A stretch of DNA of 64,000 nucleotides from positions 1 to 64,000 of the forward strand of contig JAVTVY010018852.1 in NCBI GenBank assembly GCA_036873755.1, given 5' to 3'. Position numbers and translations under genes: made by a program. The stretch comes from Hanleya hanleyi. Its lineage: Eukaryota; Mollusca; Polyplacophora; Lepidopleurida; Hanleyidae. The notes under the pieces were generated by a model. It was given only the letters and a program-made list of their open reading frames with translations, made no database searches and was not told the origin of the DNA. This document shows, in pieces, positions 1 through 64,000 of this stretch. How positions within the stretch are numbered: position 1 is the first letter of the stretch; each line of letters begins with the position of its first letter.

Positions 1-529
1 CGCATGATATTTTAAATATCATGAAGAAATGTTAGTAGATTTCAGTTAGTTATGCACGCTGTAAAAAAAGATAATTTATGCCGAACCTACATGTACTGTT
101 GATTTTTACAAGTTCCAATTTAGACGACTGATTAGGATGAACGGACTTCAGCATCAACATCACAATCCAGAAAATGTACCCCGACTGCTCGAAAATGTTT
201 TACTCCTATTTCTATCAGTGATTCTATTGTCTAACAAATAATATCTAATTAATATGCACAGGCAATCCTGAAACTGATCAGTTCTGTCCAGTAACTGAGC
301 ATTTCTGATCAGAAAAACCCCTAAGAAGTTCTGATCAGATATATTGACCGTGCAGTATATTTAGCAGTAACAGCGCAGTTCCATTAAGTTGCTGACTCAC
401 TGTACAGTTCCATGCAGTCCTTCGCAGCCCAGTTAATGACTTTACAATACTGGACCGAAGCTTCTACCCATTTTCGATTAATTACTGTAGACAGCATCAG
501 TATTAGAGCCTTTTTTGTACATTGGAGCG
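1..529. other. No recognisable gene
   Basis: AT-rich non-coding sequence. I see no exon, no coding homology and no obvious repeat structure before the direct-repeat pair that starts near 530. Confidence 0.6.
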
Positions 530-826
530 AAATGCAAGAGATGCGAAAAATTGACCACGTCTGGTTATTAAAAAGCTAACCATATGACTCAACAAGAAAC
601 ACACATTCAGACCCGAGAATACGGTGGATTCTTAGACGTAACCTTAGTATCTCAGCTTTTATTGCAGTTGTCCATGTAAAGACCATGAAGTACCCACGCG
701 ATTCTTAGCACCGGCTTAAGTGGACTTAGATACGCTAGTTCTGGAACTGTGATGACAGATCAGCTCAAACGAATACCTCATCTGATGTTAGTGGATGAGC
801 ATCGAGGATGTCTGATGTAGTAAACG
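530..826 (+). repeat. Direct repeat D1, copy 1
   Basis: About 300 bp that recurs in the same orientation at 1028-1326. Shared blocks include 'tgcaagagatg', 'cccgagaatacggtg', 'ttagtatctcagc', 'tgtgatgacagatca' and 'ctcatctgatgtta'. A diverged inverted copy lies at 36240-36440. Three copies, one inverted, show a dispersed element, not a simple local duplication. No coding function recognised. Confidence 0.75.
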
Positions 827-1027
827 CCTCAACTTGAGGTAAATCTGGTAAATGCGAGAATACCCAGAAGAAAACTAACCTGTAATGTCCGACGTCGTAC
901 GGCTTAAATTTCCCATCAAGACAATAAACCTACATATATTTGTCGAATGACATGTACAGAGGACGGACCTCGGGGACTAACAGGCAACCAATAGAATCCT
1001 GCGATAAAGAGGTAATAATTTGCAGCG

Positions 1028-1326
1028 ATATGCAAGAGATGGGAATATTTGACGACGTCTGGCGACTAAAAAGCAAACATATAACTCTACGAGAAATCTT
1101 TCCTCGGCACCTCACAGTCAACCCGAGAATACGGTGAATTCGGCCTTAGTATCTCAGCCGCGTTTTTTTATTGCAGCTGTTCATGTGAAGACTACGAAAT
1201 ATCCACACGGCCCCTTGCACCCGTTTAAAGTGGGGTTAGATTTGCTGGCTCGGGGGCTGTGATGACAGATCACCTCAAAGGAATAACTCATCTGATGTTA
1301 ATGGATGAGCATCGAAGACGTAACTG
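1028..1326 (+). repeat. Direct repeat D1, copy 2
   Basis: Second copy of the element at 530-826, offset by about 500 bp, with many substitutions and small indels. The short open frames crossing it on both strands are not conserved between copies, so I do not call them genes. Confidence 0.75.
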
Positions 1327-1479
1327 ATAGGTTGGGAAATTCTCATTACTGGACCATCAAAGTTCGCCGTGTGGGTTTTCTAGGGAAATGCTGGCTCTCT
1401 GTTTTTGCGGTCCCATAGAATTCCTGAGCCGGGTAGAAGTGGTATTAGGCTTACCGTCACAAATCCCTAAACACAGCCT

Positions 1480-1835
1480 TACTTAATATAAATCGGCTAA
1501 GCACATCTTGACAAAACTATACTCCGTGATATTCGCCGCCACAAATGATCCACCGCACCACCTGGCCGGACTTTTTCGCTCAAACCTCTAAAAACTTGGC
1601 CACTGTTTTCGCCAGCATACATTCACCACCAAGTTTTCGAGATTCGGTTGCCCAAATAAGGTCATTCCAACCCACAGGATTACAGCGAAAATGGGAGATG
1701 GGCAATCAAACTGGCCCCGAGTTTTTCCGTATTAAATTTTTAAAAGGTTCGGATATTTTTTAGTGTGAAATATTATAGAATCATTTTAAAATATATCACA
1801 AACAATTTCTCGCCCAGCCAGTTATAATGACCAAA
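1480..1835 (+). repeat. Direct repeat D2, copy 1
   Basis: About 350 bp repeated in the same orientation at 2704-3036. Shared blocks include 'ccagcatacattcaccacca', 'gggcaatcaaact' and 'aaaatatatcacaaacaat'. The 72-codon open frame inside it is interrupted in the second copy and is treated as chance. Confidence 0.75.
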
Positions 1836-2703
1836 GTGAAATCCTGATTAAAGTCTTAGGCCCAACAAAATAGTGGTTTGTGACCTACAAATAGTCAGAT
1901 TCTAATAATATGACAGTGGTCAAACCAATGATGTTATACTTCAAAAAGTTGTAAAGTTACGGACATTCAGATTAGAGAGCTATTTTCATCAATATTTGGG
2001 TCTTTGGGCATTGAGCAACAAATGATAGTATTTGTATCCAAAAGAATATCTGAATTTTTTATTTGTATAGCTAATAACGTTTGCTATGACGCATAGAATT
2101 ATGCCTGCAGACACACGAGGTGATTGTTATTAACAAAAAAAGGCACCCCAACCCCATTGTCGAGTGAAAATAAGTCATAATTTACCGCTAACTTCTATCC
2201 AATGTCCCGTCAGCAACTGTTGATTCACCTAACATGAAGATTTTACAAACCAATCCATCCTGACGTTGTAATGATTACAATTTGTGAATATATTACCCTA
2301 ATTTATTGCGCCAGCCTCATTGTGCTATAGACCTTCACTGCAGTGGTGTGGCATGATCAAACGGTATGACTGAGTAAATGTTTGCATGTCACGGAAATTA
2401 TCTACAAACGGCTTGACTATAACTAGTGACTCACCAACTCATCAGGTCACTCGTAATAGTATATGCAGTATCCAATTCGGAGCGTAAGGTTAGAAATAAC
2501 AGCCAGAGCGCCATGAGTCGATGTAAATTTATGACATTTAGGCTTGAGCAATCTATTATCAGGCATGACAAATGCAAATCTGTCTGGAATATACGGTTGG
2601 TTACGATTCCGGCCCTCTCCAAAAGATAGAAGGATTTACATTGCGAAAATGAAGAAAGTCGGATTTTCACATTTGTCTTTCGGGTCGCAGATCACTAAAA
2701 GAT
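1836..2703. other. No recognisable gene between repeats
   Basis: Non-coding spacer between the two D2 copies. Two short overlapping open frames near 2426-2670 on opposite strands have no recognisable motif and no other support. Confidence 0.5.
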
Positions 2704-3036
2704 AACCTTACTTAATACGCATTAAAATCAGCTGTGCACATCTTGAGACAAAATGCCACAAATGACCCATAACGCCGGGTAGCCTGAATTTTCCGCTGAA
2801 ACATAAAAAATTCAGCATACATTCACCACCATTTTCTCGAGCTACGGCTGTCAGAAGTTAGGTTATTTCGCCCGACAGTCACAGCGAAAATGAGAGGTGG
2901 GCAATCAAACTGACCCGATTTTTTTTTACCCTGTTAAAATTTTAATAGGTTGTTTGCATATTTTTTGCTGTTAAATATTACAGGAACATTTCAAAATATA
3001 TCACAAACAATTTCTCGCCAGTCAGGTATAATGACC
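2704..3036 (+). repeat. Direct repeat D2, copy 2
   Basis: Second copy of the 1480-1835 repeat, with several deletions. Its 3' end runs into the reverse-transcriptase-like minus-strand segment. Confidence 0.75.
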
Positions 3037-3202
3037 AATCCAACCAAATTTCACCGGAAGTCAAGTACGGATTTAGGACAAGCCTAGCGACATTAGCTAA
3101 ATCTTGTGAAGAATCTATATAGAGAGTAATAAAAGCAAGGATATCGTCTATATAGCGTTTGACGAATAGGCATGATAAAATAATATGCCTGGTGAAGTTC
3201 AT
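2978..3202 (-). pseudogene. Reverse-transcriptase-like fragment (YIDDIL)
   Basis: The minus-strand frame contains FVKRYIDDILAF, which fits the metal-binding YxDD box of a retroelement reverse transcriptase, followed by LTSGEIWLDWS, which loosely resembles the segment after that box in Penelope-like elements. Only about 75 codons survive and no other RT motif is evident. It overlaps the end of repeat D2. It sits next to a hammerhead-like motif on the same strand and a GIY-YIG domain on the opposite strand, so an inverted Penelope-like arrangement is plausible. A chance YxDD match cannot be excluded. Confidence 0.4.
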
Positions 3203-3310
3203 AATTGGATAACGTTTCTGTGAGAAAGATATAAAACTGACTATAAGTGATATTAAGGTAAGGAGTGAAGAAAAACTGTACTCGGCAAAGGCTGGAGTTG
3301 ACTTCTGTCT

Positions 3311-3360
3311 GTAATAACCTGACCGGTTTCGATCGTTGTGATCTCATCAGAGGTTGTTAA
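3311..3360 (-). ncRNA. Candidate hammerhead ribozyme (type I)
   Basis: Read on the minus strand from 3360: CTGATGA (3350-3344); GATC-ACAAC-GATC, a 4-bp stem II with 5-nt loop (3343-3331); GAA (3330-3328); ACCGGT, a very short palindromic stem III (3327-3322); then C (3321) as the cleavage-site base. Stem I forms between ...AACCT before CTGATGA and AGGTT... after the C: 5 bp, one mismatch, then 3 more bp. All conserved core positions of the hammerhead are present. Penelope-like retroelements are known to carry minimal type I hammerheads with tiny stem III in their terminal repeats, and Penelope-like endonuclease sequence adjoins. Activity is inference; so short a stem III usually needs a dimer. 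Confidence 0.7.
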
Positions 3361-3733
3361 CCGTTCTTTCAAAAGTAGTCACACCAAACTACGCTACAAC
3401 AGCAATCTCATTGGCAATTGTTGCACCCGTAATGTGATCTATTTACTCACATGCACCAAATGCTCCAAACAATACGTCGGAGAAACCAAAAGAACCTTCC
3501 ACGAACGTATCCGAGAACATTACAATGACACACGGAATCATAGTTTAAACCCAGCACCACTTCATTTCTGGTCAGCCGGCCACACGACTGACCACATTAG
3601 CTTCCACATTATCGAAGTAATGACATCAGACCCAGATCTCGAAGCTAGCACCAAATCACGCCAAGCTCTAGAGCGTTACTGGATCTATCAACTCCACACG
3701 AGAGCACCCACCGGCTTGAACGAAAAGGACTAA
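3338..3733 (+). pseudogene. Penelope-like element GIY-YIG endonuclease domain
   Basis: The frame carries NVIYLLTCTKCSKQYVGET followed by R..F..RIREH: the GIY-YIG nuclease core in the NVIY/YVGET form, with a paired-cysteine CxxC, and an alpha-helical R...REH segment. It ends with ALERYWIYQLHTRAP.GLN, the conserved C-terminal part of Penelope-like endonucleases (E..WI..L.T..P.GLN). The domain looks complete at about 100 residues and ends naturally at TAA. There is no ATG start (the open stretch begins at a GTG) and no RT upstream in frame, so this is the 3' end of a 5'-truncated element. The hammerhead-like motif overlaps its 5' end on the opposite strand, which suggests an inverted junction between two element copies. 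Confidence 0.8.
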
Positions 3734-4540
3734 GCAAAACTTTGTTTTTTCTCTCTTTACCATATAAGTGATATTAACCTTAGTTGAAATTTACCATTTT
3801 CAAGCTCATATGAAGGAATTCGACACTTAAACAAGGCTTATCACGATTTTAAATATATTGAAACTTATCTAAAAAATATTTGCGCTTCAGGTTAATAAGC
3901 CACATTTATAGAGACGGCCAACTAATAAACGTACGTTGCATATTCAGCTCATGGACTACTACTTTAGAAGTATAAAAATCATGAAGAATCAACAATTGGG
4001 AAGTGATAACAACATACATAAATACGATTGGAGCATTGTTATTTTTTACACTTAAGAAACGGTCGAAGTAAGAATTTCGTTAATCGACTAGGTCACGCTA
4101 TTGAATTTCGTACTGTGCCAGACTGAAAATATTGATAATGATATTTTGCTCATAGTTTATTTTTTCAACTGAAGTGAAATCTTTGAATTGTAGCTCTACA
4201 TTTAGTTTTGAAAGTTTGTTTGACATACATGTCTTTTTCAACATTTATTAACGGCTTGTGACCCATCTGACCGGATTTTTAAACACACACTGGCATTTAT
4301 TGTCTTATTGGTGGATCTATGAGCATGATCATTGCGCATACAGATATTAATATTGGATAGCTATAAAAACAATGTGAACATATGGTTTGTAACTGATTGG
4401 TATGAAGTTAACCCAATTTAATTTGCTGGGCTTTTCATAGAATGAAAATCCATTTTCAAACGTTTATGTTTCGAAGTTCGAAATTTCACATTCATTTGTT
4501 AGCTTTGCCGAGTAGAACAGTGCTTCATATATACCGGTGC
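3734..4540. other. No recognisable gene
   Basis: AT-rich non-coding sequence with no coding similarity and no obvious repeat. Confidence 0.55.
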
Positions 4541-4900
4541 CTAAGTTTTATTCAAAACTTGGCTTAGAGATTTTGTGGAATTTTATGTGTTTTAATTATA
4601 AATGGAACAAAATTCGAGAAAATGCTTTGAACATTAATATTTTCTCAACATACACTCGCAGAAAAGCAGGAATTTTGAACGAAACTGACGAAAACATCAC
4701 TTTTCTGGTACCCCCACGTGGTCGCCATTTTTATTTTGCCCATGATGCTCTGGCTGTGAGGATATGCAAAAAAGTTCAAAATTACCCCAATATGATATCC
4801 TTCAAAGTCACAGAGTGTCAGCTCACAAGTTTTTGTCTTTCGAAATATAAGAGCAAAAAAGAAACAGGGGGCAGAAATGACCACCTGGTCAGGTATGTTT
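4541..4900 (+). mobile_element. Decayed copy of the TTAA MITE (family M1)
   Basis: The stretch 'cagaaaagcaggaattttgaacgaa...cacttttctggtacccccacgtggtcgcc...cccatgatgctctg' aligns with the interior of family M1 (see 14012-14590), in the same orientation as that copy. Both GC-rich terminal inverted repeats are unrecognisable, so this is an old copy. The open frames on both strands here are shadows of the MITE. Confidence 0.6.
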
Positions 4901-6939
4901 AATCCAACTTTTATGTTGGCCTCTCTACAAAGCATCCTCTCGCCGAGGATTATTTTTATTTGTCTCGCCAGTATATCCCTTTTCTTTGTATATGAAATGT
5001 TCGGACAAAACCTGTAGATTCTTCTCGTCCTACTTTTCCCAGCTGGTAGATTTCATTCGCTTCACATCGGTTCATTATTCAATTTATTTATATTATGTTT
5101 TGTGGAAAATATATTCACAACTAACTTGTTTTATGTTTCAATAGGAATTGTGAATACATATGTTATGCATTGCTTGGATGTCATCGGAAACACCTTGTAA
5201 GGTAGCGTTCCCAATTAACGTTTTTGCTTCGTTCGTTTAAATCTCAGAAAAAAACCAAGTCGTTCTACACCCATTGTTTTGATTTTCGTGGAAAACCATT
5301 GAAACAACCTGTTGATACTGAATCGCAGGAAATAATATGAATTCTTTACCTTCCGGTTAAAGAGCTGTTTGTATATGTCGGCCATAGGCGGAGCGCGTTG
5401 TTAGTTTCACTGTGTGAAGCAATCAGTTTCATGTCGGGTAATACTTAGATGCGTTGATTGCAAATTCATCTCAGTCTTAGTGATGTTTATTTCACGCGGC
5501 TATTGACCTCTAAGAATTGTAAATCGGACGCAAGGCTATTAACTGGAATTGAAGAGTTTTAACGTTTTTTATTTCCATGAATCTATATTATTTATTTTCT
5601 TCTCAGTTAACCCGATTGTTCCCAAATTAACTCGACATGAACTTCCCCTAGACGAATTCTCTGCCAAAAATATCAAAACAAATTCAAAGAAAGAGATTAT
5701 AAGAGTGCTTGACAATCGAAATTTGAGGTGTTGATGATTCACACGTCACGCCATAGTCGGTCTGTGAAAACCCGTCGACTTAAGAAAACAGCGAAGCGGA
5801 GGGGTCGGGGGAGTTAATTTCTTTGAAAGAAAAACTCAAACAACATTGCTAGCAGGCGTGTCTTAATAATATGCTTACCTTGTATTATTTTTTGCTGATT
5901 TCCTGTGTCCAGCAAATTAACCAAATAATTAAAGTAATTCAGGGCGCAATGAAGTTTTGGACCTACGCTCACACACGTTTTACTATCAACTAGCTTTGTC
6001 CATGAAGACCCTAACATGGAGTGCTCAAAAACTTAAATCGAGCGTTCATTTTAAAATTCTGCGGTTTCGAGTGAATTAGCCGATTCTCCTTACTTCTATT
6101 TATATCTCACTCTGCTCTCTCGTTGTTATTTATTATTTATTTTAATATCTAGCGCTACAAAATATCTTAAATGAACTAAGAAATGTACCGTGAAATGTAA
6201 ATAAAACATTGAGTTGATGGGCCGCGAAATCCGTATGGGAAGCGGCCCTTGAACTACAATTTCAATCGAATTACCAGTCCATGCTGTGGTCTTCAATGTC
6301 ATCATTTGTCTCAATGATAATGGGGGAATCTCTAACGAAGCATCAAGTCAAGCTGCTGTCAAATAAATATTTATCATCACCTCCAATGCATGGTCTTCTC
6401 TTCAGTGAGGGCATATGTCATATCTCAGTTTAACCAACCAGCGCCCGAGCTCGGCGATGTTCCGTTTCACCGAGCCATGTGAGCCGTTACGTGCATATGC
6501 CAGATATACAAATTTTGCTGTAAAAATTAAGCCACGCTTATTTGAACTCTAATATTTCAGTATGTATCGCAAAATGCATGGCATGATGGCATTTCAAATG
6601 ATTAATAACTTTGAAATGAAAATGTTTATTTTAAGAATAACACTAAATGGTGTTGACATCGAAAATAGGCATTCAATTCTTCACAAATCGCTGCAAGATA
6701 GGATTAATCTATAATACTTAAACAAGCGTATTTTTTAAATGAATTTAAATACGAATAATATCAATCATTCAACAATACAAGAAATTTTGGTGAATCTTGT
6801 CTAGGCTGGGTGAGTTGTGCGGTGCCTTTGGTAGGGGCCGAGTGTTTGTTTTGATCTCGAAGCTATATGTTTGGCCGATACTCAATATCGGGATTATGTA
6901 ATATTTAATTTCAGTGGTCTTATAGTAAGACGGTTACAG
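4901..6939. other. Non-coding stretch with one short repeat
   Basis: No exon recognised. 5205-5305 ('gcgttcccaattaacgtttttgcttcgttcg' region, through 'gtggaaaaccattg') resembles, in inverted orientation, part of 8215-8430 (Asn/Ser-like ACGAACG and AACCATTG-rich motifs), so both probably belong to one dispersed element. The rest (5306-6939) shows nothing I can support. Confidence 0.45.
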
Positions 6940-7550
6940 TATCCGTGTTTAGTCGGTGTCAGGACATTTCGGCACGTGACATTTCGGCAAGTGACATTTC
7001 GGCACGCGGCATTTTACCATAAAGTGAAGGGTACAAGATTTCGGTACCCCTTTTTGTCAGACCAAATTGCGCTAAAAGTGAAGATTTTCACATTCTTTTT
7101 TAAAAATATGCTCAAAATATATAAACACACCGCTTTAAGGGTTACCAAGTTGTAGGTTATCATAGTTGCTCACGATTATCCGCGACATTTCGGCAACTTT
7201 TTTTCACATATTAAGGTTGATGGCGATTGATTGGTGAGGTTTTTTACTAGTAATAGAATATTTATATAATGCTTTTTGCTCTATGAGACATTCACAACAT
7301 TTCTAAAACCAACTGCTTAAGTGAATAAAGTTGCAGAAATGTCCCAAATGTTCGCAGCCAAAAAACTTACAACTTGGTAACCCTTAAAATGGTCTGTTTA
7401 TATGTTAATATGTTAAAAAAAGATAAGAAAATCGTATTTTTTATATGATTTGGTTCGTTAAAAAACGTGCCGGAATGTGGTGTGTCGAAATGTCGTTCTC
7501 TTCGCTTTATGCCGAATGTCGCGTTCCGAAATGTCGCTGTATGCGGATTC
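6940..7550. mobile_element. Fold-back MITE with GACATTTCGGCAC-type arms
   Basis: The left arm has three tandem copies of gacatttcggca(c/a) (6962-7010). The right arm has the inverse, (g)tgccgaatgtcgcg and cgaaatgtcg (7460-7540). Inside, 'aagggttaccaagttgtagg' (about 7136-7155) is inverted at about 7365-7390. The two arms pair over roughly 200 bp each, the form of a non-autonomous DNA transposon. No transposase remnant. An 'M..94 aa' open frame at 6871-7155 simply reads through the left arm. Confidence 0.65.
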
Positions 7551-9060
7551 GATTAATCATAATGATTTTTTTTAATTCTTTCCAATTCTATACAAATATT
7601 AATCCTTTGTCACTCTCAATGTAACAGTCTTATCCCTGTCCTCACCAGTTCATGCTACCCTATTTTTATTTTAACAAATATCCACAGTACCCATTTTTCT
7701 TCAATTGCCTGTTTTAGGTAGAAAGAAAAGGTCAATATTAAAACAATCAGAAAGTACACTAAGAGAAACACAAATCAACTGACAAACACGCATTTCCCAG
7801 CTGTAACCAAAGTGGTTCCATAAGAAAGCATTCTGGCCACACATGGGTTAATAATATTAAACTTATATATGCTATTTGTTTGATGCCGATAGTATACATG
7901 TATTTGAGAAAATAAGACAAACTATATAAACCAGTTATCGGAACAGAATGAATTGAGTTAGGTTGAAATATTCTGAACAGAATGATCATGTGTACGGCTT
8001 CTCGTCATTAAATCAGCAGTCCCAGTGTTTGGGTTACAACACTGAATAGCCATGATAGATTATATTTATAAATTCTTGCACACACACCGTGGTCAGTTCA
8101 ATACGGTGCCGGATATATACCGGTAGGCCTGTTATCGACGGTTTAACAGGCTACACGTATGAGTTACCATCATTCAAGCAGTGTGTGGGCGTGTCTTAGT
8201 GTGACGTCATTCAGGCGGAACTACTTTCGATCGTTTTTTCTCCAGCAAGTCACAGCCTTAGAAACTCTATAGAAAACCATCGAACGAACGCAATGGTTAT
8301 TTCCTCGTTCGTTTTTTCAATGGTTTTTTGGAAAAAACGAACCAGCGATACACCCATCGTTCGTGGCACGGTTTCAACGAAATGGTTCAAACCATGGAAA
8401 CACGAACGTTAAATGGGAACGGCCCCTAAATCAGAAGTATATATTTCAATGCAATGGGGATAATAACGTGTGCGATATTTTATTGCCGGAAATGTGCGAT
8501 ACATTTTCATAATCAATTACTTTATTTTACCCATAAATTATTTAGGTAACCAATTATCAAATAATTTAACGTATTACTGAAAATAAGGGTGTTTAATTAC
8601 CCCAACATTAGGTTTTTCTCAATTGACTAGAAACAGTTTCTTTAATTGCAACAGTGTCAAATTTAGTTTGTCAATGCTACCCAAAGATTTTTGATTGGAG
8701 AATATTCGATCAAAAAATATTTGATAAAATATGTTGTATTAATGATTCCGACTCAAGAATACTGAGTCGCAATGATCTGCCAACAAATCTGTTGACCCAA
8801 TATTCAGGTTTCAAAATCTGCATCCAATATTTTTCGACCCAATAACATTGGATATGTCACGTCTATTTGCTATGGTGTATGCCAATGTTTTGGTTTTAGA
8901 AGAGCGAAACGACACTAGTTTGTGCATTCGTAATTGGATAAACAGCGCCAAATTTTGCACCACAGAGGTCAATAGTCTTTCAATGCATGCATTTTATTCA
9001 CCAACGATATATCGCCAATCTTTCTTGAGATGGTAATGGTTCTTATTTCTTCCATACCAG
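7551..9060. other. Non-coding; inverted ACGAACG/CCATTG-rich repeat at 8215-8430
   Basis: No exon found. 8260-8430 is rich in cgaacgaacg, aatggtt and aaccatgg motifs and pairs loosely with itself and with 5205-5305. The first coding exon expected for the downstream SLC22 gene (about 115 codons ending ...VAQ|gt) is not here, so it probably lies beyond the left edge. The SLC22 acceptor (pyrimidine tract then 'ataccag') ends at 9060. Confidence 0.5.
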
Positions 9061-9291
9061 TTTGATCTAGTTTGTGACCGGGCGTATCTGAATAATCTGG
9101 CCTCGGCCATCTATTTCCTGGGTGTCCTGGTAGGAAGTGTGTTCTTTGGTCATTTAGCCGACGCATTTGGACGACTTCCGGTCCTGATCGTCACCCTGTA
9201 TCTACCCACTTGTGTTGGCATCGGCCTGTTCTTCGCAGACTCCTACGTTCTCTTCGTCATTCTCAGATTCATCATGGGCTTTCTTATGCAG
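9061..9291 (+). CDS. SLC22 transporter gene 1, exon (TM2-TM3)
   Basis: Translation starts FDLVCDRAYLNNLASAIYF and continues through GVLVGSVFFGHLADAFGRLP to RFIMGFLMQ. This is the SLC22 organic ion transporter hallmark: the (W/F)DLVCDR segment before TM2 and the major-facilitator loop 2-3 motif GxxxDxxGR in the form GHLADAFGR. Exon of 77 codons, phase 0 at both ends; acceptor ...ataccag, donor gtcagt. The family comprises 12-TM plasma-membrane carriers for organic cations, anions or carnitine; the substrate cannot be read from sequence. All eight gene 1 exons found add up to about 430 residues, and with a ~117-codon first exon this gives the usual ~545-residue length. The preceding exon is not in the window. 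Confidence 0.93.
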
Positions 9292-9784
9292 GTCAGTGTA
9301 TACATTAAACATTGATACAGATTCATCTTCTGTCATAGAAATAGCAGTGTTGAGGATTGTTGAGCGCTTCTCTCTTGTAGTTAATTTTTCATTATATGCA
9401 TATTTAAAAGTTTTGTTAACTGTCATACGAAAACGTTCTTTCGATTATACTGATCTTAAAAATCTATTGTAGACGACGGCTGAATAATGAATGTCCAGAT
9501 GGAACATCATATCTGGACCTATATATCTAAACGAATGATTAGGGCTTTCTCTCACATCGATTCATTGACAAGAAAGACAATTGCGTATGGTTAAATACCC
9601 ATAGTTGGATAGCAATATTCCAGAGAGACCTGTATGCGGCGTGTACATATCTTGCCTGGTAGTATTTGCTAGATGATATGTAAACTGGGACGATTCCAAT
9701 CACCGCCACAGAATATTATTACAGAAACTTGTCAAACAAGGCCTCCATTAAGGTACCTTAAATTATATGATCAAATATTTTACA

Positions 9785-10130
9785 CTGTTAGCAAACTACG
9801 ATGGTGTCTTGCAATATCTCTGGATCTACTTCTCGTAACTTGTGTCTAACTTCGCATAACCCGCGGCAAGTGGTCGTTTGAACAAAAAGTGTTTTCATCC
9901 AGTTGATGTTCAAATGAACAGCATTAGCTACATCGTACTCTAGAAGACGACTTGAAAATCCATTGGGATAAATAATCACGATCAATGAAAATGATATCAT
10001 AATGAAACTGTTGACCGCTTCTCTCTTTCAGTTTCTTTTATTAATATTATTGCCTACATATTTGGAATTGTCATGCGTAAATTAGTAGTGGGCGACGGTT
10101 GGAAATTGACTGTCGGATCTGACGCACAGA
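9785..10130 (-). repeat. Dispersed repeat R1, diverged copy
   Basis: Reverse complement aligns end to end with 36703-37135 and 13628-14011: gcgtc...., agagagaagcggtcaacag, aagtcgtc.tctaga, ctgttcat.tgaacac and the terminal gttagacacaagtta. More diverged than those copies, so older. Function unknown. Confidence 0.7.
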
Positions 10131-10350
10131 TTTTAAGATTGTAAGAGATCCTTTTTATCGAGCGACTACTTTGGAAGATCTTTTTATTCGGGTGAGGGAG
10201 GACTGTATCTTGGGTTATTTACGAGAAATCGGTTTGTTGCATAAGTTTTAATGTATGTTTTATGTGTTGGATTGCTAAGTTATTGCCTTGAGTACTTAGA
10301 ATTTTCTTTGATCGTCGCTGTATAGCTAAAATATTGCTGAACGCTATATT

Positions 10351-10386
<36 letters not shown>
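10130..10386 (+). mobile_element. LINE 3' end (5'-truncated) with CT tail
   Basis: Begins 'cagattttaagattgtaagagat' and runs through 'atcgagcgactactttggaagat' to 'gatcgtcgctgtatagctaaaatattgctgaacg', ending in (CT)16 at 10355-10386. Same 3' end as 20221-20730 and 34085-35071, where upstream coding sequence identifies an RNase-H-bearing non-LTR retrotransposon. Severe 5' truncation plus a simple-repeat 3' tail is typical of target-primed insertion. Confidence 0.8.
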
Positions 10387-10389
<3 letters not shown>

Positions 10390-10623
10390 GCATGCTATAT
10401 ACCAGATATATGCCGACTAAATACCTGTAAAAATTATCTAATACGGAAGAAAATACGGAAGAAAATTAACATAATATAATATAATCGAGAATAATATATG
10501 TGTCTGTATTGAAGCGGTCAAAGATAAGTCATTGTGGTCCGTTGTAGCAGAAATAATTGTAAGATTCACTCGAAACATATCAAACCTACTTAATACGTGT
10601 TCTATCACTTGGCTGTCTTACAG

Positions 10624-10820
10624 GGGCACCAGCTAGCACTGATATCAATAGCTGTAGAATACTGCGCATACAATCAACGTGGGATCATCGGTTCTACCTT
10701 TGAGTTATTTTGGACCCTCGGAGTGTTTCTGCTTGCCTTGCTCGCCATCATGATCCGGGATTGGCGTTGGATGCAACTCTCAATTTCCCTCTCAACTCTG
10801 ATCACCTTATTCTACGTCTG
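10624..10820 (+). CDS. SLC22 transporter gene 1, exon (TM4-TM6)
   Basis: Translates GHQLALISIAVEY...NQRGIIGSTFELFWTLGVFLLALLAIMIRDWRWMQLSIS... ending YV(W). The order, a TM4 segment ending in an acidic/aromatic 'VEY', an RG loop, a long hydrophobic TM5 and then RDWRWMQ before TM6, matches the SLC22 pattern (typically '...RDWR.LQL...'). Phase 0 at the start (acceptor cttacag), phase 2 at the end: TG|gtgaga splits a Trp codon completed by the G opening the next exon. A broken duplicate of this exon lies at 13150-13284. Confidence 0.92.
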
Positions 10821-10894
10821 GTGAGAAATTTTATAAATTAGTTGTACATATACATTCCAGGTTTGAACATATGATTTGTCAGCTAAAATTTTAT

Positions 10895-11107
10895 AAAGTA
10901 AATCTGATGTGAAGGATAAAAATGTCCTGGTGACTGTTGTCTCTTTTCATATCATTGTCCTGGTGACTGCTGTCCCTTTTCATATCATTTTCTATTGTAA
11001 CCAAGCACGGACACTTGTCCGAAATGTGCAGAAATTTGTCCTAGCTGGGTTAGAAGATAGGGGCCGGACACTCTTAGCCACCAGACATTCTTAGCCTTCA
11101 CACCGGC
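10895..11107. mobile_element. MITE with GCCGGTGT termini (family M2), copy 1
   Basis: Aligns with 42511-42682: gatgtgaaggataaaaatgtcctggtgac..., ttgtcc...tgggttagaagatagg, ccggacactcttagccacc, and the right end gacattcttagccttcacaccggc. In the second copy the ends are clear inverted repeats (GCCGGTGTgagggataagaatgtcc against its reverse). This copy has an internal duplication of 'gtcctggtgactg.tgtc.cttttcatatcat' (10923-10988). No coding capacity. Confidence 0.7.
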
Positions 11108-11558
11108 ATAATCATTGGCTTGTGGAGAAAATAGAAACAACATCCGGCCAATCCCTGTTTGTAACAGTTTATTAACAGTTCACACGAAATATAGAGATAT
11201 GGTGAATTTGATATGGTTTGGGCTGTAAAGCTCTGTATTATTTGTAATCAAACGCAACATATAAAGTGATGGGAAGATATGCCGCTGTACTGTCAAGAAC
11301 TATACGGCATAGTCAACTGTTTTATTTTCGTTTCTACATGTATATGTTTCGAAAGTCAGGTTGGTGAAGGCCGTATTTGAATTAGCATACCGGAAATGTG
11401 TACCTTTATCACAAACGTTCACGCCAATATGCTTTCGCAAGCTCTTCTCTTGATTACAGACTGGCTTCTTTTCTTTTCATGCCGGATTATTTATTGCCTA
11501 GACATGCCCATCAAGTTCATATCAAGACATAACATGTAGCTACCACGCCATTTTTCAG
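11108..11558. other. SLC22 gene 1 intron remainder
   Basis: No further feature recognised. The pyrimidine-rich acceptor 'atttttcag' ends at 11558. Confidence 0.6.
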
Positions 11559-11789
11559 GATATACCCAGAATCCCTCCGTTGGCTTCTTGCTAAGGGGAA
11601 ACATGAAAGAGCAAAAAAGTTGATACAGAAGATATCGAGGTACAATGGTCAGAAAGAAGTACCAAAGGAAGTGTGGACGATGTTAGATGAACTCAAATAC
11701 GAGGACGACAAATCTAAGATTTATAACGTATTTCATTTGCTACGGAACCTAACGTTGCGGAAAAGAAGTTTCTTGATTTGGTTTATATG
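11559..11789 (+). CDS. SLC22 transporter gene 1, exon (central loop to TM7)
   Basis: The first G completes the split Trp. It then reads IYPESLRWLLAKGKHERAKK..., the PESxRWL(L)xKG signature at the start of the large intracellular loop 6-7 of SLC22 proteins. It continues through a basic/acidic amphipathic loop (EVPKEVWTMLDELKYEDDKSK) to NLTLRKRSFLIWFI, the start of TM7. The donor 'ATG|gtaaat' ends the exon in phase 2 (TG). Joined canonically to the exon at 15011, whose first base is A, the split codon becomes TGA instead of the expected Trp (TGG). Coding is otherwise intact, so this is either a recent null allele, a base error, or a splice I have not identified. Confidence 0.9.
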
Positions 11790-13129
11790 GTAAATGTGTT
11801 TTGATATGCATATAGTAGAGGAAAATTCAGACATTGTATTATAGGCAATAGACTTATATTTATTAAAATGTTATTGCAGTTTTGACCGCTCTTCATTAAC
11901 AAATTATTGTAGATACGAACACTTTCAGTGTGGCCCCTCGTCATGAACCAACAATAATGCAAGTTGTGATCATTGAACTCGGATCAGTAAATATGTTCTG
12001 GTTGGTCAATTTGTTATATAAGTGTAAAGCATGGCGTAGCTTCTTGCTTTTTGGAAGTCCAACAAGCTACTGTGGCAGACACAAATCATGTCCTTTAACA
12101 TGTGTTGTGCGTGCCTCATACAAAAGGCAGTGGTTATGTTTGGATTTCTCCTTGTCATATGTGAAGTCTGGTAGATTGACGCTGTTGTGATTTGCTGATT
12201 TTTCGGCACTGCTGCTGTCGACCTAATCAACCACAATCAGGTTAGGGGAATCCCGCTATCCCGGAATTAACGTAGACAATATATCTCTCCCCTAAGAAAA
12301 TCGCATTTATAAGTTATCTAAAGAAAGAAGATCCTCTATATACATGTAGCGTTTAATGAACGAAGAACTTGAAATTAGCACATTTCTAGCCAGGTTTGTT
12401 TGCCTATTGTCAGAACTCTCGCTTTAGGACTATAATGATAGAGTTCAATGCAAGATATAGCCAACATGTCAGTTCTCAATGAGTTAATTGAAATATCTGC
12501 TTAATGAATATATGATATTTATATATGACATGTGCTTCAAAAGAAACTTAGTCTTGAACTGGACCTCCAGTTGTTCATATAGTACTGTTCCTTGGTTGTT
12601 TACTTTCACCACCTGATCCATTCAACACCCAGGGAGTTTTCAATTGGTGGATAGATACCATGAGAGTGTATTGGTCAGGATGTGTTTTACCGGATAATAT
12701 AAAAAAAATCATGACAATTTCTGGCACAAAAAAATTCACACATGTATAATGGACAATCTCATTAATGGGCCACTGATAGTTAACTTAAATTTTCGACTTT
12801 TAGAAGGGCACATCGGGCAATGACATCGGCCCTTAAATAAATTCAAGCCTGAGTTGTTCCTCTCTATAATAAGTTAGTTTGGGCCTACATATAAATTTAG
12901 AGGATTGCGTCTGGACTTGGAATGACGAACTAAGTCAAATGAAATCTCGAGATGACATTTACCTGAACCTGTTTATCATGGTAAATGAGTAGGGTGAGCG
13001 GTAACCTCCTTTCCCATGAGTAATTTGCTTCTAGATGGCTGCAGTCGACCTAGCCTGGATTTTGTTATGATAGGTCCATCACTCACGCCAAGCTTATTTC
13101 TGTTCGGCACTATCGATGCTCATTTATCG
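11790..13129. other. SLC22 gene 1 intron, no recognised element
   Basis: About 1.3 kb with no feature I can support. The overlapping frames at 11930-12236 on opposite strands have no conserved motif. Confidence 0.5.
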
Positions 13130-13284
13130 GGCCCTGTCAATACAAGCAACGTGAGATCATCGGTTAGAAATATTTTGGACTCTTGGGGTGTTCCTGTTTG
13201 CATTGCTTGCCATCACAATACGGGATTGGCGTTGCATGCAGCTCTCAATTTTTCTCCAACTTTAATCACCATAGTATACGTCTG
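13130..13284 (+). pseudogene. Decayed duplicate of the SLC22 TM4-TM6 exon
   Basis: Closely matches the 3' two thirds of exon 10624-10820 at nucleotide level, e.g. 'caa(g/t)caacgtg.gatcatcggtt', 'cgggattggcgttg.atgcagctctcaatttt' and the shared 'tacgtctg|gtgagaaatt' donor. Damage: an ~8-bp deletion right after ATCATCGGTT giving TAG in the original frame, a 1-bp deletion near ttttctcc that shifts the frame, and a lost 5' part and acceptor. It sits in the intron 2.3 kb downstream of the functional copy and in the same orientation, so it is a failed tandem exon duplication. Confidence 0.85.
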
Positions 13285-13627
13285 GTGAGAAATTCGTAGA
13301 GATGTGTCTATGAAATTTCTCTTGGCGAGCTCGTAATTAATAAAGCTGATATGTGCTGGAGCCCAGTACTGGCACAAGGCAATACAAAGTTCCGAGTATA
13401 TATTTGATTACATGGAGGAGCATTTTTCGTCGAAGTGATTTATTTGACATGCATTTCTTCATTCAAGTTGATGTCTTAGGGAACGTATAGTTCTGTATAT
13501 GTTCAATAACAATTCTTTGTTTACATGTTTATAACCTCAATGTGTGTGTGCAATGGGGATATCTACTGATCAATATAGATCAAGCATAGGGAAACATTAC
13601 ATTTAATGAATGTAAGTTGCGGCAAAT
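13285..13627. other. SLC22 gene 1 intron remainder
   Basis: No recognisable feature between the pseudo-exon and repeat R1. I find no degenerate copy of the next exon here, so the duplication was apparently limited to one exon. Confidence 0.5.
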
Positions 13628-14796
13628 GATTACAAGCGTCTGGTACGTCATTCATAATTCAGCCGTCGTCCATTAAAGAATATCCGCGTCCATAATCCAA
13701 AGACCATTTTCATATTCCATATAAAAGTATTAGCACCAAATTCAAAAAGACAATCATAGTATACATAAACATAGACTAGTTTCCTGCAAAAGAGAAGCGG
13801 TCAAGTTTTCAATGATGCCGGCAGGACATCATGATGTTCCAAAAATATCAAATCCGTATTGCCGATCAGTATTCTTAATCCATAATAATCGTTGTCAAGT
13901 CGTCATCTAGAGAATGATGTATCTCAGTGCCGCTTTGATTGTGACTGTTCATATGAGCACCATAAGGAGTTTTAAGTACATGGGTTCATACGGCCCCTAG
14001 TCCCGGGTTAACCCTATCTGGCCTGGGCTTTTTGGGACCTGTCCAGGCCTGGGGGGGGGGCCGAAATGGCCCCCCCTAATTATTTTTCTTACCCTTTGAG
14101 CTAGGGGGCTGAAATTTATTACACTATACCCTTGGGTCAAGCTCTACCAGAAAATGTAAAAAAATCCAAGATGGCCGCTTTGATGACGTCACAGTGACGC
14201 CATTTTGAAAAACGGCATATTTTGGTCGATTTTTTTGTCAGATTTTCCGAATTTTTTATTTTTGCAATTTCTCCACAAAAACTGCATGAAAAATTAGCAA
14301 ATATTAATGTGATATGAAATAAAATAGCTTTTGCCCACTTTTCATTGCGGAAAAGCAGAAATTTTGAAGAAATATGACAAAAAATCACTTTTCTGGTACA
14401 CCACGTGGCCGCCATCTTGAATTTACCCATGATCCTCTGCTCGCGGGGTTAAGAAAATAGGCTCAAAATGACCCCAATAAGACAAATGATAAAGTCACGG
14501 AGTTTCAGCTCTCCATTTTTTGCCGTTCCGGAGATAGTGCAGAAAGTTTGGTAGGGGGGGCCATAATGGCCCCCCCCAGGCCAGGTAGGGTTAAGCGGGA
14601 TTAGACCCAAGCTGTTGAAGCTGTTGTAACTGTCGTAGTTTATGTATGTACGTGTATAATATGATTGTCTTATTTTTATTTGGTGCTAATTCTGTCAATG
14701 CTGGAATATGGAATAGATCTTTGGATTATGGACGCGGCTATTTTTTTATGGGCGACGGCTGATTTATGCATGACAGGCCAGACGCTTGTAATTCAA
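13628..14796 (+). repeat. Dispersed repeat R1, interrupted by MITE M1
   Basis: 13628-14011 aligns almost base for base with 36703-37086 ('ttacaagcgtctggt.cgtcattcataattc' to 'cctag.cccgggtta'). The alignment resumes after the MITE at 14591 ('ttaagcgg.attagac'). At 14655-14796 an inverted copy of the R1 start appears ('ttggattatggacgcgg...agacgcttgtaatt'), so this copy is bounded by inverted ends. It contains a pyrimidine-rich AG ('cgcttctctcttgcag' on the minus strand in the 36.8 kb copy) that resembles a splice acceptor. Confidence 0.8.
14012..14590 (+). mobile_element. piggyBac-type MITE M1, copy A (TTAA target site)
   Basis: 579 bp flanked by TTAA at 14008-14011 and 14591-14594. Left end CCCTATCTGGCCTGG, right end the inverse, CCAGGCCAGGTAGGG. 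Immediately internal to each end is a G/C run (…GGGGGGCCgaaatGGCCCCCC…). The same locus without the MITE is seen in R1 at 37086 (cccgggttaagcag) and 45657 (cccgggttaagcgg), which proves that TTAA was the target and was duplicated. TTAA plus CCCTA termini are piggyBac-superfamily features. The interior carries TGACGTCA at 14184 and two opposed 'caagatggc(c/g)gc' motifs. No transposase. Confidence 0.88.
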
Positions 14797-15010
14797 CCGA
14801 TAATCAATGCCATAATTAGTAATTTGATAATAAACCTTTACACGTTCATAATGTATTGACAAGAGAACAGAAAACGTCTGCCAAAACGGGTACAGGTATA
14901 TATAGAATAATCCGAAACACCTATATTTTCAATAAAGTAAGGCGGCCCAGTTATGAGATTCAGTCAAGTTCAATGGTCTAAATCTTGTTTTCTATAAAAT
15001 TATGACTTAG
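14797..15010. other. SLC22 gene 1 intron end
   Basis: Ends in a weak acceptor, 'ttatgacttag', at 15010. An extension of the following exon upstream of this AG would meet TGA at 15003-15005, so no earlier in-frame start is available. Confidence 0.6.
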
Positions 15011-15145
15011 ATTCACCGCTTATTTGGGCTATTACGGACTGACCTTCGGTACCGGCTCTCTTCCAGGATTCAAATACGCGACCTTCCTCATTGGTAGTGG
15101 TGTGGAAATTGTTACTCATGTCCTGAATATTCCCGTCCTTCACAA
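15011..15145 (+). CDS. SLC22 transporter gene 1, exon (TM7-TM8)
   Basis: After the first base, reads FTAYLGYYGLTFGTGSLPG...KYATFLIGSGVEIVTHVLNIPVLHK: TM7 with the Y-YGL motif, a short extracellular loop, and TM8. This matches SLC22 proteins ('...YYGLS....L.GN.Y..F.I....E.P'). The donor is aa|gtgagt, phase 2; the K codon is completed by the next exon's G. The preceding junction creates TGA under canonical splicing (see the exon ending at 11789). Confidence 0.9.
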
Positions 15146-15400
15146 GTGAGTAGATCCAATACAAACTTGATCAACACTTGCTAATCCTTTCCATTTCTTG
15201 AACTATTTCTGTTTCTGATAGTATTTTTTTATCATACGGATGTTTGACAAAAGGAACATCATGATGTCTTGGCGTCCTTGAAAACTGTTGATTGTGTGTC
15301 TCTCGTCAGAAACGAAGTTGTGATTATATTTATGATGATTGATGGTGAGACGTGTGAGAACGAAACAAGGAAATAATTTTGAGATGAAATAGGCCACCAT

Positions 15401-16098
15401 ACAGGGTGAGTCAAAAAAATGTCCACCTGTGGTTTTGTTCATTTATTCATATGAAGTTACAATTTATTGTGCATATGAATATAACACATGGAAAGGTACT
15501 TCATCTCTCCACTATATTCAACCATGGTATGTTTTATTCATGGGAAATTTATACATATATTGTGTATAAACCAATGACGCTCACGAAAGCAAAGTGCAGT
15601 TTCTCCGTAACGCATAAATGAGTCAACACAGAAGTTGATAAAGATACAGGAATGAGACTCTTCACTGTTTATCTATTTTCAGATATTTCTGTTGCACATT
15701 TTTCCAATGCAAAGTAACAACTCTGGGAGAGAAAATCTTAAAGTGCAACAGAGATACATGAAAACAGCTAAACATATGAAGTGCCTCATTCCTGCGTTCG
15801 TTTTCATGCATTTCCACATTATGTAGAGAATGTACTTTCTATCCATGAGAGTCTTTGGTATATAAATATTATATATATATATATTTATCCATAAATAAAA
15901 TATACAATGGGTGGATATAGCACAGAGAGGGAGTACCCTTCGTTTTGTCATATCCATATACCCAATCAATTATATCTTCACATGAATAAATTAAGAAAAC
16001 CACAGGTGGACATTAAGAAAACCACAGGTGGACATTAAGAAAACCACAGGTGGACATTAAGAAAACCACAGGTGGACATTTTGTATTACTCAACCTGT
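15401..16098. mobile_element. Long-inverted-arm MITE, TA target site (mariner-like)
   Basis: The ends are inverted: CAGGGTGAGTCaaaaaaatgtccacctgtgg on the left and ccacaggtggacattttgtattACTCAACCTG on the right, each flanked by TA. The arms keep pairing inward for about 300 bp: 'ggtacttcatctctccactata' against its inverse near 15905-15930, and 'caggaatgag'/'ctcattcctg' further in, closing at a loop near 15700-15740. CAGGGTGAGTCAAAA-type ends with TA duplication are typical of Tc1/mariner elements. No transposase, so non-autonomous. The right end is amplified into the 22-bp tandem array at 15992-16082. Confidence 0.8.
15992..16082 (+). repeat. 22-bp tandem repeat, ~4 copies (subterminal)
   Basis: Unit aagaaaaccacaggtggacatt repeated four times with no substitutions visible. 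It is a copy of the inner part of the MITE terminal repeat (accacaggtggacat), so the transposon end itself has been locally amplified. Confidence 0.9.
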
Positions 16099-16986
16099 AT
16101 GTGAGTTTAATTCTCGGAATAAGACTAGAGTGATATACGAGAGAAGTATGAGACATTTAGAATAATGACAATTACTCGCAAATAAACAGATATGTAAATA
16201 GTTGTATCAGAAAGTAATGAATATACAAATTAAAGAAAAATAAAGTGTTTGTATACGTAAGCCGCAAATGCGACGAGCGTTTGCTCCGGTGGAATTCACG
16301 CCGAAACATGAAGTACTCGAAGGAAAGGTGATTGAAGGGAGATAACCACGAAATACCTAAGCCAATTCATATCGAATACCAGATGCCACAATCACATCAA
16401 TTAATGTATGCCTTTCAGACTTGTTTATTAGTTGATGCTTGCTTGGAGGTTGGTACTGATATTATCGTAAGTTACACCTGGACGACAAGAAGATACAGAA
16501 AGTCCGAGCCGACGCGTGCACTGTAAACTTGGCATGCAGTGTATTGTAATTTCAGCTTCACATTTCAAGTTAAATACTACACTAACTTTCCGTCATTTAC
16601 CTTGGCCTAATGAATAGGGTAAATTGTTCAAACCGTAAACGCACGTGATGTCATATAGCCAATCAAGATATGAGCATGCAAACACAGTGCAGGGAGGATT
16701 TTATTTTATGTCTCTCTGTGTGGTTTCCAAATATGGCAAGTGGGGTTTGTGTTGTTAATCATTACATTCGAGCAGCGAATCAAATTTGAATTTTACAGAG
16801 CATACAGTTGCACTTCTCCTAATATGGGCCACAGAATATTATAGAGCTTTGAAATCACGAAACCGTATTCGGATTTGAAAATGTGTTATGTTCAGCCATG
16901 GCAACACGTGTAGTGTTCGACTTGGATATGCGAAGATGGGTAATCTTTATCAAGCAGCAACAGAACATATTTCTGACTTGTTACAG

Positions 16987-17063
16987 GTTTGGAAGAAGAC
17001 TACCTCTGGCATCATATCTTGTGATCGGAGGTATATCCTGTATTGTTGCCACCTTTATACATG
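16987..17063 (+). CDS. SLC22 transporter gene 1, exon (loop 8-9, TM9)
   Basis: The first G completes Lys. Then FGRRLPLASYLVIGGISCIVATFIH: the (R/K)FGRR major-facilitator motif between TM8 and TM9, followed by TM9. 77 nt, phase 2 in and phase 1 out (G|gtgagt). The conserved GRR is intact. Confidence 0.9.
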
Positions 17064-17816
17064 GTGAGTATCTTCATTGTTGACGTAGCAAACAAAATGA
17101 AAATAGAGGGTGAATCCTGCTGGCTCATGGGAAGGTAACGGATTGCTGCTCGAGAATGCGCTGACTGGTCTAAAGTGGGACACACCATCATTATCCCACC
17201 TCTTTTGACAAACAATGGAACAGGTTTATTAACCAAATTGTCCAGATGTCTGGATCCTTCAAGACATTCTTAGTGAAGACAACGACAACATTTTCGTTTG
17301 AAGCTGGTCTTATGTAATAATGATCATGATACACTATACACCGGGGACATTATTACAGCCATGCCACCGGATCTAGGTTCAGGATCAAATTGCATATCAT
17401 ATCATACAGTTTAAACTTATAAATATAGAACAAATGTATTATGTCTGATAAAGATTATCAAACAATCAGGTGCAACTACTATCATCCTCAAAGTTCAATT
17501 CGCGAAAAGAGTTTTCGTTGAAGCAAAATTTAGTTCGAGTCCTTTAGAAATCGACAATTTGAAATCTTCCGCACTGTATTACTGTCTGTATCGGTGGTTG
17601 TTGCGACACCACTCATCGGTGAACCCTTTGAACCTGCGTCAAACTCGGTGTCTAACAGACGCCAGCGATGATAGGTTACGCGACAACCATCTTCAAGTTG
17701 ATGATAAACTCCTAAACATATCGGAATATTTAGGAATAAAAGGAGCCAAAGATGCGGGAAGATAGGATATCACGTCTTCAACTATCAGGATATTGTGTTT
17801 GCTGTGTTGTATACAG
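17064..17816. other. SLC22 gene 1 intron, no recognised element
   Basis: Nothing I can support. Ends with acceptor 'gttgtatacag'. Confidence 0.55.
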
Positions 17817-17922
17817 TTGGGAACGTGAAGACGGCCCTGGCGCTATTGGGAAGGGCTGGACTGTCGGGAGTTGACAGCGTTACCTTTCTGTACACCGCTG
17901 AACTGTTCCCAACATCTATGAG
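17817..17922 (+). CDS. SLC22 transporter gene 1, exon (TM10-TM11 loop)
   Basis: Reads (G)VGNVKTALALLGRAGLSGVDSVTFLYTAELFPTSM(R). GRxGxSG...FLYTAELFPTxxR is the strongest SLC22 family signature (TM10 and the following YTAELxPTxxR loop). Phase 1 in, phase 2 out (AG|gtaggt). Confidence 0.94.
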
Positions 17923-18071
17923 GTAGGTGTAATATATAAAAAACATTGTACATTTCTTTTTGTGTTTTGTAATATCAGAAGAAAGTCATGTCTGTTGCCA
18001 CGAGGGGAAGATTAATTTCCTCTACATGATGGCTGTACATGGATAGTCGCAAATGTCGAGCTAATCATATC

Positions 18072-18130
18072 ATAGTTTGTTATATCGTCGCTATATGGCC
18101 GAAATAGTGCTGAACGTTCTCCCATTATGG
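18072..18130 (+). mobile_element. Fragment of the LINE 3' tail
   Basis: 'atatcgtcgctatatggccgaaatagtgctgaacg' matches the 3' terminal sequence of the LINE copies at 10.3, 20.7 and 35.0 kb, without the CT tail. Confidence 0.65.
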
Positions 18131-18299
18131 GTTCTTCAGTGACATTAAGCGAGTAACAATTTTGCCTTTTATAAGTAGTCCAAAGCTAGACCATGAGAAA
18201 GAGGCAAGCAACAATTAGAATTATGAAAAGAGTGGTCTTTTTATGTGGAAAAGTTGTATAAGAACAGATAACAAATAGCCTTATTGAGGTATTTTGTTT

Positions 18300-19690
18300 T
18301 TAATATTTATATGCCCACATAGTGTAAACATTGCCCACAAACATTGCAATAGGTCATATATGTTGCTGAACTGTTATCGTCGCTTCCACGGCTCTTCAGT
18401 AAAATTGTGGTGGTATCAAGCGCTAATTTATAGACAACTAGGGTAGTCCATGTTGAAGTACATGGTGCGCTTGACATGGAGATCGTCTTTGATGATTTTT
18501 TTTTGGAAATGAAATGACGTAGTAACAGTAATATTGAAACCACATTTACAGTTTTTAATCCCAACATTTGGATGTTGTTCGCGGAATTAAAAGGGAATGG
18601 GGCGAAATTGCACTTTAGTGAAGTGTTTCTTGGGATAGGACCTTTCCTCTTTGCATTGATGATTTTAACGTTATCAAAGGCTTTCGGAACACGTGTGTTT
18701 ATTCTAACATTGACATAGTATCTGTAATAACCGGAAAGAAATTGTTGTTGCTAGGAATATGAGTATTTTAAAAAGTTATAATTCCTTCCGATTTAGTGAC
18801 TTCCTTAGCTCTCTGGATAATATATGGGGTTTCTTAAATTTATTTAGATCCTTTCCTCTTTGCTGGGAATTTTAGTTGTGTTACAATGGTACAAACAACG
18901 TCTTTCCTAAGGTGAATGATACTCGGTTCTTTGTGTGGCATGGGTGGCATGAATTGTAGCAGAGTTGCATTGGTTTGCACGAATTATGTGTTAATTTAGT
19001 CGTTTTCACGTTTGAGGAAGATGTCTAGAATGCAAATTTATCTGTAATGCTCTTCAATGAACATTTTACTTGTATCCTATAATATTAAGAAATCAGAAAC
19101 TTCAATTTCTTCCGCATTCTTTGTCCCAAATCATGAAGCAATCATCAAGAAAATATTTAACGGTTGGAGCAAATTTCGCGCCCATTGGTGCTTCTTTCAA
19201 TCTGTGTGTACTTTTCACGTGTATGAATTGAATTCTGAAGAAAATATATTCCTCTAAGAAAAGATCTTCGTTTGGATTAGAAGAGTTGTCTATCCGATCA
19301 TGGGTTGCATGCCCAAGTGAAATGCTACCAAATAAATTTGGAACACCCTGTGTCTTAGATTCTAGTGGGTATGTGATTAAGTAAACCGGTTTCATCTCGT
19401 TCATATCAAGAATTATTCAAAAGAATATCAACCAATTGATAAAGTCTACTGGTTTAACAAATGGGACCAGCTATACTAGGTCTAACTTTAAATCCGGAGG
19501 ACAAACAATACTCATGCAATCAGATTTTTTTCTGTGATAACCAGGATTATTTCTTAAGATTCAGCGACTTTGGGTAATCCATATTAACAGGCAATTTAAC
19601 AAGATAAGCTTTTCTGATTTAGCCAAGATGATTTTGAATTAGATTTTTCGTATTGATTTTTCAGTTTTTCTTAGTGTTATTTACGTCTAG
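18300..19690 (-). pseudogene. Penelope-like retroelement RT, decayed
   Basis: Minus-strand translation gives, in order and in shifting frames: a VRPSIAGP-like RPIVSG block with YERDE.GLLNHI (near 19500-19390); LKEAPMGAKFAPT (19190-19150), the xGxAMGxKFAP motif; then directly KYFLDDCFMIWDKE, the RT YxDD region with the intervening segment deleted; LDIFLKR and HYKPMQLCYNSCHPCHTKN (near 19000-18890), matching the KPT...SCHPxHTKN block typical of Penelope-like RTs; and a cysteine-bearing tail (NVCGQC) near 18320. Stops and frameshifts throughout. It has lost function and has no GIY-YIG domain in frame. Confidence 0.75.
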
Positions 19691-19717
19691 AGTTTTATTA
19701 CCTTGATTGTCTATAGC

Positions 19718-20220
19718 TCAATGACTTTATAGTTTATCATATTGGGGCTATTTTGAGCCTATTTCATAACCATGGATCAGAGGATAATGGGTAAATTCAA
19801 GATGGCGGCCATGTGGGATGCCAGAAAAATGATGTTTTCTTCATTTTGCTTCACAATTTCTGCTTTTCCGCGATGAAAAGTGGGCCAAAATCTATTTTAT
19901 TTCACCTCACATTAATATTTATTACTTTATCATGCAGTTTTTGCGGAGAAATTGCATAAATAAAGAATTCGAAAAATCTGACCGAAAAAACGACCAAAAA
20001 TGCCGTTTTTGAAAATGACGTTACTGTGACGTCCATCGTTGCGGCCATCGTGGATTTCTTTTTCAATTTTCTGGTAGAGTATGACCCAAGCGTATAGTGT
20101 GGTAAGTTTCAGTCCCCTAGCTCAAGGGGTAAGACAAATATTGGGTTGGGGGGAGGGGGAGGGGACATTTCGCCCCCGCCCCTGTCTGGACAGGTCCCAA
20201 ACAGCCTAGTCCAGGAAGGG
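19718..20220 (-). mobile_element. MITE M1, copy B (one end truncated)
   Basis: Inverted relative to copy A. The interior ('caatgactttatagtttatcatattggggc', 'caagatggcggcc', 'cagtttttgcggagaaattgc', 'tcccctagctcaaggggtaag') is well kept. It ends ...aggaaGGG followed by TTAA (20221-20224). The other terminus is missing, so the element is truncated where it abuts the Penelope-like remnant. Confidence 0.85.
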
Positions 20221-20730
20221 TTAATATCCAATCTGGACATTAAGGAACGTTTGGATATTTACTTGTGTCTTCAAAAAACGGCTGGTTTTACTCATCTGAA
20301 CAGTCATAAACGTTTCGACCAGGCCATGATTAGACGATGGAGGATCGGCCGTACACGATTAACTCACGAATATTTACTAAAACAGGAGCCGGTCCCAAAG
20401 TGAATTCCATGCCATGAAGATCTCACGGTGATACATATTCTCATAGACTGCATAGATTTTAGGATTGTAAGAGATTACAAGTGTCTAGTCCGTCATTCTT
20501 TTATCGAGCAGCTACACTGGAAGATCTTTTTAGTAAATGAAGATTGTATTTTAGATTATTTGAGAGAGAGATAGGTTTGTTGTACAAATTTGATGTTTGT
20601 ACCTGTTTTAACACATTAGTTTACAGAGTTATTGAATTGAATGCTTAGAATTTTGTTTGATCGCCACCATATAGCTGAAATATTGCTGAATTAGACGTTA
20701 AACCTTAATTCTCTCTCTCTCTCTCTCTCT
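20221..20730 (+). mobile_element. LINE 3' end with CT tail, 5'-truncated
   Basis: Starts at the TTAA boundary of MITE copy B. Encodes a remnant including RRWRIGRTRLTHEYLLKQEPVPK and, after a TGA, the 'CHEDLTVIHILIDC'-like cysteine/histidine segment that follows RNase H in I/Nimbus-type LINEs. Continues with 'ttatcgagcagctacactggaagat', 'gatcgccaccatatagctgaaatattgctgaat' and (CT)10 at 20710-20730. The protein is cut short, so this copy is dead. Confidence 0.8.
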
Positions 20731-21111
20731 TCACTATGTGTCTATACACCCTAAGGTAGCTCAGTTGATGACAAATTAATGATATCCTGCCTGGTTATCG
20801 ATGTCCCCTCACTGCTCCCATAGAATGAGTTTCTCTCTAAAATTAGCAGGGATTGTGCCTCATTTTGGTGAGATTTCTTGTTGTTGTTGTTGTTATCTAC
20901 GTTGTGCTAAGCACGGGTTCAGTCTTTCACCAAAACAAGGAATTTTTGTATTCCTTACGGTTGACTCAACATTAGTGGTTTGTTATTTTTTATTATTATT
21001 TTTCTGTGGTATTTGACTTCGGTAATGCGTGCTATTCTCCCGGGGAATTTCTGGATAACATTGGTCGATATGACGCCTTATTTGTTTTTTTCGAATATTG
21101 CAGTTGTACAT

Positions 21112-23298
21112 GTTGTTGTCCTAGAAGTCGCAGTCAATGTTGTTCGTGTTGTTGTCCTAGAAGTCGCAGTCAATGTTGTTCGTGTTGTTGTCCTAGAAGT
21201 CACAGTCAATGTTGTTCGTGTTGTTGTCCTAGAAGTCGCAGTCAATGTTGTTCGTGTTGTTGTCCTAGAAGTCGCAGTCAATGTTGTTCGTGTTGTTGTC
21301 CTAGAAGTCGCAGTCAATGTTGTTCGTGTTGTTGTCCTAGAAGTCGCAGTCAATGTTGTTCGTGTTGTTGTCCTAGAAGTCACAGTCAATGTTGTTCGTG
21401 TTGTTGTCCTAGAAGTCACAGTCAATGTTGTTCGTGTTGTTGTCCTAGAAGTCACAGTCAATGTTGTTCGTGTTGTTGTCCTAGAAGTCACAGTCAATGT
21501 TGTTCGTGTTGTTGTCCTAGAAGTCACAGTCAATGTTGTTCGTGTTGTTGTCCTAGAAGTCGCAGTCAATGTTGTTCGTGTTGTTGTCCTAGAAGTCGCA
21601 GTCAATGTTGTTCGTGTTGTTGTCCTAGAAGTCGCAGTCAATGTTGTTCGTGTTGTTGTCCTAGAAGTCGCAGTCAATGTTGTTCGTGTTGTTGTCCTAG
21701 AAGTCACAGTCAATGTTGTTCGTGTTGTTGTCCTAGAAGTCACAGTCAATGTTGTTCGTGTTGTTGTCCTAGAAGTCACAGTCAATGTTGTTCGTGTTGT
21801 TGTCCTAGAAGTCACAGTCAATGTTGTTCGTGTTGTTGTCCTAGAAGTCACAGTCAATGTTGTTCGTGTTGTTGTCCTAGAAGTCGCAGTCAATGTTGTT
21901 CGTGTTGTTGTCCTAGAAGTCACAGTCAATGTTGTTCGTGTTGTTGTCCTAGAAGTCGCAGTCAATGTTGTTCGTGTTGTTGTCCTAGAAGTCACAGTCA
22001 ATGTTGTTCGTGTTGTTGTCCTAGAAGTCACAGTCAATGTTGTTCGTGTTGTTGTCCTAGAAGTCACAGCCAATGTTGTTCGTGTTGTTGTCCTAGAAGT
22101 CACAGTCAATGTTGTTCGTGTTGTTGTCCTAGAAGTCACAGTCAATGTTGTTCGTGTTGTTGTCCTAGAAGTCACAGTCAATGTTGTTCGTGTTGTTGTC
22201 CTAGAAGTCACAGTCAATGTTGTTCGTGTTGTTGTCCTAGAAGTCGCAGTCAATGTTGTTCGTGTTGTTGTCCTAGAAGTCGCAGTCAATGTTGTTCGTG
22301 TTGTTGTCCTAGAAGTCGCAGTCAATGTTGTTCGTGTTGTTGTCCTAGAAGTCGCAGTCAATGTTGTTCGTGTTGTTGTCCTAGAAGTCGCAGTCAATGT
22401 TGTTCGTGTTGTTGTCCTAGAAGTCGCAGTCAATGTTGTTCGTGTTGTTGTCCTAGAAGTCGCAGTCAATGTTGTTCGTGTTGTTGTCCTAGAAGTCGCA
22501 GTCAATGTTGTTCGTGTTGTTGTCCTAGAAGTCGCAGTCAATGTTGTTCGTGTTGTTGTCCTAGAAGTCGCAGTCAATGTTGTTCGTGTTGTTGTCCTAG
22601 AAGTCACAGTCAATGTTGTTCGTGTTGTTGTCCTAGAAGTCGCAGTCAATGTTGTTCGTGTTGTTGTCCTAGAAGTCGCAGTCAATGTTGTTCGTGTTGT
22701 TGTCCTAGAAGTCGCAGTCAATGTTGTTCGTGTTGTTGTCCTAGAAGTCGCAGTCAATGTTGTTCGTGTTGTTGTCCTAGAAGTCGCAGTCAATGTTGTT
22801 CGTGTTGTTGTCCTAGAAGTCGCAGTCAATGTTGTTCGTGTTGTTGTCCTAGAAGTCGCAGTCAATGTTGTTCGTGTTGTTGTCCTAGAAGTCACAGTCA
22901 ATGTTGTTCGTGTTGTTGTCCTAGAAGTCGCAGTCAATGTTGTTCGTGTTGTTGTCCTAGAAGTCGCAGTCAATGTTGTTCGTGTTGTTGTCCTAGAAGT
23001 CGCAGTCAATGTTGTTCGTGTTGTTGTCCTAGAAGTCGCAGTCAATGTTGTTCGTGTTGTTGTCCTAGAAGTCACAGTCAATGTTGTTCGTGTTGTTGTC
23101 CTAGAAGTCGCAGTCAATGTTGTTCGTGTTGTTGTCCTAGAAGTCACAGTCAATGTTGTTCGTGTTGTTGTCCTAGAAGTCACAGTCAATGTTGTTCGTG
23201 TTGTTGTCCTAGAAGTCACAGTCAATGTTGTTCGTGTTGTTGTCCTAGAAGTCACAGTCAATGTTGTTCGTGTTGTTGTCCTAGAAGTCACAGTCAAT
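21112..23298 (+). repeat. 36-bp minisatellite, 61 copies
   Basis: Unit gttgttgtcctagaagtcRcagtc + aatgttgttcgt, 36 bp, 60 full copies plus 27 bp. Almost the only variable site is the R: G (making a CpG) or A. In order (G=R-type, A=H-type) the runs are 2G 1A 4G 5A 4G 5A 1G 1A 1G 7A 10G 1A 7G 1A 4G 1A 1G 5A. Because 36 is a multiple of 3 and the unit has no stop in several frames, it stays open on both strands for over 750 codons, giving 12-residue periodic products (VVVLEV(A/T)VNVVR; CCSCCCPRS(R/H)SQ; TT.RTTLT.TSRT). I treat these as artefacts of the repeat, not genes: it lies in a transporter intron with no acceptable start or splice context. Confidence 0.97.
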
Positions 23299-23527
23299 AA
23301 AATCCTATCATTGACACATACATGTGGCTGCTCTCTTGGTGGACACAATGTGTAATGATAAACGTTTCAACTGCGGTACAGTTTTAGTTTTAAGAATGTC
23401 AAGTCCTATCCTCCATTCTACGGATTTGAACATTGACGCACCAATACATATCTTCCGAACATTTGGAATCAGTGCTAACTCTCATATGAAATACGTCTTT
23501 CATTTATTGACGAGGAAATTCGTTTAA

Positions 23528-24117
23528 CCCTACCTGACCTGGGGGAGGGAGGGGGGCATTATGGCCCGCCCCTACCAAACTTTCTGCGCGATCTCCGGAA
23601 CGACACAAAATGGAGAGCTGACACTCCGTGACTTTATAGTTTATCGTATTGGGGTCTTTTTGAGCCTATTTGCATAACCCCCGAGCAGAGCATCATGGGT
23701 AAATCCAAAATAGCGGCCACGTGGGGTCCCAGAAAAGTGATGTTTCTGTCGTATTTCTTCAAAATTTCTGCTTTTCCGCAATGAAACGTGGGCAAAACTA
23801 TTTTATTTCACATTACATTAATATTTACTAATTTATCATGCAGTTTTTGTCGAGAAATTGTGAAAATAGAAATTTCGGAGAATCTGACAAAAAGATCGAT
23901 CAAAAAATGCCGTTTTTGAAAATGACGTCACTGTGACGTCATCAAAGCGGCCATCTTGGATTTTTTTTCTACTTTTTCTGGTAGAGCTTCACCCAAGGGT
24001 ATAGTGTGATAAGTTTTAGCTTCCTAGATCAAGGGGTAAGAAAAAAAAATTACGGGGGCCATTTCGGCCCCCCCCCCCAGGTCTGGACAGGTCTCAAAAA
24101 GCCCGGGATAGATAGGG
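23528..24117 (-). mobile_element. MITE M1, copy C (complete, 590 bp)
   Basis: Flanked by TTAA at 23524-23527 and 24118-24121. Ends CCCTACCTGACCTGGG and ...GATAGGG. Inverted relative to copy A. Best-preserved centre: TGACGTCA at 23923-23930 and again at 23934-23941, forming a perfect palindrome of two CRE-type sites, followed by 'catcaaagcggccatcttgga'. Confidence 0.9.
23923..23941. promoter_or_regulatory. Double CRE-type palindrome (TGACGTCA x2) in MITE
   Basis: TGACGTCA-ctg-TGACGTCA. TGACGTCA is the full consensus CREB/ATF site. At least one intact TGACGTCA is kept in copies A, C, E, F and G of this MITE family. Binding is inference from motif only. Confidence 0.45.
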
Positions 24118-24605
24118 TTAATAACGACGGACGCATATTGAATATTGACGCCTGCTATTTGTCATATCGGTCTCTCTCTGTAGTCACCGACCTTTCAATG
24201 TTTTATGCGATACAACAAATTCTGGGACGAAAGTTAAAATGTCTTTAAAAGATAGATTGCACTCTGATTAGTTAAGAATATTCCGTTTGTCACGAATTTG
24301 AACGATGAACCGTTCCTGTATTTCAATTTTATTCATAACAATCCAAAGATCGTGAATAATTCGGGCCACGGACTTCGAGTTCATAACAGTACCAGTCAAA
24401 CTGACGCATTCAGTTGGTGCTAGGGAAAGGGAGTACTTACGATAACATACAACACCTCTCTTATGTGCATACTTCAGTTAAGCCAAAAAGAATGTCTTTA
24501 ATTCTTCGCAAGAAGTGTTGTTCCGTATAATCAAAATGCCCAAAAGGTTGACTTTGTTAACGCTCAGATTTAAAAGGCACTTTAAAAAACGCTGTCAAAA
24601 GCTTT

Positions 24606-25320
24606 GTAGACACTGTTAATGTCCAAACGCCCGTTAATGTCCAAATTGGACATTAACACGCAACGAGTGCGTGTTAATGTCTCACGCAGGACAATAAGAC
24701 GCCAGCATGAATGTTATCGTCCAAACTTTGGACATTAGCGGTCGATATGTATCACTTCGACTGTTATTGTCCCAAAACAGTCCCGCCTCTGTTCCAAATT
24801 TCATTGAGACCATTTATTGAATTAGTGAAAAAACGAACTACGGACTATGAACTTTTAATGAGCACAGGAAAGCATAGAAAAAACACCAAGACACAGCGAA
24901 ATCGCTTTGCGAGACTACAACCTGTGTTAATACATCCATCTTGCACTACGAGGAATCGATATGACCACAGATATTGAATTAGTGAAAAAACGAACTACGG
25001 AGTATGGACTGTTAATGAACACAAGAAAACATTTAAAAAACACCAAGACAGGGCGAAATCGCTTTGTGAGACTACAGCCCATGTTCATATATCCATCTTA
25101 CACTGCGAGGAATCGATATGACCACAAGATATTGAATTAGTAAAAAAACGAACTACGGACTATGGACTGTTAGGACATTAAGACGCAACTTGTGCATATT
25201 GAAAAAAAAATCAGTTGCAGGTCGACCGCTAATGTCCAAATTTGCCCTAGGACAATAAGTGGCGGTTAATGTCCAAACTTAGGACATGAACACGCACTCG
25301 CTGCGTGTTAATGTCCAACA
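24606..25320. mobile_element. Inverted-repeat element with GTTAATGTCCAA ends
   Basis: Left end: ttaatgtccaa/ttggacattaa palindrome followed by acacgcaacgagtgcgtgt (24630-24680). Right end is its inverse: gttaatgtccaaacttagg...acacgcactcgctgcgtgt..taatgtccaa (25265-25318). Internally a unit of about 160 bp is tandemly repeated two and a bit times (24815-24975, 24975-25135, 25135-25175). Each begins 'gaattagt(g)aaaaaacgaactacgga' and encodes ELVKKRTTDY.LLM.T.KH.KNTKT.RNRF.RLQP in the first copy. A MITE that has caught and duplicated a coding-like fragment is the likeliest reading. The source of the fragment is not recognised. Confidence 0.65.
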
Positions 25321-25634
25321 CAAAGCTTTCGACGGCTGTTCGCATTTTCGTATATATTTTAGCATTGCATTTTCAATTCATCTAAAATATGACCGCTTCA
25401 ACCAAAATAATATTTCGATGTTATATCACGGCAGAGAAGGTGACTGTGAAAGGACTGGATTCGTTTTGGTTCGCAAGATGTCATATTTCAGACATATTAC
25501 AAAATCCATGCTAACCCGTTTGCGCAAAAAGAAAAAAAAAACGAAAAAAGACGTAAAACCCAATGTCAAACGTCAGTCAATGCTGTTTATCTAAGGTTTC
25601 ACTCATGAAACTTGATATCAAAGCTTATACTGTT

Positions 25635-25745
25635 ATGGTTATTCTGTTTGTACAAAACAATGGTTATTCTGTTTGTACAAAACAATGGCTATTCTGTTTG
25701 TACAAAACAATGGTTATTCTGTTTGTACAAAACAATGGCTATTTT
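25635..25745 (+). repeat. 25-bp tandem repeat, ~4.4 copies
   Basis: Unit atggytattctgtttgtacaaaaca, period 25 bp, with a T/C change (ggttatt/ggctatt). The last copy decays into 'atggctattttgcaga'. Confidence 0.9.
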
Positions 25746-26552
25746 GCAGAATTGAAGAAAATTAAGGGTGTTTCTCGTATGTTATCGTAACTTAAATTTT
25801 TCAATCAACACACAATATCTCATTTCTCAGGGTTTTTTTCAGCCAATCCTCTCACAATATTATCCTATAGAACGTCGTACTATGTTATATGATACTTGGA
25901 TAATACTACAAGAATAAAATAGATTATTTAATTGCTATTCAATGCGCTCTCGTGGAGCATACAATCAACCAATCACAACTGGAATCAACTGATTATCATA
26001 ATACATTGTACGTCAAAATAGCCAGACCAAATTCAGTGTGATTGTCATATGATTACTTTTAAATTCTCTCTGCCACCTTGCGGCTCGCATAGCCAAATTA
26101 CAATCAGTAATCAGTTTTGCTGGCAGAAAGATTGTCACAAAGGAGGTGTTCGGTTTGACCGTATTTTTTTCCTTAGTGTGTTGCGTTTATAAACCGAAAA
26201 TATAATTTCCTCTCGTTTACTTTAAAAGTTATTAGCTTGAAAGAGAAAATACTGAATTTTCATATTCTCAATTTTCACCGAGAAGAGATTTGTCAAAAAA
26301 TATTACGAGTATTAGAAAATAAGCATTTGTTTGTTTTTGCAATTTTTGGTGATATTCTTGAAGGGAATTCCATTAATATATAAAATATGACACCTTTAAC
26401 CAAAACGAGTCTCACATATCAACATGCTGTGCATTTGATCCAAAATGATACTGAAGAATCGTTTTGGTTAAAGGTGTCAATTTTCATGATATTGAAATAT
26501 GCCAAAACACTTGTAATTCGGTACATGATTCCTCATTTTGATAATTGTAACA

Positions 26553-26636
26553 GCTGCTTGGCCGAATGGTTACAGCGTCGGACTGAAGACCAACATTTTG
26601 GTTCGAATCCCCAAATCTCAGAAATCTTCATTTTTT
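26553..26636 (+). ncRNA. tRNA-like pol III unit / SINE head
   Basis: Contains TGGCCGAATGG (26559-26569), an exact match to the A-box consensus, and GGTTCGAATCC (26600-26610), an exact B box, at tRNA spacing, with a T run at about 26629-26636. The region between reads GGACTGAAGACC, an anticodon-loop-like CTGAAGA (GAA would be Phe), although TGGCCGA.TGGTTA is the Leu/Ser-type D arm. The acceptor arms do not pair and the D stem is broken (ACAGCG where AGGCG is expected), so it is not a working tRNA: a tRNA pseudogene or SINE head. Confidence 0.55.
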
Positions 26637-28261
26637 CCTTTTTCTCCCATCTTCATCATTTTGGACTTGAAAGTGAAATAAAGACAGCGAACCCCTAACG
26701 CACACAATCCCTTATTTTATTATAATTCGTCAATAGAATTGCACAAAAACAACTCCACACACAGTCAGTATTTCAATATTCTGACGATCCTGCAGAGCAA
26801 AACAATTAATTGTTACACATATATAATTTCGTCTTAGGGCAGCGGAAAGTTGTAACTATGAATTGAAAAGTCATAAGGTTAAACTTGTCTTATATATCAA
26901 GGACTTTATTAAGGTAATGACCATCAACAAGTGACGACGCTTGCTTTCCCAGTTGATTATGCATGTGCCAATATGTGTCAGTGGTAACCGTATGAGAATA
27001 TGAACCAGAATTTCCCATTGGACTGGCCTGGCCTGTCTGACAAAGAGTTAGGGAATACCTGAGCATTACGTCACAATTTACCAGCCGGTTCGGAGCGAGA
27101 CAACAGAGCAGCAGAGAGCGACCCTGAAGGGAAAAATATCCATCTGAAGCGAACACCTCCTTTTTCATTAGCTCGACAGACCTCGGCGTTTTCGTTGCCT
27201 AACAACAAACCACATTTATTTGCGATGGACATAGTGCCAAAATGAATGGAAGTGTTACTAGCTGTCACAAACAATATGTTTTTAAGGCTGCCGCGTAAGC
27301 GTGCAGCCTTATTGGATTGGCTTGGTCTCATGGGGGCTAAAATCGCTTTGTCCGCAAGATTGCGAGAAAACAAAGCAGCGTTGGGGCTTACGGTCACAGT
27401 GCCAAATGAGGAGAAGACTTTGAACTGAAAATTCGTTATAATTTAATGGTGATCCGAATTAGCGAAAATGCGCTTTTCTTCATCGAAATACACTCTGTTG
27501 ACGCCGATTGTTGGATAATGGCAGCCAAATCTCGGATCAACGAGATATTGCGGTATTTCGATAAAATCGAAATCTCCCATGATACTTAGCGCGGTAAACA
27601 AGGATTCTGAAAATGGCGGCGGAATCTTGTCATTGAAAGGTCCAACTCGATAATTGTTTTTTTTTTTTTGCCGTTCACGGAATAAAATGAGCGAGACAGA
27701 GGAAGTAAAAGGTCAGGGAAGTTGGCAAATATGTATTTAATCCATACCAGCGCAGAACGGTATGCCACATTCCTTTTGAAGCTGGAATCTGTTCCGGGTC
27801 GGGCGGTCAAAATTTTGCGACAGCAACTTTCGGTTTGAGAGCTAATCTAGGTCCAGCCAGTTGAAAAATGAATTGAGGGAGTTTTATCAACATAAAACAA
27901 AATAGATCTATGTATGTCTTCATAATATCAAAGAATAATATGAAGTGATTCTTGATCGTTCTCTGCTGTACGGAAGACTCTGTCGCGATTTGTTTCCATT
28001 CATGTTGTAGTTGTAATTTAAGCTGTCTAAATATCGTTCGCTCTTGCATACGACGGAAGATAACATTTCTGCCTATACATATCCTGATATTTCAGAGGTG
28101 TCATTAATGAAAATGTTCTAGCATATCAGCGAATTTCAGGATATAAAAATGACCAGGAAAATAATACATAGAAATTAACAGTTGACTGTACACCAAAGTC
28201 AAGTCGTCGTCTAATTAGCTATAATTAGCTAATAAACGCTGAATTGAACTATGTATTAAGG

Positions 28262-29170
28262 GACAATGACTTTATTGTTTTACACCTCGGGAATTTCGAC
28301 CTGGGGCATTGTCGCCATGAACGTACGTCCGTCCGTCCGTCCGTTACAGAATTATAGGCAAAACCGCTCTAGATACGATACCGTGACCAAATTTTGGGAA
28401 CTTATTTATCTAAGTAGAAGTCAGACACCTATCGAAAATGGCTCCATTCGGCCAATATTTTACAGAATTACGCCCCTTTACAGATTAATAATTTCGTATT
28501 TTGTGATGCGTGCTTGATCAACTATATCTGCAGAACTGTTTAATACAGCTATTACATTTTGGAAACTTATTTATATAGTTGTATTCTAGAATTCAACAGA
28601 AAATAAGCCATCTAAGCTCTTATTTTACAGAGTGCACTATTATCTTATTTTGTGATACACACTTGATACACCTATATAATTAATCGTTACAGCTAGCAAA
28701 TTATGATGAAACTTTTTCATGTATTTGTATTCTAAATGCCTATAAAATATTGGTCGTCTCGGCCTATATTTTAAGGAGTTAGGCCCATTTTCGGATCTAA
28801 TTATCTCTGATTTTGTGATACATAAGTTGAGTGTACAAGTCATATCTGCAGGCCCGTGCTCGATACATCTACTAAATTTTGGAAACTTATTTATCTAGTT
28901 GTATTCTAGAAGCATCCAAAAAAATCAGTGTCTCGGCTCTTAGTTTATGGAGTTATGCCACTTTCCGGGTGTAATAATCTTGGATATGCCTAAATGTATT
29001 AACCTGTTATATCTGAAGAACTGTGTTCGGTACAGCTACCAAATTATTCATCTCCTCGTACGTGTGGAAGTCTACAGCAAAATTATGCCCCTTTTGTGAT
29101 ATTTGCTTGAATGTCACCGTAGCTATTAAATCTGCAGAAGAATGATATGCTGTAAAAAGTACAATCCTGA
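28262..29170 (-). mobile_element. Decayed pearl-like tandem element with CCGT microsatellite
   Basis: Starts with (cgtc)n/(ccgt)n at 28322-28347, then about five degenerate units of 165-190 bp, each containing 'atatctgcagaactgt..aatacagctac.aaattttggaaacttatttatctagttgtattctaga' and 'tattttgtgatac'. This is the layout of the 47-49 kb pearl element (tandem core next to an ACGG-type microsatellite, read on the opposite strand) but with a different unit sequence. Strongly diverged, so old. Confidence 0.6.
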
Positions 29171-29844
29171 ATGATTAGCAAATGTAGCTAAGGCCTGACC
29201 CAGGTTGTTTTTGAGCTCATTATGAGCCTCCCCCCTCCCCCCTTCCCAAAAAAATAAATAAAACAATAAGCAAATCCCCTCTCTGAACAGGCTGAAACCA
29301 ATACTAATGGAAGTACTTTTACCAAATATGAATTAGATATCCGGCTGTATTTAGACCAATTATTACTCCCACAGCTTCCATAGGATTCGACAGTCCCACA
29401 TCATGGCCTATTTCATTATAACTTATCACACTCTGCACTATGTATAGGTGCCCAAACTAAAGTCTAGATCAGGCCCTGGAACCATAATATATTGCACTTT
29501 CTAAGCATATTTCTCAATTGCTCGGGGGAAGCCGAGGGGTTTTGTGAGTCTCACCCTCGTGTTAATTTCCTGCTTTTGAAGGATTGTGCACACGTTGACT
29601 GACCGGACGATTGACAAAAAAATCTGTTAATCCACTCCTAACTCGATGGGAATTTTTCACTGCTGCTGCAAGACAAAATCACATGGTGCTATGTTTCCAC
29701 AATGCTATTCGTTTGCTTATGTTTAGAAATACATAAATATCAATATGTTGCGTACCACATGCAACAGTTTCACCAGAAAAGGAAAAAAATGTTTGGTTCG
29801 TTTTTATATCTGCCAGTGTAAAACTGTTGTTGTTGCAAATCACC

Positions 29845-30868
29845 TATTCCCTAATTTTCTGAGTTTGAATAACAGAACGTCATGGCAAAAACTATCAAGG
29901 ACTTTCGAGAAATCTACGAAGCATGTAAACAAGTGTAAACTTAGTTTATTATTATATTTATCAATAAGCGATTTAATAACAGACAGATGATCTGTAGCTC
30001 AGTTTTCAGGTGCGAAACCGACTTGTTCCCTTGGTATGATACCGTTGTAATATATACTCTTACCCAGTCTACTTTGTAAAATAATATTGAAAAGTTTATC
30101 AATACAACTGGTAATAGTTATACCGCGGAAGTTATTTGGGTCACGTGTACTACCGTTCTTGTGAAGTGGAGTGGTATAACCTTGGCCAGGATTGGGGGTA
30201 AATGGAGTATGAAAATATGGCGTACACTTCGCCATCCATAAAATGGCTTACGAATCGTGTGTCTCCATTATCGCGAAGCGATATCCTGTACTTACCCCGT
30301 ATTCTGTTCGGCCTTCATCCGGCAGAGAACAGACTCGAGATATCTGATAAATTACAGGCTTTCATACCACTTCGCAAACAGATATTGCCTGGGCATACAA
30401 AATATATAGGTATGAAAACTTTCGTATCATCTAAGCGGTGTGGTGGATCTGTAATTTTGAACAAGTAGGACATCACATAACTCGAAAATGGCGAGTCAAG
30501 TTTACGTCGGTAGACTTTAGCTGATTGGCTGACGAAGTCACGTGGTATTGATTTCTGGAAATTACCTCTTGTTGTTGCTAAAAGTAAGCTGAAAATGGAT
30601 ACACACGATCCCAGGATCAGTCTTACCGCGCATAGATGACCGAGATGGCTACAGGTTGTGAAAATTCTAAGTTGAATAGTTTTATTAAACTTGGCAATAT
30701 ATCAGACTGTCCGATTTTATCTATCTCATTCAAAATAGTATCTAAGCCACATGAAGTATTTGGTTTCAACTTTTTAGTGGCATTCTGAATTTCCGAACTC
30801 GTGATACAAAAGTCTGGGTTCGGGAAAGTAGGGCATTTTGAGGTGTTAACAAGGCTGATATCAGTCAA
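29845..30868 (-). pseudogene. Non-LTR retrotransposon RT, interrupted by an insertion
   Basis: Minus strand, 5' to 3': SEIQNATKKLKPNTSCGLDTILNE...LPSLIKLFNLEF (30800-30660) is the RT block (K..K..GxDxI..E) of CR1/Jockey/RTE-like LINEs. A break follows, then GYTTPLHKNGSTRDPNNFRGITITSCIDKLFNIILQSRL and IPREQVGFAPEN (30190-30000), the PLHKKG..DP.NYRGI and Q.GF motifs, then FTCFVDFSKVLDSF (about 29900), motif A with its catalytic Asp. The two halves are separated by about 450 bp (30205-30655) foreign to the RT. That insert's end (30543-30655) is shared in inverted form with 52250-52370. No 3' half of the RT (YxDD) is recognised. Confidence 0.8.
30205..30655 (-). mobile_element. Unclassified insertion inside the LINE RT
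   Basis: Splits the RT reading between LFNLEF and GYTTPLHKNG. Its end, read on the minus strand 'acctgtagccatctcggtcatctat...gactgatcctgggatcgtgtgtatccatt', is matched on the plus strand at 52257-52370, so this is a repeated element. No coding similarity found in the frames inside. Confidence 0.55.
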
Positions 30869-31268
30869 ACCTGCTCATTCTCCATTATTGAGAGTTTCAA
30901 AATGGATAAGCCAATCTTGAGGATGAATCCTGCTAGATTTATCACTCGTGTCGCGGTTTTCCTCGTTTACCATTGCGGTAGTAGTTTTCGATAGGCGGCT
31001 GGATTATTTTCCTGCAGATCAATGCGTTATGTCACCATGGTTTTTTTTAACTCTCTCCGTTTGTATTTTTCAGACTTTCTCCAGATTTTTAGATGATAAG
31101 AATGTCGTTATAAGGAAGGTTCACTTTGAATGTACATGTAGACTGTGTACATATATATCAATATAATGTGAAGCATCAACCGGACTACACTGTAGAACAA
31201 TTTATTCTTCTCTGTATTGGGTAATTCCATCTTCCTCACAAGAAAACCCTCATTGCTTGTAATTATAG

Positions 31269-31341
31269 GAGTGTTGCTCTGGGCTCTGGCAGGTTCTGGA
31301 CATGTGTTGGTGGGATAGTGGCGCCTCAAATATATCTCCTG
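31269..31341 (+). CDS. SLC22 transporter gene 1, exon (TM11)
   Basis: Acceptor 'ttgtaattatag'. The first G completes Arg (AG|G). Reads SVALGSGRFWTCVGGIVAPQIYLL, matching the RNxGxG....RxGGIxAP(Q/Y) segment of SLC22 TM11. An alternative AG 46 bp further in ('ctctggcag') would also splice in frame but would drop the conserved SVALGSGR, so the upstream site is preferred. 73 nt, phase 2 in, phase 0 out; donor gtaagt. Confidence 0.9.
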
Positions 31342-31677
31342 GTAAGTAACTATTGTAGCAGCACAGTGTCAGATTTGACACTCCGTAACCCGCCGTCGTC
31401 CCACTTATATTTTCATTTTCTAAAATCAAATGGTGATGCGCTCGGTGGTTTGGTTATTCAAAAATTATTCGAATTCCCATTACTAAGTTCTTCACAAGAG
31501 GTTTTTCAAGGTGACATTGTTGGCTGTCATCGCCCTTTCGCCAATCAATCTAGAATCCGAAATACACAGGAAAGAACAGATGTGGTGGTATCTTGACGAT
31601 ATTTCCATCTGGATTACAAGCGATTTTCACATACTGGAGATGAGTATTATCCCCTCCATGGAAGTTATCAGACTTAA

Positions 31678-32168
31678 TTCTACTAGACCTGGGAGAGGGC
31701 GGACATTTTGTCCCCACTGCCGAACTTTCTACGCTATCTTCGAAACGACAAAAATATAAGAGATGACACACCGTGACTTTGTAGTTTATCATAATGTGTC
31801 ATTTCGAGCCTATTTGCATAACACCCCGAGCAGGGGTAAATACTAAACACTAGATGACGACTTGTTGCTGCATATCGTCGATCTATGCATTTTGGGAATA
31901 TTACATCACTGTAACGTCATCTCTTAAAACGCAAATGTTATATTTAACATCTAGAGTGTTGGAAGAGGGAAAACATTTAGAAAGTGTTGTTTCACCACTT
32001 TTAAGTGTTGGATGCAACAGCTTGATATGTTGCATTTAACACTTAAAAGTGATGAATACAATACTTTCTAAATGTTTTCCCTCCTCCAACCTTCTAGATG
32101 TTAAATCTAACATTTGCGTTTTGAGCGCCATCTTTGTTTTTTTTTACATATTCTGGTGGAGCTTGACA
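31678..32168 (-). mobile_element. MITE M1, copy D (interrupted, truncated)
   Basis: TTAA at 31674-31677, then TTCTACTAGACCTGGG, a decayed version of CCCTACCTGACCTGGG. The interior is recognisable ('actttgtagtttatcataatg', 'gcctatttgcataac', 'cactgtaacgtcatc'). It is broken at 31926 by the palindromic element and resumes with 'gcgccatctttg...tattctggtggagcttgac'. The far terminus is lost. Confidence 0.8.
31926..32124. mobile_element. Palindromic MITE (family M3), nested copy
   Basis: About 200 bp near-perfect palindrome: 'aaaacgcaaatgtta..tttaacatctaga' ... 'tctagatgttaaatctaacatttgcgtttt', with inner arms 'agaaagtgttgtttcaccacttttaagtgttg' against its inverse. It lies within M1 copy D, so it moved later than M1. 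A second copy lies at 33845-33990. Confidence 0.85.
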
Positions 32169-32221
32169 TTAGATAATAATTGGTTTGTTTGAATCTGTCT
32201 GTTCGCTTTGGTTTACTCCAG

Positions 32222-32464
32222 GCAGCCGTGTCCTATCCATTCATTCCACTCACCGTCTTTGGAGTCCTCGCCATTGTTGCGGCATTTCTGGCTTTGTTGC
32301 TTCCAGAGACGTTGAACAAGAAACTTCCAGATACCGTGGCAGAGGCAGAGGCGCTGGGCTGGGGATGTTGTGGGAGTAATTATGACAGTAGAGTTGATGA
32401 AAACAAACCAAAAACAAACGTGGAACAAAATAAGAACAAAACACAGGAAAATACCAAATTTTGA
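32222..32464 (+). CDS. SLC22 transporter gene 1, last exon (TM12, C-tail)
   Basis: Acceptor at 32220-32221. Reads AAVSYPFIPLTVFGVLAIVAAFLALLLPETLNKKLPDTVAEAEAL: TM12 ending in LLPET, then the (K)LPDT(V/I)xEAE motif, the standard end of SLC22 proteins. It is followed by a short CC-containing, then very hydrophilic Asn/Lys-rich tail (...KTNVEQNKNKTQENTKF) and TGA at 32462-32464. Phase 0. No close AATAAA: the nearest candidates are attaaa near 33329 and AATAAA at 33716-33721. Confidence 0.95.
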   Translation, partial: AAVSYPFIPLTVFGVLAIVAAFLALLLPETLNKKLPDTVAEAEALGWGCCGSNYDSRVDENKPKTNVEQNKNKTQENTKF

Positions 32465-33844
32465 AACAACGACTGTCTTCTTTGTTTTCTGGACAGCGCC
32501 TAGTCAGTAAGACGGGAATAGTCACCAGCAAACTCGCAATATACGTATAGAAACTGCAAGATGATCTCCGTTAATGATTACCTTGTCCGACCGCAGAGTT
32601 ATATATATCATATATGTACACATATTTCATTAGCTCATTCTAAATTCGATAAAATCTTGTAACTTATCCTTGTCCCTACACCAGGTATTGACTGTTTTGA
32701 ATACCGTACTATGTACATGTGTCATGGTACAAAGCCAGAACAAAGTTGATAGCTGTCATCCAAAACAGGTCGGAACATCATCACCATAAAAATGTGACCA
32801 ATCAGAGGCATGGCCCTTTCTCATCATCACCTTTGAAAAGTGATGACTACACACTAAAATAGTGACATAAATGGGGGACCAGGGCATCCATCGCCCTTTT
32901 CATTCCCTTTAAAGGGTAATGACCAGGCATCATTACCAAAAAAAATGTGACGGGACCTCATGTTTCTATTTCAGCAGAAAATAGGATCTCGTTTTAAACT
33001 GGACAAAACACCTTAAATGATAACAGTTCAAATGGAATGTTCCTGTTTGGTTGAGCGGGGAGTGGCAATATGGCACTGACATTTCGCCTGCTTGACCTTT
33101 GGCAATTTCAGTACCTGATGTATCGTCTCTGACGCATCTGCTGAAAATATTTTTAATTCCGCCGATTTCCTGATCTTTACGCCAAATTTTTGATCTCGAT
33201 TTGTTTCGGGATACATTGTCTTCACAGTTTCTCACTTCTGGCGGCATTGAGCTTGACATTTGGCCTACTTAAAGGAATAGTAAACTCTGCGTAAACTATT
33301 GATCGGCATGACAGCATTATGCCATCAGATTAAAAAAACACCGGTAGAAAAAAATTAGTAAAATTCGACACCTGAGTAAACACCGATTTATCGTTCACAC
33401 TTTAACACTTCATGGTCTGCCACATGTTGGAATGACTGTGACGTTCGACGGGTCTTACGGTTTTTATGTAGATGGCGCTGCGACAAAATCCCGTTGTCAT
33501 CCGGGCTCCATCTCATAAGGTAAAACATTAAACAACAACAAAAGAAGCATTAGCAGTGTTCCTTCTACTGCTACCGAGTGATGTAGCCTGATATTCATGC
33601 CTCACAAATAGAGCTCGTGAAAATATTATGCACAGTGCCACATGTCAACCTGTATATCAACTCGACATTCATACATCACGATCCTCATAATCGTCTCAGA
33701 GCGTAAATAAAGGTCCACAAATTGCGATCAAATCAATCGACTCCTGCATATAAGTGTATTTTATAACCCCAGTTCGTGGATCTTATTAGAAGAAACCCTC
33801 CATTATTCCACCACTTGGTGTTCGTATGAAACCGCACATTGTTA
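32465..33844. other. 3' flank of SLC22 gene 1
   Basis: Possible 3' UTR then intergenic sequence. AATAAA at 33716-33721. A short self-similar stretch at 32810-32950 ('ccttttc..tcaccttt(g)aaaagtgatgac' and 'ccctttaaagggtaatgacc') hints at a decayed repeat. Overlapping small frames at 32966-33259 on the minus strand have no recognisable motif. Confidence 0.5.
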
Positions 33845-33990
33845 GAAAAAGTGTTGTTTCGCCACTTTTAAGTGTTGGATACAACAGCTTAAAATGTTGC
33901 ATTTAACACTCAAAAGTGGCGAATACAACACTTTCTAAATGTTTTTCCTCCCCTTAACCGTAAATCTAACATTTGCGTTTTTAGAGAGCA
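33845..33990. mobile_element. Palindromic MITE M3, second copy (truncated)
   Basis: Same palindrome as 31926-32124 ('agtgttgtttcgccacttttaagtgttgg' against 'tttaacactcaaaagtggcgaatacaacact', ending 'aacatttgcgttttt'). The outer left arm is missing. It abuts the LINE remnant that follows. Confidence 0.85.
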
Positions 33991-34084
33991 GCTGGTATTA
34001 AACTTAGTCAAATATTACCTAACAAGCTCCACCATTGCAGTTAGCTTAACCAGAAGTAGACAGTTCTCTGACAAAATATAAAAA

Positions 34085-35071
34085 AAGCAGACACGAGCCA
34101 GCTCTTGTATACACAAGAATTTGGTCTACTGGGAGAGAAATATAGATCGCATCAGGCTATTTATACCGATGGTTCTAAAGATGGTGAGAGAGTAGCATGT
34201 GCTACTATCTTTAATTCGGAAACTAAAACCTGTCGACTACCAGGTAAAAGTTCGATATTCACTGCAGAAGCAAAAGCTATATTGTTGGTATTGAAGGTAT
34301 TGGTTCCACTAAAAAGAAAAAATATGTCATTTTCTCAGATTCACTGTCATGCCTCCAAGCGATTAAAAGTGGAACTTCGACTTATTCCACTATCTTGATT
34401 ATTCTACAACTACATGACTGTAGATTTGTTCAACTGATTGATATTGTGTTCTGTTGGTTGCCTAGTCACGTTGGCATCAAAGATAATACTGAGGCTGATA
34501 GGATGGCTAAGGCAGCCCTAGATGCTGAAATTGATCCGTTGGAATCCCATATATCGATTTCAGGTCCTCTATCTCTACTTAAGTGAGACGACTGTTTCAA
34601 TCTTTATGGGATGCTGTGAATAATAACAAACTTCATGAGTTAAAAAAAACTGTAGGCTATACTCATCTGAACAGCCGGAAACGTTTCTGATCAACCCGTG
34701 ATCAGGCGATGTAGAATCGGCCATACACGATTAACTCACGAACATTCACTGAAAAAAGAGCCCGTCCCAAGGTGCGTTCCATGCCATGATGATCTTATCG
34801 AATGTATGGATTTTAAGATTGTAAGAGATGCGTTTTATCGAGCGACTACTTTGGAAGATCTTTTTCAGTCGGTTGAGGGAGGATTGCATCTTGGGTTATT
34901 TGAGAGAAATCGGGATGTTGCATAAGTTTTAATGTGTGTATGTTTTAATGCGTTCGATTACTAAGTTAGTGACTTGAGTACTTATACATTTTTTTGATCG
35001 TCGCTATATAGCTGAAGTTTTGCTGAGCGCGACTTTAAACCTTAATTCTCTCTCTCTCTCTCTCTCTCTCT
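34085..35071 (+). pseudogene. I/Nimbus-type LINE 3' end: RNase H domain, C-tail and CT tail
   Basis: Frames in order: HQAIYTDGSKDGERVACA (34150-) with the RNase H catalytic Asp; SIFTAEAKAILLVL with the second acidic residue; a frameshift near 34318 hiding IFSDSLSCLQAIKSG (third acidic residue); FCWLPSHVGIKDNTEADRMAK (fourth). The four RNase H motifs are therefore all present but in two frames. Then RCRIGHTRLTHEHSLKKEPVPRCVPCHDDL, the post-RNase-H CCHC-like tail, ending ...LFERNRDVA at 34925. 3' UTR with 'gatcgtcgctatatagctgaagttttgctgagcg' and (CT)n at 35047-35071. No RT remains, so 5'-truncated. Ribonuclease H in a LINE ORF2 is typical of the I clade. Confidence 0.85.
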
Positions 35072-35560
35072 GCCAAAAGCCATCGACAATGATTTAGAAC
35101 TGGTCTCCATGTTATTAGCTGCACTGCCTGGAGCACAACTACGTCAAAAGCAATAATGTCAGGTGGTATTTCAAGGATCTTCATTGGCTAAGGGCTCTCA
35201 GGCTTGTTATAATGACGACCTCCGCGGATTCCAATGCGCGGATTCTTGATCTGGGCAATAGCTCTTATGCTCAAAACGTTCTCATTCATTCGGAATTACT
35301 AGAAAAGCTGCTTTGTTTTGGTTTTCGAATACTGGTGATATAGTGCTTTCGATATTATTATGCATCGCCTTGAGGTTTTCTATTAGCGCGCGACATCTGG
35401 TGAAATGTGAAAGGATGCAGACTATTTGCATGAAAACTAAATAACGAAAGTCGGTGTGAGAAGAAGTGGTCCAATAACATAACGTAACAGTTCACTTGAG
35501 TCTCATTAGCTCCCAAATGTAACATCTACATGTTTGCTGGAACTGCTGTCAACAGACGCC
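35072..35560. other. No recognisable gene
   Basis: Nothing that I can support. Confidence 0.5.
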
Positions 35561-35564
35561 TTAC

Positions 35565-36138
35565 CCCTATCTGCCCTGGGCTTTTTGGGACCTGTCCAGG
35601 CCTGGGGGGGGGGGGGTCCGAAATGGCCCCCCCTAATTATTTTTCTTACCCCTTGAGCTAGGGGGCTAAAACTTATCACACTATACCCTTGGGTCAAGCT
35701 CTACCAGAAAATGGGGAAAAAATCCAAGATGGCCGCTTTGATGACGTCATTTTCAAAAACGGCATTTTTTGGTCTATTTTTCGGTCAGATTTTCCGAATT
35801 TTTCATTTTTGCAATTTCTTCGCAAAAACTGCATGATAAATTAGTAAATATTAATGTGATGTGGAATAAAATAGTATTTGCCAACTTTTCATCGCGGAAA
35901 AGCAGAAATTTTGAAGAAATATGACAAAAATATCACTTTTCTGCTACGCCATGTGGCCGCCATCTTGGATTTACCCATGATTCTCTGCTCGGTGGGTCAT
36001 GCAAATAGGCTAAAAATGACTCCAATATGAGAAACTATAAAGTCGCGAAGTTTCAGCTCTCCATTTTTTGTCGTTCCGGATACAGCGCAGAAAGTTTCGT
36101 AGGGGGGACATAATGACTCCCCCACCGGCCAAATAGGG
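35565..36138 (+). mobile_element. MITE M1, copy E (complete, 574 bp)
   Basis: Same orientation as copy A and very similar to it. Left flank TTAC (35561-35564, one change from TTAA), right flank TTAA (36139-36142). Ends CCCTATCTGCCCTGGG and ...AAATAGGG. One TGACGTCA at 35742-35749; the second site of the pair is deleted. Confidence 0.9.
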
Positions 36139-36239
36139 TTAAACCGGTAGTGGTAAAGCAAACATTTCAGTAAAAAACAATCTAAAATGGCTTGGCAGAG
36201 TATGCGTTCACAGTACACAGATGTATTCAGACATGTCAC

Positions 36240-36440
36240 TAGGCATGACTGGCCGTGTGGATACTTCATAGTCTCCATATGAACCCCCACAACAAAAGCT
36301 CGACTGAGATACTAAGACTACGTCCGAGAATCCATCGTATTTTCGGGTCTGAATGTGAAGTGTCGAGAGAAGCTTTCCCGAAGAGTCATATGGTTGCTTT
36401 TTAGTCGCCAGGCGCCGTCAATTTTTCCCACCTCTTGCTC
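36240..36440 (-). repeat. Direct repeat D1, third copy (inverted)
   Basis: Reverse complement of part of 530-826/1028-1326: 'ggccgtgtggatacttcatagtc', 'gagatactaag', 'gtattttcgggt', 'catatggttgctttttagtcgcca'. Confidence 0.7.
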
Positions 36441-36702
36441 GTCGCTCCAATTCACCACTGACTTTTTAAACTATTACTCTCATTCAACATTTTTATGAAA
36501 TGAACCCCCTCCCCCCCCCCAGAAACAACTAAATTGCAACTTCCCAGAATTGTATTATTCCAGTTGTCTAGACCAACAATTGAACCATAATGTTGAAATA
36601 TTCGCCAATTCATAAAAGTTCATATATGTAAAGATCCAAAATTTTCAGAATTTCTTTGATTCTAAAGACACAGATTTCGGCGGAATTCAGATTTGTTGGA
36701 TT

Positions 36703-37135
36703 ACAAGCGTCTGGTCCGTCATTCATAATTCGGCCGTCGTCCATTAGAGAATATCCGCGTCCATAATCCAAAGACCTATTCCATATTCGATATAACAGTA
36801 TTAGCACCAAATTCAAAAAGACAATCATAGTATACATAAACACAGGCTCGTTTCCTGCAAGAGAGAAGCGGTCAACAGTTTTCAATGATGCCGGCAAGGC
36901 ATCATGATGTTCCAAAAATATCAAATCCGTATCGCTGATCAGTATTCTTAATCCATAATATTCGTTGTAAAGTCGTCATCTAAAGAATGATGTATCTTAG
37001 TCACGCTTTGATTGTGGCTGTTCATATGAACACCATGGGGATCTTGAAGTACATGGGTTCATACGGCCCCTAGCCCCGGGTTAAGCAGAATTAGACACAA
37101 GTTAAGGAACGTAACGCCATATATCTTGCACGCTA
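36703..37135 (+). repeat. Dispersed repeat R1, uninterrupted copy
   Basis: The best intact R1 copy (about 430 bp), with 'cccgggttaagcag' undisturbed at 37076-37090: the empty site for the MITE in the 14 kb copy. On its minus strand a membrane-helix-like segment (FMYTMIVFLNLVLILLY) follows the pyrimidine-rich AG, but the frame is not kept in other copies, so I do not call a gene. Confidence 0.8.
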
Positions 37136-37909
37136 CTCTCGTATTTTGCGATATGATAACTTGTCATAACGAATTTTTCAGAACATGAACTCCAATGCGA
37201 CTAATTGAACAACTACTGGGCCTATATTTTCCAGAAACGTCCACATATAAACGTATATTTTCGTCAAACATACACGATATTCAAGTTTCAAATTGTTTTC
37301 AGATTTTGACGAGAAGTGATTGTGTGTATGCGAAGTCTCTTTACGGAAATTGTTTGTACAAAACTTCGCAGTTCATAGCTTGAATTTGTAAATATTCGTT
37401 AAAACATGGACGTGTATGCTTTTTCTCTACCTGTTAAACGCATCCACCTGTATTTCTTTGCTGGGTTTTATGAGTTTCCAGACAATGGTCTATTATGTCC
37501 AATGTTAAAATCGGCATAATAACCTACATCGGTCGGGGTAAAGAACTGTGTTTTTCTAAATCTTCCCAATGTATCAATTTGTGAACTAGAAAGGATCGTC
37601 CTTTTCGCATTTACATCAGAGATTCTTGAAAGCCGCTAAATATTTATAAATGACGAACTTATGAAAACTGAGAGACAGTTGTGGAGTTTCCAGTGTTTGC
37701 CGTTAAACTGTTGATGGAACAAATTGGCAGTTCGTATATAGGAATCCAAGGAAACCTCACAGACCTCGAAATCTCTGAATAAGAGTGTATTTTCTTCCTT
37801 GGAACAGCAACACCGTTTCCCTCTTCGTCTTCTTCACATCGACTGGGTCAGTGGCCTGAAGAAAACAAGCGCTGGACGAGCACAGAGACCTACATCGGAG
37901 CAATAGCTT
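37136..37909. other. No recognisable gene
   Basis: Non-coding; the 62-codon frame at 37195-37383 has no recognisable motif. Confidence 0.5.
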
Positions 37910-38022
37910 AGAGGAATGTAGCCTTGAGCTATAGGCCTCAGGCTCCTAGAGGAATGGAGCCTTGAGCTATAGGCCTCAGGCTCCTAGAGGAATGTAGCAT
38001 TGAGCTATAGGCCTCAGGCTCC
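37910..38022 (+). repeat. 38-bp tandem repeat, 3 copies
   Basis: Unit tagaggaatgtagccttgagctataggcctcaggctcc, three copies with 1-2 substitutions (tgtagcc/tggagcc/tgtagca). The inner 'gagctataggcctc' is partly self-complementary. Confidence 0.92.
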
Positions 38023-39389
38023 TAAATAAAAAAAAGTCCCGATCCTACACGTAATCTCTGACAAAGGCTAGAATTTCCCCGATTTTTTTTCCGCCTTCGT
38101 TGCAACGATTAATAGAAAGCCGTTGCTACCACTGGCAAGTATTGTATTTGTTCTATTCAGTTGCAAATTTTATTTCGATTCATTGATCGATAACATGCCT
38201 CGCCGGGGCACTATTTGCGGGGCCTGAGCACTACTTTCAGCAGGCAGAGAAAACAGCGAAATGAGCACCTCATGTGTAGAGGCGCGCACAGCTTGAAATT
38301 TTGACGGTAAAAGTTTGACAAGAAGTTTGTCACCTTGTAGCGCTTGAAATAAACTACTTCCTGTCGAAAGATGAAAGTCTAAACTCAATTAGGGAACCAG
38401 TGAGGTATAATTTTGTTAATACTGCCGAACGTGTAAATTATTTAGGAGCCTGATGCCTATATCATGTATATATACCGACAAGAGTGAATTCAAGCAGTAC
38501 GGTTTGTCACAGATAGCCCTGCGTCACAGATGGCTGTTCCTGCCCGTAACTGGGGTATGGTCCCCACAAGATGAACATTAGAAAATACAGATTAATTGCC
38601 ATATATAAGAAAGTATGTATTCGCGGTGACCGATTTACAGATAGTATCGGAGGATGCATAGTTTACCCAACATACTTAAGTTTCAGAAATTTTCGAGAGA
38701 AACCAATTAATGAAGAACAGCGGTTGCCAGACAATGTTATAGCATAGGAATCCGTATCCCAGTTGCGCAGGTCGTTGACAGCAAATGGAACAGCTCATAT
38801 ATTGTTCTCCGCTGTCGTTTAGCGACAGTTGTCTGGGAAAATAGCGTACGTATGCAACAAAGGGGTGTGTAGACTGGAATAGTCCTCTATTTCATATGTA
38901 CTATTTGTCAATAATACCTAAATCACGTTCAATAAAATGAAAAAAAAATCTCCAAAATAAAATTAGGAAAAAAAGGAAAACATTTTGAGAGGTTTCGTGG
39001 TGTGAAGGTTCCTTTTGGAGACATGGCTAGCATGAATGTACTGATATGTTGTTTATCTTATCCGTAACAATTTGATTCTAACGCCATACTCTGACGTCAT
39101 GGTAGTAGCGTCATTTCCATTGCTGACATCACGATACAGGGGGGGGGGAACAATATTCAGAGTCAAGGACCACTTCGACCCCCTCCCCCAATAATTATGA
39201 CGGAAGTGACTTCGAATGGGTCGAAAATTAGTAGAGAAGCGTCTACAATCTTTAAAAAATCCTGTGGAGTAGGCCTACCCCGACCCCGCTTTCTTCCTTC
39301 ACAGGTTGATACTGGTCGTGACTAGATTTAAATTTCAGTTTCGTTCCAAGTGCCATCTTCTTTGCGGTGTTCTTTCTATCTGACATAGT
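38023..39389. other. No recognisable gene
   Basis: Nothing I can support. 38440-38500 repeats 'ggagcctgatgcctat', reminiscent of the 38-bp repeat just upstream. Confidence 0.45.
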
Positions 39390-39812
39390 GTTAACTCCAG
39401 CAACGATGAGCACAGTCTTAGTTATTATCAGTCCTTTCTATCTGACATAGTGTTAACTCCAGTAATGAGGAGCACAGTCTTAGTTATTATCAGTTCTTTC
39501 TGTCTGACATAGTGTTAACTCCAGCAACGATGAGCACAGTCTTAGTTATTATCAGTCCTTTCTATCTGACATAGTGTTAACTCCAGTAACGATGAGCAAA
39601 GTCTTAGTTATTATCAGTTCTTTCTATCTGACATAGTGTTAACTCCAGTAACGATGAGCACAGTCTTAGTTATTATCAGTCCCTTCTATCTGCCTAAGTG
39701 TTAACTCCAGTAACGATGAGCAAAGTCTTAGTTATTATCAGTCCTTTCTATCTAACATATAGTGTTAACTCCAGTAACGATGAGCAAAGTCTTAGTTATT
39801 ATCAGTCTCATA
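39390..39812 (+). repeat. 62-bp tandem repeat, ~6.7 copies
   Basis: Unit tagtgttaactccagyaacgatgagcacagtcttagttattatcagtcctttctatctgaca. Copies differ at a few sites (caacg/taacg/taatg; agcaca/agcaaa; tcctttc/ttctttc). Non-coding: short frames here only read the repeat. Confidence 0.95.
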
Positions 39813-41689
39813 CGCCTCTCTTTTTCGATAAAAAAACATCAATTAGCGCCTGGAATTGTCGCATTTGGCACACACAACTTCAGCTTGGCATTTAAGCAAC
39901 AACTTACACAACTAAGATCTCCATCGGTGAAAACATTGTGTGGCGACGCTGTATGGTATCATACCGGGGATTATGTCATCACCGTAATGGCACTGTGGCA
40001 GAACCAGAGCGATCCGAGGAACTTACGTGTGAATGAATGAACTGACCCTTTCTTGTGGAGGTGTTAGGATTTGACTTTGAATTAAACTGACGAGAAAACG
40101 GTTTCATCTGAACACTAATATTTGAGTTAGAACAACAGAAATTGTGAAAATTAGTATTTTATTAGCACCCCCGATCCGCGGCAGGGGACACACCCTCCCT
40201 GTCCCATCCTCGATTTGGCCCCCTACTGTTGAAATGCATCCGTCGCGCCTGCGATAGGTAACGTCATTCCAGCATGTGTATTCGGAGAGCAGGGTTTTTG
40301 AATGCCCTGAGAAACATGTGATGGATCCTAAAAATAATAAAACATTCTAACATATCCGTTGAATTGCACACAAGAACGTAAGAGGATTCCCGTTATCCAT
40401 ACTGTAGCGGTAGGATGTCTGCTTTCAAACGAATCTATCCCCATGACATTTGGTTCATGTGTTTGATTTTTGCAATCGTTGGATCCGATCTGGTGAATGC
40501 CAGTGTCCTAGGAAACATGTGAGGGTAGAGGGAAGGGGGAGTGGGGGTCTAGTTCGGGCCATAGATATCAAACATAATTCACAATAAAACTTTTCTTTTA
40601 GCGATACTGATAAATTCTCTATTCCAAATTACACAAGTCTGGTAAAGCAAGGTTACATTTCCCTGTTGGTAAATCCCTAAATGGTATAGAAAAATAGCTT
40701 CTATATGTAGGTCTAGATCTTCCGTAAATCGTGAGATCGCTCCTCACTCAAGCTTTTCTCTGCTGTAGCCTAGTTGATTCCGATATGCAATTGCCGATGT
40801 TTGGTAGAAGTCAGTGCCCAGGTGCATTTTGCAGGATCAGTTTCGCATGTTCTTGTTTTTCAGACAGATGTACCACGAAAATATAAGACATGACAACCAC
40901 GCCGACAGGCATACCCCCGTTCGGTACGGTGCTGCATGGGATGTTTTTTTTTTATTATTTCATACCCAAGAGACGGAAATACGTGTAGGCAGACTACAAA
41001 CCTGCTGAAAGCAGCGACAAGCCGGTCCCATTCCCTCGCACTGGAATAAGTTCGGATGTTCTTGTTTTGTTTTTTCGTTCGAATTATGTCAAAAATTCAC
41101 GTGTCGGAACTATGACAATGCCCATCAATGTGCATGCAAATGAGGGTTCCCGATTGTTCAAATGTGTCTACAAAACCGAGGCGGGAACCATAACAAGCCC
41201 TATTGGAAAGCCAGAGTTCCCTTCATATGACAATTCTGCAATGGCAGGAGATTTCACGTCGCGTTCCTAGTCGCCCGCCTGATAGATGGAGGCAAAAATG
41301 ACATTTTAGAAGTCTGATGCATCAATGCTATATGAAAAGGCTACACCTTACGACTCAATGCAATCTCAATAACAGAGATCACATGGGCTGAAGCCAAATG
41401 ACTCTCTTGAAAATAGAAAATGAATGATGCAACCGAAACAAGAGCCCGAGAGGCCTCAATATACATCAGTGAATCTGCAATTACACTGGTCCAAATTTCA
41501 AGGTTGTTTAATGACCTTGTTCCCAATTAGTGGCTAGCAATCCAGAGAATGTAACCCTTAAGACATCTTACATTCAATGATAAACTAAATATCGCGTTTG
41601 CGCATTTTGATCGCATTTTGCAGGACCTTGGTGGGTGGTAGCTCCATATCCCCGTCCAAGTGACGCTTGGTCTTCATGATGGACTTGTT
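39813..41689. other. No recognisable gene
   Basis: 1.9 kb with no exon, no repeat and no motif I can support. A 92-codon frame ending at 40040 begins inside the 62-bp array and its unique part has no recognisable domain. Confidence 0.5.
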
Positions 41690-42410
41690 CGATGTAACGC
41701 GCGTCAACTTCCGTCGACACGCCTTAACGCTCGTCTCAACGCCTTAAGGCACTATCTTTACGCCGTAACGCCCGTCTCAACTCCTTAACGCCCTATCTTA
41801 ACGCCTTATCTCAATACATTAACGCGCTAGCATAATGTCTTAACGCATGGTCAATCTTCTAATCACGCGCACATGTTTTGACTATTGGTCAGGGGATTCC
41901 CTTTCTTGCCGCATTTATTGCTATGCAAATAACCTTGCAGAGCCTGGGGCATGGTCAGCACATCCGATAGTGCCCTTTCTCTAATACGCCTCAGTGGGTA
42001 TACGCGTTTCACCCCCAGTTTGGCTCTACCCGATAAGAGCTTCAATAGAATACCTCCCTCGCCCCATTTGGACCATGGATGGTCCATCTCTACACCAAAA
42101 CGTCCGTCCAAATGCCCCTTTTCTACTATCGCCCTTTCTGATTCGACAAGAGCAGTCGAGAATACGCCTAACGGAGAAGAGGGAACATGACCGCATAATA
42201 AACTTTCTCAATTGGACGAGGGCATGCGAGAATTATGATTTGACTAGGCAACTGTTCGTGTGATGGGACGGTTGATAGCACGTTAAGGCGTTACGATATG
42301 GCGTTAATGCGTTATGTTACGGCGTGTTATTTTATAGCACGTTATGTTATTTATCTTAAGTCGTTAAGATAAGGCGTTAAAATAGGGCGTTATAAAGGCG
42401 TTTCTCTAAA
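41690..42410. mobile_element. Fold-back element with TTAACGCC-rich arms
   Basis: Left arm (41695-41855) is a run of cgccttaacg, acgcc(g)taacgc and gtcttaacgca at irregular 10-20 bp spacing. Right arm (42275-42405) is the reverse: cacgttaaggcg, ggcgttaatgcg, taaggcgttaaaatagggcg. A ~400-bp centre (41860-42265) lies between. Short-motif-rich inverted arms around a unique core are the Foldback/Galileo layout. The core's overlapping frames (41863-42263, both strands) have no recognised domain. Confidence 0.65.
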
Positions 42411-42510
42411 CTCTCCACAAAGGTCATAGGGCATATATACCAGCTTACTGTTTCTCTACTGCTAACGAGGCAACTGGACTTTAATTAGGACATAGGGCAT
42501 ATATGCCGGT

Positions 42511-42682
42511 GTGAGGGATAAGAATGTCCTGGTGATTAGTGTCCCTTTTCATATCCTTTTCTGTTGCAACTAAGAACGGACACTTGTCCCCAATATGGAG
42601 AAAAGTGTCCTACCTGGGTTAGAAGATAAGAGCCAGACACTCGTATCCACCGGACATTCTTAGCCACTACACCGGCTTAATG
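42511..42682. mobile_element. MITE M2, copy 2 (GCCGGTGT termini)
   Basis: About 170 bp. Ends GCCGGTGTgagggataagaatgtcc and its inverse ggacattcttagccactACACCGGC. Interior 'ttgtcc.caatatgg', 'tacctgggttagaagataag'. Related copy in the SLC22 intron at 10895-11107. Confidence 0.8.
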
Positions 42683-42870
42683 CTTTCTTTACTGCTAAGA
42701 GGGCAAATGGACCTCAATTATGCTTTTTCTATCACTGATGACGTCACATTAGTCTACCCCAAATGGTAAATTAGGATCAAGAATAGTTCAAACACGCCCC
42801 TGCGTACATGAAGATGCTATCTTTCTATAGTATTCCCTGATTTTCCCCTGTATTGTATGGGAATAAGAGG

Positions 42871-43012
42871 ATCCCATATAACTTGATGCTGAGATGAAAT
42901 TTCCCACTCGAGAGAAGGAAAAATCATCCCGACCGAGCCGTTAGGCGAGGTCGGGATGATTTTTCCTTCTCGAGAGTGGGAAATTTCATCTCAGCATCAA
43001 GTTATTTGGGAT
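42871..43012. repeat. Long hairpin, left flank of the recombinase
   Basis: Stem of about 64 bp per side around a 14-nt loop (gagccgttaggcga): outer atcccatataacttgatgct..., inner ...aaggaaaaatcatcccgacc, with its inverse following. Only 2-3 mismatches (ctcgagag against ctctcgag, atata against atttg). It lies 350 bp beyond the 3' end of the recombinase and shares its core with the right-hand palindrome at 45356-45553. Confidence 0.95.
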
Positions 43013-43363
43013 TCTTTTTCCCATATAATTTTTTTAGCCGAAAATATTGCCAACAAAGCACAACAAAGATTTTCAGCTGACGGTTTGTTTACAATTTTAC
43101 TGCGCAGTTATATACATTACGTAGGGTGAACAGGCACAAGGTTTATTACGCAGCAAGATTATTACGCAGCAAGAGAGAGTTCCCAGTTTAGAAATCATTA
43201 TAAACAGTAAATTTATCGAATTTAGCAGTTGAATCAATTCAGTTCGCCTTGGCTAAGGAGTAAAAGCATTACAGTTTGACGAAAGAGTCCAGTCCACAAT
43301 GTAACTCGTGACTGAAATGAACTGAACTTGAAAGTTGAAGCAGAAAGCGCGGGTTTCCAGAGT
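43013..43363. other. Spacer between hairpin and recombinase
   Basis: Non-coding. 'gtttattacgcagcaagattattacgcagcaagaga' (43140-43175) is a two-copy 17-bp tandem repeat. Confidence 0.6.
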
Positions 43364-44899
43364 TTAATCACTCGACAGTCTAGGACGTTTTTCGCCAGTC
43401 GGAAAGTGAGGTAGGGAGAAATTGATATTTATTGTTCCACCTGAAATAGCACAACCACTAAACAAGGGACCCATGGACGAATATGTTTGGAGGTCATGGG
43501 ATTCTTCACTGAGGGACGTGGCAGCGGCCGAGGCTGAACTGCATGTAGAGACACGCTGCGAGGACGATAGGCAGATGGCATCCGTTGGTGTTGGTGTATC
43601 GATAATGCCAGAAATTTCCATTTGTCGCTGCTCCGAAAGAGAAGAATAATTCAGGATAGACTGGACGTTTTTGTGGCCTGTTATCTACATGACTTCTGTG
43701 GGAGGAACTTTACTGTTGACAAGTTTCTGTGCCACATATTTTCGCGCACTCGTGTTGGTGATTTTCTTCTGTTCCGAGAGGCCGGCTGCCGTTTTCATGG
43801 ATCTCATAATGGCGGCAATTTTATTTTCGCCAACGCACTGATTTTTGTACCATACTTCATTTCCACGTGGATTTTTACATTTTGGTGCAATGTAAAACGG
43901 AGAATCTGCACTCTTGGTATATTCTGGACGTTTCTCTGCGTAAAACTTGTACAGGGTCACGGGACAGCGGTCAGACTGAGTGGAATAAATTCGAGGATTT
44001 ACAGTGCGAGTGTCTCGCGGGTTTGCGCCAGTACGGGTCTTGGTCTGCCGTTCACACGAATACTCGAGAAATTCTCGACCTACAGAATCTGTCTTGAGTG
44101 TAACATCTCCCCACTGCAATTGACGATGTTCCTTCACGGCACGGAGGCCAAAATGGGTGGTGTTGTTGAGCCACAGAGTATTTAAAACGCTGTCTGGGGT
44201 ACTTCGTCCGAGCTGGCCGGTTTCGTACAACTTGGAGATTTCATCGTCGGTGATCGGCTCTGACTTACACGGTTTGTTGCCCTTTCCATCCTTCTTAAGT
44301 TGGATTTGTTTGGCTTTTAGAGCCTCTCTCGTTTTTGCAAACTCAATGCTGGTAATGATGGAATACCCATATTCATTTTGTTTTAAGTATCTGTCGAAAC
44401 TGGAAATGAATCCACGAAGACTGTTCGGTTCATAGTCTTCTCCATTCTGTTTCCTTACGGAGACGACAAACTGTGCCAATAATTTGCCCAGAGCGATAGG
44501 CTCAATATCCTTGATATCTCTGGTTTCACCCAATCCACATAAGTATTCAGACAGTACATTTAAGTGTGACTTCGTTTTTCGAGCCGTCTCTTTGTTTTCC
44601 TGAGCTCCAATAAAATCATTCAAGTCAACATCAACAAACCTCGTTGTTTCGGTTTGGTCATCGGTAGGCCCAGCGCTAGGTTGATCAAGTTCAATGTCGT
44701 CGATGTTCAGTGGGTCCAAGTCGTACCATGGCACGTCAATCATTTCGCCTGAATCCATCGTGACACGGAACAAAGTAAATGTTCCCAGTGGTTTGTGCCG
44801 TTTTACGAATGTTCCAACTGCCTTCTGGCTGGATTTCTTTACCCACACACTATCGCCAGGTTTCAAGAAATTCAATTTGATGTCTCTGTCCATCGACAT
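43364..44899 (-). pseudogene. Crypton-type tyrosine recombinase with one internal TAG
   Basis: The frame from ATG 44899 runs 404 codons to TAG at 43685-43687, then stays open in the same frame to 43364. N-terminal ~65 residues form a small beta-rich, SH3-like segment (KPGDSVWVKK). Residues ~95-200 look like an N-terminal SAM-like domain. The catalytic part has THFGLRAVKEH (Arg ~253), ERQTKTRTG (Lys ~287), NTSARK (~381-386, the HxxR-equivalent) and, after the stop, ITGHKNVQSILNYSS with GHK (His ~409) and the nucleophile Tyr (~418). Relatives have Gln at the stop position (CAG to TAG). This is the DUF3504/CryptonA type, also domesticated in KCTD1/ZMYM proteins. The C-terminal Ser/Thr-rich tail ends LPHFPTGEKRPRLSSD. 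Bracketed by palindromes. As read, the product lacks His and Tyr and cannot cut or join DNA. Confidence 0.88.
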
Positions 44900-45110
44900 A
44901 TTAATTCATCAATTATCGGTATTGTCATAATTGTGTAAAGCAGACGATAGTAAATGTTACTAAAAATAGGCGTAGTATATTTGACCTACAAATTTCATTC
45001 ATGAAAATACGAAAGTAGTCCGGCATTACTTCTGATTGGCTAGTGCGCGTCACGCGCTGATCTCGTATACGTATATGGGATGAACTTTCCCACAGGGTGT
45101 TCTCATATGG
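44900..45110. other. 5' flank of the recombinase
   Basis: About 210 bp upstream of its ATG, between the gene and the right-hand hairpins. No promoter motif that I can support. Confidence 0.5.
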
Positions 45111-45555
45111 ATTTCATTGGTTATTATATGGGAATAACGTTTCCCATATAACACAGCGTAAAACTCGTACGGAACAGGGTGGGATACGTCATCCCACACA
45201 CGTATGTGGCCAGTCACTTTGCTTGACACGTGCTGCAGGCAAGATGCGCTCCACCAGCGTTCAACAACATGGTGTGTCGTTGATATTTTTAATAAAATGC
45301 TGATTAAAGTAATGATTAAAATTATATGGGAGAAAGAATCCCATATTAACTCAATCATGGGATGAAAATTCCCACTCTCGAGAAGGAAAATACATCCCAA
45401 CCTCGCCTCGATGGCTCGACCGGGATATATTTTCTTTCCCTCGAGTGGTGGCTCGGTCGGGATGTATTTTCCTTCCCTCGAGTGGTGGCTCGGTCGGGAT
45501 GTATTTTCCTTCCCTCGAGTGGATATTTTCATCCCATGATCAAGTTATATGTGAT
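45111..45555. repeat. Right-hand palindrome cluster of the recombinase element
   Basis: Begins with 'tatatgggaataacgtttcccatata' (45125-45152, a short hairpin). Then at 45356-45553 a larger palindrome: catgggatgaaaattcccactc.. tcgagaaggaaaatacatccc, answered by gggatgtattttccttccctcgagtggatattttcatcccatg. Within its right arm a 37-bp unit (ggtggctcggtcgggatgtattttccttccctcgagt) occurs three times (about 45403-45520). The core matches the left hairpin at 42871-43012, so both ends of the element carry the same palindromic sequence. Confidence 0.9.
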
Positions 45556-45564
45556 CCCCTTCAT

Positions 45565-45720
45565 GTCAGTCCCGCTTTGATTGCGATTTCCCTTATGAAC
45601 ACCTTAAAATTCTTGAAGTATAAATGGGTTCGTACGGACCTTAGCCCCGGGTTAAGCGGAATTAGATACAAGTGACGAAACGTGACGCCGTAGATCGTGC
45701 ACGCTACGCTCGATGTATAC
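45565..45720 (+). repeat. Dispersed repeat R1, 3' fragment
   Basis: 'cccgctttgattg.gatt...atgaacacc' through 'tagccccgggttaagcggaattagatacaagt' to 'atcgtgcacgctacgctcg' matches the end of R1 at 37005-37135. It is a second empty TTAA site for MITE M1. Confidence 0.8.
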
Positions 45721-47130
45721 TCACAAATGCACAAAGACACTGAGACATTATGCAGAGACATTAGATATGCATATTGGTACTGGATAAATATACTGGCAAT
45801 GATTTTCGTTTGCATAAGTGTATTTCACTTAGAGTTTATCTGTACATGTTTTGTGTTCCTTCAATGAAGCAGCAGAAAAACGGCCACTGAAATTTTGTTC
45901 GTGCACTACATTAGTGTAGACAGTATAATTTCTCATCTCTGAGAACGGCGAAAGTTTTTCTCTGAAAGCTTGTAGTAAATATAGTCAGAATGGACTTCTA
46001 AGAATTGTATGCGTCGTCGTCTTTATTCTAGGAGAAGAAAACATGTGACTAATGTATACACTGGATGGGAGATCTATTTCCCCCGTATCCAACGAGAGAT
46101 CCTGAAGGATCTTGGCGCCCACCATTGTCCGATAATTGTAAGCTAATGACTAGAGGATCTTCTGGTCCATTGTTACTAAGAACAGACAATTGATTTGTAA
46201 TTTTGTTTACATAATTTCGAATCTGAGTGAAAAATATTGAAAAAGGCCACTGAAAAACACCAATATATGATAATAAGTTTCACGAGTTTCAAGATTTCTA
46301 GAAACTTTACTTATGTCGGTTGTTATAATACAAGAGAAATGAGCAAAGTTAGTCTGAGAGTGAATTTACATCTACCGAGGATCCTTCGCCTTTGTTTTGT
46401 AGTATTTTTTTTATTTTTTATTTTGCACATGTCATCATTGGGTACTGGAAGCGAAGATCAATCTCTTCGACCCTTTGGCAAGAGCTATGAAACATACTTC
46501 AGATTTTATAATTAGGAACGAATGCTAATTCTGTTCTGTTTCTTGGGCTATTTTGAGATATCTCTTTTAAGATACCATGCAGCTGCATGTTAAATATTGT
46601 GTTTGTAACTGTTTCTTATTCTATTCACTGTTGTCTGTCTGTATGTGTAATATGTCTGTTGGGAGAGGCGTTCAAATAGGCTCTGCCTGTTCGCCGATCC
46701 CTGTTTCCTGGTGAAATAAATATACTGTTTAAATCAAGATACCATGCTCGAAAATAGTAAGATGGTACAATAATGCCTAATACTAAAGGGATCCGTTCCG
46801 CGCAGTAATGTTGAAACTTCAAAAGTGCCTGGATCCTGATTATCTCCCTTGGGTCAAAACATCCAATAGTCTACAGTTGTCGAGTTGTGGCATTGAGTCA
46901 CAAGACTGAGGTCGGCATAAGAAACGGTGGAGCAGTTCACTTGCTACTGCATGGACTAAAGAAGGCTGATTTGAAACTTGAAGAAATACATTTTAATTCA
47001 GAATTATTTGAACTCCTTGATATGAAAGTTGATGGTACGGATATTCTCTATAGTCAATATATAGAATATGCCCCACGGTTTGATCCGCCGACTCTAGTGA
47101 TGCGACGTCACTTGAGAATACCAAATTAAT
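45721..47130. other. No recognisable gene
   Basis: 1.4 kb without an exon or repeat I can support. The 80-codon frame at 46887-47129 ends exactly where the pearl-type tandem units begin and may be its left non-repeated arm. Confidence 0.5.
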
Positions 47131-49250
47131 TTGGAGGGTAATTTGGATTTTCGAATCGGACCAAAAAAGGTATCTTGCACTAATAGGCCCCATGTGAGAC
47201 CTGTGTACCAAATTTCAGAAAAGTCCATGAAATATTTCTCAAGAATTCATGGTAACAATCTTTCAAGGGGAAATTCAAGATGGCCGCCTTTTGGCCATAC
47301 TGGATCTTCGATTCGGACTGAAAAAGGTATCTTGCACAACTAGACCATAAGGGGAACCTGTGTACCAAATTTGAGAAAGATCCATGAAGTACTTCCTGAG
47401 GAATAACGATAACAAATTTGCATGGGAAAATCCAAGATGGCGGCTTGTTTTGCCATATTGAATTTTCGAATTGGACCAGAAAAGGTATTTTGTACAACGA
47501 GACGACAAGGTGAACCTGTGTACCTAATTTAACAAAGATCGATGCAGTAGTTCCTGAGAAATCGCAATAACAAAGTTTCATGGGGAAATCCAAGATGGCC
47601 GCCTGATGGACATCTTGGATTTTGGAATCGGATCAAAAAAAGTTTCTTGCACAACTGGACCTCAAGGGGAACATGTGCACCAAATTTGAGAAAGATCCAT
47701 GAAGTAGTTCCTGAGAAAGCGCGATAACAAGTTTTCATATGGGAATCCAAGATGGCTGCCTAGTGGCCATATTGGATTTCGGAATCGGACCAAAAAAGGT
47801 TTCTTGCATAACTAGACCCCAAGGGGAACCTGTGTACCAAATTTGCGAAAGATCCGTGCAGTAGTTCCTGAGAAATCGCGATAACAAGGTTTCATGGGGA
47901 AATCCAAGATGGCTGCCTGGTGGCCATATTGGATTTTCAAATCGGACCAAAAAGGTTTCTTGCACAACTAGATCCCAAGAGGAACCTGCGTAACAAATTT
48001 GAGGAAGATCTATGCAGTTGTTCCTGAGAAATCATGATAAGGTTTTACGGGAAAATCCAAGATAGCTGCCTGGTGGCCATATTGTATTTTCGAATCGGTC
48101 CAGAAAAGGTATCTGCACATCTAGACTCCAAGAGGAACCTGTGTACCAAATTTCAGAAAGATCCGTGCATTAGTTCCTGAGACATCGCGATAACAAGGTT
48201 TTATGGGAAAATCCAAGATGGCCGCCCTGTGGCCATATTGGATTTTCGAATCGGACCAGAAAAAGTATCTGCACAACTAGGCCCCAAGGGGAATATGTGT
48301 ATCAAATTTCAGAAAGATCCATGCAGTAGTTCCTGAGAAATCGTGATAGCAAGGTTTCATGGGGAAATCCAAGATGGCCACCCTGTGGCCATATTGGATT
48401 TTCGAATCGGACCAGAAAAGGTATCTGCACATCTAGACCCCAAGAGGAACCTGTGTACCAAATTTCAGAAAGATCCATGCAGTAGTTCCTGAGAAATCGT
48501 GATAACAAGGTTTCATGGGGAAATCCAAGATGGCCGCCCTGTGGCAATATTGGATTTTCGAATCGGACCAGAAAAGGTATCTGCACATCTAGACCTCAAG
48601 GGGAACCTGTGTACCAAATTTCAGGAAGATCCGTGCCGTAGTTCCTGAGAAATCGCGATAACAAGGTTTCATGGAGAAATCCAAGATGGCCGCCCTGTGG
48701 CCATATTGGATTTTCGAATCGGACCAGAAAAGCTATCTGCACAACTAGGCCCCAAGGAGAATCTCTGTACCAAATTTCAGAAAGATCCATGCAGTAGTTC
48801 CTGAGAAATCGTGATAACAAGGTTTCATGGGGAAATCCAAGATGGCCGCCCTGTGGCCATATTGGATTTTCGAATCGAACCAGAAAAGGTATCTGCACAT
48901 CTAGATCCCAAGAGGAACCTGTGTACAAAATTTCAGAAAGATCCGTGGAGTAGTTCCTGAGAAATCGCGATAACAAGGTTTCATGGGGAAATCCAAGATG
49001 GCTGCCCTGTGGCCATATTGGATTTTCGAATCGGGCTAGAAAAGTTATCTGCACAACTAGACCTCAAGGGGAACATGTGTGCGAAATTTCAGAAAAATCC
49101 GTGCGGTAGTTCCCGAGAAATCGCGATAACAAGAATTGTTTACGGACGGACGACGGACGGACGGACTGACGGACTGACTGACTGACGACGGACCACGGAC
49201 GAAAGGCGATTTGAACAGCCCACCATCTGGTGATGGTGGGCTAAAAATGT
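47131..49250 (+). mobile_element. Pearl/Helentron-type element: ~13 x 156 bp, ACGG run, terminal hairpin
   Basis: About 13 tandem units of ~156 bp, each with 'aaatccaagatggccgcc', '.tggccatattggattttcg', 'aatcggaccagaaaagg', 'gggaacctgtgtaccaaatt', 'gatccatgcagtagttcctg' and 'agaaatcgcgataacaagg'. Units in the middle (48200-49000) are the most alike. Then an acgg/gact microsatellite (49142-49196) and, at the end, gcccaccatctggtgatggtgggc (49220-49243), a 10-bp-stem terminal hairpin followed by 'taaaaatg'. This order, tandem core then ACGG repeat then 3' hairpin, is the pearl (HINE) form of non-autonomous Helentrons known in bivalves. Minus-strand frames through it are shadows of the repeat. 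Confidence 0.85.
49142..49196 (+). repeat. ACGG/GACT microsatellite
   Basis: (acgg)n with gacg and (gact)n interruptions, inside the pearl-type element, between the tandem core and the terminal hairpin. Confidence 0.9.
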
Positions 49251-50788
49251 AAGCAAATATTTTTTTTGCAATTTTTTCCACTCGATTAAATCGGCTCGGG
49301 TCGTCTAAGCGTGTGACCTCACCCGGACCTTGCCGCTCTCTATCGGAGAAGGCGAAAATATAATGACATTGCATGGAGATATATTACAAACCAAACCTCT
49401 TTTACATTGGAATGATTACAATTTGACAGGAATAGATATGACTGAAATAGTGTTGAAGTACTAAATACACTCACTGTAATTTATTTTCTCACATCACCGA
49501 GGCCAAAAGCAATGTGATACACGTATACTATACAAATGCTGTATCGTATAGTATCTTTTTTGTTAAAGATCGTTTAATTGGAGCTTCCAACCAAAATGAT
49601 GACTTTTCCACCAATCAAAGTACATCTTACATCCAGAGCTATACCGGGACTACTTTCATTACAACATCACATTGGAATTCCATTCAATAAAGTACCCATT
49701 AACCCCATCTGTCGTATGCAGTGTTGTTTAATGTTATATTGACAACAACACAATGGATACTTTCAATATTACCATCGGAACTGTGTTCGAACAGATGAAG
49801 GGAGAAAAGGGAAAGTGATTGGGATAGTTATACCACTCGGAACATTCCCATTATTCAAAATTGAGAGTTTCGGGAGCTCCAGTTTCCGAATGATTCTGAC
49901 TGATCCACGCTACAGATTTTCTGTGATTCCGTCAACGGCACCCAATAAGGTCCGTATATACAGTTCGATAAAATTCTCTCTACTTAATTAAATATTTATA
50001 AATAACAACAAAACTTCATATGTGAATCACAATATATTATTATAAACAGAGAAGAAATTTTACAATTATCTAGGCAACATCGTATGGAAAATACTGGGGA
50101 TACTCTGCAAATTACACATCAATATTTGTTTTTACTTTTTGACCCAGAACCGTGGATTCTAATTTTTAATTATGCAATACGGAGATGTAAATAAAATGAG
50201 CGTGAGCAATGAACTGAAATTAGTTTTTTAATTGTATATAGGCCGTGGAAAGTATTGGGTATGTTGAAGGTGTAGGCCGGCCAGACAGAGAAAGTCATTC
50301 GGCACAAAGCTGGGCAACAACACCCCCACCAGCCGTACGGTGAGCGTCATAAATGGTCCGTATTGTTCTGAAGAGGAGTTGTCTCCCCCACCTTGTATAC
50401 GGTCCATTTTGGATGTTTTTAAATCGAATTGAATAAAGCAACACAAATATTATTTCATATTTCTCTAAACCGGCAAGCCTTTGGTGTTAGACTTCATATT
50501 TCGCTACTCGGTATAGCATACACCAGTGCATTATTGTGCTGGTATTTGTTGAGGAATTGGCATTCTATGTAATGATTAATAGAAATGTGAAACTCAAACA
50601 GAAAACAAATGCGCTCCTTAACGTACGGTACCGTTGTTATTATTTGGTTAATGTAGACCTAAGCAGGGTTGGAGGGAGTAAGGAGGAAAATTTAATTTCC
50701 TCGTTCCTTGACCCCCCACCCCACCCCACCCCCTCCATAGAACTGTTCTGGCCCTCCCCCCCCCCTAGAACTGTTTCTATCTTGTGGC
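49251..50788. other. No recognisable gene
   Basis: 1.5 kb non-coding. 49244-49275 ('taaaaatgtaagcaaatatttttt.tgca') is found inverted at 52396-52425, so the pearl element may sit next to, or in, a repeat shared with the nuclease palindrome's flank. 50690-50815 is a C-rich low-complexity stretch. Confidence 0.5.
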
Positions 50789-50865
50789 TACCCGCCCCCC
50801 CACACCTTCTCTCCTTTACGGTAAACGAGCCCCTGTGATAGGACTGTCTAATAATACCTACTGTA

Positions 50866-52036
50866 TTGTTGTCGTCATTGACGAACAGGTCGAGCCCACT
50901 GATATCAGCAGGAACACAACATCTGAACCAACCAAGACCAGTAGCCAAATCAACAATCAACAAGGGGCAGGGACAGACAGGAAAGAAGCCGAGATTTTTA
51001 CCGGTCGTCGACAGTGATATCGACATCATCATTGGCCAAGAAGAGAATATCAATACCGCCAGGAAAACCCGCCGAGATATACAATTAGTTAAAGAGTTTT
51101 TGAATCTCCCAGAAATAAATGAAAACAGAGAGATTTCACCAGTGGAATTGAATAACTTGTGTAAATTTATTATTGGTCTGAGAAAAGCGGATGGGGATAA
51201 CTATGAGCCTACCAGTTGGAAGTATTGAAAGATTGAATTTCATGAGGTGAGGGAGATCCTCAAAGCAAAACAAAAACAGCTGAAACGGGAAGGCAATGGA
51301 AACTTACCTACCAAATTCGATGCTTTAAATGATGATGAGGTAGAACAACTTTACGCGTCCGGTCATCTTGGTAGAAATGAACCGGATACTCTGTTGAATA
51401 CGGTATGGTTCAATAACCCCGCGTCTTCTTTGGCATGAGGGGGTTACAGAACCTCATAATATGAATTGGGGCGATCTCAAGCTGTGTATTGACAGCGACG
51501 GGAAAGAATATTTCGAGTACAACGAACGCCAGACGAAAAATCGCACAGGGGTAAATATCCACGATGTTCGGCAAGTAACCCCAAGGCATCCTCACAGGTG
51601 TCCCGTGGAAACCTACAAAGCGTATAGAGACAAATGTCCCTCTGATTACTGCGAAAAGGATTCCCCATTCTATATGGCCTCCAACACAAGGAAAGATGGG
51701 TCGAAGGAGGGGGAACAGTGGTTTAAGCGGAATCGAGTGGGTGTAAATACAATATCTGGAATGATGAAACGAATGGTAGAAAATGGTAAACTATGGGGTG
51801 ATAAACACTTCACAAATACCAGCGCAAGGAAACATTTGATGCAAAAATTAACAGAAAAAGATGTTCCTTCTACGCACCTAATGCAAATTTCATGCCATCG
51901 AACCATCCAATCCGTAAATAATTACAGTCACATCACAGAGCAACAACACTGTCGTATTAAAGGACTAATAAACTCACTGTCATCTATTGCATCAGCCTCA
52001 CAGTGCAAAAGGTTTTCTCTGATGCGTTTGGCGTAA
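50866..52036 (+). pseudogene. Second Crypton-type tyrosine recombinase, decayed
   Basis: Paralog of 43364-44899 on the opposite strand. IGQEENINTARKTRRDIQL..KEF matches the first copy's IGAQENKETARKTKSH; GLRKADGDNYEPTS ends at a TGA where about 25 codons are missing; then EVREILKAKQKQLKREGNG and LGRNEPDTLLNTVWFNN; a frameshift near 51415 hides the catalytic FGMRG; then MNWGDL, ERQTKNRTG, FTNTSARKHLMQKL and HLMQISCHRTIQSVNNYSH. So the His (in CHR instead of GHK) and Tyr survive here, unlike in the first copy. Ends at TAA near 52036. No long hairpins flank it. Lesions: one stop with deletion, at least one frameshift. Confidence 0.87.
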
Positions 52037-52464
52037 AATCCTGCCGACCGACGTTATGCACCCACTGTTTCAGTACATCTGGTTTCAACATTGCGAACCA
52101 GTTTTGTTAGAACAGCCAAACGCCACACACTGCGGCATGACGCCCGTGTATTTGCGGAATATTGGCACACTACCACTACCAAATTATAACAGTATACAAA
52201 ATATAAACCTGTAGTCCCGAGAGCTTCTCATACTGTAACGTACAGGGCGAAAGTCAACCTGTAACCATCTGGGTCATCTATACACGATAAGACTGACCCT
52301 GGGATTGTGTGTATCCATTCTCAGTCTACTTTAGGCATTTGCAAGAGGGAATTTTCCTGAAATCAATACTTCGATATGATTAGATCGGCGGTCCAAAATC
52401 GCAAAAAAATATTTGCTTACATTTTTGGATACGGGGGAGATAAATCTTTCGTTCTAGTAGGCTC
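52037..52464. other. Spacer with a shared repeat
   Basis: 52250-52375 ('gtaaccatctgggtcatctat...gaccctgggattgtgtgtatccatt...tcctgaaatcaatac') matches the minus strand of 30543-30655, the end of the insertion in the 30 kb LINE. Otherwise nothing recognised. Confidence 0.65.
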
Positions 52465-54084
52465 ATTTTGTTGGAATCCGTGACCATTTTTTTCCTACCT
52501 TTCTTTCTTGATAGATTTGACAACCGGGACAATTTTAGAAGAAAATGAGCTCCTATGCACCTCTGAAAAGTGACGGGGTCCGCCATCTTGAAAAACATAA
52601 AATATAATATCTTTGGCACCAGATGAGCTAGAAGGACGAATGAGGTGTCATTTTCCACTAATTATGGCATTACAAATCCACTAGAATGGTTATTGGAGAG
52701 TTTCAGGATCATCCTGACCTCTAAATCCAAGATGGCCGTGGTGCGCCATCTTGAAAAATGTCAAACTGTAATATCTCTGGCACCAGATTGGCATGTGAGG
52801 TGTTGTTTTCCTCTAATTTCAGCATGACACTACTGATTCTAAGCTACATACTAGTATTACATGTTTGCTTAATGAGTGCATGTCTACATTTAATGTGACA
52901 CTACTGAACAACATACTAATATTAGCAATAATACACGTTTGCTTGATGTGAATCCATGTCCACATTTGAAAATGTGACACTACTTATTCTAAACTACATA
53001 CTGGCTGTACATGTATATCACGCTTCACTGTCACTACATGGTTCACAGCTGTCGGGATCACTGTCATCACTTTCGCTGCTATCATCACTGCTGTCCTGTG
53101 CCTGCGGGTCTATGGGTAGGGATATGGATAAGGGAAGTGGGGGCTGGGTAGAACGGATAGGCAGACATAGGCCATTCACGAGATGCCATCCATGGCCGAT
53201 CGGTGAGGGGTGACTTTGGAGCTTGTAATACTTTTGCAAATAGGCGAGATAGTTTGCACGCTCCAAGAGTGGGCGGAGACTGGCCGAGTCAGGTACAAGT
53301 CGGATAGTGCTTTTTTTCTTCTGAGCTCTCCATTTCGCTACTCTCGCTTCTCCCAGGGTCTTGTTTTTGGTATCACAATAGACGTATCGAATAACAAATC
53401 GCTCCAAATCACTGATGACCTCTTGTGTCACTGAGAGCTGTGTATCACATGTTGCTAGTAGGTTGTGTGCCTCATTAGACTTCTCCAGGCGATTTGCGAT
53501 GAGCTTCTTGCTTGCTCCATAGAAGCCAGAGTTATGGTCACATCCAGTGAGAACATATAGTTGGATGCTGGATGCAGCCATTGCCTAATTACACAAACAC
53601 CGGGCAGTAATTAACTGACGTTTGCGTTTCACACACAGAAGCGCTGATGTACTCTGAGCAACATATGCCGCTAGTACGTAGTTGTCGGTGTCCTCAGTAT
53701 CAAGAACGACAGCTGCTGTGTAGCCCTCTGATCGTAGCACACTATATATGGTGAACATGGCCGTGTCTGCCTCTGCATGGGAGCATGTGAGCCCTGACAA
53801 AAGCTTGTCTGTAGTGAGATTCGTCGAAGTGCTGCCCACTACACAGTAGATGATCTCCATGGTAGTTATTTCTGGTGTTCTCTGGAATGCCGTTTGTAGA
53901 AATGCCTGAAGAAGAATCTTGTTCTCCGGTTTACCCAGGAGAGCATGGAAGTCTTTACGAGAAGGAAATTTATCTACTGACTTCATGTAGACATTGCTGA
54001 TTGGCAGGGATTTATCTGGCGCAGTATTAGCTCACTGTCTTTGATAGTGTAGTTCTAATCATATGAATCACTGACGCAAATGAT
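52465..54084 (-). repeat. Left arm of a 3.5-kb imperfect palindrome
   Basis: Pairs with 54343-55938 over its whole length with small indels: e.g. 'ggaatccgtgaccattttttt' against 'atggtcgcggattccaa' at the outer end, and 'actgtctttgatagtgtag' against 'ctacactatcaaagacagt' at the inner end. The arms are about 1.6 kb and the spacer about 258 bp. Outside the gene, each arm keeps the same 3' region, with duplicated 'cgccatcttgaaaaa...tctggcaccaga.' and 'agtgtcaca' blocks. Confidence 0.9.
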
Positions 54085-54264
54085 CCGCTCAGCATGCTTG
54101 TTTCTTGCCAGAACGAAGTGCACCAGCTTCTCTGTATAATCTCCCAAGGTATACTTGGTCCCATCTCCCTTCTCTCTGTCTTCAGTGGTAGGAGTGGTCA
54201 GGCGCCAGATGAGGCCCATGTCAATAATAGACGTGTATACATCAGGCTCTGGAATGACAGTCAC
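53018..54264 (-). pseudogene. PIN/FEN-like nuclease family gene, left-arm copy (broken)
   Basis: Minus strand, three open pieces. 54264-54055: MTVIPEPDVYTSIIDMG..., ending SYD then TAG where the other arm has CAG, followed by a frameshift. 53986-53585: KSVDKFPSRKDFHALLGKPENK... with SHAEADTAMF and VVLDTEDTDNYVL, ending CLCN then TAG where the other arm has GAG. 53581-53018: VLTGCDHNSGFYGASKKLI... to an acidic Ser/Asp-rich tail ending CSDSEA. (E)ADT...D(T/x)D...TGCD is the acidic-residue pattern of a widespread invertebrate multi-copy protein family that resembles PIN/FEN nuclease folds. That assignment is inference from the motif pattern. Complete N-terminal part only in this copy. Not functional as read. 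Confidence 0.7.
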
Positions 54265-54342
54265 AGTTAGTTTTTGCTAAAGCTTGGTTTTCTGTGTCTT
54301 ACGGATGGTTCCATTAGCGTTGAAGATGGCATGCGTAAGACA
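54085..54342. other. Spacer at the centre of the palindrome
   Basis: About 258 bp, not duplicated. Its left part codes, on the minus strand, for the first 60 residues of the left-arm gene. The right-arm copy starts only after this point, so the right arm lacks that N-terminal portion. Confidence 0.75.
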
Positions 54343-55412
54343 CATTTGCGTCAATGATGCATATGATCAGAACTACACTATCAAAGACAGTGAGCGAATA
54401 CTGCGCAAAAAAAAACTGCCAATCAGCAATGTCTACAGAAAGTCAGTAGATAAATTTCCTTCAAGTAAAGACTTCCATGCTCTCCTGGGTAAACCTGAGA
54501 ACAAGATTCGTCTTCAGGCATTTCTACAAACGGCATTCCAGAGAACAGCAGCAATAACTACCATAGAGATCATCTACTGTGTAGTGGGCAGCACTGAGAC
54601 GAATCTCACTACAGACAAGCATTTGTCGGGGCTCACATGCTCCCATGCAGAGGCAGACACGGCCATGTTCACCATATATAATGTGCTACGATCAAAGGGC
54701 TACACAGCAGCTGTCGTTCTTGATACTGAGGACACCGACAACTACGTACTAGCGGCATATGTTGCTCAGAGTACATTAGGGCTTCTGTGTGTGAAACGCA
54801 AAGGTCATTTAACTACTGCCCGGTGTTTGTGTAATGAGGCAATGGCTGCATCCATCATCCCACTACTTGTTCTCACTGGATGTGATCATAACTCTGGCTT
54901 CTATGGAGCAAGCAAGAAGCTCATCGCAGATCGCCTGGAGGAGTATAAAGAGGCACACAACCTACTAGCAGCATGTGATATACAGCTCTCAGTGACACAA
55001 GAGGTCATCAGTCATTTGGAGCGATTTGTTTTTCGATACGTCTATTGTGATACCAAAAACAAGCCCATGGGAGAAGTGAGAGCAGCGAAGTGGAGAGCCC
55101 AGAAGAAGAAAAAAAACCACTATCCGAGTTGTACCTGATTCGCCCAGTTTCTGTCCACACTTGGAGCGTGCAAACTATCTCGCCTATTTGCAAAAGCATT
55201 ACAAGCTCCAAAGTCACCCCTCACCAATCGGCCATGGGTGACATCTCGTGAATGGCCTATGTCTGCCTATCCGTTCTACCCAGCCCCCACTTCTCTTATC
55301 CATATCCCTACCTAGAGACTCGCAGGCACAGAACATCAGCAGTGATGATAGCAGCGAAAGTGATGACAGTGATCCCGAAAGCTGTGAATCGTGTAGTGAC
55401 AGTGAAGCGTGA
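54343..55412 (+). pseudogene. PIN/FEN-like nuclease family gene, right-arm copy (broken)
   Basis: Uninterrupted from about 54343 to 55138: CVNDAYDQNYTIKDSERIL..., KSVDKFPSSKDFHALLGKP, THLSGLTCSHAEADTAMF-like (SHAEADTAMF), VVLDTEDTDNYVLAAYVAQ, LLVLTGCDHNSGFYGASKK, ERFVFRYVYCDTKNK and WRAQKKK. A frameshift in the following A-run (aagaagaaaaaaaa) ends it at CT-TGA. The C-terminal acidic tail is still readable in another frame (DDSSESDDSDPES... to TGA at 55410-55412). Upstream, the open frame extends to 54284 but that part is spacer, not homologous N-terminus. The damage is complementary to the left-arm copy. Confidence 0.72.
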
Positions 55413-55938
55413 TAAACATGTACAACCAGTATGTAGTTTAGAATAAGTAGTGTCACATTTTCAAATGCGGACATGGATTCACATCAAGCAAACATGTATT
55501 ATTGCTAATATTAGTATGTTCTTGAGTAGTGTCACATTAAATGTAGACATGCACTCATTAAGCAAATACGTAATAATTGTATGCAGCTTATAATCAGTAA
55601 TGTCTTGCTAAAATTAGAGGAAAACAACACCTCACATGCCCATCTGGTGCCAGAGTTATTACAGTTTGTCATTTTTCGAGATGGCGGACACCGACCATGC
55701 CAGAATTAGTGGAAAATGATACCTCAGCCGTCCTTCCAGCTCATCTGGAGCCAGAGATATTACATTTTATGTTTTACAAGATGACGGATAGCGGCCATTT
55801 TGAATATTGCACTCTAGCCAAGTTAGCCGTCACTTTTCTGATATGCATAGGGGCTCATTTTCCTCTAACCTGGCCCCGGTTATCAAATCCATCAAGAAAA
55901 AAGGTAGGAACAAAATGGTCGCGGATTCCAACAAAATG
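54343..55938 (+). repeat. Right arm of the 3.5-kb imperfect palindrome
   Basis: Mirror of 52465-54084. The non-coding 3' part (55413-55938) keeps 'tagtgtcacatt', 'cctcacatg.ccatctggtgcc' and 'tttcaagatggcgga'-like blocks, matching the inverse of 52480-53010. Confidence 0.9.
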
Positions 55939-56411
55939 ACCCTACTATTCACTGTACACATTAGTCACATGGTTTCTTCTCCTTTAATGTAACAATTTAC
56001 TTAGACTGCATCTGTATATGTGTGGCATTGCGTCAGTGAAACAACAGAAAAGTCCATGGAACATTGAGTTTATTCACTGAGGTGGTATAGACAGTACCCA
56101 ATCTTAACATAGTAATATCCTATAATTGCTCCCCAACCCAATCGTATATGACGCTATGTAGGCGACATATCCAAATGGGAAGCAGACAGGATTTAATTTT
56201 AATTAGATTGAGACCGTACCATTTCTCTTTAATCCAACAATCATAGTGATAGGGATAAGATATGCTGCACCATTTTGTGTTAGTAATGGACAGATATACA
56301 GCGCTTCACCACATAACTGCGGTGTTATTAGGGACATATGGTCATGACATATTTATCGTATGTACCTAGGTGAATAACACTTTCAAACACGCTGACTGGA
56401 TAATCGTGGCA

Positions 56412-56535
56412 ATTTAATATGAAAGTTATGACTCGTTAATATGACTAGTTGAGTAAGTTTTATATGTTACTCGCTAAAGCTCGCAACATATAAAACTTAC
56501 TCGACTCGTGTCATAACTTTCATATTAAATAGTCA
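56412..56535. repeat. Palindrome, ~55-bp arms
   Basis: Arms 'atttaatatgaaagttatgac' and 'gtcataactttcatattaaat', then '(t)gagtaagttttatatgtt' and 'aacatataaaacttactc', with short loop 'actcgctaaagctcgc'. A ~17-bp interruption on the left side only. Probably a small MITE. Confidence 0.9.
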
Positions 56536-56629
56536 CTCGTGTAAGATCCTCTATATACTGTATATATGTATATGCACAATCAGTTTCGGACAAATACACA
56601 GCATACAAGTATGCACACTGGTACTGAAT

Positions 56630-56657
56630 ATAATAATAATAATAATAATAATAATAA
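56630..56657 (+). repeat. (AAT)n microsatellite
   Basis: About nine AAT units, followed by 'aactttatttatt', as at the 3' ends of some SINEs. Confidence 0.9.
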
Positions 56658-57343
56658 CTTTATTTATTCTGGGTGGCTTAATTAGCCCAAGGCAAGTCTT
56701 CCTTAAGGCCCAATATATATGGAGTAAGAATGCGTTATAACACTCAATACATAATACATGTCCATTTGCTGATCGACCGGGTGCTGTACTACTGCACATT
56801 AAAATATAGAGTGCACAAGCTCTCAGTGAATGTACAGTTGCGCATTGTATGTTATATGTGGGGCCTCTGTTGTTTGGCTGGGCTGAACACTGTGTCACGT
56901 CTGTTATCCTGAACAACATCGGCATTGTGATTCACAAGCACAGTTTCGCCGCGAGCATTTAAGGATGAATCGTTCATAATTAGTTGTCGGTAGATCAAAA
57001 CAAACACCAGAGAGCATATTATCTTATCGTGTGCAATATTATAATCCTAGTTTTATTTAGTTTGTCAACTCGGTTTGTTCATGTATCGATTTTGTTGTGA
57101 TTATGTTATTCAAGTATTAATCACTTTACACATTGTAGAAATATTCTGTATGTGAATGTATTGATTGATCACCTGATCCACTGAAAAATAAGAGAGAGAA
57201 AAAAAGAAGATAATTCGCTGCTCTTGCTGTCCAAAATAAAAAAAAAGTATCAGAAAGCAATACACGTATTGGGTGGTTAATGTCATACATGTATAACAAA
57301 CAAGTGTGTGGTGTACGGTATATATGTTCATGTGCAATATTAA

Positions 57344-57735
57344 CCCTGCTAGGCCTGGGTGTCACTATACCCCTTCCACCGCCCCCACCCCAATAACTTT
57401 CTGTTCTATCTTTGAACGACAAACACTTAAGAGATGATACTCCGTGACTTTGTCATTTATCATATTGGGGTGATGCAAGGAATCATGGGCAGATTCAGAA
57501 TGGCCACCATTTGAGGTACCAGAAAAGTGATGTTTACGTCATATTTCTTCAAAATTTGTGCTTTTCTGCAAGTTATTTCACTTTAGATTATTATTCACTA
57601 ATTCATCATGCAGTTTTTGTGACGAAAACGCAAAAATATGAAGAAAAATAAAATCGAAAAATCGTTCAAAAATGTTTTTTTTTGGAAAAGGGCGTAACTG
57701 TGACGTCATCAGGCTGCCATATTGCCATATTCTCC
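57344..57735 (-). mobile_element. MITE M1, copy F (one end lost)
   Basis: TTAA at 57340-57343, end CCCTGCTAGGCCTGGG. Interior 'actttgtcatttatcatattggggt', 'aaaagtgatgtttacgtcatatttcttc'. TGACGTCA at 57701-57708. The far end runs into a C-rich tract and is missing. Confidence 0.85.
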
Positions 57736-58947
57736 CCCCCTCCCCCCCCCCCGTTCGTCTTCGGTGAAGTGATAACCCATGCTGCAAATCTCCATTTTCA
57801 GGCCGCCTTGATGGGGACTGCACGCTCCCCGCCTGGCCATGGATTATCAGTGCAATTGCCCCTGCAAATTCCAGGGACAGACAGATAATCCACAGTTATA
57901 AAATAGACAGCAATTCAATCACGTGTTTTCTTATTTAAATCAAAATACATTTAAAAAATCATGATCGTATACCGGTAGTATATTTTTTTAATTTTTTTTT
58001 ATCCGATTCAGATGTAAAACGGCCGTATAAACATTATGCAGCTGACAGCGTGAACAGGGCGCAATAAGTTTTCTGGGCAAACCGTAAATCCCACCCATTT
58101 CGCTCCTCCAAAAAGTTTGGTCTCGCCAAACCACTGATATAACTTTCCTTGCCGTGAATTTCAACAACTGCCTCTTAGCCATCGGACATGCGTCCACTAT
58201 AAACGTACCAACTGACTGTAAAATGTAATTCCTGAATCAAGAATCGTCTGTGACATTGTCGGAATCGCGTTGCGTGTCATTGTTCGAATTTCTCAGTTGA
58301 AGAATTTCCGACCGCCTGCATCGGTCCATCGTGTTTCGCAGTTCGAAAGACAGTTTGTTGAACAACACATCAAACAGTATATATGTACCTTTCACCATTC
58401 TGCAATCCTCGGTGTCAAATACTGCGGGAGGTAATGTTCAAACCTGACTGTCTTTCTTCTCTCTTTCTCGTTTTGTTTATCCTGACCTAGTTTGTTCCAT
58501 CGAGGCGCGCGAATTTATTTTTGGCCCAGTGACACGTGCGCGGATTTATTCAATTCGGTCAAATGAGCCTTATCACGTCACGTACACAATCAAAGCGCGT
58601 CATAACACATAGTTCGGAATTCAAACGCCCTATTAGGTGAATAAAAACATCCTAAGAGTTCGGTATATGATAAATATGCGGTCTCGGTCGATACGTCGAT
58701 CCAGACTCCGAGAACTCGAGCTGATACAAAGTGCGAGAACAGCACAGTATCGTGATAATATATATAAATCACCCAGGCTTCATAGGGTTAACAAACAATA
58801 CTTCCGTGATTCAGCAACATAGAATGGATTTTTCGTGCACCCCTATACAATACTGGGGATAGCAAACATATTAACAAGTTTATTGTAATATTTGTTATTT
58901 TTTCTCCACGATCTAAAAAAAAATCAATTATTGAGATTGACTAAACC
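57736..58947. other. No recognisable gene
   Basis: 1.2 kb with no exon or repeat I can support. Confidence 0.5.
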
Positions 58948-58951
58948 TTAA

Positions 58952-59476
58952 CCCTACAAGGCGCTATCTCCGGAGCGACGAAAATTCAGAGTTGTCACTC
59001 CGTTACTTTATAGTTTATCATATTGGGGTCATTTTTGGCCTATTTGCATAACTCCCGGGCAGAGGATCATGGTTATATTCAAGATGGCGGCCACTTGGGG
59101 TACCAGAAAAGTGACGTTTTCTTCACTTTCCTTCAAAATTTCGGCTTTTTGCGACGAAAAGCTGAGTGGACAAAAAATATTTTATTTCACATTACATTAA
59201 TATTTACTAATTTGTCATGCAGTTTTTGCGGAGAAATTGCATAAATAAAAAAATCGAAGAATCTAACAGAAAAATCGACCAAAAAATACCGTTTATGAAA
59301 ATGACGTCACAGTCATCAAAGTAGCCATCCTGGAATTTGTTTTTCTCATTTTCCGGTAGAGTTTGACCCAACAGTATAATGTGGTTAGTTTTAGTCCCCG
59401 AGCTCAAGTGGTAAGTAAAATAATTAGCCCCTCCCCCAGGCCTGAACAGGTCCCAAAAAGCCCATACCAGATAGGG
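58952..59476 (-). mobile_element. MITE M1, copy G, just upstream of SLC22 gene 2
   Basis: TTAA at 58948-58951. Left end CCCTAC, with an internal deletion of the GC run. Right end ...cagatAGGG followed by TTGG (a decayed TTAA). TGACGTCA at 59302-59309. The element ends 155 bp before the start codon of SLC22 gene 2. Confidence 0.88.
59302..59309. promoter_or_regulatory. CRE-type site TGACGTCA upstream of SLC22 gene 2
   Basis: An exact CREB/ATF consensus 323 bp upstream of the probable start codon, delivered by the MITE. A further gtgacgtg lies at about 59512. No TATA box that I can support. Regulatory use is inference. Confidence 0.35.
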
Positions 59477-59631
59477 TTGGATGCACATGTAAGTAAATTA
59501 TATTCAATGTGCGTGACGTGAAAAGCAGCAAAGACTCAAACGTGGGCAGCACTGGAGTACACCAGCGTTGGGGACATTTGAAAGCATTGTGATACGCTTT
59601 CTGTCCCAGTGCAATATATCCATATCTCAGA

Positions 59632-59982
59632 ATGTCTGTTTCCATGGATCAGCTGTTGAGGTATCTTGGACGACCGGGGCGATACCAGATTGTTGTGTTC
59701 GTCTTGATTTCAATCAATTATATCCAAATCGCCTTCAATCATCTTGCTATGGCTTTCTATGGCGCCGAACCTCTGGGTTATCGTTGTGGCCGAGTGGAGG
59801 ATTCTCGTGGCATCTCTTCAATGTATCCCGGGTACCAAAGCAAAGACAATGGGTCGTGTTTGATGTACGGGACATCAAAAGCGGACATAATCAGTTGGTG
59901 CACCATCCGCGAAAACTGTACCTCGTGTGATGATAGTACCCCGTTTATTATGGAGGACAGAGAGTGGACAATAGTTGCACAG
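59632..59982 (+). CDS. SLC22 transporter gene 2, first coding exon
   Basis: 117 codons: MSVSMDQLLRYLGRPGRYQ..., the SLC22 N-terminus ((D/E)xLLxxxGxxGRYQ), then TM1 (IVVFVLISINYIQIAFNHLAM) and the large extracellular loop with several Cys and two N-glycosylation sequons (NGS, NCT), ending REWTIVAQ|gtacgt in phase 0. This fits directly to a following exon starting FDLVCDR, exactly like gene 1's exon at 9061 (acceptor phase 0). Start: ATG 59632 (A at -3), with ATG 59644 (MDQLL, G at +4) as an alternative. Most SLC22 proteins begin M-x-(F/x)-xxLL, so either is possible. The rest of the gene lies beyond the window. Same strand as gene 1, so a tandem cluster is likely. Confidence 0.93.
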
Positions 59983-60409
59983 GTACGTCCACATGATCGA
60001 CAATATTTAAATATATCGCACATAAAAATAATGTATCTAAGTTAGAGAGATAACATAAATAATTAATATGCTTTGATTTGTTTATTTGTATAAAAAACTT
60101 AACTGGTGCAGATAAAGATTTTCTCCATATTTACGTTGTCTTTTAAATTTTTCTACAGGTTTAATTAGCCGTCTTTTTACAAAAAAACCCCCAGCTATTT
60201 CAATGAATTAACATTTTATAAGCTATACTTCCAGCTCTCAACACGCAATAACACTCTAACAAATATTTTAATGAAACATATGGCCCCAAGCATAAATATA
60301 AGTCTGCCTATTATATTCTAACTGTAGATGTCAGTTTGACATTTGTACAGGTGCTGTATACGTTGAATGCATTTCTGTGTAGCCTAAATAGACGTCAAAA
60401 TCTCGGCCC
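59983..60409. other. SLC22 gene 2 intron 1, start
   Basis: Nothing recognised before the minisatellite. Confidence 0.6.
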
Positions 60410-63400
60410 GAATGCTCAGTGTATCTGACGAAGTGGTAATCTCTGAAAATAAGAATGCTCAGTGTATCTGACGAAGTGATTATCTCTGAGAATAAGAATG
60501 CTCAGTGTATCTGACGAAGGGGTTATCTCTGAGAATAAGAATGTTCAGTGTATCTGACGAAGTGGTTATCTCTGAGAGTAAGAATGCTCAGTGTATCTGA
60601 CGAAGTGGTTATCCCTGAGAATAAGAATGTTCAGTGTATCTGACGAAGTGATTATCTCTGAGAATAAGAATGCTCAGTGTATCTGACGAAGTGATAATCT
60701 CTGAGAATAAGAATGTTCAGTGTATCTGACGAAGTGGTTATCTATGAGAATAAGAATGTTCAGTGTATCTGACGAAGGGGTTATCTCTGAGAATAAGAAT
60801 GCTCAGTGTATCTGCTGAAGTGGTTATCTATGAGAATAAGAATGCTCAGTGTATCTGCTGAAGTGGTTATCTATGAGAATAAGAATGCTCAGTGTATCTG
60901 CTGAAGTGGTTATCTATGAGAATACGAATGCTCAGTGTATCTGCTGAAGTGGTTATCTATGAGAATGCGAATGCTCAGTGTATCTGCTGAAGTGGTTATC
61001 TATGAGAATACGAATGCTCAGTGTATCTGCTGAAGTGGTTATCTATGATAATCGAATGCTCAGTGTATCTACTGAAGTGGTTATCTATGGGAATACGAAT
61101 GCTCAGTGTATCTGCTGAAGTGGTTATCTATGAGAATAAGAATGCTCAGTGTATCTGCTGAAGTGGTTATCTATGAGAATACGAATGCTCAGTGTATCTG
61201 CTGAAGTGGTTATCTATGAGAATAAGAATGCTCAGTGTATCTGCTGAAGTGGTTATCTATGAGAACAAGAATGCTCAGTGTATCTGCTGAAGTGGTTATC
61301 TATGAGAATACGAATGCTCAGTGTATCTGACGAAGTGATAATCTCTGAGAATAAGAATGTTCAGTGTATCTGATGAAGTGGTTATCCCTGAGAATAAGAA
61401 TGCTCAGTGTATCTGCTGAAGTGGTTATCCCTGAGAATAAGAATGCTCAGTGCATCTGATGAAGTGGTTATCCCTGAGAATAAGAATGCTCAGTGTATCT
61501 GCTGAAGTGGTTATCTATGAGAATAAGAATGCTCAGTGTATCTGATGAAGTGGTTATCCCTGAGAATAAGAATGCTCAGTGTATCTGATGAAGTGGTTAT
61601 CCCTGAGAATAAGAATGCTCAGTGTATCTGAAGAAGTGGTTATCCCTGAGAATAAGAATGCTCAGTGTATCTGACGAAGTGGTTATCCCTGAGAATAAGA
61701 ATGCTCAGTGTATCTGATGAAGTGGTTATCCCTGAGAATAAGAATGCTCAGTGTATCTGACGAATTGCTTATCTCTGAGAATAAGAATAATGCTCAGTGT
61801 ATCTGACGAAGTAATTATCTCTGAGAATAAGAATGCTCAGTGTATCTGACGAATTGGTTATCTCTAAGAATAAGAATAATGCTCAGTGTATCTGACGAAG
61901 TGATTATCTCTGAGAATAACAATGCTCAGTGTATCTGACGAAGTGGTTATCTCTGAGAATAAGAATGCTCAGTGTATCAGACGAAGTGATTATCTCTGAG
62001 AATAAGAATGCTCAATGTATCTGACGAAGTGGTTATCTCAAAGAATAAGAATGCTCAGTGTATCTGAAGAAGTGGTTATCTCTGAGAATAAGAATGCTAA
62101 GTGTGTCTGAGGAAGTGGTTATCTTTGAGAATAATAATGCTCAGTGTATCTGACGAAGTGATTATCTCTGAGAATAACAATGCTCAGTGTATCTGACGAA
62201 TTGGTTATCTCTGAGAATAAGAATAATGCTCAGTGTATCTGACGAAGTGATTATCTCTGAGAATAACAATGCTCAGTGTATCTGACGAAGTGGTTATCTC
62301 TGAGAATAAGAATGCTCAGTGTATCTGACGAAGTGATTATCTCTGAGAATAAGAATGCTCAGTGTATCTGACGAAGTGGTTATCTCTAAGAATAAGAATG
62401 CTCAATGTATCTGAAGAAGTGGTTATCTCTGAGAATAAGAATGCTCAGTGTATCTGACGAAGTGGCTATCTCTGAGAATAAGAATGCTCAGTCTATCTGA
62501 CGAAGTGATTATCTCTGAGAATAAGAATGCTCAGTGTATCTGACGAATTGGTTATCTATGAGAATAAGAATAATGCTCAGAGTATCTGACGAAGTGATTA
62601 TCTCTGAGAATAACAATGCTCAGTGTATCTGACGACGTGGTTATCTCTGAGAATAAGAATGCTCAGTGTATCTGACGAAGTGATTATCTCTAAGAATAAG
62701 AATGCTCAGTGTATCTGACGAAGTGATTATCTCTGAGAATAAGAATGTTCAGTGTTTCTGAAGAAGTGGTTATCTCTGAGAATAAGAATGCTCAGTGTAT
62801 CTGACGAAGTGGCTATCTCTGAGAATAAGAATGCTCAGTGTATCTGACGAAGTGGTTATCTCTAAGAATAAGAATGCTCAGTGTATCTGACGAAGTGATT
62901 ATCTCTGAGAATAAGAATGTTCAGTGTATCTGAAGAAGTGGTTATCTCTGAGAATACGGATAATGCTCAGTGTATCAGACGAAGTGATTATCTCTGAGAA
63001 TAAGAATGCTCAGTGTATCTGACGAAGTGGTTATCTCTAAGAATAAGAATGCTCAGTGTATCTGACGAACTGATTATCTCTGAGAATAAGAATGTTCAGT
63101 GTATCTGAAGAAGTGGTTATCTCTGAGAATACGAATGCTCAGTGTATCTGCTGAAGTGGTTATCTATGATAATCGAATGCTCAGTGTATCTACTGAAGTG
63201 GTTATCTATGGGAATACGAATGCTCAGTGTATCTGCTGAAGTGGTTATCTATGAGAATACGAATGCTCAGTGTATCTGCTGAAGTGGTTATCTATGAGAA
63301 TAAGAATGCTCAGTGTATCTGCTGAAGTGGTTATCTATGAGAACAAGAATGCTCAGTGTATCTGCTGAAGTGGTTATCTATGAGAATACGAATGCTCAGT

Positions 63401-64000
63401 GTATCTGACGAAGTGATAATCTCTGAGAATAAGAATGTTCAGTGTATCTGATGAAGTGGTTATCCCTGAGAATAAGAATGCTCAGTGTATCTGCTGAAGT
63501 GGTTATCCCTGAGAATAAGAATGCTCAGTGTATCTGATGAAGTGGTTATCCCTGAGAATAAGAATGCTCAGTGTATCTGCTGAAGTGGTTATCTATGAGA
63601 ATAAGAATGCTCAGTGTATCTGATGAAGTGATTATCTCTGAGAATAAGAATGCTCAGTGTATCTGCTGAAGTGGTTATCTATGAGAATACGAATGCTCAG
63701 TGTATCTGATGAAGTGGTTATCCCTGAGAATAAGAATGCTCAGTGTATCTGATGAAGTGGTTATCCCTGAGAATAAGAATGCTCAGTGTATCTGAAGAAG
63801 TGGTTATCCCTGAGAATAAGAATGCTCAGTGTATCTGACGAAGTGGTTATCCCTGAGAATAAGAATGCTCAGTGTATCTGATGAAGTGGTTATCCCTGAG
63901 AATAAGAATGCTCAGTGTATCTGACGAATTGCTTATCTCTGAGAATAAGAATAATGCTCAGTGTATCTGACGAAGTAATTATCTCTGAGAATAAGAATGC
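60410..64000 (+). repeat. 43-bp minisatellite, ~83 copies, reaches the window edge
   Basis: Unit aatgctcagtgtatctgacg + aagtggttatctctgagaataag, 43 bp. Variants fall in blocks: ctgacgaa/ctgctgaa/ctgatgaa/ctgaagaa, tctctgag/tctatgag/tccctgag, and units with a 3-bp insertion (aagaataatgctc). A block from about 61046 to 61832 (marked by 'gataatcgaatg', 'gagaacaag', 'gaattgcttat' and 'gaagtaattat') recurs in the same order from about 63167 to the window end, so it was duplicated as a unit of about 0.8 kb. Lies in intron 1 of SLC22 gene 2. The array continues beyond 64000. Confidence 0.97.

Follow-up and report, generated by a model that had tools for sequence, protein, structure and literature searches.

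Introduction

Where animal Cryptons end and how they choose their targets has so far been unclear: for CryptonA, section 8 of the survey by Kojima and Jurka from 2011 (PMC3212892) reports no terminal repeats, and the portion of PMC3627910 that deals with Cryptons describes them as lacking target duplications. According to the 2011 survey (PMC3212892), the Crypton lineage has given rise to the conserved human genes ZMYM2, ZMYM3, ZMYM4, QRICH1, KIAA1958 and KCTD1, and domesticated DUF3504 genes lack most of the catalytic residues.

Here we describe a locus from Hanleya hanleyi, located in a window of 64,000 nucleotides (contig JAVTVY010018852.1), whose copies were compared in the 2.48-Gb genome from which the window comes. 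The explanation that very probably applies is that positions 42864-45134 constitute a young, recently active Crypton with a Cre-like tyrosine recombinase as its only gene, and that the window copy inserted beside a non-autonomous relative, in a nearly perfect palindrome completed by the relative's right end. The identity of the element, its ends, its target and the empty sites are well supported.

Results

Extent and copies of the element

We read the window and the loci L009-L028, the 20 best-scoring contigs besides the window; lower-scoring or truncated copies were left out. At 19 of these 21 loci, a total of 21 elements had both ends at positions equivalent to 42864 and 45134. Their flanks were variable, and the 21 elements diverged from their majority sequence by 0.22-1.96%. 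Across the genome, the best 40 of 121 candidates yielded 48 matching stretches with 96-100% identity. Pattern scans of two further contig collections (genome and viral) returned 49 and 37 stretches, respectively, with no confirmed relative among them.

The initial annotation had proposed an element of about 2.7 kb with paired palindromes as its two ends, and had suggested a search for copies with identical boundaries. Such copies were found, but they delimit an element of 2.27 kb that ends before the right palindrome cluster. It is true that the left hairpin and the right cluster share inverted arms of 86 nt (42865-42950 / 45476-45561, 81%), as would be expected of a 2.7-kb element. Against this, other copies stop matching the window at about 45134-45152 and lack the right cluster, which they match only via their own left hairpin. 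The right cluster itself belongs to a separate family in the genome (best 40 of 1867 candidates) and is present without a recombinase at the empty site L030. A unit with two palindromic ends is thus ruled out by the copy comparison, and we regard it as extremely improbable. The features of the locus are listed in Table 1.

Table 1. Positions of the features at the Crypton locus and the evidence for each.
Feature	Position	Strand	Evidence
Host half of target site, GTATTGTATGGGAA, left flank	42850-42863	+	Abuts constant left end; runs straight into 45135 onward in L030
Autonomous-type Crypton, 2,271 bp, no target-site duplication	42864-45134		Constant ends among copies, variable flanks; empty sites
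Left terminus TAAGAGGATCCCATATAACTTGATG, spacer TAAGAGG plus att arm	42864-42888	+	Spacer on 69/70 exact left arms
Left terminal hairpin	42871-43012 as first noted; full arms 42865-42939 / 42944-43018		Sequence, folding, autonomous and non-autonomous copies
Inverted second att-like site, 'attP2', inner base of hairpin, contains TGGGATTCTTTTTCCCA	43001-43029	-	Sequence; pairs with junction site in predicted single-strand folds
Recombinase C-terminal remainder, downstream of stop	43364-43684	-	Compared with intact copies
Tyrosine recombinase frame, 404 aa then stop, broken in window copy	43685-44899	-	ORF, Pfam, other copies
Perfect TGGGA-N7-TCCCA site, subterminal, near right end	45076-45092		Sequence
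Right terminus CATTGGTTATTATATGGGAA	45115-45134	+	76 exact genome copies
Perfect palindrome, two right ends face to face (element and non-autonomous neighbour)	45124-45151		Chance expectation mean 0.00
Host spacer TAACGT of target site	45135-45140	+	Empty site L030
Non-autonomous relative, 422 bp, orientation opposite to element, holds right palindrome cluster	45141-45562	-	Termini resemble autonomous family's
Perfect TGGGA-N7-TCCCA site	45180-45196		Sequence
attP2 counterpart of non-autonomous relative	45323-45347		Core motif scan
Terminal hairpin of non-autonomous relative	45347-45547		Sequence, folding
Perfect TGGGA-N7-TCCCA site, hairpin arm	45358-45374		Sequence
37-bp tandem repeat, 3 units, within hairpin arm of non-autonomous relative	45412-45522	-	Sequence

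The recombinase gene

A tyrosine recombinase had been annotated on the minus strand at 43364-44899. The gene is real, the window copy matching DUF3504 with an E value of 1.7e-28, but its frame is interrupted after 404 aa, and the remainder downstream of the stop gave no Pfam match on its own. Of the 21 copies, 9 encode proteins of 511-514 aa that share their start and tail. The protein of the family matches both DUF3504 and Phage_integrase. The predicted fold is Cre-like, and R252, K286, R385, H408 and Y417, which we take to be the catalytic set of the recombinase, are invariant among 30 aligned sequences; judged by this alignment, the presumed catalytic residues are present. The protein relatives that carry a name come almost entirely from animals, among them Ptychodera, Porites and Mizuhopecten; one is labelled as a Gammaproteobacteria MAG. 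The list of open reading frames contains no other frame of at least 150 aa within the element apart from an overlapping antisense frame of 187 aa.

Target sites, empty sites and junctions

Empty sites had been named as something to look for, and they were found. L030 is a near-identical empty site (97-100% identity in six colinear pieces) in which the flanks are joined exactly. The insertion point of L012 was uninterrupted in all of the best 40 of 548 candidate places, with no gap in 6 of the 6 places read. The elements in L021 and L022 lie between GGGAT and TACTGCTG; these two sequences adjoin directly in further units of the repeats into which insertion took place. None of the comparisons for L012, L021, L022 and L030 revealed a duplication or loss of target sequence upon insertion.

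Alignment of 20 sites, with L028 (no left end) and one duplicate L026 element left out and the outer flanks of the L011 tandem combined, provides good support for degenerate palindromes of the form GGGAW|AW...TTCCCA as the apparent preferred targets: G was found at -5 in 20/20, A at -2 in 19/20, and T at +7 and at +8 in 15/20 sites each. Conservation is weak in the right half of the target. For the non-autonomous elements, 12 of 20 loci were used, the other 8 being dropped because of a missing end, a tandem arrangement, duplication or a shared host segment.

In tandem copies, the right end and the left end together form a lox-like inverted repeat, TTATATGGGAA|TAAGAGGATCCCATATAA, with arms of 10-11 bp. 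In the assembly, the exact right|left junction was present at 5 places, all of them in tandems, 2 between autonomous and 3 between non-autonomous copies; insertion into an existing att site can be an alternative origin of such tandem junctions.

The proposal of a Crypton-type element is borne out by a tyrosine recombinase with DUF3504, by the lack of a DDE transposase and by the lack of a target duplication. Short terminal inverted repeats (ATCCCATATAA / TTATATGGGAA) might instead suggest movement by a DDE-type inverted-repeat transposase, with the recombinase as cargo. This can hardly be the case, as the element lacks both a target-site duplication and a suitable second frame, and the crossover falls inside the lox-like site.

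Polarity of the spacer

Polarity was scored at the 20 loci with a left end among the 21 picked by recombinase similarity. In all 20, the spacer TAAGAGG is retained next to the hairpin, and the spacer from the host lies at the opposite end. Genome-wide, 69 of the 70 exact left arms have TAAGAGG beside them; so do 2 of the 76 exact right ends, both of which are tandem junctions; it should be noted that these 76 right and 70 left ends include duplicated contigs (L026, L028) and are not all independent. A reversed control of the right terminus had 0 exact copies. Moreover, the last base of the right end was A in 20/20, even though the host has another base there in 13/20 sites. The loci with a left end and the genome counts alike show a crossover at a single fixed point, as would be expected of a CTX- or integron-like exchange.

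A canonical double-strand integration of a circle, as in Cre, lambda or Tn916-type systems, is a possibility to be taken seriously. Both strands would be exchanged, at either end of a 6-8 bp spacer, the mismatched spacer would always be resolved one way, and the hairpin would have an accessory or regulatory role. The Cre-like predicted fold with its conserved presumed catalytic residues, the lox-like geometry and the extra TGGGA-N7-TCCCA sites all agree with such a route. The identical polarity at the 20 loci and the invariant terminal A argue against it: judging from such systems, unlike spacers would be expected to segregate both ways.

A second Crypton family exists in the same genome, and two of its copies carry at their end a hairpin that is similarly laid out but unrelated. 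A flank TATC after its spacer, suggested by two copies, was rejected. Since the spacer was found on only 6 of 267 exact termini of this family, and TATC on 2 of the 6 spacer-bearing ones, the claim of polarity is confined to the first family.

The terminal hairpin and its inner site

The palindromes reported on both sides of the recombinase, and the sequence that they share, are real and beyond chance. The left hairpin has arms of 75 nt that are 91% complementary and separated by 4 nt, and it folds at -82.7 kcal/mol, whereas 200 shuffles average -17.9 (z -23.9); a fold across the real right|left junction gave z -20.2. The core TATATGGGA-N6-TTCCCATATA, with at most 3 mismatches, has 5 matches at 3 places versus 0.04 expected. 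In predicted folds, two inverted att sites can pair through the hairpin, as in CTX and integrons. The inner site, attP2, was present in most of the left ends read, which came from 7 of the 21 autonomous and 16 of the 20 non-autonomous copies, a reading that left out L019 and L020, in which this site is damaged. The palindromes carry apparent recombination sites, as had been suggested, but they are not paired ends, the hairpin being located at one end only.

An unlikely view is that the hairpin represents an independent palindromic miniature element, inserted once into an ancestor of the Crypton and persisting as a functionless passenger. Its length does vary among copies, as it is shortened in L009, L017, L021 and L025 and has a small left-arm deletion in L013, and C39400:6592-6773 apparently holds two left ends with nothing but the hairpin. 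This view is at odds with the position of the hairpin at the extreme terminus, where the att arm forms its outer base, with its retention by non-autonomous relatives of different interior, and with the unrelated hairpin at the same place in the two second-family copies. Between the commonest arm pairs of 10 autonomous and 11 non-autonomous left ends, 4 of 29 were changed on both sides with pairing kept; such paired changes are not proof of selection for pairing, since conversion can homogenise palindrome arms. Recombinase copies without palindromes at both ends had been named as evidence against the proposed unit: the right cluster is indeed absent from other copies, which counts against that unit, while the left hairpin is kept, albeit sometimes shortened or damaged.

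The non-autonomous neighbour

Non-autonomous relatives, considered as an option in the initial annotation, do exist, and one of them holds the right cluster. The arms of this cluster (45347-45407 with 45487-45547) are 84% complementary, and its 37-bp tandem repeat reaches more than 10 units in L031. Palindromes flank the window copy on both sides because its target palindrome was completed by the right end of this relative.

Discussion

The most likely mode of strand exchange, slightly ahead of the canonical two-strand one and put forward tentatively as a model, is a hairpin-mediated single-strand exchange with replicative resolution. The element would move as a circle, and its recombinase would bind the TGGGA/TCCCA arms, of which the extra copies near both ends may serve as accessory sites. 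The folded hairpin would pair the junction site with the inverted second site, and the paired site would exchange one strand only with a degenerate palindrome of the host, the position of the crossover being fixed, after which replication would resolve the joint. The copies with a damaged inner site or an altered hairpin (L019 and L020; L009, L013, L017, L021 and L025) weigh against the model. The same recombinase could mobilise the non-autonomous relatives that retain both ends. Animal Cryptons might, on a still guarded reading, integrate by single-strand exchange, and at least two families of Cryptons within one genome would do so with site sequences unrelated to each other.

At the level of titles and abstract openings, our literature search found no description of single-strand exchange by a eukaryotic transposon. 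If the model is true, such an exchange would be a novelty among eukaryotic transposons as far as the literature was searched, and the element would provide a eukaryotic equivalent of integration by phage CTX and integrons, using a recombinase that it encodes itself. The family is young and multicopy; its ends are exact, and it offers empty sites, junctions in tandem copies and intact genes, so that site recognition and strand exchange are directly testable; it may also be a source of new site-specific recombinases.

With CryptonA, as characterised in the relevant sections of PMC3212892, the element shares a single DUF3504-type tyrosine-recombinase gene and abundant non-autonomous derivatives. 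It differs in that its ends are att half-sites which together make up a lox-like junction, and in that it has a long hairpin at one terminus and an inverted second att-like site. We classify it as a variant Crypton: inverted att arms and a terminal hairpin are present, but the absence of terminal repeats in the 2011 paper is an observation and not a definition. The presumed circle is a feature in common with CryptonF and CryptonS, and most CryptonS elements share TATGG termini, comparable to the right end here, which reads TATGGGAA; CryptonF and CryptonS have terminal direct repeats of 4-6 bp, according to the parts of PMC3212892 on these groups. In our element, host GGGAW at -5 to -1 resembles GGGAA of the right end, but the mismatches at -1 never occur in the element's right end. 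CryptonV, as cited in PMC8869645, also has a target preference, but inserts into microsatellites. In salmon, PMC5753468 links the termini of Crypton families to the Eulor5/6 repeats of humans.

Vibrio SE elements likewise employ tyrosine recombinases with a strand-biased outcome, as outlined in part of PMC9345347. In SEs, the 6-bp spacer of the circle derives from the donor flank, whereas it is constant here, and the attB of SE-6945 is described there without detected inverted-repeat motifs, whereas the present target is a degenerate palindrome. Integron cassettes resemble the proposed route in their palindromic att structure, one-strand exchange and replicative resolution; attC consists of a single folded site whose sequence is hardly conserved at all, as presented in the pertinent part of PMC4792948, whereas here two sequence-conserved sites would pair. 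A terminal hairpin that joins two att-like sites and a fixed crossover both differ from what is reported for animal Cryptons, and both recall phage CTX. In the section of PMC3089051 on its integration, CTX has two oppositely oriented att sites, which differ in spacer length and are connected by a hairpin of about 150 bp, and exchanges one strand pair, which would imply a single fixed crossover. CTX uses the host XerC/XerD on a single-stranded genome, whereas the present element has its own recombinase and is known from genomic copies; by analogy, it may work like phage CTX without being a member of that group.

Boundaries and copies of the autonomous element

The window is contig C16806 of a 2.48-Gb genome in 52,793 contigs, in which a search with the recombinase DNA returned at least 48 matching stretches of 96-100% identity (40 scored of 121 candidates). 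The window and the 20 best-scoring contigs of this search were compared as 21 loci. At 19 of the 21, the flanks vary between copies while the ends of the elements stay constant: all 21 elements start exactly with TAAGAGGATCCCATATAACTTGATG and end with TTTCATTGGTTATTATATGGGAA or a variant with one or two substitutions. The 2.7-kb unit of the initial annotation was therefore abandoned, since the copies at these 19 loci run between fixed ends matching 42864 and 45134. Locus L013 has a small deletion behind the left end, and L028 holds two duplicated copies without a left end. Divergence from the majority sequence is 0.22-1.96%, and 9 of the 21 copies encode 511-514 residues with the same start and tail. 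The identity, boundaries, target and empty sites of the element are well supported.

Genome-wide, we found 76 exact right ends (none with a reversed control) and 70 exact left arms, both counts including duplicated contigs. Their pairing gave 57 elements and left 13 left and 19 right ends over. The 57 fall into size classes (2.09-2.29 kb, 16; 1.88-1.89 kb, 16; 1.04-1.15 kb, 17; other, 8), so two forms shortened by internal deletion (about 1.15 and 1.88 kb) have become numerous, either as non-autonomous elements or because the segments around them were duplicated. At C39400:6592-6773 in the same assembly (G000), two left ends stand face to face in a stretch of 182 bp, which looks like a miniature element made of the hairpin alone.

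Features located in the window
Feature	Position	Remarks
Autonomous element	42864-45134	ends common to 21 elements at 19/21 loci
Att-like site, complete, at hairpin inner base	43001-43029	inverted; other strand reads TTATATGGGAAAAAGAATCCCAAATAAC
Non-autonomous member	45141-45562	orientation opposite to autonomous element
Tandem array	21103-23298	36 bp x 61 (99%)
Tandem array	47143-49133	156 bp x 12.7
Tandem array	60410-64000	43 bp x 83

The window also holds an extensive inverted repeat at 52455-55947, whose arms measure 697 nt (94%) and which has ORFs on each strand; one of these ORFs has 57 protein relatives.

The recombinase

The recombinase annotated at 43364-44899 is real, as judged from its DUF3504 match (E 1.7e-28; a QRICH1 match lies below the cut-off), but its frame is not whole and stops after 404 residues at 43685. 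An intact copy matches both DUF3504 and Phage_integrase, and the residues that we take to be the catalytic set are invariant across 30 sequences. The predicted structure (mean pLDDT 80.7, pTM 0.59) ranks human QRICH1 first (9hjt; E 1.9e-09, TM 0.28 by query and 0.45 by target) and Cre-loxP complexes next (best E 2.6e-07, TM 0.44/0.67). PHF1 Tudor domains follow at lower rank as weak likenesses (E about 0.05; TM by target 0.65-0.80, and 0.16 in one longer chain). About residues 1-62 of the L010 copy are predicted to form an N-terminal Tudor/SH3-like fold resembling PHF1 Tudor, with the same weak E. Such an N-terminus might link the recombinase to chromatin. The named protein relatives are nearly all from animals (hemichordate, molluscs, cnidarians), and one is labelled as a Gammaproteobacteria MAG; the host is thus probably an animal.

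Target and empty sites

Both the left hairpin and the palindrome cluster on the right are real, and they have sequence in common. The cluster is nevertheless not the end of the recombinase unit, because 45135-45600 is part of a different family with more members (40 scored of 1867 genome candidates), and 45152-45317 had no match in the autonomous copies compared. The non-autonomous members share with the autonomous element a left end TAAGAGGATCCCATATAACTTGATCATGGG... (with variations) and a right end ...TATTATATGGGAA, and the right ends of the two neighbours form a perfect palindrome at 45124-45151. The non-autonomous element carries 37-bp tandem units within its hairpin arm (45412-45522); L031 has more than ten such units. 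An empty site was found in L030 (contig C34795), which keeps the surroundings in six colinear pieces (97-100% identity, small gaps) without 42864-45134. Its sequence is continuous across the joined flanks; the Crypton therefore entered a palindrome, one half of which was the right end of the non-autonomous element and the other a matching half-site of the host.

The joined flanks of L012 were uninterrupted at all 40 scored places (548 candidates; 81-86% identity), which are copies of a repeat that L012 entered, and the junction had no gap in the six places read. L021 and L022 likewise lie in repeats, other units of which carry GGGATTACTGCTG contiguously (9 and 5 places in the flanks compared). 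These uninterrupted sites indicate neither target duplication nor loss. Among 20 target sites, the host has G at position -5 in all 20 and at -3 in 16, A at -2 in 19 and at +2 in 16, and T at +7 and +8 in 15 each, while C/A occupies each of positions +9 to +12 in 9-12, with single-position binomial tails of 1e-14 to 1e-2. The target thus reads as a degenerate palindrome, GGGAW|AW....TTCCCA, which resembles the element's own junction and has a weaker right half. The fit is looser for twelve non-autonomous insertions (G at -3, 11/12; A at -2, 12/12; T at +8, 10/12).

A fixed crossover

The junction of right to left end, TTATATGGGAATAAGAGGATCCCATATAA, occurs exactly at five places in the genome. 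Two of these lie in tandem arrays of autonomous copies (C18622, C22277), and the other three in tandem arrays of non-autonomous copies (L055-L057). A circular form of the element is likely. TAAGAGG precedes 69 of the 70 exact left arms and follows only 2 of the 76 exact right ends, both at autonomous tandem junctions (duplicated contigs included). The sole exception, C26338:32565, is taken as an inner arm because it begins 116 bp from an inverted left end. An independent count over the 21 loci, picked by recombinase similarity alone, gave the same polarity at 20 of the 20 with a left end. Two-strand exchange across unlike spacers, as in Tn916-like elements, is expected to leave both arrangements. 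The reverse one was absent among these 20 loci, and no right end took up the host base at -1, even though 13 of the 20 sites have a base other than the element's A there. Exchange of a single strand via the hairpin is a specific, testable hypothesis, which we hold tentatively and at somewhat less than an even chance.

The terminal hairpin and its inner site

The left hairpin is far beyond chance (z -23.9), and its outer base is the left att arm. Short palindrome cores gave 5 matches at 3 places versus 0.04 expected, and the two elements together hold 5 perfect TGGGA-N7-TCCCA sites, against none in the remaining 61.3 kb of the window. When a real right-left junction (L011:5752-5940) was folded as a single strand, the junction site and the inverted site at the inner base were predicted to pair, leaving bulges within and next to the spacer (-83.8 kcal/mol versus -18.5 for shuffles; z -20.2). 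In 18 of 23 left ends surveyed (7/21 autonomous, 16/20 non-autonomous), the inner site has at most 3 mismatches; in 4 it has 6 to 12, partly as short indels, and in the last, L040, no inner site was found. Outside this set, inner sites are damaged in L019 and L020, and hairpins are shortened in L017, L021 and L025. When the commonest arm pairs were compared between autonomous (10) and non-autonomous (11) left ends, 4 of 29 had changed on both sides and still pair, and 1 had changed on one side. The two-sided changes support selection for pairing, but fall short of proof because conversion can homogenise palindrome arms.

A second Crypton family

A decayed recombinase at 51461-52036 shares 44% identity with the first across 177 aa; 51000-52036 is the relic of this second recombinase (with L058-L062). 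Among 40 scored of 2764 candidates, 50600-51958 has one relative at 93% and eight at 82-83% identity, three of them nearly identical to one another downstream of the gene. Two of these three were followed to their ends, where each has a hairpin unrelated in sequence to that of the first family (z -17.1) and then different host DNA. The terminus of one copy, GTGATAA-TCTCTAT|TTATCAC, again looks lox-like, and a similar inverted site, judged by eye, lies at the inner base of the hairpin. Of 267 exact copies of this terminus in the genome, however, 6 have that spacer and 2 the TATC flank, which counts against a simple generalisation to this family.

Comparison with published systems

A literature search by title and opening of the abstract, with most subscription papers and Repbase Reports outside its scope, found no eukaryotic transposon with such an arrangement of hairpin and sites. 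No terminal repeats were found in animal Cryptons (Kojima and Jurka 2011, PMC3212892), and target duplications are not known for Cryptons (PMC3627910). For CTX, a review describes attP1 and attP2 as oppositely oriented and separated by about 90 bp, with a forked hairpin of 150 bp and the exchange of one pair of strands (PMC3089051). Integrons (PMC4792948) and SE elements (PMC9345347) are further one-strand or strand-biased systems.
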